38,294 nucleotides of DNA from Streptomyces humicola. Its GTDB lineage: Bacteria > Actinomycetota > Actinomycetes > Streptomycetales > Streptomycetaceae. Below the pieces are notes generated by a model. The model saw nothing but the letters and a program-made list of their open reading frames with translations. It made no database searches and was not told the origin of the DNA. Within the stretch, counting starts at the first letter, position 1. Every line of letters starts with the position of its first letter. This document shows positions 1 to 38,294 of this stretch, one piece after another. A program made the translations under genes and the position numbers. Location of the stretch: positions 1 to 38,294 of the forward strand of contig NZ_JANFNG010000047.1 of NCBI RefSeq assembly GCF_024436035.1, in the 5' to 3' direction.

Positions 1-278
1 TCCCTTCGTTTCTCCAGCTTATCAGACCTTTTCAGGACCGATTCCCGCCGGCGGGGTTTGCCATTCGGGCCCTGCGGCCCTTGCGGCAAGTGAGACTTTA
101 GCGGATCCTCTGCCGCCCGGTCTAATCGAGCGAATTTCGGCTCCTCATTCCGAAAACACGCGCGACAAGGCCGCGACGGCCAGTCGAAAGTGTTTCCGGA
201 GTGGTCGCCCGCGGACCGACCGGAGTCGGCGCTCACGCCGGGCAACTCGGAGAACACTACGGATCGACCGCGAGTGTG

Positions 279-809
279 TCAACTCCTGACAGGGTCGACC
301 CGGTGGAGCACCCGGGCGAGCATCCCGCCCAGCCTCCCGAGCTCATCCGGCGTCAGGTCCTGGAGCAGCGCGGCCTCGAACCCCGCGGCCATGCGCATCG
401 CTTCGAGCCACTTGCCGCGGCCCTCATCCGTCAGCTCGACGATCACCCGTACCCGGTTGCTCTCATCCCGCTCCCGGGTCACCAGTCCCTCGGCGACCAT
501 CCGGTCGATGCGGTGGGTCATCGCGGCCGGTGTCAGCCCGAGGCGCTTGGCCAGTTCGCCGGGTCCCAATCGGTACGGCTTGCCGACCATGACGAGCGCC
601 TTGAGCACCTCCCACTCGGCGTTGCTGATGCCCAGGTCGGCGACCTGCCGTCCGTACGCCACGTTCATCCTGCGGTTCAGGCGTTGCAGCGCAGAGACGA
701 CCTTCTCGATCTGCGGGTCCACCTCCGGGAATTCGCGCTGGTAGATGGCGATCTGCTCGTCGAGATCGATCTCCGTGGGCAGGGGGGCCGACTCGTCCGC
801 TGAGGTCAT
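279..809 (-). CDS. MarR-family transcriptional regulator
   Basis: This 176-residue protein has a winged-helix MarR domain at about residues 40-150. It contains the typical recognition-helix stretch LGLTPAAMTHRIDRMVAEGLV followed by the wing (TRERDESNRVRVIVELTDEG). MarR proteins are dimeric repressors that usually release DNA on binding a small ligand. The gene is divergent from an MFS exporter at 916, the classic arrangement for a regulator of its neighbour's efflux function. An inverted repeat lies between the two genes. The ATG at 809 has no clear SD motif. The ligand is unknown, so substrate assignment is not possible. Confidence 0.93.
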   Translation of the reverse strand: MTSADESAPLPTEIDLDEQIAIYQREFPEVDPQIEKVVSALQRLNRRMNVAYGRQVADLGISNAEWEVLKALVMVGKPYRLGPGELAKRLGLTPAAMTHRIDRMVAEGLVTRERDESNRVRVIVELTDEGRGKWLEAMRMAAGFEAALLQDLTPDELGRLGGMLARVLHRVDPVRS

Positions 810-885
810 GCATCCGAGTATCGCATGGTAATCGTTCGCGCTTAAGTCTTCGGTCGTGTACAGTTTAGCTTCGAACTTTAGGATT

Positions 886-901
886 CAAGTCTTAGGACTT
901 G
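886..901. promoter_or_regulatory. Candidate MarR operator (inverted repeat)
   Basis: The sequence CAAGTC-TTAG-GACTTG is an inverted repeat with perfect 6-base arms and a 4-base spacer, inside the 106-bp intergenic region between divergent marR and MFS genes. It abuts a -10-like TACAAC at 902-907, eight bases before the MFS start. A related half element AAGTCTT lies at 844-850, and TTTAGGA/CTTAGGA is repeated about 14 bp apart around 878-897. Position and symmetry fit a MarR dimer site. Binding itself is inference. Confidence 0.5.
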
Positions 902-915
902 TACAACAAGGGTAG

Positions 916-2229
916 GTGAGTGTGACCAGGGCGATGGGCGCAGCGCTGCGCCGGATCCAGTTGGGCAACGCGCTGAGCGCGTTCGGCAATGGCTTCACGG
1001 TCCCGTTCCTGTTCGTCTACGTGGCGCAGGTGCGGGGCCTTGGTGCGGTTACGGCGGGTGTGGTGCTGTCGGTGTTCGCCGCCGCCGCGCTCGTGGTGCT
1101 GCCGTTCACCGGTCGGTGCATCGACCGGCGTGGCCCGCTGCCCGTTGTGATCGTTGCGTCCGTGGTCTCAGCCTGCGGGGCGCTCGGCTTCGGGCTCTCG
1201 ACGACGGCTCCCACGGCCGTCGTTTTCTCCGCCGTGCTGGGCGCAGGCTTCGCGGTGATCCAGCCGGCGCTGGCCACGCTGATCGTGTGGTGCTCGTCGA
1301 CGGCGACGCGTTCACGCGCGTTCGCCACGCAGTTCTTCCTGAACAACCTGGGGCTCGGCATCGGCGGCCTGTGCGGCGGGCTGCTGGTGGACACGGCGCG
1401 CCCCGCCTCGTTCACCCGGCTGTTCGTGATCGAGTCGGCGATGTTCCTCGCGCTGGCCGCGGTGGTGGCGACGGTGCGGCTGCCGCGCACCGCACATATC
1501 GCGGATGCAACCGCGGACGCACCAGCGGCCGAGGCGAAGGCCGGCGGCGGATGGGGCGCGCTGTTGCGCCACCGGTCGATGGTGCAGCTGTGCCTGCTCG
1601 GCGGTGTGATGTTCTTCGCGTGCTACGGGCAGTTCGAGTCGGGGCTCGCCGCGTTCGCCACCGAGGTCACGCACGTCCGGCCGGCGACGCTCGGTACCGC
1701 GCTCGCCGCGAACACGGCGGTCATCGTGGTCGCGCAGTTCCTGGTGCTGAAGCCGGTCGAGCGGCGGCGGCGCAGCCGGGTCATCGCGCTGGTCGGGCTG
1801 ATCTGGACGGTGGCATGGCTGGCGGCCGGTGCGTCCGGCCTGATCCACGGACACCAGGCGTGGGCGACCGCGGCGATCATCTCGACGTATGCCCTGTTCG
1901 GGCTGGGTGAGGCGATGCTGTCGCCGACGGTGGCGCCGCTCGTCGCCGACCTGGCGCCGTCACGGATGGTCGGGCAGTACAACTCGGCGTTCGCTCTGGT
2001 GAAGCAGGTGGCGCTGGCGATCGGTCCGGCGGTCGGCGGCGCGCTGGCTGCCTCGGGGATGTACGGGCTGTACATCGGTTTGCTGATCGCGTGCTCGCTG
2101 GGGATCGCGGTGCTGGCGCTGCGGCTTGGGCGTGGGCTCAGCCCCGTGCAGGACTCGCCGCTGCGGGCGGTCCGGCAGGCTCCGGAGGCGCAGCACGGCG
2201 TGCAGCAGGAGGTCATGGCAGCCGCGTGA
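916..2229 (+). CDS. MFS transporter (drug-efflux type)
   Basis: The 437-residue protein has about 12 hydrophobic segments in two halves separated by a hydrophilic loop near residues 195-215. The loop 2-3 region carries the MFS motif-A-like stretch GRCIDRRGPLPV. Major facilitator exporters of this size usually extrude drugs or metabolites by proton antiport at the cytoplasmic membrane. GTG at 916 is used here, with an AAGGG SD-like motif just before it; GTG at 922 is the alternative. Divergence from a MarR gene suggests it is repressed by that regulator and induced by its substrate. The substrate is not deducible from sequence. Confidence 0.92.
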   Translation: MSVTRAMGAALRRIQLGNALSAFGNGFTVPFLFVYVAQVRGLGAVTAGVVLSVFAAAALVVLPFTGRCIDRRGPLPVVIVASVVSACGALGFGLSTTAPTAVVFSAVLGAGFAVIQPALATLIVWCSSTATRSRAFATQFFLNNLGLGIGGLCGGLLVDTARPASFTRLFVIESAMFLALAAVVATVRLPRTAHIADATADAPAAEAKAGGGWGALLRHRSMVQLCLLGGVMFFACYGQFESGLAAFATEVTHVRPATLGTALAANTAVIVVAQFLVLKPVERRRRSRVIALVGLIWTVAWLAAGASGLIHGHQAWATAAIISTYALFGLGEAMLSPTVAPLVADLAPSRMVGQYNSAFALVKQVALAIGPAVGGALAASGMYGLYIGLLIACSLGIAVLALRLGRGLSPVQDSPLRAVRQAPEAQHGVQQEVMAAA

Positions 2230-2275
2230 GCGACGCGGTGCATCGCGCGCAAGCCGCGCCTCAGCGCACGCCGGG

Positions 2276-3997
2276 TCACGGCAGGGCAAATTCGCACCAC
2301 ACCGTCTTGCCGCCGCCCAGCGTCCTGCGCGATCCCCATTTCGAGGCGACCGTCGCGATGATGGCGATGCCGCGGCCCGCCTCGTCCCCGGGTTCGGCTC
2401 GACGTCGCCGCGGCAGGTGGTCGTCGCCGTCGGTCACCTCGATGATCAGGCGCCGGTCGGTGCGGCGCAGCCTCAGGCGCATCGGGGGCGTGCCGTGCTG
2501 GAGCGAGTTGGCGACGAGTTCGCTCGCCGCCAGCACGCCCAGGTCGCGTAGTTCGGTGGGGAAGCGCCAGCTGGCCAGGACGCCAGAGGCGAAGGCGCGG
2601 GCGCGCGGTGCGGCTTCGACCCCGCCGAGCAGGTCGAGCGAGGCGTTGCGGAAGAGTTCGGCGTCCGGCCCGGTGCGGCTCGGGTGCTGCAGGACGAGCA
2701 CGGCGACGTCGTCGTCGTGCTCGGCCGTGACGCCGAGCGCCCGCAGCAGGCGGTCGCAGATGACCTGCGGTGTGCCGGTCGCTCCGGCGAGCGCCTGTTC
2801 CAGCGCGGCCACGCCCTCGTCGATGTCCGATTCACGGCGTTCGACGAGGCCGTCGGTGTAGAGGACGGCGGTTGCCCCGGGTTCGAGTGACACGGAGCCG
2901 GAGGTGTGCAGCCAGCCGCCGGTGCCGAGCGGGGGTCCCGTGGGGCCTTCGGCACGCGCGATGGTGCCGTCGGGGTCGCGTACGAGGATGGGCAGATGGC
3001 CCGCGGAGGCGTAGCTGAGGCGGGCCTCGCTCGGGTCGTGGACGGCGTAGATGCAGGTGGCGATCTGGGTGGCGTCGATCTCGGCGGCGAGTCCGTCGAG
3101 CAGCTGGATGACCTCGTGCGGCGGCAGGTCGAGGCGGGCGTAGGCGCGTACGGCGGTGCGCAGTTGGCCCATCACGGCGGCGGCTCGCACACCGCGTCCC
3201 ATCACGTCGCCGATGACGAGGGCGGTGCGTCCCGCGCCGAGGGTGATGACGTCGTACCAGTCGCCGCCGACGGCGGCGTCGGTGCCGCCGGGCTGGTATG
3301 TGGCGGCGACGCGCAGGTCGTCGGGTTGTTCCAGCTCCTGGGGAAGCAGGCTGCGCTGGAGGGTGACGGCGGCCTCGCGCTGGAGGCGTTCGCTGGTGCG
3401 CAGCCGTTCGGCGGCCTGGACCTGGTCGGTGACATCGGCGGCGAAGATCAGCACGCCGGCGGTCTCGTCGTCGCCGCCCTCGGTGACGCCCTTGAGCGGG
3501 GTGCAGGTGAAGGTGAAGTAGCCGTGCCTTCCGGCACCGGAGCCGGCTCCCGTCCAGGTGACCTTGCGGGCCTTGACGGTACGGGGTTTGGCGCTGCGGT
3601 GGACCTGGTCCATCAGCGGCAGCAGGCCGAGGCCGGCGAGTTCGGGCAGGGCGTTTCGTGCGGGCTCCCCCGGTTCGCGGGGGCCGAAGACCTCGGTGTA
3701 GGCGTCGTTGACGTATCCGACGCGGTGGTCCGGGCCGTAGGTGACGGCGATGAGGGCCGGGACCTGGCCGAGCACATCCTGGACGGAGAGCGCGGCGAGC
3801 TGTTCGGCGAGAGCCGACGGTCCGGGGCGCCCGCGTTCGCCGCGTGCGGCCGGAACAGCGCCGGGCCCGGTGCCTTCGCCGGCTCCGCCGGCGCCGGTAT
3901 GCGCGGACGGCGGCTTGGCCGACTTGGCTGCCTTGTTCGCAGCGGCGATACGTCGCTGTGTTCCGGGGAGCCGGGCGCTCCAGCGCGTCAAGTTCAC
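2276..3997 (-). CDS. PAS / SpoIIE PP2C phosphatase / HATPase protein
   Basis: The 573-residue protein has a basic, disordered N-terminus (1-70), a PAS-like sensor at about 72-192, then a short helix leading into a PP2C SpoIIE domain. The metal-binding signatures GGDWYDV (about 244-250) and GDVMGRG (about 263-269) and the later YTDGLVERR motif (about 380) are present. The C-terminal 130 residues form a histidine-kinase-like ATPase with an N-box ELVANSLQHG. This combines an RsbU-like phosphatase with an RsbW-like anti-sigma kinase module, so it probably acts in partner switching of sigma or anti-sigma-antagonist proteins in the cytoplasm. It lies 46 bp from the convergent MFS gene. The start is GTG at 3997. 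Confidence 0.92.
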   Translation of the reverse strand: MNLTRWSARLPGTQRRIAAANKAAKSAKPPSAHTGAGGAGEGTGPGAVPAARGERGRPGPSALAEQLAALSVQDVLGQVPALIAVTYGPDHRVGYVNDAYTEVFGPREPGEPARNALPELAGLGLLPLMDQVHRSAKPRTVKARKVTWTGAGSGAGRHGYFTFTCTPLKGVTEGGDDETAGVLIFAADVTDQVQAAERLRTSERLQREAAVTLQRSLLPQELEQPDDLRVAATYQPGGTDAAVGGDWYDVITLGAGRTALVIGDVMGRGVRAAAVMGQLRTAVRAYARLDLPPHEVIQLLDGLAAEIDATQIATCIYAVHDPSEARLSYASAGHLPILVRDPDGTIARAEGPTGPPLGTGGWLHTSGSVSLEPGATAVLYTDGLVERRESDIDEGVAALEQALAGATGTPQVICDRLLRALGVTAEHDDDVAVLVLQHPSRTGPDAELFRNASLDLLGGVEAAPRARAFASGVLASWRFPTELRDLGVLAASELVANSLQHGTPPMRLRLRRTDRRLIIEVTDGDDHLPRRRRAEPGDEAGRGIAIIATVASKWGSRRTLGGGKTVWCEFALP

Positions 3998-4073
3998 GGA
4001 TCGATGCCTCGTGCTGTTGCTGTCGTACCGGATGGCTCGGCCGGGCCGGCTGGCGGGCGGAAGTGGGTGCTCG

Positions 4074-4103
4074 GTGGTGCTGATCGGTGTGGTGCTGATC
4101 GGT
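4074..4103. repeat. 15-bp tandem repeat upstream of SpoIIE phosphatase
   Basis: GTGGTGCTGATCGGT occurs twice in perfect tandem (4074-4088 and 4089-4103). It lies in the 227-bp gap between the NADH dehydrogenase stop and the phosphatase start, about 80-110 bp upstream of that start. It could be a regulator site for the phosphatase promoter, or chance duplication. No known motif is recognised. Confidence 0.4.
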
Positions 4104-4224
4104 TCTGGAGGGAGCGTAGTGGGGCGGGGATGGCAGGCCCAGCCGGTCGTACGGTCCTACGCATCGGCTGTGCGAGCGCCTTTGCTCTCTACTCGCCCTG
4201 TGTGCGGGGCGTGCAGGATCCGTG

Positions 4225-5583
4225 CTACGCCTGCGGATTTCTGCCCGTTCCGGCGGCGAACTCGAATTCGGCGCGCGGGTTCTCCAGCGATCCGAGGGCG
4301 ACGATCTCCCGTTTGAAGAGCGCGGCGAGCGTCCAGTCGGCGACGACGCGTGCCTTGCGGTTGATGGTCGGGACACGGCTGAGGTGGTAGGCGCGGTGCA
4401 TGAGCCAGGCAGAGTATCCCTTGAGTCTGCGCCCGTACAGGTGGGCGACGCCCTTGTGGAGGCCGAGCGAGGCGACCGACCCGGCGGAGGCGTGCCGGTA
4501 CTCCTTGATCTCACTGCCGCGCAGCGAGGCGACGACGTTGTCCGCGAGGACTTTGGCCTGGCGGACGGCGTGCTGGGCGTTGGGCGCGCACTCGGGGCCG
4601 GAGGCCGCGCCGGCGGTGATGTCGGGCACGGAGGCGGCGTCCCCTGCCGTCCATGCGTCGTCGGTGCCGTCGATGCGCAGGGTCGCGGTGGCGCGCAGGC
4701 GTCCGCGGTCGGTGCGCGGCAGGTCGGAGGCTTCCACGATCGGGTGAGGTTTGACCCCCGCGGTCCACACGAGCGTGCGAGTGGGGAAACGGGCGCCGTC
4801 GCTGAGCACGGCGACGCGGTTCTCGCACGATTCCAGCCGGGTCCCGAGTCGTACGTCGATGTTGCGGCCGCGAAGTTCGCGCACGGTGTAGCGGCCGAGT
4901 TCCTCGCCGACCTCGGGCAGGATGCGGTCGCTGGCCTCGACGAGGACCCAGCGCATGTCGTCCGGCGTGACGTTGTGGTAGTGGCGGACGGCGTAGCGCG
5001 CCATGTCCTCGAGTTCACCGAGTGCCTCGACCCCCGCGAAGCCGCCGCCGACGAAGACGAAGGTCAACGCGGCGTCACGGACGTCCACATCGCGGGTGGA
5101 GGAGGCGATGTCGAGCTGTTCGAGCACGTGGTTGCGCAGGCCGACCGCTTCTTCGACGGTCTTGAAGCCGATGCCCGCCTCGGCAAGACCTGGGACGGGG
5201 AGGGTTCGGGAGACGGATCCTGGGGCGAGGATCAGCACGTCGTAGGCGATGTCCAGCTCGCCGCGGCCCTCGTGCTCGGTGGCGAGTGTGGTGACGACGG
5301 CGGTCTTCTTGGCGTGATCGATGCGTCGCGCCTCGCCGACGAGGACGGTGCACTTGGGCAGCACGCGGCGCAGCGGCACGACGACGTGCGCCGGGGCGAT
5401 CGAGCCGGCCGCCGTCTCGGGGAGAAACGGCTGGTATGTCATATAGGGATCCGGCGAAATCACGACGATTTCCGCCTCGTCCCGGCTCAGCTTCCGTTGC
5501 AGGCGCAGGGCTGCGTACATGCCGACGTAACCACCGCCGACCACCAGAATCCGTGCGGGCTCCTTCACCCTCCCATGAGGCAC
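4225..5583 (-). CDS. ndh: Type II NADH dehydrogenase (NAD(P)/FAD-dependent oxidoreductase)
   Basis: The protein of about 452 residues begins with a dinucleotide-binding motif (ILVVGGGYVGMYAA) and has a second one (FVFVGGGFAGVEALGELEDMA). It also has the ATG-like TLVWTAGVKPHP and the FAD-contacting WTAGDAASVPD. This is the single-subunit, non-proton-pumping NADH:quinone oxidoreductase layout, attached to the inner face of the membrane. The reading frame is open upstream to a TTG at 5676. Homology to the family begins only at the glycine-rich strand, so GTG at 5583 or GTG at 5568 (next to GGGAGG) is the likely start. It is divergent from the TetR gene at 5749; in S. coelicolor the corresponding NADH dehydrogenase sits beside atrA and is a reported AtrA target. 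Confidence 0.92.
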   Translation of the reverse strand: MPHGRVKEPARILVVGGGYVGMYAALRLQRKLSRDEAEIVVISPDPYMTYQPFLPETAAGSIAPAHVVVPLRRVLPKCTVLVGEARRIDHAKKTAVVTTLATEHEGRGELDIAYDVLILAPGSVSRTLPVPGLAEAGIGFKTVEEAVGLRNHVLEQLDIASSTRDVDVRDAALTFVFVGGGFAGVEALGELEDMARYAVRHYHNVTPDDMRWVLVEASDRILPEVGEELGRYTVRELRGRNIDVRLGTRLESCENRVAVLSDGARFPTRTLVWTAGVKPHPIVEASDLPRTDRGRLRATATLRIDGTDDAWTAGDAASVPDITAGAASGPECAPNAQHAVRQAKVLADNVVASLRGSEIKEYRHASAGSVASLGLHKGVAHLYGRRLKGYSAWLMHRAYHLSRVPTINRKARVVADWTLAALFKREIVALGSLENPRAEFEFAAGTGRNPQA

Positions 5584-5708
5584 CGACAACCGGATGTTTG
5601 TCCACAGGGAGGTTCGAGCCGCCGTGATATCAGCCCCTGGCGCGGTGGGCCCTCTTCTTTCTTGACCTGTCCTCAACTATGTTCATATGCCGTCATGTGG
5701 GGCGGGGA

Positions 5709-5725
5709 GTCTCCGGGGGGGAGAC
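5709..5725 (+). promoter_or_regulatory. Inverted repeat in the ndh-atrA intergenic region
   Basis: GTCTCC and GGAGAC form a 6-base stem around a five-G loop, 23 bases before the ATG of the TetR gene. It could be an operator half-site pair or a leader hairpin affecting translation. The region also has AT-rich TATGTTCATATG at about 5679-5690 that may hold -10 elements. No established AtrA consensus is confidently seen. Confidence 0.25.
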
Positions 5726-5748
5726 GCGATTTTCCGGGGGATACGCGT

Positions 5749-6561
5749 ATGCACATTCAAGAGCCGCAGTGGGCGATGCCGACAGGTTCGGCTTCAGCAG
5801 CGGGCGGGGACGACGGCGGTACGGGCGCGGGCGGGGACGACGGCGGTACGGGCGCGGGCGGCGTGGGCGCGGGGCACATGCGGCATTCGCCGCTCCGCGT
5901 CGACGCCCAGCGCAATCTGGAGCATGTGCTGCGGGCGGCGCGTGAGGTGTTCGGCGAACTGGGATACGGGGCGCCGATGGAGGACGTGGCGCGCCGCGCG
6001 CGGGTCGGGGTGGGCACCGTCTACCGGCGCTTTCCCAGCAAGGACGTTCTCGTGCGGCGGATCGCCGAGGAGGAGACGGCCCGGCTGACCGAGCAGGCGC
6101 GCACGGCCCTGGGTCAGGAGGACGAACCGTGGGCGGCGTTGTCGCGGTTTCTGCGGACCTCGGTGGCGTCGGGCGCGGGGCGGCTGCTGCCGCCGCAGGT
6201 GTTGCACGTCGTCAGTGAGCCGGAGTCATCGCGGCCTGGTGAGGACGGCGGGGAGCCGGAGCCACGCGTTCCGCAGCAGCGTGAGCCGCGCGCGGAGCTG
6301 AACGTACACGGGGACGATGCGGGCGATCCGGATGCCCCGGGCGAGGGCGCCGGGGTGTCGGCGCTGCTGTCGGTGGTCGGCCAGTTGGTGGAGCGGGCAC
6401 GTGCGGCCGGTGAGCTGCGGTCGGACGTGAGCGTCGCGGATGTGCTGCTGGTGATAGCCACCTCGGCGCCGTCGTTGCCGGATCCCGCGCAGCATGCGGC
6501 GGCTTCGGCGCGGCTGCTGGAGATCCTGCTCGAAGGGCTGCGCTCGCGCAGCAGGCCCTAG
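5749..6561 (+). CDS. atrA: TetR-family regulator, AtrA-like
   Basis: The 270-residue protein has a Gly/Asp-rich disordered N-terminus of about 45 residues. A TetR HTH at about 55-100 follows (MEDVARRARVGVGTVYRRFP, then SKDVLVRRIAEEE) and then a helical ligand domain interrupted by an acidic linker. In Streptomyces, AtrA is a TetR regulator that activates antibiotic pathway genes such as actII-ORF4 and responds to metabolic state. The assignment rests on the HTH, the N-terminus and the divergent NADH dehydrogenase. ATG at 5749 has GGGGGA eight bases upstream. The much longer open frame upstream is antisense to ndh and is not coding. A hairpin follows the stop. Confidence 0.82.
   Translation: MHIQEPQWAMPTGSASAAGGDDGGTGAGGDDGGTGAGGVGAGHMRHSPLRVDAQRNLEHVLRAAREVFGELGYGAPMEDVARRARVGVGTVYRRFPSKDVLVRRIAEEETARLTEQARTALGQEDEPWAALSRFLRTSVASGAGRLLPPQVLHVVSEPESSRPGEDGGEPEPRVPQQREPRAELNVHGDDAGDPDAPGEGAGVSALLSVVGQLVERARAAGELRSDVSVADVLLVIATSAPSLPDPAQHAAASARLLEILLEGLRSRSRP
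5800..5861 (+). repeat. 27-bp tandem repeat inside atrA-like gene
   Basis: Two perfect 27-bp units (5800-5826 and 5827-5853) plus an 8-bp partial third copy encode AGGDDGGTG twice in the disordered N-terminus. The length is a multiple of three, so copy-number change keeps the frame and would only lengthen or shorten the linker before the HTH. Confidence 0.8.
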
Positions 6562-6562
6562 T

Positions 6563-6592
6563 GCGCCCCGAACGGGTGACGTTCGGGGGCGC
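6563..6592 (+). terminator. Hairpin terminator after atrA-like gene
   Basis: GCGCCCCGAACG pairs with CGTTCGGGGGCGC (one bulged G) around a short loop, beginning two bases after the stop codon. There is no U-tract, as is common for actinobacterial terminators. Confidence 0.65.
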
Positions 6593-6708
6593 GGAGCGCG
6601 AAGTCCGCACGGACGAGTGGTTCCTGTTACTCGGCGTATCAGTGCGACCGGAAATGTGCGACTCTTTGGCGGTGGCTCGATGCATCACTGTCTTCGGGGG
6701 CTTCCGCG

Positions 6709-8604
6709 ATGGGCGTTGACGACGGCCGGAACGACTCGCGCAAACAGAGAATCCCCGGGCAGGCCACCGGGCCCGCCGCCGAGACCGAGTCCGACACCGT
6801 GCCCGAGACGGCGGCCGACGTTGCGGCGCAGCCTGCTGCCGCGCCGGGCCCGTCCGGGCACGAGGCCGCGCGTCAGTCTGCGGGCGAGAATGTGCCGCCG
6901 CAGCGCGAACACCCGGGGAACGCCGACACCGCGCAGCCGGATGCCGACCTGGTGGCCCGGGTCCGCGGCGGCGACGACAGCGCCTACGAGGAGCTGTACC
7001 GGCGGCACGCCGACGCCGTGCGCCGCTATGCGCGCACCTGCTGCCGTGACGCGCACACCGCCGAGGACCTGACGGGCGAGGTGTTCGCCCGTACGTTGCA
7101 CGCCGTACGCGGCGGCAGCGGGCCGGACTCCGCGGTGCGCGCCTATCTGCTCACCACCGTGCGGCGGGTCGCCGCATCCTGGGCGAACACCGCGAAGCGG
7201 GAGCAACTGGTAGAGGACTTTGCGGTGTTCGCGGTTTCGGCCACCGGCTCGACGGCCAACGAGGACACGCTCGACCTCGGCGCCGACGTCCGCGCGATGC
7301 ACCAGGCCGAGCAGTCCCTCGCCATCAAGGCCTTCCGCACGCTGCCCGAGCGGTGGCAGGCGGTGCTGTGGCACACCGCCGTCGAGGAGGAGTCCCCGAG
7401 CCAGATCGCGCCGCTGCTCGGCCTGACCGCCAATGCCACGGCGGTGCTGGCGCACCGGGCGCGCGAAGGATTGCGCCAGGCGTATCTGCAGGCGCACGTG
7501 AACGTGGCGCTCACGACGTCGAAGTCCGAATGCGCCCAGTACGCCGACCGGCTCGGTGCGCACGCCCGCGGCAGTCTGCGGTTGCGTGCCGACCGGGAGT
7601 TGCGCGGCCATCTGCAGGAGTGCTCCAAGTGCAGGGCGGCGGCGGTGGAGCTCGCCGACGTCAACGCGTGCCTGAAGGGGCTGCTTCCGGTGGCCACCGT
7701 CGGGTGGTTTGCCGCCGCGTACGCCGCAAAGGTTGCCGGAGTCGCTGCCGCCGGCGCCGCGGGTGCGGCAGGAGCCGGTGCGGCCGCCGCTGCCGCGTCA
7801 GGGTCCGGATCGGGCAGCGCCGTCGGCGGCGCGGCCGGAGCCGCGGCCTCCGAGGGCGCCAGTCTGCCCGCGAAGATCGGCATCGCGGCGGGAGTGGTGG
7901 TGGCCGCGGCCGGTGTCGCGCTCGCCGCCACGCTGCTCGGCAACCACTCACCCGCGCCGAAGCCGCAGGCCAAGCCGCCCGCGGCGCCACGCCCCATCGT
8001 CCAGGTGTCGAACCCGGCCCCCAGGCCGAGACCGACGCCCACCCCCACTGCGGCACCGACGGCGCCCGCCGCGGCGCCCACACACGCACCGCCGCCGCCG
8101 ACGCCGAGCGCCGCACCGACGCCGTCCCGCAAGCCCACCCCGGCTCCGACGCCCACCGCGCCCCCGCCGGCCACCGTCTATCGGGTCAACCAGCTGCAGT
8201 GGAGCGTCCTCAGCAACGGCAACGCGCCCACGGTGGACGAAACGCAGAGCAGTTGGATGTGGCAGCGCAACGGCATGACCATCGACGGCCGGTCCTACGC
8301 CGCCGGCGTCACCGTGGGCGCCCCCTCGTCCGTCCTCATCGACCTCAACCGCACCTGCACCTCGTACGACGCGATGGCCGGGGTCGATGACATGGCGATG
8401 GGACTGGGCACGGTCCGCTTCCTCGTCTACGGGGACGGGACGCTGCTGTACGAGTCGGGTGCCGTGCAGAGCGGCGACCCTGCCGTACCGGTGCACGCCG
8501 GCCTCACCGGGCACAGGACGCTGCGGCTCGTCGTCGAGCCGACCGACCCGCTGCAGCTCGCGAACGTCGCGGACTGGGCAGATTCGCGCATCACCTGCCA
8601 GTAG
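6709..8604 (+). CDS. Membrane-anchored ECF sigma factor with zinc-finger and NPCBM-like domain
   Basis: This is a 631-residue fusion. Residues 1-77 are disordered. Residues 78-160 match sigma region 2 (LVARVRGGDDSAYEELYRRH, AEDLTGEVFART). Residues 206-258 match sigma region 4 (LPERWQAVLWHTAVEEESPS, then APLLGLTANATAVLAHRAREG). H301-x3-C305-x2-C308 (HLQECSKC) is the signature of a zf-HC2/ZAS anti-sigma domain. An Ala/Gly-rich linker leads to one TM segment at about 389-411, a Pro/Thr/Ala linker (413-488) and a C-terminal domain of about 140 residues resembling NPCBM carbohydrate-binding modules, predicted to be extracellular. Sigma, anti-sigma-like finger, anchor and sensor are thus in one chain. 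How the sigma part would be released (proteolysis or allostery) is unknown. It is convergent with the next gene and overlaps it by 14 bp. Confidence 0.9.
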   Translation: MGVDDGRNDSRKQRIPGQATGPAAETESDTVPETAADVAAQPAAAPGPSGHEAARQSAGENVPPQREHPGNADTAQPDADLVARVRGGDDSAYEELYRRHADAVRRYARTCCRDAHTAEDLTGEVFARTLHAVRGGSGPDSAVRAYLLTTVRRVAASWANTAKREQLVEDFAVFAVSATGSTANEDTLDLGADVRAMHQAEQSLAIKAFRTLPERWQAVLWHTAVEEESPSQIAPLLGLTANATAVLAHRAREGLRQAYLQAHVNVALTTSKSECAQYADRLGAHARGSLRLRADRELRGHLQECSKCRAAAVELADVNACLKGLLPVATVGWFAAAYAAKVAGVAAAGAAGAAGAGAAAAAASGSGSGSAVGGAAGAAASEGASLPAKIGIAAGVVVAAAGVALAATLLGNHSPAPKPQAKPPAAPRPIVQVSNPAPRPRPTPTPTAAPTAPAAAPTHAPPPPTPSAAPTPSRKPTPAPTPTAPPPATVYRVNQLQWSVLSNGNAPTVDETQSSWMWQRNGMTIDGRSYAAGVTVGAPSSVLIDLNRTCTSYDAMAGVDDMAMGLGTVRFLVYGDGTLLYESGAVQSGDPAVPVHAGLTGHRTLRLVVEPTDPLQLANVADWADSRITCQ

Positions 8605-10771
8605 ATCCGGGCAACGGGCGTGCCGGAGGCGTGAACACCTCGCGTGCGCCGGGGCGGTGCCCCAGCCGCAGTGGCGCCTGCGGCGCCTCGGCACCGCTCC
8701 AGCACGAGCCGCGCCGTGCCAGCAGCCTGCGCAGCCACAGCTCTGTCGAGACCAACTCCGCGAGCCCGTCGAGCGGAAGCGCCTCTCCCCGCGCAGCCGC
8801 GCTCAGCGCGCCCCGCACCACCCGGGCCTCCACCAGGCCCGCATCCGCCAGCAGTGGTGCCGCGAACAGGTCCTGCAGGTCGTCGTGGGAGGAGCGCAAC
8901 CCGGCCCGTACCGCGGAGGCGGACGACGCGTGCGTCGTCGCGCCCCATCCGGGCGGCAAATCGCGGATGCCGGTCGCGGCGAGCACGGAGCGCAGCACCG
9001 CCGCGCGCGCCCCCGGGCGCACGCGGAGCGCTTCCGGGAGCCCCTGGCAGGCGCGTACGACCTGGTTGTCGAGGAACGGCGCGTGCAGCCGCTGGCTGCG
9101 CACCTCCACCGCCTGTTCGTAGATCCGGTGATCGGCGGCGGCGCGCGCGAGCGCCGCCCGTGCCCGGCGTTCGCCAGGGCGTCCGACCGACCCCGGACGC
9201 GCCGCCGCGTCCTGCAGGCGAACCGATACTTCAGCCAGTGCCTCCCCGGTCAGCCAGCGCGCCGCGGGGCCCGGCCGGCACCACGTCAGCGCCGCGAGCG
9301 ATGCCTGCAGGCCGCTCTCCCCCGCGTCGTCGAAGCGCCGTTCGAGCAGCCGTCCCGCCACGTCCTCCACACCCTGTTGATACGGCGTGCGCGCCAGCCG
9401 CCGTGCCGCCCGGTAGACCGTCAGCGGTACCAGGACAGAGCGCGCCGAGACCCCTTCGGCCTGCGCCAACGCCGTGGCGGGGCGCAGCAGATGGCGTCGC
9501 CGCCGGTCGAGGAGGAGATCGGCGAGACGGGCCGGATGGGCGTCGAGGACGTGCCGCGCACCCAACCCGACGAGGTGGTCGGCGCCGCCGGCCGCCAGCC
9601 TGCGCCGGTGGCGCTCGGCCACCACGAGGGACGGTCCCGGCTCGTCGGTGAGCGGCGTGCTGTCCATCAGGCCTGCATAGGGCAGCGCTTCGGCGCCGCC
9701 GGGGACGACGACGTGGTGCAGACGCGGGTTGTCCGCCATGCGCCGAGCCCGCTCGAGTTCGGCCTCTCGCCCCGGTTCCGTGCCGGACGCCAGGTCGTTG
9801 AAGGTGACGGCCCGCAATCGCTGTCCCGCCTCCGAGCCGTGGCCGAGCAGCGTCCCCGGCATGCCGGGCAGCCCGGCGGCGAGCAGCGCGAGCGTGGCCG
9901 ACGCGCTGCCTCCGGACAGGTCGGCCCCGACCCCGGGGGTGGGCGCGTCGCCCGGGTCGGGCACGTAGCGGGGTTGCGCGAGGCGCGTCCGTACGGCGGC
10001 GACGAGCGCCTCGCGTACGCCTGCGACGGCCTGTTCGGCGTCGGCGGTGGAAGGGGAGGGGGAGGCGCCGACGGCAAGCGATGCGGTCGGCTCGTAGCCG
10101 GTGATCTCGGGGACGCCTTCACGCAGGATCAGCGCATGGCCGGGCGGCAGCCGTCGTACGCCCTGGTAGGGGGTACCGGTGCCGAGTGCCTCCGGTGAGT
10201 CGGGGCAGGCGAGGCCGGCCGCGAGGTGGGTGACGTCGAGAGCCGCCTCGATGAGGTCGGCGAGCGGGAGGGCGGCGGTGGCATACGCGGTGCCGTCGGC
10301 CCAGGGGGCGTGGAAGACGGGCCGGGCGCCCGCCAAGTCGCCCAGTACGGTGATGCGCCGGCCGATCTGCAGGACGGCGGTGTAGCTGCCGGGCCACGTG
10401 GTCAGGTGGCGCAACGCCCCGCCGCGCGCGGCGAAGAGACCGACGCGCAGCGCGTCGTCGGTGGCGTGGCAGCGGCCGAGGACGGCGAGGCGGGCCGTGC
10501 CCGGACCCGCGCCGCGGCTCTCGCGTCGTGCGCGATGATCGATCGGCGTGCTGCCCGTACTGCCCATACTGCCGTTGCGATACGGGTAGTTGGAGCCCCG
10601 GCGCACCGGGTCGGCCTCGATCACCCGCACCTCGTCGGGCCGCCAGTCGCCGACCGCCCAGAGCGGATCCGGGTCGCCCCACAGCAGTTGGCCGCCCACA
10701 GGCACAACCGTTGGGCCCTGTACGGCGGATGCTCCCCCGACGGCGCTGCTCCACCCCACCAACCACCGCAT
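8591..10771 (-). CDS. Asparagine-synthetase / lasso-cyclase-like protein with degenerate active site
   Basis: The 726-residue protein resembles asparagine synthetase B and lasso-peptide macrolactam synthetases. It has an N-terminal Ntn-hydrolase-like half (GSYTAVLQIGRRITVLGDLAG, RRLPPGHALIL) lacking the catalytic Cys2, and a C-terminal synthetase-like half ending in LHAPFLDNQVV-type sequence. The ATP-pyrophosphatase loop SGGxDS reads SGGSASA here, without the Asp. The usual GxGGDE motif reads GLGARHV. This suggests a non-adenylating pseudoenzyme. ATG at 10771 (MRWLVGW) has GGTGGAGG five bases upstream, so the 44-residue extension in frame above it is not used. No lasso precursor, leader peptidase or RRE protein is seen nearby. 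The function is unknown. Confidence 0.85.
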   Translation of the reverse strand: MRWLVGWSSAVGGASAVQGPTVVPVGGQLLWGDPDPLWAVGDWRPDEVRVIEADPVRRGSNYPYRNGSMGSTGSTPIDHRARRESRGAGPGTARLAVLGRCHATDDALRVGLFAARGGALRHLTTWPGSYTAVLQIGRRITVLGDLAGARPVFHAPWADGTAYATAALPLADLIEAALDVTHLAAGLACPDSPEALGTGTPYQGVRRLPPGHALILREGVPEITGYEPTASLAVGASPSPSTADAEQAVAGVREALVAAVRTRLAQPRYVPDPGDAPTPGVGADLSGGSASATLALLAAGLPGMPGTLLGHGSEAGQRLRAVTFNDLASGTEPGREAELERARRMADNPRLHHVVVPGGAEALPYAGLMDSTPLTDEPGPSLVVAERHRRRLAAGGADHLVGLGARHVLDAHPARLADLLLDRRRRHLLRPATALAQAEGVSARSVLVPLTVYRAARRLARTPYQQGVEDVAGRLLERRFDDAGESGLQASLAALTWCRPGPAARWLTGEALAEVSVRLQDAAARPGSVGRPGERRARAALARAAADHRIYEQAVEVRSQRLHAPFLDNQVVRACQGLPEALRVRPGARAAVLRSVLAATGIRDLPPGWGATTHASSASAVRAGLRSSHDDLQDLFAAPLLADAGLVEARVVRGALSAAARGEALPLDGLAELVSTELWLRRLLARRGSCWSGAEAPQAPLRLGHRPGAREVFTPPARPLPGSTGR

Positions 10772-11667
10772 CGCAGCCTCCACCGGCTGTGGACAACTGG
10801 CCTGGCGGCACAAACAGCTGCCGCTCCGTGTGAGGAACATGCTGCCACGGAGCGGGGCGCGTGGGGTCTGACGACCCGGCGCGCGATGGCTGCCGGGTCG
10901 CAACCCTGGTTGTTGGGTGAGCCGGTATGAAGTTATTTGCCCCCTATAGCCGTTATATTCGGTTGCTGAGCGCGGTTGGCTGCCCGGCCGGGCCTCCCCC
11001 TCCTCAGGTCCGGAACAGGCAGCCTCAAACCGACGACTTCACGCCAATCTGGCGCGTCGGCCACCGGCCCAATACCGCGGTCCGAGAGGCGTCGGCACGC
11101 CTCCCGGACCGGTTCCGCCGCCCGCGGGGAATGAGGCGGCGGCGTCCCCTGGCCCGCCGCCGAGTGTCCGAAGCCGCAGTTCCGGCAGCAGGCCGACCCA
11201 CGCGTCCATGCAACCTCCCGTACCCGATCGCGCACAGAGCGCACGGACGGGCGCACAGCCACACGCACCAGGAGCACGTACGCCAGTGCGCATCATTCAG
11301 GAATCAAACGGGCACCAAACGCGCGTCGAACCCGCCGTGACCGGGCATCGATCAGGAGTCGGCAGCGTGCCCGGGACGCGCCGACAGGTCACTTACAGGA
11401 CACCGGGCAGGGGCAGGATCTCGCCATCCAAGACAGGCCTCTTAACGGTCGGGATCCGGCGAACTACGCTGGGTGTAACCCGAGGAGCGGACGTCCCGAC
11501 GGCTCGGGGCCCGGCGCATGCCCAGCGGATGCCGCAGCGACATCAGCCGCTGGCGCGGCGGGCCACGACCGGCATCGGTGGCGGGCACCGGCAGACCGTC
11601 GCAACCCGGCGGCACGGCTGGTCCCGGCCCGCATGCACGGGGGCGGCAAGCGCGACGAGGAGTGCGC
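10772..11667. other. 896-bp intergenic region without a supported gene
   Basis: The region between the divergent cyclase-like gene and the NsdA-like gene has only short overlapping ORFs with shadow-like composition. An AT-rich patch at about 10927-10965 (TTATTTGCCCC, CTATAGCCGTTATATTC) could hold promoters, for example TATAAC or TATAGG read on the minus strand for the cyclase-like gene. TACGCT near 11464 could be a -10 for the gene at 11668. No RNA gene or small precursor peptide is convincingly visible. Confidence 0.5.
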
Positions 11668-13059
11668 ATGACTAGGGAACACCGCGGGCCCAACGAGAAG
11701 CTCGGCACCATGCTCTCCCTGGCCGGCATCAGCAACGCCGGGCTCGCCCGCAGGGTCAACGACCTCGGAGCACAACGGGGTTTGACACTCCGCTACGACA
11801 AGACCTCGGTGGCCCGCTGGGTCGCCAAGGGGATGGTGCCGCAGGGCGCCGCCCCGCACCTGATCGCGGCGGCCATCGGCAGCAAGCTGGGCCGCCCAGT
11901 CCCGCTGCACGAGATCGGCCTCGCGGACGCCGACCCCGCCCCCGAGGTCGGGCTCGCCTTCCCCCGCGACGTCGGCGAGGCCGTGAAGTCGGCCACCGAC
12001 CTGTGGCGCCTCGACCTCGCCGGCCGACGGGACTTCCTCACCGGCTCGTTCGCTGTGACGGCCTACGCCACGCCCGCCTCGCGCTGGCTGATCACGCCGG
12101 CCGACGGTTCCGTGGCGCGCGAACTCACCGACAGCGGCAGCATCAAGGTCGGCCACAGCGACGTCGCCAAGCTGCGCGAGGCGGCGGACGACGCGCGGCG
12201 CTGGGACTCCAAGTACGGTGGCGGGGACTGGCGTTCCGGCATGGTCCCGGAGTGCCTGCGCGTCGAGGCGGCGCCGCTGCTCCTCGGCTCGTACAGCGAC
12301 GACGTCGGGCGCGCACTGTTCGGCGCCACCGCCGAACTGACGCGCCTCGCCGGCTGGATGGCGTTCGACACCGGCCAGCAGGAGGCCGCGCAGCGCTACT
12401 ACATCCAGGCGCTGCGGCTCGCGCGGGCCGCCGCCGACGTCCCGCTCGGCGGCTACGTGCTCGCCTCGATGAGCCTGCAAGCCATCTACCGCGGCTTCGC
12501 CGACGAGGGCGTGGACCTTGCCCAGGCCGCGATCGAACGCAACCGCGGCCTGGCGACCGCTCGCACCATGAGCTTCTTCCACCTCGTGGAGGCGCGCGCG
12601 CACGCCAAGGGCGGCGAGCAGGGGGCGTGCGGTGCGTCGCTCTCGGCGGCGGACAGCTGGCTCGAACGCGCCCGCGACGGCGACCCCGATCCGTCGTGGC
12701 TCGGCTTCTACTCCTACGACCGGCTCGCCGCGGACGCCGCAGAGTGCTACAGCGACCTGCGCGTGCCCCGGCAGGTGCGTCGCTTCACCGAGACGGCGCT
12801 CTCCCACCCGACGGAGGACTTCGTCCGCTCGCACGGCCTGCGCCTGGTCGTCTCGGCCGTCGCGGAGCTCGAATCGGGCAACCTGGATGCGGCGTGCGAG
12901 GCGGGCACCCGGGCCGTCGAGGTCGCCGGCCGCATCTCGTCGGCCCGGACGACGCAGTACGTGCGGGATCTGCTGCACAGGCTGGAGCCGTACGGGGACG
13001 AGCCGCGCGTCGCGGAGCTTCGGGAGCGCGCGCGCCCGCTGCTTGCTGCCCCCGCGTGA
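11668..13059 (+). CDS. NsdA/sporulation-associated-type regulator (HTH + TPR-like)
   Basis: The 463-residue protein has an N-terminal HTH-like segment ([19 protein letters not shown], then [15 protein letters not shown]) at about residues 12-60. A long alpha-helical, TPR-like region follows, with stretches such as [22 protein letters not shown]. This architecture is shared by the Streptomyces NsdA/NsdB-like regulators that repress development and antibiotic production. Whether this copy does so is inference. ATG at 11668 has GAGGAG five bases upstream, so the upstream in-frame extension is not needed. It sits apart from the oxidase gene that follows (109 bp). Confidence 0.85.
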
Positions 13060-13150
13060 CCGGTCCGATCACCGAACGCCGTCACCTCAGCGGAGCGAAA
13101 CCGCGTTTGCGCGGACTGTCAGCGGGCCAGGTCATGATGGTAAGCACCAG

Positions 13151-13159
13151 AAGGAGGTG
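13151..13159 (+). promoter_or_regulatory. Strong SD for the FAD oxidase gene
   Basis: AAGGAGGTG is almost the full anti-16S complement and lies about 11 bases before ATG 13169. It excludes the further upstream open frame that overlaps the preceding gene. An in-frame GTG at 13157 lies within the SD and is unlikely to be the start. Confidence 0.7.
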
Positions 13160-13168
13160 CCCGACGCC

Positions 13169-14431
13169 ATGGCCCGCGCCCGCGCAGCCGCCGCACGCAC
13201 TGCGGATCGATCCGCGCACGCCGGTCACACCGGCCGCGCCGATCACGACGTCGTCGTGATCGGCGCCGGCATCGTCGGCCTGTCCACGGCGTACGCCATC
13301 ACCCGCGCCTCACCCCGCACCCGCGTCACCGTCCTCGAGAAGGAAACCGCCCCGGCCCGTCATCAGACCGGCCGCAACAGCGGGGTGATCCACAGCGGCA
13401 TCTATTACCATCCCGGTTCGCTCAAGGCCCGCTACGCCGTGCAGGGCGCCGCGGAGATGGTGAAGTTCTGCACCGAGCACGACATCCCGCACGAGGTCAC
13501 CGGCAAGCTGATCGTCGCCACCGAGCGCGAGGAGCTGCCGCGTTTGCACTCCCTCGTCCAGCGCGGCCGTGAGAACGGCATCCCGGTACGTGAGCTGGTC
13601 CCGTCCCAGATCGCGGAATACGAGCCGCACGTGCGCGGCATCGCGGCCATCCACGTCGGCACCACGGGAATCTGCGACTTCGCTGCCGTCGCACGGACCT
13701 TGGCCCGCCTCGCCGAGGACGCGGGCGCGACCATCCGCTACGGCTCCCGCGTCCGCGCGATCACCCGCACCGCCGAAGGCGTGATCATCTCCACCGACGG
13801 CGCCGAACTCCGCACCAGAGCCGTCGTGAACTGCGCCGGCCTGCACTGCGACCGCATCGCCCGCCTCGCGGGCGACGACCCGGGCATGCGGATCATCCCC
13901 TTCCGTGGCGAGTTCTACGAGCTCGTCCCCTCCCGCCACGAGCTCGTGCACGGCCTGGTCTACCCCGTCCCGGACCCGGCGTTCCCGTTCCTCGGCGTGC
14001 ACCTGACCCGTGGCGTGGACGGCGGCGTCCACATCGGCCCCAACGCCGTCCCCGCCCTCGCCCGGGAGGGCTACCGCCGACGCGACCTGCGCCCGCGCGA
14101 TCTCGCCGACACGGCCGCCTTCCCCGGCACCTGGCGGATAGCCCGCCGCCACTGGAAGTACGAGATCGACGAGATCCGCCGGTCCCTGTCGAAGCGCGCC
14201 TTCACGCAGGCCGTCCAGCGCCTGCTCCCCGACGTCCGGGCGGAGGACCTGATACCCGCCCCGTCAGGCGTCCGCGCCCAGGCTGTGCTCGCCGACGGTA
14301 CGCTCGTCGACGACTTCCTGCTCGCCGGGAAGCCGCCCTTCGTCCACGTCCTCAACGCCCCGTCCCCGGCCGCGACGGCCTCGCTGCCGATCGGCCGCGA
14401 GATCGCCCGCCGGACGCTGGAGGCACTGTGA
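13169..14431 (+). CDS. lhgO: L-2-hydroxyglutarate oxidase-like FAD enzyme
   Basis: The 420-residue DAO-fold flavoprotein has the Rossmann motif VVVIGAGIVGLSTAYAI at about 28-44. The LhgO family signatures follow: TGRNSGVIHSGIYYHPGSLKA, TTGICDFAAVARTLA, NCAGLHCDRIA and RGEFYEL. LhgO oxidises L-2-hydroxyglutarate to 2-oxoglutarate, feeding electrons to the membrane quinone pool in E. coli. In actinomycetes it probably repairs this side product of central metabolism. A basic Ala/Arg-rich leader of about 25 residues precedes the fold and is not a clear signal peptide. The next gene, trmB, has its own promoter. Confidence 0.9.
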   Translation: MARARAAAARTADRSAHAGHTGRADHDVVVIGAGIVGLSTAYAITRASPRTRVTVLEKETAPARHQTGRNSGVIHSGIYYHPGSLKARYAVQGAAEMVKFCTEHDIPHEVTGKLIVATEREELPRLHSLVQRGRENGIPVRELVPSQIAEYEPHVRGIAAIHVGTTGICDFAAVARTLARLAEDAGATIRYGSRVRAITRTAEGVIISTDGAELRTRAVVNCAGLHCDRIARLAGDDPGMRIIPFRGEFYELVPSRHELVHGLVYPVPDPAFPFLGVHLTRGVDGGVHIGPNAVPALAREGYRRRDLRPRDLADTAAFPGTWRIARRHWKYEIDEIRRSLSKRAFTQAVQRLLPDVRAEDLIPAPSGVRAQAVLADGTLVDDFLLAGKPPFVHVLNAPSPAATASLPIGREIARRTLEAL

Positions 14432-14509
14432 CGCCGTAAGGGGCGGAAGGGCCCGGAGGGCCTCGGACGGCTCCGGCGCCGCGGCTCCCGGCACGCGCCA
14501 GCCGCGCCG

Positions 14510-14515
14510 TAGAAT
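14510..14515 (+). promoter_or_regulatory. -10 element of trmB, leaderless
   Basis: TAGAAT lies eight bases before the GTG start at 14524, and no SD motif is present. The spacing places the transcription start at or within a base or two of the GTG. No convincing -35 is seen. Confidence 0.6.
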
Positions 14516-14523
14516 GGGGCGTT

Positions 14524-15288
14524 GTGTCCACTCCCCAGACCAGCGTGCCACCCAAGACGCCGATGTTCCCGCAGGGCCCGGCGGCGGACCCGGCCGGCTC
14601 GCACGGCGAGCTCCGGATCCGTACGTTTCACCCGCGCCGTGGCAGGGTGACGGCAGCACAGGCCGACGCGATCAACCGACTGTGGCCGCGGTGGGGCGTG
14701 GACATCGACGGCCGCCCGCTCGACCTGGCCGCCCTCTTCCACAGCAACACCAGCGGCACGCCGCTGCCCGTCGTCGTGGAGATTGGCTTCGGCATGGGCG
14801 ACGCCACCGCCCGTATGGCCGCCGACGACCCCGCCACCGGCATCCTCGCCGTCGACGTGCACACCCCCGGCCAGGGCAACCTGCTCCATCTCGCAGAGCG
14901 GAACGGCCTGTCCAACATCCGAGTCGCCAACGGCGACGCCGTCATCCTCTTCCGCGACATGCTGCCCCCGGCCTGCCTCGCAGGCCTGCGCGTCTACTTC
15001 CCCGACCCCTGGCCCAAGGCCCGCCACCACAAGCGCCGGCTCATCCAGCCCGACTTCATCCGCCTCGCCGTCTCGCGCCTCGCCTCCGGCGCCGTCGTCC
15101 ACTGCGCCACCGACTGGGAGCCGTACGCCGAGCAGATGCTCGAGGTGCTGAGCGCAGAACCGGAGCTGATCAACCAGTACGACGACGGCTACGCACCCCG
15201 CCCCGACTTCCGCCCCATGACCAAGTTCGAGCGGCAGGGCATCGACAAGGGCCATGTCGTCCGCGACCTCATCTTCACCCGCAGGTAA
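14524..15288 (+). CDS. trmB: tRNA (guanine-N7)-methyltransferase
   Basis: The 254-residue class I methyltransferase makes m7G46 in tRNA variable loops using S-adenosylmethionine. The SAM-binding loop VVVEIGFGMGDATARMA is at about 83-99. The TrmB hallmark YFPDPWPKARHHKRR at about 158-172 and the C-terminal TKFERQG motif are intact. The N-terminal 35 residues are Pro-rich, as in actinobacterial homologues. The gene starts with GTG and appears leaderless, as do the next two genes. Confidence 0.96.
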   Translation: MSTPQTSVPPKTPMFPQGPAADPAGSHGELRIRTFHPRRGRVTAAQADAINRLWPRWGVDIDGRPLDLAALFHSNTSGTPLPVVVEIGFGMGDATARMAADDPATGILAVDVHTPGQGNLLHLAERNGLSNIRVANGDAVILFRDMLPPACLAGLRVYFPDPWPKARHHKRRLIQPDFIRLAVSRLASGAVVHCATDWEPYAEQMLEVLSAEPELINQYDDGYAPRPDFRPMTKFERQGIDKGHVVRDLIFTRR

Positions 15289-15366
15289 CAGGTAAAGCGG
15301 CGCTGACCTCCCCAAATCCGCATACCGGCCGCTGACTCACCGTCGCGCACACCACCCCCGCGGCCT

Positions 15367-15372
15367 TAGGCT
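15367..15372 (+). promoter_or_regulatory. -10 element of PrsW gene, leaderless
   Basis: TAGGCT (TANNNT) lies six bases before GTG 15379 with no SD motif, putting the predicted transcription start on the start codon itself. Confidence 0.55.
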
Positions 15373-15378
15373 CAACGA

Positions 15379-16809
15379 GTGACCTCGTACCCGCATTCGC
15401 CCGGCCCCACGGGCCCCGCAGGCCCCAACCCTGCCGGGCCGAACTGGTACGGCACTCCCGGCGCCGCCGGCGCCCCCGCCCCGGTCCACGGTCTCGGCGG
15501 AACCCACCCCGTACCGCACTACGCGCACCAGCCGCAGTTCTCGCTCCCCCACCGCTGGCGCTACAAACCACGCCGCGCCGCCTTCTGGGAGAGCAAGGCG
15601 CTGCGCGCCGGCGCGCTGATCACCGTGCTCGCCCTCTGCGGCCTGGCCATCCTCGCGATCGTCCGCCAGCAGACCGGCACCGAGGGCTTCCTCGTCGGCC
15701 TCGCCCTCGCCGTCCTGCCCGTACCGCTGCTCGTCTGCACGTTCCTGTGGATCGACCGCGTCGAGCCGCAGCCGTGGCGGAACCTCGTCTTCGCCTTCGC
15801 CTGGGGCGCATGCGCCGCCACCCTGATTGCGATCTTCGCCAACAGCTTCGCGACGCACATCCTGGCGACGACGTTCACCGCGACCCCGTCCCAGGCCAAC
15901 TCCTGGGGTGCTACCTTCGCCGCCCCGCCCGTCGAGGAGACGTGCAAGGGAACCGCAGTTCTGCTGCTCTTCCTCTTCCGCAGACGTGACTTCACGGGCA
16001 TCGTCGACGGTGTCGTGGTCGCGGGCATCACGGCGACCGGCTTCGCGTTCACCGAGAACATCCTGTACCTCGGCTCGGCCTTCGGCGAGGACCAGCAGCT
16101 CGGGTCGCACGGGCTGCCGTCCACCACCATCGCAACGTTCTTCATCCGCGTGATCATGTCCCCCTTCGCGCACCCGCTGTTCACCTCGATGACCGGCATC
16201 GGCTTCGGCATATCCGCGATGAGCCGGCGCGGCCACGTACGCCGCTGGCTGGCGCCGATCGGCGGCTGGTGCCTGGCGATGACGATGCACGGCATATGGA
16301 ACGGGTCGTCGTCGCTCGGCGCGCTCGGCTTCATCGCCGTCTACGTCGCCTTCATGTGCCCGGTCTTCGGTCTGCTCGTTTGGCTCGCCATCCGGTCACG
16401 TTCCAACGAACTCAAGACCATCCGCGCCCAACTGCCCGTCTACGCGATGGCCGGCTGGCTCAACCCCCTCGAACCGCTCGCCCTCTCCTCCATGCGCGCC
16501 CGCAAACTCGCCCGCGACCTCGCCCGCCGCGCCCGCGGTGCCGCCGACGCCCGCACGGTGCGCGAGTACCAGGCCTTCGCAACCTCGCTCGCCTTCCTGC
16601 GCGCCCGCGCCGCGCGCGGCGCCGCCGGCTCCGACTTCACCATCCGTGAGCAGGAGCTCCTCCACCACCTCTGGCAGCGCAAGGCCCTTGCGCAACCCGT
16701 CCTCGTCCAGGCCGCCTACGCGATCAGACCGCCCATGCCCCCGCAGTGGCCGGGCCCGTACGCCCCTCCGCCGCAGCAGCAGCCGCCCTACGGCCCGTAC
16801 AGGCCTTAG
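15379..16809 (+). CDS. PrsW-family intramembrane metalloprotease
   Basis: The 476-residue protein has a Pro/Gly-rich cytoplasmic N-terminus (about 60 residues), about eight TM helices and a long soluble, Pro/Gln-rich C-terminus. PrsW motifs are present: PPVEETCKG (about 183-191), GFAFTENILYL (about 221) and HPLFTSMTGIGFG (about 264), with MHGIWNGSS in a later helix. These Glu and His residues form the metal site. In Bacillus, PrsW cuts the anti-sigma factor RsiW at site 1. Substrates in streptomycetes are unknown. The membrane-anchored sigma protein at 6709 is a speculative candidate only. The gene probably has its own leaderless promoter. Confidence 0.93.
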   Translation: MTSYPHSPGPTGPAGPNPAGPNWYGTPGAAGAPAPVHGLGGTHPVPHYAHQPQFSLPHRWRYKPRRAAFWESKALRAGALITVLALCGLAILAIVRQQTGTEGFLVGLALAVLPVPLLVCTFLWIDRVEPQPWRNLVFAFAWGACAATLIAIFANSFATHILATTFTATPSQANSWGATFAAPPVEETCKGTAVLLLFLFRRRDFTGIVDGVVVAGITATGFAFTENILYLGSAFGEDQQLGSHGLPSTTIATFFIRVIMSPFAHPLFTSMTGIGFGISAMSRRGHVRRWLAPIGGWCLAMTMHGIWNGSSSLGALGFIAVYVAFMCPVFGLLVWLAIRSRSNELKTIRAQLPVYAMAGWLNPLEPLALSSMRARKLARDLARRARGAADARTVREYQAFATSLAFLRARAARGAAGSDFTIREQELLHHLWQRKALAQPVLVQAAYAIRPPMPPQWPGPYAPPPQQQPPYGPYRP

Positions 16810-16815
16810 ATCCAG

Positions 16816-16821
16816 TAATGT
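16816..16821 (+). promoter_or_regulatory. -10 element of SEC-C gene, leaderless
   Basis: TAATGT lies six bases before GTG 16828, without an SD motif, seven bases after the preceding stop codon. It gives a predicted leaderless start. Confidence 0.5.
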
Positions 16822-16827
16822 CCGTAT

Positions 16828-17829
16828 GTGTCCAAGAAGCACCGCCCTTCCCCCTCACCGCCTGACCCGCACGCCTCAGCCGTCCAGGCGGAAGACCGTG
16901 CCCGGACTCACCCCGAGGACGACGAGGAGCTCCTCATCGAGGCGGCAGGCGAGTGGGAAGCGGCCGGAGCCCCCGACCAGGCTCTCGCGATCTGCGACCG
17001 GCTCCTCTCGCGCAGCTGCGCCAACGCACCGCTGGTCGAGGCCCTCCGCATCGGCATCCTCTGGGACACGGGCCGCGAGACCGAGGCCCGCGAGGCCGCC
17101 GAACGCCTCCGCGCCACTCACCCGCACAACGCCGAGACGTGGCACGCCGTCGCCGAGGTCTTCGAGGCCGGAGGCGATCTGCCCACCGCCGCCCAGTGGT
17201 TCACGGCCGGCATCACCCACGTCCTGGGCGCCTCTCCTTACCCCGACGCGGTCCGCCGAGCCGGCGCCGACGCGGAAGACCTCTTCATCGGCCGCCACCG
17301 CGTCCGCCGCCGCCTAGGCCTCCCCCACGACGACTGGGACGCGATCGCCGACACGCTGCACCCGGCCCCGCTCGAAGAGTCCGCCACCCCGACACCACCC
17401 CCCGCCGACCTCGCGGCGAGGATCGCGGCCCTCCACACCCACCAGCCAGTGATGATCCCGTACTGGCCGGAGCCCGAATTCACCGAACTCCTCCGCCGCC
17501 ACCCCGACTTGGCAGGCGTGCTCGGCACGGACCACGCGACTCACCGCCACAGGGTCGAACTTCGCCTCCGCGCCCTCCACGCGGAGAGCACGTCACCGCT
17601 CGGGGTGACCTCGACGACAGCGTCGGCTTACGAGTCGTTCATGGCGACGCGCCCCGACGCCTCACCGGACGCCTTCAACCCCGACCCCGACATCGCGCGC
17701 GCCGTCCCCTGGCCCCCACACCGCAATGAACCGTGCTGGTGCGGTTCGGGCCTCAAGTACAAGAAATGCTGCGGCGACCTACCCAACGCCCCCCTAAAGT
17801 GTGAACCTAGCCTGCACGTTGACGACTGA
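16828..17829 (+). CDS. SEC-C metal-binding motif protein with TPR-like region
   Basis: The 333-residue soluble protein ends with a SEC-C zinc-binding motif, NEPCWCGSGLKYKKCC, at about 302-317. This motif is also found at the SecA C-terminus, where it binds zinc and contacts SecB or ribosomes. Residues 30-130 look like degenerate TPR helices (EEAAGEWEAAGAPDQALAICDRLL-type, then AETWHAVAEVFEAGGDLPTA). The rest is Pro/Ala-rich. The molecular role is not established; stand-alone SEC-C proteins are often annotated only by the motif. It follows the PrsW gene by 18 bp. Confidence 0.88.
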   Translation: MSKKHRPSPSPPDPHASAVQAEDRARTHPEDDEELLIEAAGEWEAAGAPDQALAICDRLLSRSCANAPLVEALRIGILWDTGRETEAREAAERLRATHPHNAETWHAVAEVFEAGGDLPTAAQWFTAGITHVLGASPYPDAVRRAGADAEDLFIGRHRVRRRLGLPHDDWDAIADTLHPAPLEESATPTPPPADLAARIAALHTHQPVMIPYWPEPEFTELLRRHPDLAGVLGTDHATHRHRVELRLRALHAESTSPLGVTSTTASAYESFMATRPDASPDAFNPDPDIARAVPWPPHRNEPCWCGSGLKYKKCCGDLPNAPLKCEPSLHVDD

Positions 17830-17840
17830 GGGGTGGCGGC

Positions 17841-18563
17841 GTGGCTGATCTCGATGACTTCGACGGCTTCGGGCAACCGCCAGATGTGCACGTAGGGCAA
17901 GAGTTCAAGAACCGCAGGGCCCTCTACGAGGCCAAGGTTCATCGCCAAACTCAAGGAGGCATCTGCGGTACAGCTGCCAAGGGAGCGGAGTCAATCGTCG
18001 TCTCCGGAGGATACGAGGATGACGCCGACTTCGGCAGCGAAATAATCTATACGGGCCAAGGCGCACGCAGCGACTCAGGAAAACAGATCGACCACCAATA
18101 TCTAAAATTGGGTAACGCTGCTCTCGTAACAAGCATATCGAGCGGTAGACCAGTGAGAGTCATACGGGGGCGCGGTGGCGATCCTGCATACTCACCCAAG
18201 CAAGGGCTGCGCTACGACGGCTTGTATCGCGTAGAAGAGTTCTGGTCTACTATCGGAAAGTCCGGTTTTCGAGTATACCTCTTCCGACTACGCGAACTAA
18301 CCGAACTCAAAAGCGATGTGAATGCGGCAACCGTAATCTCCAAGACAGCCCCCTCAGGCAATCCCTCACCTCGCAGAAATCAAGTGACGACGCAACGTAT
18401 CGTCCGGAGCACTAAGGTCGCAGATCACGTCAAAAGGCTCCACGACTACACCTGCCAAGTGTGCGGGATCCGGCTCTCCACTCCTACAGGCGCATACGCC
18501 GAAGCAGCGCACATACAAGGCCTCGGGAGCCCGCATAACGGTTTCTGGGCCGCTTCTACGTAG
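17841..18563 (+). pseudogene. SRA (YDG)-HNH endonuclease, truncated within HNH
   Basis: The open frame encodes 240 residues. Residues 10-150 match the SAD/SRA (YDG) fold that flips out and reads modified cytosines (VGQEFKNRRALYEAKVHRQT, then GICG; SGGYEDDADFGSEIIYTGQG; LRYDGLYRVEEFW). Residues 185-233 begin an HNH nuclease (HDYTCQVCGIRLSTPTGAYAEAAHIQGLG). Sequence resemblance stops at SPHNG. The second half of the HNH (N and the final H, with a second metal Cys pair) is missing and the frame ends after FWAAST. Intact relatives act as modification-dependent (type IV-like) restriction enzymes. Base composition is clearly less GC-rich than the flanks, suggesting horizontal gain. GTG at 17841 has a GAGGGG SD. 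This copy should be catalytically dead. Confidence 0.82.
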
Positions 18564-19063
18564 GCGAACTCGCAGCAGACCGCCCAACGCGCAGGTACAT
18601 CGAGGCGGTCCAGCACGCTTCCGAGATGCGGCTGTCGCCCACGGAGATTGAACGCCTGGTTGAACTCCGTCTCAGGCGGCAGGAGATCATCAACCGCCCC
18701 AAGCCACCACACATTTGGGCCGTTCTGGACGAGTCGGTGATCCGCCGTGTCGTCGGCGATCGCGACATCATGCGTGAGCAACTGGCCCACCTCTTGCGCG
18801 CCAACGACACGCCCAACGTCACGCTGCAGGTCCTTCCGTTCGAAAAGGGTGCTCACTCGGCAGCGATGGGGAGCTTCGTGATCCTCGGCGGTGCGGAGCC
18901 CTCGCTCGATGTCGTATACGTCGACATCCGTACGGGATCGCTCTTCATGGAGAAGGACGAAGAGCTCAACCGATACAGACTCGCGTTCGACTGCCTCCGT
19001 GCTCAAGCATTGGACATGTCAGCCTCGTCGGCCTTGATCGAACGCGTTCGCAAGGAGCTGTGA
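18539..19063 (+). pseudogene. DUF5753 (Scr1-type) regulator lacking its HTH domain
   Basis: From about 18596 the frame encodes YIEAVQHASEMRLSPTEIER and continues through a full DUF5753 effector region (LRRQEIINRPKPPHIWAVLD, TPNVTLQVLPFEKGAHSAAM, VDIRTGSLFME, ALIERVRKEL). Family members are about 260-290 residues with an N-terminal XRE-type HTH. Here the frame opens only after a TAA at 18536-18538, directly behind the broken HNH gene, so the HTH is gone. ATG at 18626 could give a 145-residue remnant. The stop TGA overlaps the ATG of the following DUF397 gene (TGATG). This is the usual regulator-DUF397 pair, now decayed. Confidence 0.8.
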
Positions 19064-19275
19064 TGCAGGAAGTACCCATATCGGGCACGGACGGTGCCTG
19101 ATTCAAGTCGTCGTACAGCGGCGCCGGGAACACCGAGTGCGTGGAAGCCGCGTTCCTACCCGACGGGACCGCCGTCCGCGACTCCAAACACCCCGGCGGC
19201 CCCATACTCCGCTTCCCCGACCGCGCGTGGGCTGCCTTCGTGCATGCCGTCCGTCGTGGGGAATCGTTGCGCTGA
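19063..19275 (+). pseudogene. DUF397 protein with in-frame TGA
   Basis: The 71-codon frame reads MQEVPISGTDGA, stop, FKSSYSGAGNTECVEAAF and on to FVHAVRRGESLR. It is a complete DUF397 protein except that codon 13 (19099-19101) is TGA where the family has a conserved Trp (W-x-K-S-S-Y-S). The start overlaps the stop of the upstream DUF5753 remnant (TGATG), the usual coupling of these pairs. In Streptomyces, DUF397 proteins act with the adjacent XRE/DUF5753 regulator, as in the WhiJ-type systems. The single change TGG to TGA most simply means a pseudogene. Confidence 0.8.
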
Positions 19276-19377
19276 GAGACGTACGCAACGGCCACCCCAC
19301 GCGTCCGTGCGGGACCGGCGGAGATAGCCTCTGCACAGGAAATTCCTAAGGTGTTCTCTCGGTGGAGGTGGCAGCGG

Positions 19378-19677
19378 ATGGCCAGGATTCCCGCTTCTGT
19401 GGTAGCTGCGGGCGGGCTCGTCGGAGGGTACGCGGTGGCGCGGTGGACGCGGAAGCGGCCGCTCGGCGGTGTTGCGCTCGCCGCGGCGGGGACGCTTGCC
19501 GCGCGGGAGTGGAACCGGGCCGCCGGGGCGAAGACGGCTGCCGCGCTGACCGGGCTGTACGTGGCCGGGTTCGCCGGGGCGCATCCGCTGGCGCGGAAGG
19601 TGGGGGCGTGGCCGGCCGTGGGTGCCGTGGCGGGGGCCGTCGGGCTCGCGTCGGTGATCGCGACCCGGCAGCGGTAG
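19378..19677 (+). CDS. Small hydrophobic membrane protein, unknown function
   Basis: The 99-residue protein has about three hydrophobic segments (PASVVAAGGLVGGYAVARW, GGVALAAAGTLAAREW, VGAVAGAVGLASVIATRQ) and short basic loops. No known domain is recognised. ATG at 19378 has GGAGG nine bases upstream; a longer version from ATG 19351 is less likely. It is convergent with the M23 peptidase gene and separated from it by a strong hairpin. Confidence 0.7.
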   Translation: MARIPASVVAAGGLVGGYAVARWTRKRPLGGVALAAAGTLAAREWNRAAGAKTAAALTGLYVAGFAGAHPLARKVGAWPAVGAVAGAVGLASVIATRQR

Positions 19678-19694
19678 GCAAAAAGGCAAAAGGG

Positions 19695-19733
19695 CGGCGG
19701 CCCTGGCGTCGGGGGGATGAGCCAGGGCCGCCG
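19695..19733. terminator. Bidirectional hairpin terminator
   Basis: CGGCGGCCCTGGC (19695-19707) and GCCAGGGCCGCCG (19721-19733) form a perfect 13-bp stem with a 13-nt loop. It lies between the convergent small membrane protein and M23 peptidase genes. Confidence 0.8.
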
Positions 19734-19798
19734 GGATTCGGGGGCGGGGGGAACGCCTTTCCGAACAGGTTCCTCGCGGAACTGTTGAAGAATATACG

Positions 19799-20731
19799 TT
19801 AGACCAACGATGCGCCGCGCTCCTGCAGCCATGCCAGCGGGTCGACCGGCTCGCCACCTGCCGGCCGGATCTCCAGGTGCAGGTGGGGGCCGGTGACGTT
19901 GCCCGTGGCGCCGACACGGCCGACCACGTCACCCGTCGTGACCTTGCCGCTCGTCTTCACCATGGACGACAGGTGGCAGTACCAGACCTGCGTGCCGTCG
20001 TCGAGGGTGAGCACGACGCGGTAACCGTAGGCTCCGGCCCAGCCGGCCGAGGTGATCGTTCCGCCGTGAACCGCCATCGCCGGGGTTCCGGTCGGGGCGG
20101 CGAAGTCCTGGCCGGTGTGGGCGGCCGACCACATCGAACCGGCCTCGCCGAAGCCGGAGGTGAGCGTCGAGGACGTGAGCGGCTTGATGTAACTCGCCGC
20201 CAGCTCAGCGGCCAGCTGTGCGCGTCGCTCCTGCTCGGCCTTGGCCTCGGCTTCGGCTGCCGCCTGCTGGCGGGCCTGTTCCTCGGCCTTCTTCCTCGCG
20301 GCCTCGTCGCGGACCTTCTGCGCCGCGGCCTCCTTGGCAGCTGCGGCCTCCGCCGCCTTGCGCTGATCCTCCCGCACGGCGGCATCGGCGTCCGCCCGCT
20401 GCTGGTGGACCTGGGCCAGGATGCGGGTGAGAAGGGTCTCCCCGGCGGAGTGGGACATGACGACCGGCGCGGCCGCCGGTTCCTCCGCGGGATTCGAGGG
20501 AGCCGCGTGAGCCGAGGTGTGGATGACGTCCGAGACGTCCTGGACCGAGATCGGGATGCTGATCGGCGACTTGCTCTGCGCTGCCGCGACGCCGCTCGCG
20601 CCCACGGCCGCCATCGCCGCCACGCCGAGCACGGTCGAACCGCGTGAGACCCCGCGCTGCTTCGGCAGCCGGTGCTTGCCGAACTCAGCGGAGGCGGGGT
20701 CCGCGAGAGCAGGCTCGTTCGACGACGTCAC
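19799..20731 (-). CDS. M23-family metallopeptidase (murein hydrolase)
   Basis: The 310-residue secreted protein has a hydrophobic segment at about 33-52, an Ala/Glu/Lys-rich coiled coil at about 105-178 and a LytM/M23 domain at about 180-305. Zinc ligands H205 and D209 (HTGQDF) and H285 (GPHLHLEI) and the catalytic H252 (YCHLSS) are all present, so the enzyme should be active. Such enzymes cut peptidoglycan cross-bridges during growth or germination. The start is GTG at 20731. The mRNA leader is a c-di-AMP riboswitch, which ties expression to this wall and osmotic signal. Confidence 0.93.
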   Translation of the reverse strand: MTSSNEPALADPASAEFGKHRLPKQRGVSRGSTVLGVAAMAAVGASGVAAAQSKSPISIPISVQDVSDVIHTSAHAAPSNPAEEPAAAPVVMSHSAGETLLTRILAQVHQQRADADAAVREDQRKAAEAAAAKEAAAQKVRDEAARKKAEEQARQQAAAEAEAKAEQERRAQLAAELAASYIKPLTSSTLTSGFGEAGSMWSAAHTGQDFAAPTGTPAMAVHGGTITSAGWAGAYGYRVVLTLDDGTQVWYCHLSSMVKTSGKVTTGDVVGRVGATGNVTGPHLHLEIRPAGGEPVDPLAWLQERGASLV

Positions 20732-20754
20732 AGCCGTCGCGCTCCTTTCCTTCC

Positions 20755-20905
20755 TTCACGCCTACCGGGTTAGCTGACGGGTTCGGAGCAGGAAGGTCTC
20801 CTACGAACGCCCGCACAACCACCGTGCGCACGCCCGATTCACCCCAGAAAAGGTGGTTCCCCGGCTCCCGCGAGTGCAGGATTCGGCTTGCGTTATCGAA
20901 AGTTA
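20755..20905 (-). ncRNA. Cyclic-di-AMP riboswitch (ydaO-yuaA leader)
   Basis: Read on the minus strand, the leader of the M23 gene contains the conserved blocks of this class in order: GAATCCTGC, GGGAGCCGGGGAACCACC, TGGGGTGAATC, AGACCTTCCTGCTCCGAACC, then CGTCAGCTAACCCGGTAGGC. A purine-rich GAAGGAAAGGAG SD follows. In actinobacteria these riboswitches precede wall-hydrolase genes such as rpfA and NlpC/M23 genes and shut expression at high c-di-AMP. The boundaries given are approximate. Confidence 0.93.
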
Positions 20906-20963
20906 ATACATCAGCGGCCGAGAAACCAAGCCGTTCGGGTGACTGATGGGACATCAGCTGTCC

Positions 20964-22256
20964 TCAGTTGCCGTCGGGGGAGCTCCGGGGAGCCGGTGCC
21001 GTGATCTGTATGCGGTAGTTGCCGCGGGCATCCTGGCCGAGCACCTGCAGGCGGAAGCGGCCGTGGTCCGCGGTGTACGACTCGCCGGTACGGAACGGCG
21101 CGTCCGCCAGCGCCGGCTCCTGCGCATTGCGGCAGTTGGGAGGGGCGGGCGAGCCGGGGTGGGCGCTCAGGACCCTGATCGGGCCGTGCGTCGACCCGAC
21201 GTCCGTCCTGACGTGGTAGAGCAGTACGCCCTCGGCGCAGGTGCGGCGGTCGTTGCCGTAGCGGCTGCGGACCTCGACGGCGTAGGCGTCGGTGTCGCTC
21301 CGCTTGACGACGACGAGCTTGGTGCCGCCGGTGCGCTCGGTCGGGGTAAGGGTGTGCACGGAGACGCCGGCCGCCGCGACGCAGTGGACCTGGGCAGGGT
21401 CGAGCCAGCCGAACTTCCACTTCTCCCAGGCGAGGAACTCCGGCGAGATGGCCCGCTGGTCGCCCATCAGGTCCCAGTCGCCGACCTTGGTGTCCCAGTC
21501 GTCCCGCAGATCGTCCCACGGCGGTTGGACGTAGAGATCGGGCAGGCCGAACAGGTGGCCGGATTCATGGGCGACGACGTTGCGGTCGGGCTTTGCGGCC
21601 TCCCATATCATCGAGATGTTGCGGATGGCGGTGCCATCGGCGGTGATCGCGTCGCGGCGGGCGAGCGTGGTGGTCGCGGTGGCGTCGTGGTCGGCGCCGG
21701 GCGCGTCGGGGTCGGCGACTATGTAGAGGGTCTGCACGCCTCGGAAGTTCACGCCGGTGCGGCGGGCGGCGGCCACCGCATCGCGGATGTAATGCAGCAT
21801 CTTCGCGTACGGCTCGGCGCGGTGGATGCCGTAGGCGGCCGCCGGCATGGGCATGGCAACGTAGGAGGCGACCGGGACGATGTCCAGCTTCGCCTTGCCG
21901 TAGGAGGCCCTTGCGTAGAACTGCGGTACGGACGGCAGGTAGTGGGCGGCCAGCTGCTGCGGCGTGTTGGCGGGCGTGTGGCCGGGGAAGCGGACGAAGA
22001 TCATCTTGGCATGGACCGTGCCGACCGGGCGAACGTGGTCGGGATCCCACGGGGTGACGCCCTCCGAGAGCCACGAGTCGGTGCGCTGCAAGGCGCAGGC
22101 GCCGGACGGTGCGTCGGGCGCATCGGGCGCGTCGGCGGCGGATACGACCGAGGACACGGCTCCGGGCGCCGCCACCCCCGCCGCGCACAGCACCCCGGCC
22201 ACGACGGCCGCCCGAGGCCACGCGCGCAGACGCGCGCGAAAGAACGAATGCTGCAT
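20964..22256 (-). CDS. Secreted M6-like zinc metalloprotease
   Basis: The 430-residue protein has a signal peptide (RARLRAWPRAAVVAGVLCAAGVAA; mature start near residue 41) and a short DAPDAPDAP repeat. The protease core has the active-site motif VVAHESGHLFGLPDLY, with H230, E231 and H234 and probably Asp240 as ligand. The following GDWDLMGD is typical of immune-inhibitor-A/M6 relatives. It is probably an extracellular protease. ATG at 22256 has GAGGAG upstream. It is divergent from the esterase-fold gene, with 279 bp between them. Confidence 0.9.
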   Translation of the reverse strand: MQHSFFRARLRAWPRAAVVAGVLCAAGVAAPGAVSSVVSAADAPDAPDAPSGACALQRTDSWLSEGVTPWDPDHVRPVGTVHAKMIFVRFPGHTPANTPQQLAAHYLPSVPQFYARASYGKAKLDIVPVASYVAMPMPAAAYGIHRAEPYAKMLHYIRDAVAAARRTGVNFRGVQTLYIVADPDAPGADHDATATTTLARRDAITADGTAIRNISMIWEAAKPDRNVVAHESGHLFGLPDLYVQPPWDDLRDDWDTKVGDWDLMGDQRAISPEFLAWEKWKFGWLDPAQVHCVAAAGVSVHTLTPTERTGGTKLVVVKRSDTDAYAVEVRSRYGNDRRTCAEGVLLYHVRTDVGSTHGPIRVLSAHPGSPAPPNCRNAQEPALADAPFRTGESYTADHGRFRLQVLGQDARGNYRIQITAPAPRSSPDGN

Positions 22257-22535
22257 CGGGACTCCTCGGGGCGGGCTGCCTGCCGGCGGCGCTGCCTACC
22301 GGTGTCATAGACGCTGCCACCCGCCGCCGCGCGCCGCTCGGGCGGCTGAGCCATCCGGGTACAGGTCGCCGTCATTTCCGCCCTGCGCTCAGGTTGCGGG
22401 GAGTCGACGGGAAGCCAACGGGCAAACAACAGAAATAGCCCGGCTACGTTACAGTTTGACGGACTTCTTGCCCTTTCGGCTTCATGTACAGAATCCTCAC
22501 GAGGGGCCGACGAGCAAGGTCGATCATGCAGGGGG

Positions 22536-23663
22536 ATGAGGGTGAGTCTGACCGGTACCTGGTTCCTCGTCGCGTTGATTGCGGTGACGGTGCTGGCGGT
22601 CATCGCAACACTGGTGCTCTGGTCGAAGATCCCGGGCCCTGTCCCGGTGCGCTGGGGCTCGCGGCTGGTGATGATCCTGGTCTGCCAGGCGACGGCGATC
22701 GCCGTCGTCGCCGCCTTGATCAACACCAGCTACGGCCTCTACGCGTCGTGGAGCGACCTGTTGGGGACCAACACCGCCAACCCGAACAACGTCGCGATGC
22801 CCGGCCCGCCGGCATCCCGCGCCAAGTTCACCCACGCCCAGGGCGGCACCGACGCGGGCGGACTGCTCGACACGTACTTCCACGGCACGCGCTCGACGCT
22901 CTCCGGGCAGGTCATCGTCTGGGCCCCGCCGGAGTACAACGACCCGGCCTACGCGCACACCGACTTCCCCGTCCTGATGCTGCTGCACGGCGTGCCCGGC
23001 AGCCCGCAGTCATGGCTGGAGAACGGCAACATGCCCGGTGCCTTCCAGAACCTGGTCGCGCAGCACCGGTCACATCCGTTCATCCTCGCGATGCCGGTGA
23101 TCAACCCCGGCAGCGTCGACACGGACTGCAGCGACATTCCGAACCGCAAGGTCGCCACCTGGCTCGCCGAGGACGTGCCGGACCTGATCAGGCACAAGTT
23201 CCGTACCGTCTCCGGCCCGAGGGGCTGGGGGCTGATGGGCTTCTCGACCGGCGGATACTGCGCGACGAAGCTTCCGCTGCAGTTCCCGCACGTCTTCGGC
23301 GCGGGCGCCGCGCTCGACCCCGACCCGCTCACCGGCGACCCGGACGTGATCTACGACAGCGTGCTGCGCGAGCACAACAGCCCGATGTGGCTCATCCGGC
23401 ACACACAAACCGACCTGTCCGGCATCTCGCTCTTCCTGGCCACGTCCAAGCAGGACCGGGACAGTCCGCCGACGTACATCGAGAAGTTCGCCCGGTACGC
23501 CAACGACGCAGCCGACTACGGCAGTGGGGTGCGCGTTCAGACGATGGTGGTGCCGGCCGGCGGCCACAACTACAACACGTGGACGAGCATGTACCCGGCC
23601 GCGATCAGTTTCCTGAGCGAGCAACTCGCGGCACCACGGCAGTCATCGCTTCAGAAGCGGTAG
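22536..23663 (+). CDS. Membrane-anchored esterase-fold (alpha/beta hydrolase) protein
   Basis: The 375-residue protein has two N-terminal TM segments (about 7-29 and 43-63) and an extracytoplasmic esterase D/antigen-85-like alpha/beta-hydrolase domain. The nucleophile elbow is GFSTGG. FPVLMLLHGVPGSPQSW supplies the oxyanion region and VVPAGGHNYNTW the catalytic His. Relatives include mycolyltransferases and other secreted acylesterases. The substrate here is unknown. The start is ATG 22536. The last 59 bp overlap the 3' end of the convergent FtsW/RodA gene. Confidence 0.88.
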   Translation: MRVSLTGTWFLVALIAVTVLAVIATLVLWSKIPGPVPVRWGSRLVMILVCQATAIAVVAALINTSYGLYASWSDLLGTNTANPNNVAMPGPPASRAKFTHAQGGTDAGGLLDTYFHGTRSTLSGQVIVWAPPEYNDPAYAHTDFPVLMLLHGVPGSPQSWLENGNMPGAFQNLVAQHRSHPFILAMPVINPGSVDTDCSDIPNRKVATWLAEDVPDLIRHKFRTVSGPRGWGLMGFSTGGYCATKLPLQFPHVFGAGAALDPDPLTGDPDVIYDSVLREHNSPMWLIRHTQTDLSGISLFLATSKQDRDSPPTYIEKFARYANDAADYGSGVRVQTMVVPAGGHNYNTWTSMYPAAISFLSEQLAAPRQSSLQKR

Positions 23664-25014
23664 ACCCCGAGGGCAGCGGGTTCTCCTTCTCGTACGCGAT
23701 CCGGCCTGCCGCGTCGCTCAGCTTGATCAGCACGGCGACGAGCAGCCAGTTCGCCACCATCGACGAACCGCCCTGTGCGAGGAAGGGCAGCGCCTTGCCG
23801 GTGAGCGGGATCAGGCCGGTGACACCGCCGGTCACCACGAAGACCTGCAGGCCGATGACGGTGGCCAGGCCGGAGGCGAGCAGCTTGCCGAACGGGTCGG
23901 TCAGGACGATGGCCGTGCGCAGGCCCCGCTCCACCAGCAGGACGTAGAGCATCAGCACCGCCGTGACACCGGCGAGCCCGAGCTCCTCGCCGACGGTGGT
24001 GAGGATGAAGTCGCTCTGCCCGGCGAAGCCGATCAGCCACGGATGGCCCTGCCCGAGGCCGGTGCCGAGGATGCCGCCCTGCCCGAAGCTGAACAGCGCC
24101 TGGGCGGGCTGGTCGGAGACGATGCCGGCCGGCCGCTGGTTGGGCGGCAGGAAGATGTCCATCGGGTGCAGCCAGGCCACGACGCGGCCGACGACGTGCG
24201 AGGACGTCGAGCCGACGATGCCGCCGCCGACCACGGCCATGATCAGGCCGACGACGACCCACCCGATGCGTTCCGTGGCCACGTAGAGCATGATCACGAA
24301 GACGCCGAAGAAGATCAGCGACGTGCCGAGGTCGTTCTCGAAGACCAGCACCATCAGGCAGACGGCCCACACCACGAGCACGGGCCCGAGGTTGCGGCCG
24401 CGCGGGAAGCTGATGCCCCAGATCTTCCGGCCGACGAGCGCGAGCGCGTCCCGGTTCGCCATCAGGTATCCGGCGAAGAAGACGCAGATGGCGAGCTTGA
24501 CGAACTCGTCGGGCTCGATGGTCGCGCCGGGCAGCCTGATCCACCGCTTGGCGCCGTAGGTGTCCCCGGGGAAGAACGCGGGCGCCATGAGCAGCACCAG
24601 CGCGAACGTCATCAGCAAGTAGGGGTAACGGTTGAAGACGCGGTGGTGCTTGACCACAGCGGTGACGGCGATGAAGGCGACTATCGCGATACACAGCCAC
24701 ATCACCTGGTTCGGCGCCGCGGCCGTCGCCTTGAACTCGGCCTCGTACGACCAGTCGAGCCGGCTGATCAGCACAAGACCGATGCCGGAGAGCATCACGG
24801 CGACCGGGAGGATCAGCGGATCGGCGAACGGCGCGAAGCGCCGCACCGCGAGATGGGCGGCCACCGCGAGTGCGCCGAGGCCGAGGCCGGCGGGGAGCAG
24901 GGTGCTGGGGACGGTGCCGTTGAGGGCCAGACCGGCGTCCGCGTAGCCGAAGACCGCCAGCAGCACGGCGAGCACTATCAGCACCAGCTCGGTGTTCCTG
25001 CGTCGCGTCACCAT
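23605..25014 (-). CDS. FtsW/RodA/SpoVE-family peptidoglycan glycosyltransferase
   Basis: The 469-residue integral membrane protein has about 10-12 TM helices and SEDS family signatures: GAKRWIRLPGATIEPDEFVKL, FENDLGTSLIF, QGGILGTGLGQG and FLAQGGSSMVANW. SEDS proteins polymerise lipid II with a partner class B PBP. No PBP gene is adjacent, so this is an orphan paralogue; Streptomyces encode several, used for vegetative and sporulation septa. The start is ATG 25014, followed by MVTRRRNTEL. The C-terminal tail overlaps the convergent hydrolase gene. Confidence 0.94.
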   Translation of the reverse strand: MVTRRRNTELVLIVLAVLLAVFGYADAGLALNGTVPSTLLPAGLGLGALAVAAHLAVRRFAPFADPLILPVAVMLSGIGLVLISRLDWSYEAEFKATAAAPNQVMWLCIAIVAFIAVTAVVKHHRVFNRYPYLLMTFALVLLMAPAFFPGDTYGAKRWIRLPGATIEPDEFVKLAICVFFAGYLMANRDALALVGRKIWGISFPRGRNLGPVLVVWAVCLMVLVFENDLGTSLIFFGVFVIMLYVATERIGWVVVGLIMAVVGGGIVGSTSSHVVGRVVAWLHPMDIFLPPNQRPAGIVSDQPAQALFSFGQGGILGTGLGQGHPWLIGFAGQSDFILTTVGEELGLAGVTAVLMLYVLLVERGLRTAIVLTDPFGKLLASGLATVIGLQVFVVTGGVTGLIPLTGKALPFLAQGGSSMVANWLLVAVLIKLSDAAGRIAYEKENPLPSGSTASEAMTAVVPRVARSGN

Positions 25015-25267
25015 TGCCGACCCCCCACCGTCCTCACGCTGTCACCGGGCACTGCATCCCCCTCCTGAGGTTCCTGAGGCCGTTCGGGGATTGTTGCACG
25101 AGTACGCAAAGGTACCGGGACCTCACCTGCGGCCGGGAACGACCTTGGGCTTTGCACGGACAGAGCACGTGGACACGCTCTGCATATGCCGTGTCACGGA
25201 CTGTCACATAATGTGTGTTATGCCCTACTTGCCCGTACCGAGCATGCATCAAGGAGTTGTTCCCATC

Positions 25268-25789
25268 GTGAAGAAGTTCATCGCCCACGGGGCCGTCGCC
25301 ACCGTGATCTCCGCCGTCGCCCTCGTCCCGCTCGCCGGGGTGGCGCAGGCGGACACGCCCCTGCGGATGGGGCCGCGCGCGGTCACGTCGGCGAAGCAGC
25401 ACGCGCTCGGCGACACAAGCAGGACGAGCACCACCGCCCGCAGCGACCGGGCCGAAGGCCGTGACGAAAGCCACTTGCGGGCGAGCTACTGGGAGGGCTT
25501 CCACGACGGCTACGCCCTCGGCGCGCGCCGCCACATCCGTGACGATGACGACCGGGGGTACCGGCCCGACTCCTACTGGGACGGCTTCCGCGACGGCTAC
25601 CGACTCGGCGAACGCCACAGATGCCACAGGCGTCACGACGAGGACGGGGACGGCTACGACCACCGCAGCGACTTCCACAACGGCTACTACGACGCCCGCC
25701 GCCACTGCCACCACCGCCATCACCATCACCATCACCACCGGCGCCACCACCACAAGCGCTGCCTGTGGAAGGAACTCCTGGGCATCTGA
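25268..25789 (+). CDS. Secreted His-rich repeat protein, unknown function
   Basis: The 173-residue protein has a signal peptide (KKFIAHGAVATVISAVALVP, cleavage near GVAQA/D). Three related repeats follow: ASYWEGFHDGYALGARR, DSYWDGFRDGYRLGERH and SDFHNGYYDARRH. The C-terminus is extremely His/Arg-rich (runs of up to seven His) with flanking Cys. Extracytoplasmic metal binding is plausible but unproven. GTG at 25268 has AAGGAG 11 bases upstream; ATG at 25244 is an alternative that would overlap the SD. A strong hairpin separates it from dodecin. Confidence 0.75.
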   Translation: MKKFIAHGAVATVISAVALVPLAGVAQADTPLRMGPRAVTSAKQHALGDTSRTSTTARSDRAEGRDESHLRASYWEGFHDGYALGARRHIRDDDDRGYRPDSYWDGFRDGYRLGERHRCHRRHDEDGDGYDHRSDFHNGYYDARRHCHHRHHHHHHHRRHHHKRCLWKELLGI

Positions 25790-26629
<840 letters not shown>

Positions 26630-26712
26630 GCCGCAACGCGTTCGCCCAGCCGTTCGCCGCGCTGTCTGCCACACGGTTCGCCTCAGGGGCGAGAGCCGTG
26701 TAGACATGGCGT

Positions 26713-29487
26713 ATGACCCGGCTACTGGGTCGATCGCACCAGGGAAAGCCCTCCTGTACCTCGACCGGGACCGCGACCGGGACCCCGCCGGGCGGGAGGG
26801 TTCCCAGCCTTGCCCGGATCCCGTCCGACGAACAGCAGCGACGCAGCCGCTGGCACTCGGCGGCGAACCTGCGCAGCCTGGCCGGCCAGGTCTTCGTCCT
26901 GCAGGTGATCATCGTCCTGCTGCTCGCTGCCGCCGCAGTGGGCGAGGTGATCCTGCAGACCCGGCACGACACCACGACGGAGGCGCGCAACCGGTCGCTC
27001 GCCGTCGCCCAGACCTTCGCCAACTCCCCGGGGATCGTCGCGGCACTGCACTCGCCCAATCCGACCGCCATCCTGCAGCCGGATGCCGAGGCGGCGCGCA
27101 AGCTCACCGGCGTCGACTTCATCGTCGTCACCAACACACAGGGCATCCGCTACACCCACCCCATCCGCAACCGGATCGGGAAGAAGTTCGTCGGCAACAT
27201 CGGGCCGCCGCTCGCCGGGCACCCCGTCACCGAGAATATCAAGGGAACGATCGGCCCGCTGGTGCAGGCCAACGTTCCCGTCTTCGACCCGCACCACAAG
27301 GTCGTCGGCATAGTCTCCGCCGGGGTCACGATCAACAAGATCGGCGCCACGGTCAACCGCCAGATGCCCGTCCTGTTCACCGGCGCGGCCGTGGCGGTGC
27401 TCCTCGCCGCCGGCGGGACCGCGCTTGTCAGCAGACGCCTGCGACGCCAGACCCATGGCCTCGAACCGGCCGAGATGACACGCATGTACGAGCACCACGA
27501 CGCGGTGCTGCACGCCGTCAAGGAGGGCGTGATCATCGTCGGCGGGGACGGCCGGTTGCTGCTCGCCAACGACGAGGCCGCCCGGCTGCTCGGTCTGCCC
27601 CCCGACGCGGAGGGGCGCCTGGTCACCGAGCTCGGCCTGGAGGAGCGGGCCGCCACCCTGCTCGCCTCGGGCCGCGTCGTCACCGACGAGGTGCTGCCTT
27701 CCGGTGACCGGCTGCTCGCGGTGAACAACCGGCCGACCGACCGCAACGGCGGACCGCCCGGCAGCGTGGCGACGCTGCGCGACACCACCGAGCTGCGGGT
27801 CCTCTCGAGCAAGGCCGACGCGGCCCGCAGGCGCCTGAAGCTGCTGTATGACGCGAGCGTGTGCATCGGCACCACCCTCGACGTCACCCGCACCGCGGAG
27901 GAGCTGGCGCAGGTCGCCGTCCCCGGGTTTGCCGACTTCGTCACCGTCGACCTCGCGGAGCCGGTGCTGCGCGGCGAGGAGCCGGCGCGCCGGGACGGCA
28001 CCGAGATGCGCCGGGTCGCCGTCGGCGGCATCCGCGACGACTTCCCCTTCTATCCCGTGGGCCGGCGGTTCGCCTTCGCCCCCGCCACGCCGCAGGCGGC
28101 AGGGCTCGGCAGCGGGCGGGCGGTCCTCGCACCGCGCCTCGACGACGTCCCCGGGTGGCGGACCCAGGACCCCGAACGCACCAAGCGGATCATCGACTAC
28201 GGCATCCACTCGCTGATCACCGTGCCGCTGCGGGCGCGCGGCGACATCCTCGGCATGGTCAACTTCTGGCGGTCCCAGAAACCCGAGCCCTTCGAGAGCG
28301 ACGATCTCTCGCTCGCGGAGGAGCTGGTGGCACGGGCTGCGGTGTGCATCGACAACGCCCGCCGCTACACCCGCGAGCACACCATGGCCGTCACCCTGCA
28401 GCGCAGCCTGCTCCCCCGCGGGCTGCCCGAGCAGAGCGCCCTCGACGTCGCCTACCGCTATCTGCCCGCGCAGGCGGGGGTCGGCGGCGACTGGTTCGAC
28501 GTCATCCCGCTGCCGGGGGCGCGCGTCGCCCTGGTGGTGGGCGACGTCGTCGGCCACGGACTGCATGCCGCCGCGACGATGGGCCGGCTGCGCACCGCGG
28601 TCCACAACTTCTCCGCGCTCGACCTGCCGCCCGACGAGCTGCTCGGCCACCTCGACGAGCTGATCGGCCGCATCGACACCGACGAGGCGGCGGCCGGAGG
28701 TGAGCTGTCCGTCGCGGGCGCCACCTGCCTGTACGCGATCTACGACCCGGTCGCCCGGCAGTGTGTGCTCTCCCGGGCCGGGCACCCGCCGCCCGCGCTC
28801 GTGCACCCCGACGGCCGGGTGGAGTTCCCCGAGCTGCCCGCCGGGCTGCCGCTGGGCCTGGGCAGCCTGCCGTTCGAGACGGCGGAGTGGCACGTGCCGG
28901 AGGGCAGCCAGCTCGTCCTCTACACCGACGGGCTGATCGAGGACCGCGACCGGGACATCGACGTCGGCTTCGGGCTGCTGCGCGAGTCGCTGTCGCGCGC
29001 CGGCCGCAGTCCGGAGGAGACCTGCGCGGCGGTGCTCGACGCGATGCTCCCGGACCGGCAGAGCCGCCAGAGCGACGACATCGCGCTGCTCGTGGCCCGT
29101 ACCCGCGGGCTGCAGCCCAACCAGGTGGCCGAATGGGACGTGCCGTCGGATCCGGCAGCGGTGGCGGGGGTGCGTGCCGACGTCACCCGCAGGCTGTCGG
29201 AGTGGGGCCTGGACGAGGTGGCGTTCACCACGGAGCTGATCCTCAGCGAGCTGATCACCAACGCCATCCGCTACACCAACGGCCCGATCCAGGTCCGGCT
29301 GCTGCGCGACCGCACCTTGATCTGCGAGGTCTCGGACTCCAGCAACACCTCCCCGCATCTGCGGTATGCGGCCACCACGGACGAGGGCGGGCGCGGCCTG
29401 TTCCTCGTCGCGCAGCTCGCCGACCGGTGGGGGACGCGTTACACCAGCGCGGGCAAGGTCATCTGGACCGAGCAGTTCTTGCCGTAG
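26713..29487 (+). CDS. Membrane sensor PP2C phosphatase (Cache-PAS-GAF-SpoIIE-HATPase)
   Basis: The 924-residue protein has TM1 at about 56-80, an extracytoplasmic Cache-like sensor (DFIVVTNTQGIRYTHP, KKFVGNIGPPLAG) and TM2 at about 217-240. PAS (about 255-350) and GAF (about 362-535) domains follow. The SpoIIE PP2C domain has VGGDWFDV near 590, GDVVGHG and YTDGLIEDRD near 737, and a C-terminal HATPase has the N-box ELILSELITNAIRY near 841. The sensor is CitA/DcuS-like, so a small ligand such as a carboxylate is possible. It probably controls a sigma or anti-sigma partner switch. The ATG at 26713 lacks a clear SD, so the true start may be downstream. Confidence 0.92.
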   Translation: MTRLLGRSHQGKPSCTSTGTATGTPPGGRVPSLARIPSDEQQRRSRWHSAANLRSLAGQVFVLQVIIVLLLAAAAVGEVILQTRHDTTTEARNRSLAVAQTFANSPGIVAALHSPNPTAILQPDAEAARKLTGVDFIVVTNTQGIRYTHPIRNRIGKKFVGNIGPPLAGHPVTENIKGTIGPLVQANVPVFDPHHKVVGIVSAGVTINKIGATVNRQMPVLFTGAAVAVLLAAGGTALVSRRLRRQTHGLEPAEMTRMYEHHDAVLHAVKEGVIIVGGDGRLLLANDEAARLLGLPPDAEGRLVTELGLEERAATLLASGRVVTDEVLPSGDRLLAVNNRPTDRNGGPPGSVATLRDTTELRVLSSKADAARRRLKLLYDASVCIGTTLDVTRTAEELAQVAVPGFADFVTVDLAEPVLRGEEPARRDGTEMRRVAVGGIRDDFPFYPVGRRFAFAPATPQAAGLGSGRAVLAPRLDDVPGWRTQDPERTKRIIDYGIHSLITVPLRARGDILGMVNFWRSQKPEPFESDDLSLAEELVARAAVCIDNARRYTREHTMAVTLQRSLLPRGLPEQSALDVAYRYLPAQAGVGGDWFDVIPLPGARVALVVGDVVGHGLHAAATMGRLRTAVHNFSALDLPPDELLGHLDELIGRIDTDEAAAGGELSVAGATCLYAIYDPVARQCVLSRAGHPPPALVHPDGRVEFPELPAGLPLGLGSLPFETAEWHVPEGSQLVLYTDGLIEDRDRDIDVGFGLLRESLSRAGRSPEETCAAVLDAMLPDRQSRQSDDIALLVARTRGLQPNQVAEWDVPSDPAAVAGVRADVTRRLSEWGLDEVAFTTELILSELITNAIRYTNGPIQVRLLRDRTLICEVSDSSNTSPHLRYAATTDEGGRGLFLVAQLADRWGTRYTSAGKVIWTEQFLP

Positions 29488-29737
29488 TCGTAGCCGTAGC
29501 AGAAGGCGTTGCCGTGCCGGCGGCTGCGGCCTTCGGCGCGGTCGGGCCGACTTGCCTGGTCACCGCGAGCACCGCCGTGTCGTCGGCCTGATGGCCGCCG
29601 CTCCACCGCTCCAGATCCCGCACCAGGGCCTCGATCACGTCGCGCGGGCGCCGGAACGGCCCGCGTCCCGCGAGGCGCTAAGACGGGTCGTAGAAGGTGC
29701 CGTCCCCTTCCCGCGCCTCCGTCCCGCCGTCAGGCGT
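29459..29737 (-). pseudogene. 3' relic of a SpoIIE-type PP2C phosphatase
   Basis: On the minus strand the frame reads TPDGGTEAREGDGTFYDPS, TAG stop, RLAGRGPFRRPRDVIEAL, then VRDLERWSGGHQADDTAVLAVTR and a Thr/Ala tail to TGA at 29459. This is the end of a SpoIIE/PP2C domain, from the YTDGVTEAR motif to the last strand (HQADDTAVLAV), with an internal stop at the PS-RL position. Everything upstream is lost and the relic abuts and slightly overlaps the 3' end of cdd. It also overlaps the 3' end of the convergent large phosphatase gene by about 29 bp. Confidence 0.72.
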
Positions 29738-30167
29738 CGCCCTCCGACTGGTGGTCCGTCCACACGTACGCCTCCGGCAGCAGATCGGCGACGGGGACGG
29801 CGCGCAGCCGCTCACCCTCGCCCGCTTGGCCCTTGATCACGACCTTGATCCCCGGGGCGTAGTCGAACAGCACCTGACGGCAGCGTCCGCACGGCGGGAT
29901 CACCCCACGGCCGCCGTCACCCACCGCGACGATCATGTCCAGCTCGTATGCGCCCTGGGCCGCCGCCGCACCGATCACCACGAGCTCCGCGCACGGCCCG
30001 CCCGTGAAGTGGTAGACGTTCACCCCGGTGACGATGCGTCCGTCGCGGGCGTGCGCCGCGGCGGCCACGGTGTGGTTGTCGCCACGGCAGTACGTGCGGG
30101 CGACGTGTTCGGCGGCGTTCAGGAGTTGGCCGATGAGTTCGGCGTCGTCGGCTGTGGTGCCCATCAC
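29730..30167 (-). CDS. cdd: Cytidine deaminase family enzyme
   Basis: The 145-residue protein has the zinc deaminase motifs: C59-A-E61 (GGPCAELVVIGAA) with catalytic Glu, and P-C93-G-R-C96 (PPCGRCRQVLFDYAPG). Cytidine deaminases convert cytidine and deoxycytidine to uridine forms in pyrimidine salvage. The sequence around CRGDNHTVAAAAHARDG is also similar to blasticidin-S-deaminase-like members, so substrate range is open. The start is GTG 30167 or the next codon, ATG 30164. No thymidine phosphorylase gene is adjacent. Confidence 0.9.
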   Translation of the reverse strand: MMGTTADDAELIGQLLNAAEHVARTYCRGDNHTVAAAAHARDGRIVTGVNVYHFTGGPCAELVVIGAAAAQGAYELDMIVAVGDGGRGVIPPCGRCRQVLFDYAPGIKVVIKGQAGEGERLRAVPVADLLPEAYVWTDHQSEGDA

Positions 30168-30596
30168 TGTTCATCCCTCTGCTGTGCCCTACGGCGCGTG
30201 ACACCTGTCACTTTTTCACCAACCGCGTGCACGGCGCTCGGCAGTGGTCACCGCACGGCCAGTGAAGACGTCGGTGACCTCCCGCACGGGACCTAGGCCC
30301 CAAAACGAGCGGGTCTAGTAGCCGGCACCCTGCGCAGCCGCGCAGGGCCTGTCCGGGACGAAGGACGAGGGGTCCTTCCCACTAGGACCGGTAGTGGACG
30401 AGGGCGATTGCCAAGCCCGTGGCCGCCGGGTCAACGGGGATGCGTCGCCAGCCGCTACGGCAGATCCGTGGCCGCGCCGCGCATCACCCATCCAGGCGTT
30501 CCCCGCCCGCAGCACCCCGCTGCGCGCTGCGTCACGGGCACGCGGCCGTGCGACTCCCCTACCTGGAGGTCAATGCCGCATGTCGTTCCTGACGCG
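30168..30596. other. 429-bp intergenic region
   Basis: No gene is supported. It holds a perfect hairpin, CCCTGCGC-AGCC-GCGCAGGG, at 30328-30347, which could terminate the pentapeptide operon. A second inverted repeat, GGTCC/GGACC, lies near 30370-30390. Short ORFs here have shadow-like composition. Confidence 0.5.
30328..30347. terminator. Possible hairpin terminator
   Basis: The 8-bp perfect stem with a 4-nt loop lies downstream of the pentapeptide gene (minus strand), about 250 bp past its stop, and upstream of cdd. There is no U-tract. Confidence 0.4.
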
Positions 30597-31283
30597 TCAG
30601 TCGCCGTCCTGGACCGTGATGCCGAGCGCCTGCGCCAACTGCGGTGCGAGGTCGAGCAGTTGTGTGCTGCTGATGGTGGCTCCGTGCAGGCCGTCCTGCC
30701 CGAGCGCAATGCCCAGCGCGACGGCTCCGCGCAGATCGACCCCGGTCATCCGCGCGTTGCCGAACCGCACCTTCTCCAGCGTCGAGCCGGGAAATGTGAC
30801 GTTGGCCAAGCCCGCGCCGCCGAAGTCGGCGTCGCGCAGCACGCAGTCGACGAATGAGACGTCCCGAAGCGTCGCACTGCGGAGGTTCACCGCATCGAGC
30901 TTGCAGTTGTAGAACGTCACACGGCGCATCTCGCTGCCGTACATCTCGAGCCCGGCGAAAGCGCTCGCCACGACCTCGGCGTCCAGCCAGTTCGTCTCCG
31001 CCAGATCGGTGCCGACCCAGCGCACGGTGTGCAGCCACACGTCGCTGAAGCGGGCGCGCCGGAAGCGGCCGCCGTTGAACGCGACCGAGGAGAGGGCGCA
31101 TTCGATCAAACTCGCGTCGCCGCCGTCCGCCTCCTCGAAGTCACGGCCCTCGATCAGGACCGTGTCGTAGCGCTCTTCACTCACCAGCTGCCCGTCGAGC
31201 GGCCGCAGATGGCCGGCGTACGGGAGACCGGCGAGCGCGCGCGGGGGCGGCGGGCACCACGGGGATGCGGGCGTTCGTCCCAT
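30597..31283 (-). CDS. Pentapeptide-repeat protein
   Basis: The 228-residue protein has about 20 tandem five-residue repeats of the A(D/N)LxX type from about residue 60 to 195. Examples are GGRFRRARFSDVWLH, SAFAGLEMYGSEMRRVTFYN, NLRSATLRDVSFVDC and DADFGGAGLANVTFPGSTL. These fold into a right-handed quadrilateral beta-helix. Some family members protect DNA gyrase, but most have no known role. ATG 31283 lies one base after the TGA of the methyltransferase gene (TGACATG), implying translational coupling. The longer upstream frame only shadows that gene. Confidence 0.88.
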   Translation of the reverse strand: MGRTPASPWCPPPPRALAGLPYAGHLRPLDGQLVSEERYDTVLIEGRDFEEADGGDASLIECALSSVAFNGGRFRRARFSDVWLHTVRWVGTDLAETNWLDAEVVASAFAGLEMYGSEMRRVTFYNCKLDAVNLRSATLRDVSFVDCVLRDADFGGAGLANVTFPGSTLEKVRFGNARMTGVDLRGAVALGIALGQDGLHGATISSTQLLDLAPQLAQALGITVQDGD

Positions 31284-31284
31284 G

Positions 31285-32139
31285 TCAGCCGCGGACCGCG
31301 TGGGCGAGCCAGGTCGAGGGGAGCTCCGGGACCTTGCGGCCGTGGCCGATCGACGGGTCGGAGCCCGCGTACACCTCGGCGCGCCAGCCGAATCCGGCGA
31401 GCCACGGCTCCAGGTCGTCGCGGGCCGACAGCCACGCGGCACCGTTGGCCTCGACCGCCTCCCGCGCCGACCGGCCGGCCTCGCCCATCATCACCGTGTT
31501 GTTGTGTTCGAGCAGCAGCTCACTGCCGGGCGCCGACAGCTCCGTGACCGTCGTCAGCAGCGCATCGACTGCCTCGGACGGCAGATACGGCAGCAGCCCC
31601 TCGATCAGCCAGGCCGTCGGCGCACCGGGGTCGAAGCCCGCGCCGAGCAGGTGCGGCGCCCAGTCGGCGCCGAGGTCCGCGGTCACGGCCTGGCGTTCGC
31701 AGCGCGGTGCGAGACCGGAGCCGTCGAGCAGCTCCTCCTTGAACGCGATCATGTCGGGCAGATCGAGTTCGTACCACCGCGTGCCGGCCGGCCAGTCGAG
31801 CCGTAGCGCGCGGCTGTCGAGTCCGGCGGCGAGCACGACCACCTGGCGGATGCCCTTCCCGCGCACCGCGGCGAGGAGCCGGTCGTCGAAATACCGGGTG
31901 CGTACCGCGAAATAGGCGAACGTGTCTCCCGCGCGCCAGTCCGCGAGCAGGGCGTCCTCGACCGCGTCGATGCTCCCCGCAAGCTGGGCCATCTCGGGGC
32001 TGTCCGCGAGCCTGGTGAGCGCCACCTCGGCGAACGGATCGTTGAAGAGCGCGTCGGGGCGCCGGCTCTCCTGCAACCGCGTCCAGGAGATGAAGATCGC
32101 GGTGCGGCCGACGCCTTCGGGAATGCGGACTCCAGGCAC
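31285..32139 (-). CDS. Class I SAM-dependent methyltransferase (LCMT/PPM-like)
   Basis: The 284-residue protein belongs to the leucine-carboxyl-methyltransferase-like family (TIGR00027 type) common in actinobacteria. Signatures include RTAIFISWTRLQESRRPDAL, VVVLAAGLDSRALRLDWP (SAM-binding loop), WYELDLPDMIAFKEELL and TAWLIEGLLPYLP. The substrate is unknown; relatives often modify secondary metabolites or small carboxylates. The start is GTG 32139. It forms a two-gene unit with the downstream pentapeptide gene. Confidence 0.92.
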   Translation of the reverse strand: MPGVRIPEGVGRTAIFISWTRLQESRRPDALFNDPFAEVALTRLADSPEMAQLAGSIDAVEDALLADWRAGDTFAYFAVRTRYFDDRLLAAVRGKGIRQVVVLAAGLDSRALRLDWPAGTRWYELDLPDMIAFKEELLDGSGLAPRCERQAVTADLGADWAPHLLGAGFDPGAPTAWLIEGLLPYLPSEAVDALLTTVTELSAPGSELLLEHNNTVMMGEAGRSAREAVEANGAAWLSARDDLEPWLAGFGWRAEVYAGSDPSIGHGRKVPELPSTWLAHAVRG

Positions 32140-32156
32140 AGGGGCAGGCTACAACG

Positions 32157-32912
32157 CTAGGAGCACCACAGGAGGAAACACGTAGGGGTGTGCGTGGGCT
32201 TCGGGGTGGGGGCCGGGCTCGGCGCGACCCGCGTGGGCGACGGCTGCGGCGCGGGCGGCGCCTGCGTGGCGGTCGGTTGGGAGGTGAGCGGGGTGGTCGC
32301 GGATATCGGGGCGACCGAGTGCGCGGAGGCGACGGAGTGCGCGGAGGCGGACGGCTTGGGCCCGCGCGTCGGGACTGCCACGGCCGGGTCGGCTCCGACA
32401 GAGCTCGCGGACGCAGCGGCGGGAGTGGTGACCGCCGCACCTGCTTGAGCCGCCGTCGTCTGCGCCCCCGAGGAGTCGTCCGACGAGGAGCCGCTCGGCA
32501 GCAGCCCGTCCGGCAGCACGGCCACCACGACGCCGACGAGCGCGGCGCCGACGGCGATGCTGAACACCAGCTTGGTCTTCCTCGCCTTGGGGCGCCGTGC
32601 CCGGCGAGGTCCCGTGGCCCGGCGGCGCGACCCTGCCCGGTGCCCGGTGGAGGCGCGGGCCTGGGCCCGGGTCTGCGCCCGGGTCTGGGCGCGCCCGCGC
32701 GGCTCGGGACCGGGCTCAGAAACGGGGTCGGGCGCGGGCTCAGGCTCGGGCATCGGTGGAATGAGGCTCTGGTAGAGGGGATGCGGCATGGTGGGCACCT
32801 CGGCGCCCGGCTCGCGCACCACGGGCCTGACGGGTGCGCTGACCGGCATCCCGCACACCCCGCACGAGTGTGCACCGCCCAGGTAACTCCCGCACCCAGC
32901 GCAATAGTCCAT
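32157..32912 (-). CDS. Zinc-ribbon, single-TM, Pro/Thr/Ser-rich protein
   Basis: The 251-residue protein begins with a four-Cys zinc ribbon (MDYCAGCGSYLGGAHSCGVC). An Arg-rich RAQTRAQTRAQARA repeat linker follows, then a single TM (about 111-130) and a long Ser/Pro/Thr-rich outer segment with the repeat SAHSVASAHSVA, ending in CFLLWCS. It resembles the Streptomyces SCO2400-type family, from memory. The function is unknown. ATG 32912 is chosen because the ribbon begins there. It lies 17 bp upstream of the methyltransferase start. Confidence 0.75.
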   Translation of the reverse strand: MDYCAGCGSYLGGAHSCGVCGMPVSAPVRPVVREPGAEVPTMPHPLYQSLIPPMPEPEPAPDPVSEPGPEPRGRAQTRAQTRAQARASTGHRAGSRRRATGPRRARRPKARKTKLVFSIAVGAALVGVVVAVLPDGLLPSGSSSDDSSGAQTTAAQAGAAVTTPAAASASSVGADPAVAVPTRGPKPSASAHSVASAHSVAPISATTPLTSQPTATQAPPAPQPSPTRVAPSPAPTPKPTHTPTCFLLWCS

Positions 32913-33030
32913 GCGCCTGCCCGTCCCCTCGTTCACCTCCCCCATCCGCCCTGTGGCGGCTGACGATACCGGCACAGGTTGCGCGGACACCACGTCCATC
33001 AGGTGAAGAGACTGCGAAGCATGTGGCATG

Positions 33031-33106
33031 TGGTGGGCCGTCAGGGGCTCGAACCCTGAACCAATGGATTAAAAGTCCACTGCTCTGCCAATTGAGCTAA
33101 CGGCCC
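33031..33106 (-). tRNA. tRNA-Lys (UUU), first copy
   Basis: Minus-strand cloverleaf with acceptor GGGCCGT/ACGGCCC, D-arm GCTC-AATTGGCA-GAGC, anticodon loop CTTTTAA (anticodon TTT) and T-arm CAGGG-TTCGAGC-CCCTG. The 3' CCA is encoded (33031-33033), unlike in the second copy. Confidence 0.96.
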
Positions 33107-33126
33107 GCACCCGCAGCATAGCCGGG
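33059..33126 (-). repeat. 68-bp direct repeat, copy 1 (tRNA-Lys 5' part plus upstream)
   Basis: Identical to 33736-33803 (offset 677 bp). It covers the 5' two thirds of the tRNA and about 20 bp upstream of it. Confidence 0.9.
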
Positions 33127-33253
33127 GCGGGCTGCGTTCCCGTCAGTGCGACGGGCATGGGACCGCCCACGCCTTGATCTTCCGGAATGCAGAAAATAGT
33201 ATCCATCTAGAGAAAAATCTCGACCCCTCTGCATGCCGCAAGGAGCCCTTCAT

Positions 33254-33643
33254 ATGGCACACATGTTCCTCAACGGCCAGGCGATGGAAGGCGGGCCCTT
33301 CCACCACCATCTGAAGGGCGCGCCGCAGATCGCCCGGACCCGCACCGCGGCCGGCTACCGCTTCTTCTCCATCCACGACACCTGCCCCGGACTGCTGCCG
33401 GATCCGTCGTCGGACGCCGCCATCGAGGGCGAGGTCTACGACGTGCCGGAGGAGGTGCTGCGCGACGAGCTGCTGCCGGGGGAGCCGCCGGAGCTGGAGT
33501 TCGGGATCATCAAGCTGGAGGACGGCTCCCCGTGCTTCTCGATGGTCCTGCGGCGCGGAGAGCTGGAGCGGGGCGTCCACAAGGAGATCACCGAGTTCGG
33601 CGGCTGGCGCGCCTACCTCGCGGCGCTCGGCCGCGAGTACTGA
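33254..33643 (+). CDS. Allophanate-hydrolase C-terminal-like (gamma-glutamylcyclotransferase-fold) protein
   Basis: The 129-residue protein resembles the stand-alone version of the C-terminal domain of allophanate hydrolase. Matching segments are MFLNGQAMEGGPFHHHLKGA, YRFFSIHDTCPGLLPDPSSD, GEVYDVPEEVLRDELLPGEP, ELEFGIIKLEDGS and ITEFGGWRAYLAA. No urea carboxylase or allophanate hydrolase gene is nearby, so its substrate is unclear. ATG 33254 has AAGGAG nine bases upstream. The gene lies between two tRNA-Lys genes on the opposite strand. Confidence 0.85.
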   Translation: MAHMFLNGQAMEGGPFHHHLKGAPQIARTRTAAGYRFFSIHDTCPGLLPDPSSDAAIEGEVYDVPEEVLRDELLPGEPPELEFGIIKLEDGSPCFSMVLRRGELERGVHKEITEFGGWRAYLAALGREY

Positions 33644-33650
33644 CGTACCG

Positions 33651-33682
33651 CTGTCCGGCTGTACTGCTGTCCGGCTGTACTG
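33651..33682. repeat. 16-bp tandem repeat
   Basis: CTGTCCGGCTGTACTG occurs twice in perfect tandem just after the stop of the preceding gene and about 30 bp from the second tRNA-Lys. Confidence 0.75.
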
Positions 33683-33710
33683 ACCGAGCAGCGGACCGGG
33701 TGGGTCCAGG

Positions 33711-33783
33711 TGGGCCGTGTGGGACTCGAACCCACAACCAATGGATTAAAAGTCCACTGCTCTGCCAATTGAGCTAACGGCCC
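33711..33783 (-). tRNA. tRNA-Lys (UUU), second copy
   Basis: Same acceptor, D-arm and anticodon arm (TTT) as the first copy. The T-arm differs by paired changes: GTGGG-TTCGAGT-CCCAC. CCA is not encoded (the next bases read CCT). Upstream sequence matches the first copy for about 20 bp. Confidence 0.96.
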
Positions 33784-33803
33784 GCACCCGCAGCATAGCC
33801 GGG
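33736..33803 (-). repeat. 68-bp direct repeat, copy 2
   Basis: Identical to 33059-33126. Divergence on one side begins in the T-arm, and on the other side about 20 bp upstream of the tRNA 5' end. Confidence 0.9.
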
Positions 33804-33821
33804 CAGGGGCTGCGGCTTCGC

Positions 33822-35354
33822 TCACATATGGACCTCGCTCCGGCCGGCCGGTGCCGGGGCGTCCGAGCGGGGGTGGTCGGGGTTGAGGAACCACCTGCGG
33901 GCGGAGGCCAGCCACCACAGCGCGGCGAACCCCAGCACCGCCAGCACGGCGATCGGGGCGTAGTTGAACGTCTGCGCCGTCACCGGGCTGGTCTGCGGCA
34001 GCATGAAGAGGATGGTGATCACCACCACCCACGCGACCGCGACCACACCGACCGGACGGCTCCAGCGGCCCAGGTGCCACGGGCCCCGCTCGAAGCGGTC
34101 GCCCTGGCGCAGGCGCAGGAACGTGGGGATCACGTATGCGATGTAAAGACCGATCGTCGCGATCGAGGTCACGGCCGCATACGCGGTCGAGTTGATCAAG
34201 TAGGGCAGGCCGAGGACGAGCGCGCCCGCCGCCGCCAGCCACACCGCGTTGGTCGGAGTTCGCGTACGGTCGTTGATGCGGTGCCAGACGCGCGAGTACG
34301 GCAGCGCGCCGTCGCGCGAGAACGCATAGATCATGCGGCTGTTGGCGGTCACCGAGGCCATGCCGCAGAACAGCTGCGCCCCGATGACGACGAGCAGCAG
34401 CAGCTTGCCGCCGGTCGCGCCCACCGCGTCGAGCAGGATCTGGGCCGGCGGCACGCCGGTCTTGCTGTTGAGCGTGCCGCTGTACGACTGGATGGCGAAG
34501 GTGAAGCCGAGCAGCAGCACCAGGCCTGCGATCCACGACAGCCAGATCGAGCGGACGATGCCCCGTGGCCCGGACGTCGAGGCCTGCTGGGTCTCCTCGG
34601 TCATATGGGCGGAGGCGTCGTACCCGGTGAAGGTGTACTGCGCGACGAGCAGGCTCAGCAGACCGACATAGAGCGAGCTGTGCCAGCCGGTGTTGTTGAC
34701 GAAGTGGGTGAAGACGAAGGACGCCGACTGGTGGTGGGACGGCGCGAAGGTGAGCGCACCGACGATCACCGCGACACCGACGACGTGCCACCACACGCTG
34801 ACGTCGTTGAGGAACGCCACGATCCGCACACCGAAGGTGTTGAGCAGGCCGTGGACGATGAGGATGACGGCGAAGAGCCCGATGACGCGGCCCGGGGTCA
34901 CCGTGAACCCGAACTGCAGGTTGAGATACGCCCCCAGGAAGCTCGCCGCGCCGAAGTCGACGCCCGCCGTCACGGCGACCTGCCCGAGGACGTTGAACCA
35001 GCCGGTGAACCAGGCCCACGCCGCTGCCGAGCGGCGCGGCGCCATGCGGTGTGCCCAGAAGTACAGCCCCGCGGAGGTCGGATACGCCGAACAGACCTCG
35101 GCCATGGCAAGCCCGACGATCAGCGTCATCAGCCCGACGGCGACCCAGCCCCAGATCAGCATTGCCGGGCCGCCGGTGTTCATGCCGAACCCGTAGAGGG
35201 TCAGACAGCCGGAGAGAATCGAGATGATCGTGAAGGAGACGGCGAAGTTGGAGAACGCCGACATGCGGCGGGCGAGCACCTGCGTGTAGCCGAGCTGACG
35301 CAGCCGCTCCTCATCATCGGAAAGATCGGTCCGCAGACCTTTGGATGTTGTCAT
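33822..35354 (-). CDS. Amino acid/GABA-type APC permease
   Basis: The 510-residue integral membrane protein has about 12 TM helices and the amino acid/choline transporter pattern: DDEERLRQLGYTQVLARRMS at the N-terminus, then SFTIISILSGCLTLYGFGMN, then YDASAHMTEETQQAS and PRGIVRSIWLSW. Family members import GABA, choline, ethanolamine or amino acids by proton or cation symport. The substrate cannot be read from the sequence. ATG 35354 has a GGGGG stretch just upstream; the extra 12 residues in frame are unlikely. Confidence 0.93.
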   Translation of the reverse strand: MTTSKGLRTDLSDDEERLRQLGYTQVLARRMSAFSNFAVSFTIISILSGCLTLYGFGMNTGGPAMLIWGWVAVGLMTLIVGLAMAEVCSAYPTSAGLYFWAHRMAPRRSAAAWAWFTGWFNVLGQVAVTAGVDFGAASFLGAYLNLQFGFTVTPGRVIGLFAVILIVHGLLNTFGVRIVAFLNDVSVWWHVVGVAVIVGALTFAPSHHQSASFVFTHFVNNTGWHSSLYVGLLSLLVAQYTFTGYDASAHMTEETQQASTSGPRGIVRSIWLSWIAGLVLLLGFTFAIQSYSGTLNSKTGVPPAQILLDAVGATGGKLLLLVVIGAQLFCGMASVTANSRMIYAFSRDGALPYSRVWHRINDRTRTPTNAVWLAAAGALVLGLPYLINSTAYAAVTSIATIGLYIAYVIPTFLRLRQGDRFERGPWHLGRWSRPVGVVAVAWVVVITILFMLPQTSPVTAQTFNYAPIAVLAVLGFAALWWLASARRWFLNPDHPRSDAPAPAGRSEVHM

Positions 35355-35449
35355 GCCCCCAGCGTTTCCCTCGCCGGGGGCATTCCACACCGGTTCACCG
35401 GATTTTAAAGGTCTCGATTCAGACCGTTGATCTCCGGAGCCGGACCGAC

Positions 35450-37462
35450 TCAGCCGTTGCGCTTCCAGCGCGGCTTGTCGGCGCGGCGGTCGAACGAACC
35501 ACGGTGGTCGTCGCGGCGGCCGTACGGACGGCGGTCGGCGTCGCGGTCACGTCCGTGGCCGTGTCCGTACGAGGGGCGCTCATCGCGGCGGTCACGGTTG
35601 AACGGGCGGTCGCCGCCACGGAATTCACGACGGTCGCGGTGGTCGCGGCTGTACGAGGGACGGTCGTCGCGGTTGTCGTGGCCGAACGACGGGCGACGGT
35701 CGTCACGGCGGTCACCGCGGCGGTCGTCGCGCCGGTCGTCACGGAAGTCGCGGCGGTCACGATCACGGTCACGGTTGAACGACGGCCGCCGGTCGTCACG
35801 ACGCTCGTCACGGCGGTCACCGCGGCGGTCGTCGCGCCGGTCGTCACGGAAGTCGCGGCGGTCACGATCACGGTCACGGTTGAACGACGGCCGCCGGTCG
35901 TCACGACGCTCATCGCGGCGGTCGCGGTCACGGTCACGGTCACGGTCACGGTCACGGTCACGGTTGAACGACGGCCGCCGGTCACGCTCCTGCTGGGCCG
36001 GTACGACGACCGGTTCCGGAGCCGGTTCGGCCAATGCCTCGGCAGCCGCCTCGACCGCCTCGGCCACCGCCGTCTCCGGGTCGTCGCCGCGCTCGCGCGC
36101 CGCACGCGCCGTCAACCGGTCGGCGTCCTCACGCAGTTCGGCGGCGCGTCGCTGCGCTCGCTCCAGCTGCCGGGTCAGCTCGGCGACTTCGCGCTCGGCC
36201 TGCTGGGCCGCGTTCTGTGCCGCGTCCGCCTGTACCTCGGTGAGCGAGCGGGCGCCCGTGATCCGGGCCACGTCCTCGTCGAAGACGTCGGCGCCGCCCA
36301 CGATGTGGCGGCTGGCCTCCACACCCGCGTCCTCCATCAGCCGGAAGATGGTCTTGCGCTGGTGCGGGAGCGCGAGCGAGACGACGGTGCCGCTGCGGCC
36401 CGCGCGCGCGGTGCGGCCGCTGCGGTGCAGATAGTCCTTGTGGTCGCCGGCCGGGTCCACATTGAGCACCAGGTCGATGTCGTCGACGTGGATGCCGCGC
36501 GCGGCGACGTCGGTCGCGACGAGCGCGTTCACGTACCCGTCCTTGAAGTCCGCGAGCGTACGGGTGCGCGCGCCCTGCGTCATGCCACCATGCAGCGCGT
36601 CCGCCTTCACGCCCGCGTCGCGCAGCTGCTCGGCGACGCGATCGGCGCCCATCTGCGTCCGTACGAAGATGATCGTGCGGCCCTTGCGCGCGGCGATCGC
36701 CGCGGTGACCGGCGCCTTGTCCTTCGGCTTCACCACCAGCACGTGGTGGGTCATCGTGGTGACCGCACCCGCCGACGGGTCGACCTCGTGGGTGACCGGG
36801 TCGACGAGGTAGCGCTTGACCAGGGTGTCGATCTCGTTCTCCAGCGTCGCGGAGAACAGCAGCCGCTGGCCGCCGGCCGGGATCAGGTCGAGGATCTCGG
36901 TGACCTCGGGCAGGAAGCCCATGTCGGCCATCTGGTCCGCCTCGTCGAGCACCGCGGTCTGCACCCGGTCCAACGCGCACGCGCCGCGCTCGATCAGGTC
37001 GCGCAGCCGGCCGGGGGTGGCGACGAGCACGTCGACGCCGCGCTCCAGCGCGTAGATCTGGTTGGCCATCGAGGTGCCGCCGCACACCACCTTGAGCCGG
37101 AGCCCGAGCACGTCCCCGTACGGCTGCAGCGCGTCGGAGACCTGCATCGCCAGCTCGCGCGTCGGGGTGAGGATCACGCCGCGCGGGCGCTTGGCGTCGG
37201 TGTGGCCGTCGGCCAGCGTGGTGAGCAGCGGGAGGCCGAACGACAGGGTCTTGCCGGAGCCGGTACGGCCACGGCCGAGGATGTCGCGGCCCGCGAGCGC
37301 GTCCGGGATGGTCGCGGCCTGGATCGGGAACGGGGTCGTCACACCGTTCTGCGCGAGTTTGCGGACGACCTGGTCGGGCAGGCCGAGATCGGCGAAGGTG
37401 ACGGTCGGGGCGTCGGCGGCCGTGGTGTCGGCAGCGTCGATGGGCAGGCTGTCAATGGACAT
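35450..37462 (-). CDS. DEAD-box RNA helicase with Arg/Asp-rich repeat tail
   Basis: The 670-residue protein has a complete DEAD-box core: Q motif (FADLGLPDQ...PIQ), motif I GRTGSGKT (65-72), Ia TPTREL (99-104), II DEAD (173-176), III SAT (204-206), V VATDVAARGIHV and VI HRSGRTARAG (346-355). A helical region at about 390-470 leads into a disordered tail of more than 150 residues dominated by RD/RR/DR. Such helicases unwind RNA in ribosome assembly or at low temperature, and charged tails often bind RNA or drive condensation. ATG 37462 (MSIDSLP) is the likely start; the 59-residue upstream extension is not helicase-like. Confidence 0.95.
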   Translation of the reverse strand: MSIDSLPIDAADTTAADAPTVTFADLGLPDQVVRKLAQNGVTTPFPIQAATIPDALAGRDILGRGRTGSGKTLSFGLPLLTTLADGHTDAKRPRGVILTPTRELAMQVSDALQPYGDVLGLRLKVVCGGTSMANQIYALERGVDVLVATPGRLRDLIERGACALDRVQTAVLDEADQMADMGFLPEVTEILDLIPAGGQRLLFSATLENEIDTLVKRYLVDPVTHEVDPSAGAVTTMTHHVLVVKPKDKAPVTAAIAARKGRTIIFVRTQMGADRVAEQLRDAGVKADALHGGMTQGARTRTLADFKDGYVNALVATDVAARGIHVDDIDLVLNVDPAGDHKDYLHRSGRTARAGRSGTVVSLALPHQRKTIFRLMEDAGVEASRHIVGGADVFDEDVARITGARSLTEVQADAAQNAAQQAEREVAELTRQLERAQRRAAELREDADRLTARAARERGDDPETAVAEAVEAAAEALAEPAPEPVVVPAQQERDRRPSFNRDRDRDRDRDRDRDRRDERRDDRRPSFNRDRDRDRRDFRDDRRDDRRGDRRDERRDDRRPSFNRDRDRDRRDFRDDRRDDRRGDRRDDRRPSFGHDNRDDRPSYSRDHRDRREFRGGDRPFNRDRRDERPSYGHGHGRDRDADRRPYGRRDDHRGSFDRRADKPRWKRNG
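35702..35911 (-). repeat. 105-bp tandem repeat in helicase tail
   Basis: Two essentially identical 105-bp units (35702-35806 and 35807-35911) encode a 35-residue unit (RRDERRDDRRPSFNRDRDRD, then RRDFRDDRRDDRRGD). The period is a multiple of three. Confidence 0.85.
35925..35960 (-). repeat. Hexamer microsatellite (CGGTCA)6
   Basis: Six perfect copies of CGGTCA on the plus strand encode alternating Arg-Asp in the helicase tail. Copy number can change without frameshift. Confidence 0.9.
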
Positions 37463-37676
37463 GCTGAAGCAGAACCTCTCGGAGTTCGGCACGCGCCAGC
37501 TCCGCGGGTTCGCATACAACCGCCTTGTGCGGTCAGCCACAGGAGAAACGGAACGCGCCACACGGCGCGCTTCGGTTGGGCGCCGGGCTGTGGGATCAAA
37601 CGATCTACCAGCATACGGATTCACCACCCGCCCGGGCAAATCGCCTGCGTAAGCGCGGGAGAGGAGCCGGGAGAGA

Positions 37677-38159
37677 CTAGCGCACCGCCGGTTTCGGCTC
37701 CGGTGCGGGCGAGGGCGGCGGCTGCGTCGGCGTGGGCGCGGAGGTGGGAGCGGTGCTCGGTGGCGCAGTCACCGAGGGCGAGGCGCTGGGGCGCGGGGCC
37801 GATGACGGCGTCGGCTCCGGCGACCGCCGACCGGCCGGCGCCGAGGCCGCGGGACGCGGGAAACGGCCGGGGGGCGAGGATCGTGACGGTGACGGCGAGC
37901 CCCCCGACGACGGGGACGCCGCGGCCCTGGGGGCGGCCGACCCCTCCGTTGAGCGCTCCATGCCCGCGCCGCGCAGCCCGCCCGGTGCCTTCCCGTCCGC
38001 CGCCGACGGCGCCGCCGTGGCCCGCGGAACCGGGTGCGCGGCCTGCGTCAACTCCACGCACCCGCCGGCACCGGCCAGCAGCACGGCGACGGCGACGAGG
38101 CGGAAGGGCAGACGGGGGAGACGGGGAAGACGGGACGGCAGCGCGGCGAGCGGGGTCAC
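37677..38159 (-). CDS. Putative lipoprotein, Pro/Ser-rich
   Basis: The 160-residue protein has a signal peptide with a lipobox (LVAVAVLLAGAGGC, lipid-modified Cys at about residue 34). The remainder is low-complexity Pro/Ser/Ala/Thr sequence with no recognised domain. It is probably anchored outside the membrane, perhaps as a wall-spanning linker. GTG 38159 overlaps the TGA of an upstream frame (GTGA), which suggests coupling. The function is unknown. Confidence 0.65.
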   Translation of the reverse strand: MTPLAALPSRLPRLPRLPFRLVAVAVLLAGAGGCVELTQAAHPVPRATAAPSAADGKAPGGLRGAGMERSTEGSAAPRAAASPSSGGSPSPSRSSPPGRFPRPAASAPAGRRSPEPTPSSAPRPSASPSVTAPPSTAPTSAPTPTQPPPSPAPEPKPAVR

Positions 38160-38294
38160 GGCCTGACCAACGCCCCCGCCCCCGCCCAGGACACGGTCGG
38201 TGAGCGGGCCGCCGCTCGGGGTACGCGTACTCCATCCCGGTACTCATCGCCGCCGTCGTCGACGTCGCCTCCGTAGCCCGCAGCGGTGGGGGGG
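38156..38294 (-). CDS. Possible C-terminal end of an upstream gene (partial)
   Basis: A frame entering from the window edge encodes an end reading GYGGDVDDGGDEYRDGVRVP to VSWAGAGALVRP. It stops at a TGA sharing four bases with the lipoprotein start (GTGA). The overlap favours a real coupled gene, but only 45 residues are visible and no family is recognised. Confidence 0.3.
   Translation of the reverse strand, partial: PPTAAGYGGDVDDGGDEYRDGVRVPRAAARSPTVSWAGAGALVRP

What the first reader, a model, noticed from the sequence alone, without database searches (positions are those of the whole stretch)
6709..8604. Sigma factor, zinc-finger, membrane anchor and carbohydrate-binding-like domain in one chain
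Sigma regions 2 and 4, a ZAS-like H-x3-C-x2-C, one TM and an NPCBM-like outer domain are all visible in a single 631-residue frame. Membrane-tethered ECF proteins with long C-terminal extensions are known in actinobacteria. How a sigma factor that carries its own anchor is released, and what glycan (perhaps wall or glycopeptide) it senses, is open. Upstream lies an AtrA-like gene and the convergent partner is a pseudo-cyclase. A PrsW-type protease 9 kb away is a conceivable releaser, but this is speculation.
Basis: partly seen in the sequence, partly recalled or inferred. Interest (0 to 1): 0.65.

Follow-up and report, generated by a model that had tools for sequence, protein, structure and literature searches.

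The report
Membrane-tethered sigma factor with sugar-binding domain

Summary
The architecture is real: 6709-8604 (+) encodes 631 residues with ECF sigma regions 2 and 4, a C-x25-H-x3-C-x2-C motif, one predicted transmembrane helix, a Pro-rich stalk and an NPCBM/CBM51 domain. It is not new: this layout defines actinobacterial ECF52, whose member SCO4117 also lies beside atrA; gene order and an Scr4115 match agree. Of 101 Streptomycetaceae genomes, 91 have a hit at E <= 1e-60. Glycan-triggered proteolytic release is already proposed in print. PrsW as releaser lacks specific support: the region is conserved as a whole, PrsW is over 500 kb away in six genomes, and three genomes lack it. A published sigma-only strain is not hyperactive, which argues against simple removal of an inhibitor. 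Added here: zinc ligands invariant in 32 of 32; NPCBM cysteines in 31 of 31; W333 in 46 of 46, but an equivalent Trp in only 19 of 40 wider paralogs; paralogs with ricin-type, DUF642 or Big_9 outer domains; a conserved upstream element, only partly AtrA-like.

The parts
6709..8604 (+). ECF52-type membrane-tethered ECF sigma factor, 631 aa
   Evidence: single full-length copy in the genome
6709..6930 (+). residues 1-74, poorly conserved N-terminus, predicted disordered
   Evidence: pLDDT 35-40 for residues 1-70; mean column identity 0.21
6994..7200 (+). sigma region 2 (residues 96-164)
   Evidence: Pfam Sigma70_r2 E 4.1e-11; VIA-align Z 13.0, rmsd 1.8, 89 aligned, to 5or5 (E. coli sigmaE region 2; helical, so Z near 13 alone is not decisive)
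7327..7467 (+). sigma region 4 (residues 207-253)
   Evidence: Pfam Sigma70_r4_2 E 3.9e-4, below cut-off; 3hug chain K (numbers 107-177 of the RslA/sigL entry) Z 8.4 over residues 196-266
7531..7635 (+). ZAS-type zinc finger C275-x25-H301-x3-C305-x2-C308 (residues 275-309)
   Evidence: zf-HC2 E 0.0038, below cut-off; four residues invariant 32 of 32
7660..7755 (+). conserved P-x-A-x-x-G-W-F segment and helices (residues 318-349), proposed anti-sigma helix 4
   Evidence: W333 46 of 46 in A2; a Trp at the matching distance in 19 of 40 wider paralogs; helices 318-331 and 335-349, the latter largely under pLDDT 50
7876..7941 (+). predicted transmembrane helix (residues 390-411), invariant K389 just before it
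   Evidence: hydropathy in 32 sequences; K389 invariant
7945..8172 (+). Pro-rich stalk (residues 413-488)
   Evidence: sequence; variable length in relatives
8185..8595 (+). NPCBM / CBM51 domain (residues 493-629)
   Evidence: Pfam E 5.4e-30; pLDDT block means 84-98; Foldseek to CBM51 structures; C550 and, just after the Pfam match, C630 invariant 31 of 31
6609..6624 (-). conserved upstream element (GGAACCACTCGTCCGT on the minus strand), about 85 bp before the start codon; partly AtrA-like
   Evidence: published AtrA box in PMC4457907 passages
5878..6561 (+). AtrA-like TetR regulator (position of SCO4118)
   Evidence: TetR_N E 3.3e-13; order kept in 35 of 44 loci
4225..5583 (-). NADH dehydrogenase-like (position of SCO4119)
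   Evidence: Pyr_redox_2 E 1.4e-36
8591..10840 (-). convergent Asn_synthase-family protein; overlaps the sigma gene's 3' end by 14 bp
   Evidence: PF00733 E 1.1e-9
11076..11203 (-). Scr4115 sRNA match (context marker)
   Evidence: Rfam RF02829, 62.8 bits, gathering 58
15379..16809 (+). PrsW family protease (context only; no link to the sigma factor shown)
   Evidence: PF13367 E 1.1e-56; only match in the genome

Best explanation
The gene is the ECF52 sigma factor of this Streptomycetaceae genome, the likely ortholog of SCO4117 (by architecture and gene order; the SCO4117 sequence itself was not compared). It works as a one-component receptor. The zinc-finger segment plus the W333 segment form a built-in anti-sigma domain that holds sigma 2 and sigma 4 near the membrane (inferred). 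One helix crosses the membrane, and a Pro-rich stalk carries the NPCBM/CBM51 domain into the cell wall (predicted). Binding of a wall or environmental glycan, or its loss, triggers cleavage by unidentified proteases, so that the sigma domain can join RNA polymerase (inferred; already proposed in print). The output is development and secondary metabolism (shown only for SCO4117 in S. coelicolor).
For: Same modules as the published ECF52 definition. NADH dehydrogenase - AtrA-like - ECF52 order in 35 of 44 loci; 6 loci are paralogs without synteny and 3 contigs begin inside or just before the gene. Scr4115 match in the window. Candidate zinc ligands 32 of 32, NPCBM cysteines 31 of 31, K389 before the TM, which fit a cytoplasmic zinc site and an oxidising outside for the NPCBM. 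TM hydropathy. The NPCBM model matches CBM51 structures, among them 7jrl (with GlcNAc) and 2vmg (with methyl-galactose). Paralogs carry other outer domains: of 30 proteins scanned (29 paralogs and L125), ricin-type 14, DUF642 3, Big_9 2, NPCBM 1, none recognised 10. In class I anti-sigma domains helix 4 binds sigma 2 and helix 1 binds sigma 4 (PMC7406223, passages).
Against: In S. coelicolor a strain expressing only the sigma domain is not hyperactive: actinorhodin and sporulation are delayed against wild type, CDA is lower, and the gene's own transcript rises only 1.3-fold; its sporulation is still faster than in the knock-out. The extension may therefore be needed for activity and not only inhibit. 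No cleavage product, protease or ligand has been shown. The sigma/anti-sigma packing was not measured (no coordinates or PAE were returned), and model confidence is under 50 at 335-339 and 343-350. The Trp equivalent to W333 is missing in 21 of 40 wider paralogs. One of 20 ortholog stretches has no recognisable NPCBM (L125). Ten of 30 scanned proteins have no recognised outer domain.
Confidence: 0.6

Rival explanations
1. Regulated proteolysis in which the nearby PrsW protease makes the first cut.
For: PrsW is the only PF13367 match of the genome, and its gene begins 6.8 kb after the sigma gene ends; in 54 of 61 genomes with both best hits on one contig the two are within 20 kb.
Against: The neighbourhood is conserved as a whole, so nearness is not specific. 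In six of six testable genomes of genus g7 the distance is 579 kb or more, and 3 of 101 genomes (G015, G027, G097) have a strong ECF52-type hit but no PrsW match; G015 is in two contigs. An M50 protease on contig C30 and three further split M50 hits are equally available.
Confidence: 0.1
2. No cleavage: glycan binding changes the clamp through the single TM helix, and the sigma factor works while still tethered; the extension also has a positive role.
For: A sigma-only strain does not show a constitutive phenotype; no processing was reported in the passages read.
Against: A long flexible Pro-rich stalk and a single TM are poor conformational transmitters (inference); the fused sigma/anti-sigma IutY is released by proteolysis (PMC8999054, passages).
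Confidence: 0.2
3. The zinc finger is the sensor: a redox switch, with the NPCBM acting only as a wall anchor.
For: Four invariant candidate ligands; soluble zinc-binding anti-sigma domains are often linked to redox sensing (PMC7406223, passages).
Against: The same passages say the motif may be structural in membrane-bound ones; one degenerate relative lost the finger but kept the tryptophan segment (L030:11876-12604).
Confidence: 0.1
4. Two TM helices, with the NPCBM in the cytoplasm.
For: An Ala/Gly-rich hydrophobic stretch (about 326-360) precedes the main TM; ECF52 proteins are said to have a variable number of TM helices, and the review says one to two for the ECF48/52/53 groups.
Against: That stretch has lower hydropathy (1.66 against 2.38) and an invariant K341; K389 precedes the stronger TM; the NPCBM carries two invariant cysteines. 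The passages describe one putative TM domain for SCO4117 and a periplasmic C-terminal part.
Confidence: 0.05

Closest known systems
SCO4117 of Streptomyces coelicolor (ECF52; PMC5826349)
   Same: ECF sigma, zinc finger, TM, Pro-rich region, carbohydrate-binding module; downstream of atrA. The window's Scr4115 match fits this locus; that the family is named after SCO4115 is my inference from its name
   Different: No difference in kind found, but the sequences were not compared directly because SCO4117 was not among the records fetched
ECF53 and ECF48 groups with C-terminal TM extensions (PMC8999054, passages)
   Same: Zinc-finger and TM extension fused to an ECF sigma factor
   Different: Not compared by sequence; PMC10766802 (passages) mentions predicted glycosyl hydrolase and carbohydrate-binding domains in some ECF52 and ECF53 proteins
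IutY of Pseudomonas putida (ECF243; PMC8999054, passages)
   Same: Sigma and membrane anti-sigma factor fused in one chain, released by proteolysis
   Different: Siderophore cell-surface signalling; no zinc finger or NPCBM is mentioned in the passage read
CBM51 modules, e.g. C. perfringens GH95 CBM51 (2vmg) and ZmpB CBM51-2 (7jrl)
   Same: Fold and sequence similarity of the outer domain
   Different: They belong to secreted glycosidases or proteases; sugar-contact residues were not compared

Membership tests
ECF sigma factors | sigma regions 2 and 4 | tested here: met
   sigma70-ECF 60.3 bits against 42.9; region 4 alone is below Pfam's cut-off in the window
ECF52 | zinc-finger domain after region 4 | tested here: met
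   zf-HC2 below cut-off in the window, but C275/H301/C305/C308 invariant 32 of 32; metal binding itself untested
ECF52 | transmembrane helix | tested here: met
   hydropathy only; no dedicated topology program or experiment
ECF52 | Pro-rich C-terminal extension | tested here: met
   residues 413-488
ECF52 | carbohydrate-binding domain at the C-terminus | tested here: met
   NPCBM E 5.4e-30; CBM51 fold; binding itself untested
ECF52 | score with the published ECF52 group model | not testable with these tools
   the ECF classification models are not among the libraries offered
ECF52 | restricted to Actinobacteria | tested here: inconclusive
   whole-genome search only within the family Streptomycetaceae; the 44 genome-contig loci bear Streptomyces, Actinacidiphila, Streptantibioticus or Actinomycetes titles
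SCO4117 ortholog | position beside atrA and the NADH dehydrogenase gene | tested here: met
   against the description
SCO4117 ortholog | direct sequence relation to SCO4117 | not tested
   the SCO4117 record was not fetched
CBM51 | binds galactose- or GlcNAc-type sugars | not tested
   fold and sequence matched only

The most novel reading that the evidence does not exclude
ECF52-type proteins form a modular family of glycan receptors in Streptomycetaceae: one sigma/zinc-finger core with exchangeable outer lectins (NPCBM, ricin-type, CBM6, DUF642). The NPCBM version is fixed at the atrA locus and senses a GlcNAc- or galactose-containing wall fragment, so that wall turnover feeds into the same developmental decision as AtrA's control of GlcNAc uptake, perhaps with AtrA acting on its promoter.
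Probability: 0.15. Interest if true: 0.5.

Novelty: already known. Interest (0 to 1): 0.25.

Why it matters
The window adds another ECF52 protein and shows that layout and locus are stable in Streptomycetaceae. The open questions (which glycan, which protease, whether the extension inhibits or also helps) are real, and the alignment names residues to test: C275/H301/C305/C308, W333, C550/C630 and the stalk. The different outer domains of paralogs offer natural chimeras for finding the signal.

Tried and rejected
PrsW as a specific partner: not supported. Four same-contig genomes were left out: G004, G018 and G044 (best hits only 43-48% identical, taken as paralogs; PrsW there is 2.8 to 3.4 Mb away) and G073 (hit split by a frame break).

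W333 as a universal latch: holds only partly, 46 of 46 in A2 (3 of 48 frames were skipped when A2 was chosen), but 19 of 40 in the wider paralogs, counted as a Trp 16 to 32 residues after the finger.

AtrA control: weakened on checking. Among 35 orthologous upstream regions, 13 match GGAMGRGTGGTTCC exactly and 18 with at most one mismatch, against 0 of 35 for the reversed control, so an element is conserved. But the part kept most widely, including several loci that miss the full pattern (for example L032, L038, L046, L047), is GGACGAGTGG, while the AtrA-like GGTTCC end varies. It matches only the left half of the published box GGAACCACCGGTTCC well. Genome-wide, the one-mismatch pattern has 22 matches against 49 for the reversed control, with two exact; in the window with 3 mismatches one match is what chance gives. 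The 12 aligned regions were chosen from the closer relatives. I therefore took AtrA control out of the best explanation and lowered the novel case from 0.2 to 0.15.

Ligand residues of the NPCBM: not resolved; no paper giving CBM51 contact residues was read (listings only). VIA-align covers mainly model residues 3-194, so the anti-sigma part was hardly tested. A sigma-70 consensus scan found no promoter in 6400-8800.

Multi-genome search with the full protein gave no usable answer three times; the 276-residue core worked. Rows dropped: 13 of 44 loci left out of A1 (4 cut by contig ends, 6 paralogs, 1 with an N run, 2 holding only the C-terminal part); 11 of 40 paralog loci not given to Pfam. 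Nine of the 14 ricin-type proteins show no Pfam sigma region at E <= 0.01 and L093 only a weak one; they are relatives by BLAST to the core.

Full report
Observation. The ORF at 6709-8604 (+) translates to 631 residues without a stop. Pfam finds NPCBM at 493-629 (E 5.4e-30), Sigma70_r2 at 96-164 (4.1e-11), and, below their cut-offs, Sigma70_r4_2 at 207-253 and zf-HC2 at 275-309. NCBIfam's sigma70-ECF model passes its cut-off. Full-length AlphaFold with 32 sequences (mean pLDDT 63.6, pTM 0.34) gives confident NPCBM and region 4 and low confidence for the N-terminus, linkers and part of the stalk. A second model of residues 72-350 with 46 sequences has mean pLDDT 83.3 and pTM 0.68. Foldseek places the outer domain with CBM51 modules (7jrl with GlcNAc, 2vmg with methyl-galactose) and the sigma part with AlgU, SigE and BldN entries.

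Relatives. One scan of genome contigs gave 44 loci. In 35 of 44 the AtrA-like gene and the NADH dehydrogenase-like gene lie upstream, together with the SpoIIE-type phosphatase gene; MarR and MFS genes are matched in 33. Six loci are paralogs elsewhere, and 3 contigs start inside or just before the gene. In 101 Streptomycetaceae genomes (own included) all have some match at E <= 0.001, and 91 have a best hit at E <= 1e-60. Of 20 ortholog stretches taken from genomes, 14 have the NPCBM in the same frame, 3 in another frame, 2 end with the contig, and 1 (L125) has none recognised.

Conserved features. In 32 aligned sequences C275, H301, C305, C308, K341 and K389 are invariant; C550 and C630 are invariant in the 31 that reach the NPCBM. 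A disulphide between the last two is an inference. W333 is invariant in 46 of 46 sequences of A2, including one relative that lost the finger, but a Trp at the matching distance is present in only 19 of 40 wider paralogs. Class I anti-sigma domains bind sigma 4 through helix 1 and sigma 2 through helix 4 (PMC7406223, passages); I propose that the W333 segment is helix 4. This was not tested by contacts.

Topology. The best 19-residue hydropathy window averages 2.38 for residues 384-415 and 1.66 for 313-383 (32 sequences). With K389 just before the helix this gives one TM and the NPCBM outside. It is a prediction.

Known counterpart. SCO4117 (PMC5826349; abstract, passages and sections 16 and 18 read) has the same modules and lies downstream of atrA. 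Its knock-out delays differentiation and actinorhodin and lowers CDA. Release of the sigma domain by an uncharacterised protease, with the carbohydrate module as possible trigger, is already proposed there, citing Pinto and Mascher 2016 (not read). The review PMC8999054 (passages) repeats it. PMC11256431 (outline and passages) lists an S. venezuelae sigma factor with 'r2, r4, NPCBM'. An Scr4115 sRNA match at 11076-11203 fits the locus. The SCO4117 sequence itself was not compared.

Evidence against the simple model. A sigma-only strain still shows delayed actinorhodin and sporulation (though faster than the knock-out), lower CDA, and only a 1.3-fold rise of the gene's transcript. If the extension were only an inhibitor, one would expect more activity. 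The extension may also be needed for stability, location or activation.

PrsW. It is the only PF13367 match in this genome. Of 61 genomes with both best hits on one contig, 54 are within 20 kb (6.6 to 18.2 kb), 1 is at 52 kb, and 6, all of genus g7, are at 579 kb or more; four further same-contig genomes were left out as told below. Three of 101 genomes (G015, G027, G097) have a strong ECF52-type hit but no PrsW match. Conserved regional synteny explains the nearness.

Sensor exchange. Of 30 proteins scanned (29 of 40 paralog loci, plus L125), the outer domain is ricin-type in 14, DUF642 in 3, Big_9 in 2, NPCBM in 1, and not recognised in 10. That DUF642 binds carbohydrate is recalled, not tested. 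L030 carries three neighbouring frames related to the core, the first ricin-like (below cut-off), the second with CBM6 (above cut-off) and the third without a recognised outer domain; L033 has two, the first ricin-like (below cut-off). The second and third L030 frames and the second L033 frame have no Pfam sigma region at E <= 0.01 and rest on BLAST similarity. This supports, but does not prove, a glycan-facing outer part. Variety of such domains in ECF52/53 is already mentioned in PMC10766802 (passages).

Upstream region. The intergenic region holds GGAACCACTCGTCCGT on the minus strand at 6609-6624. The plus-strand form GGAMGRGTGGTTCC is found with at most one mismatch in 18 of 35 orthologous upstream regions and in none of 35 reversed controls. 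It resembles the left half of the AtrA box GGAACCACCGGTTCC (PMC4457907, passages), but the core kept most widely is GGACGAGTGG and the AtrA-like end varies; genome-wide the pattern is not enriched. An unknown regulator is as likely as AtrA.

Verdict. A correct reading of an already known kind of protein. Interest 0.25; the open points are the ligand, the protease and the positive role of the extension.

Noticed in passing
L030:10040-14837; L033:9845-12834: Three (L030) and two (L033) neighbouring frames related to the sigma/finger core; outer parts are ricin-like (below cut-off), CBM6, or not recognised. L030:11813-13198 lacks the zinc motif but keeps the tryptophan segment.
   Followed up: partly
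L116, L118, L128 (and an N run in L036): The NPCBM lies in a different frame from the sigma/TM part. A stop between these parts is reported for S. clavuligerus in PMC5826349. Sequencing error or real frame breaks were not told apart; the frame overlaps of L116 and L118 hold no homopolymer of 6 or more.
   Followed up: partly
window 6609-6624 (-): Conserved element upstream of the sigma gene, partly AtrA-like; core GGACGAGTGG on the plus strand.
   Followed up: partly
window start; L010:1-3500: The window begins at a contig end, and several orthologous contigs also begin about 7 kb upstream of the gene. In L010, which reaches further, rRNA genes lie there, which probably explains the breaks.
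   Followed up: partly
window 26713-29487 (+): Second SpoIIE-type phosphatase, with sCache, GAF and PAS domains and a kinase-like ATPase domain.
   Followed up: no
L091, L092, L095, L096: Related sigma factors with the zinc motif whose frames end soon after it; a possible untethered branch.
   Followed up: no
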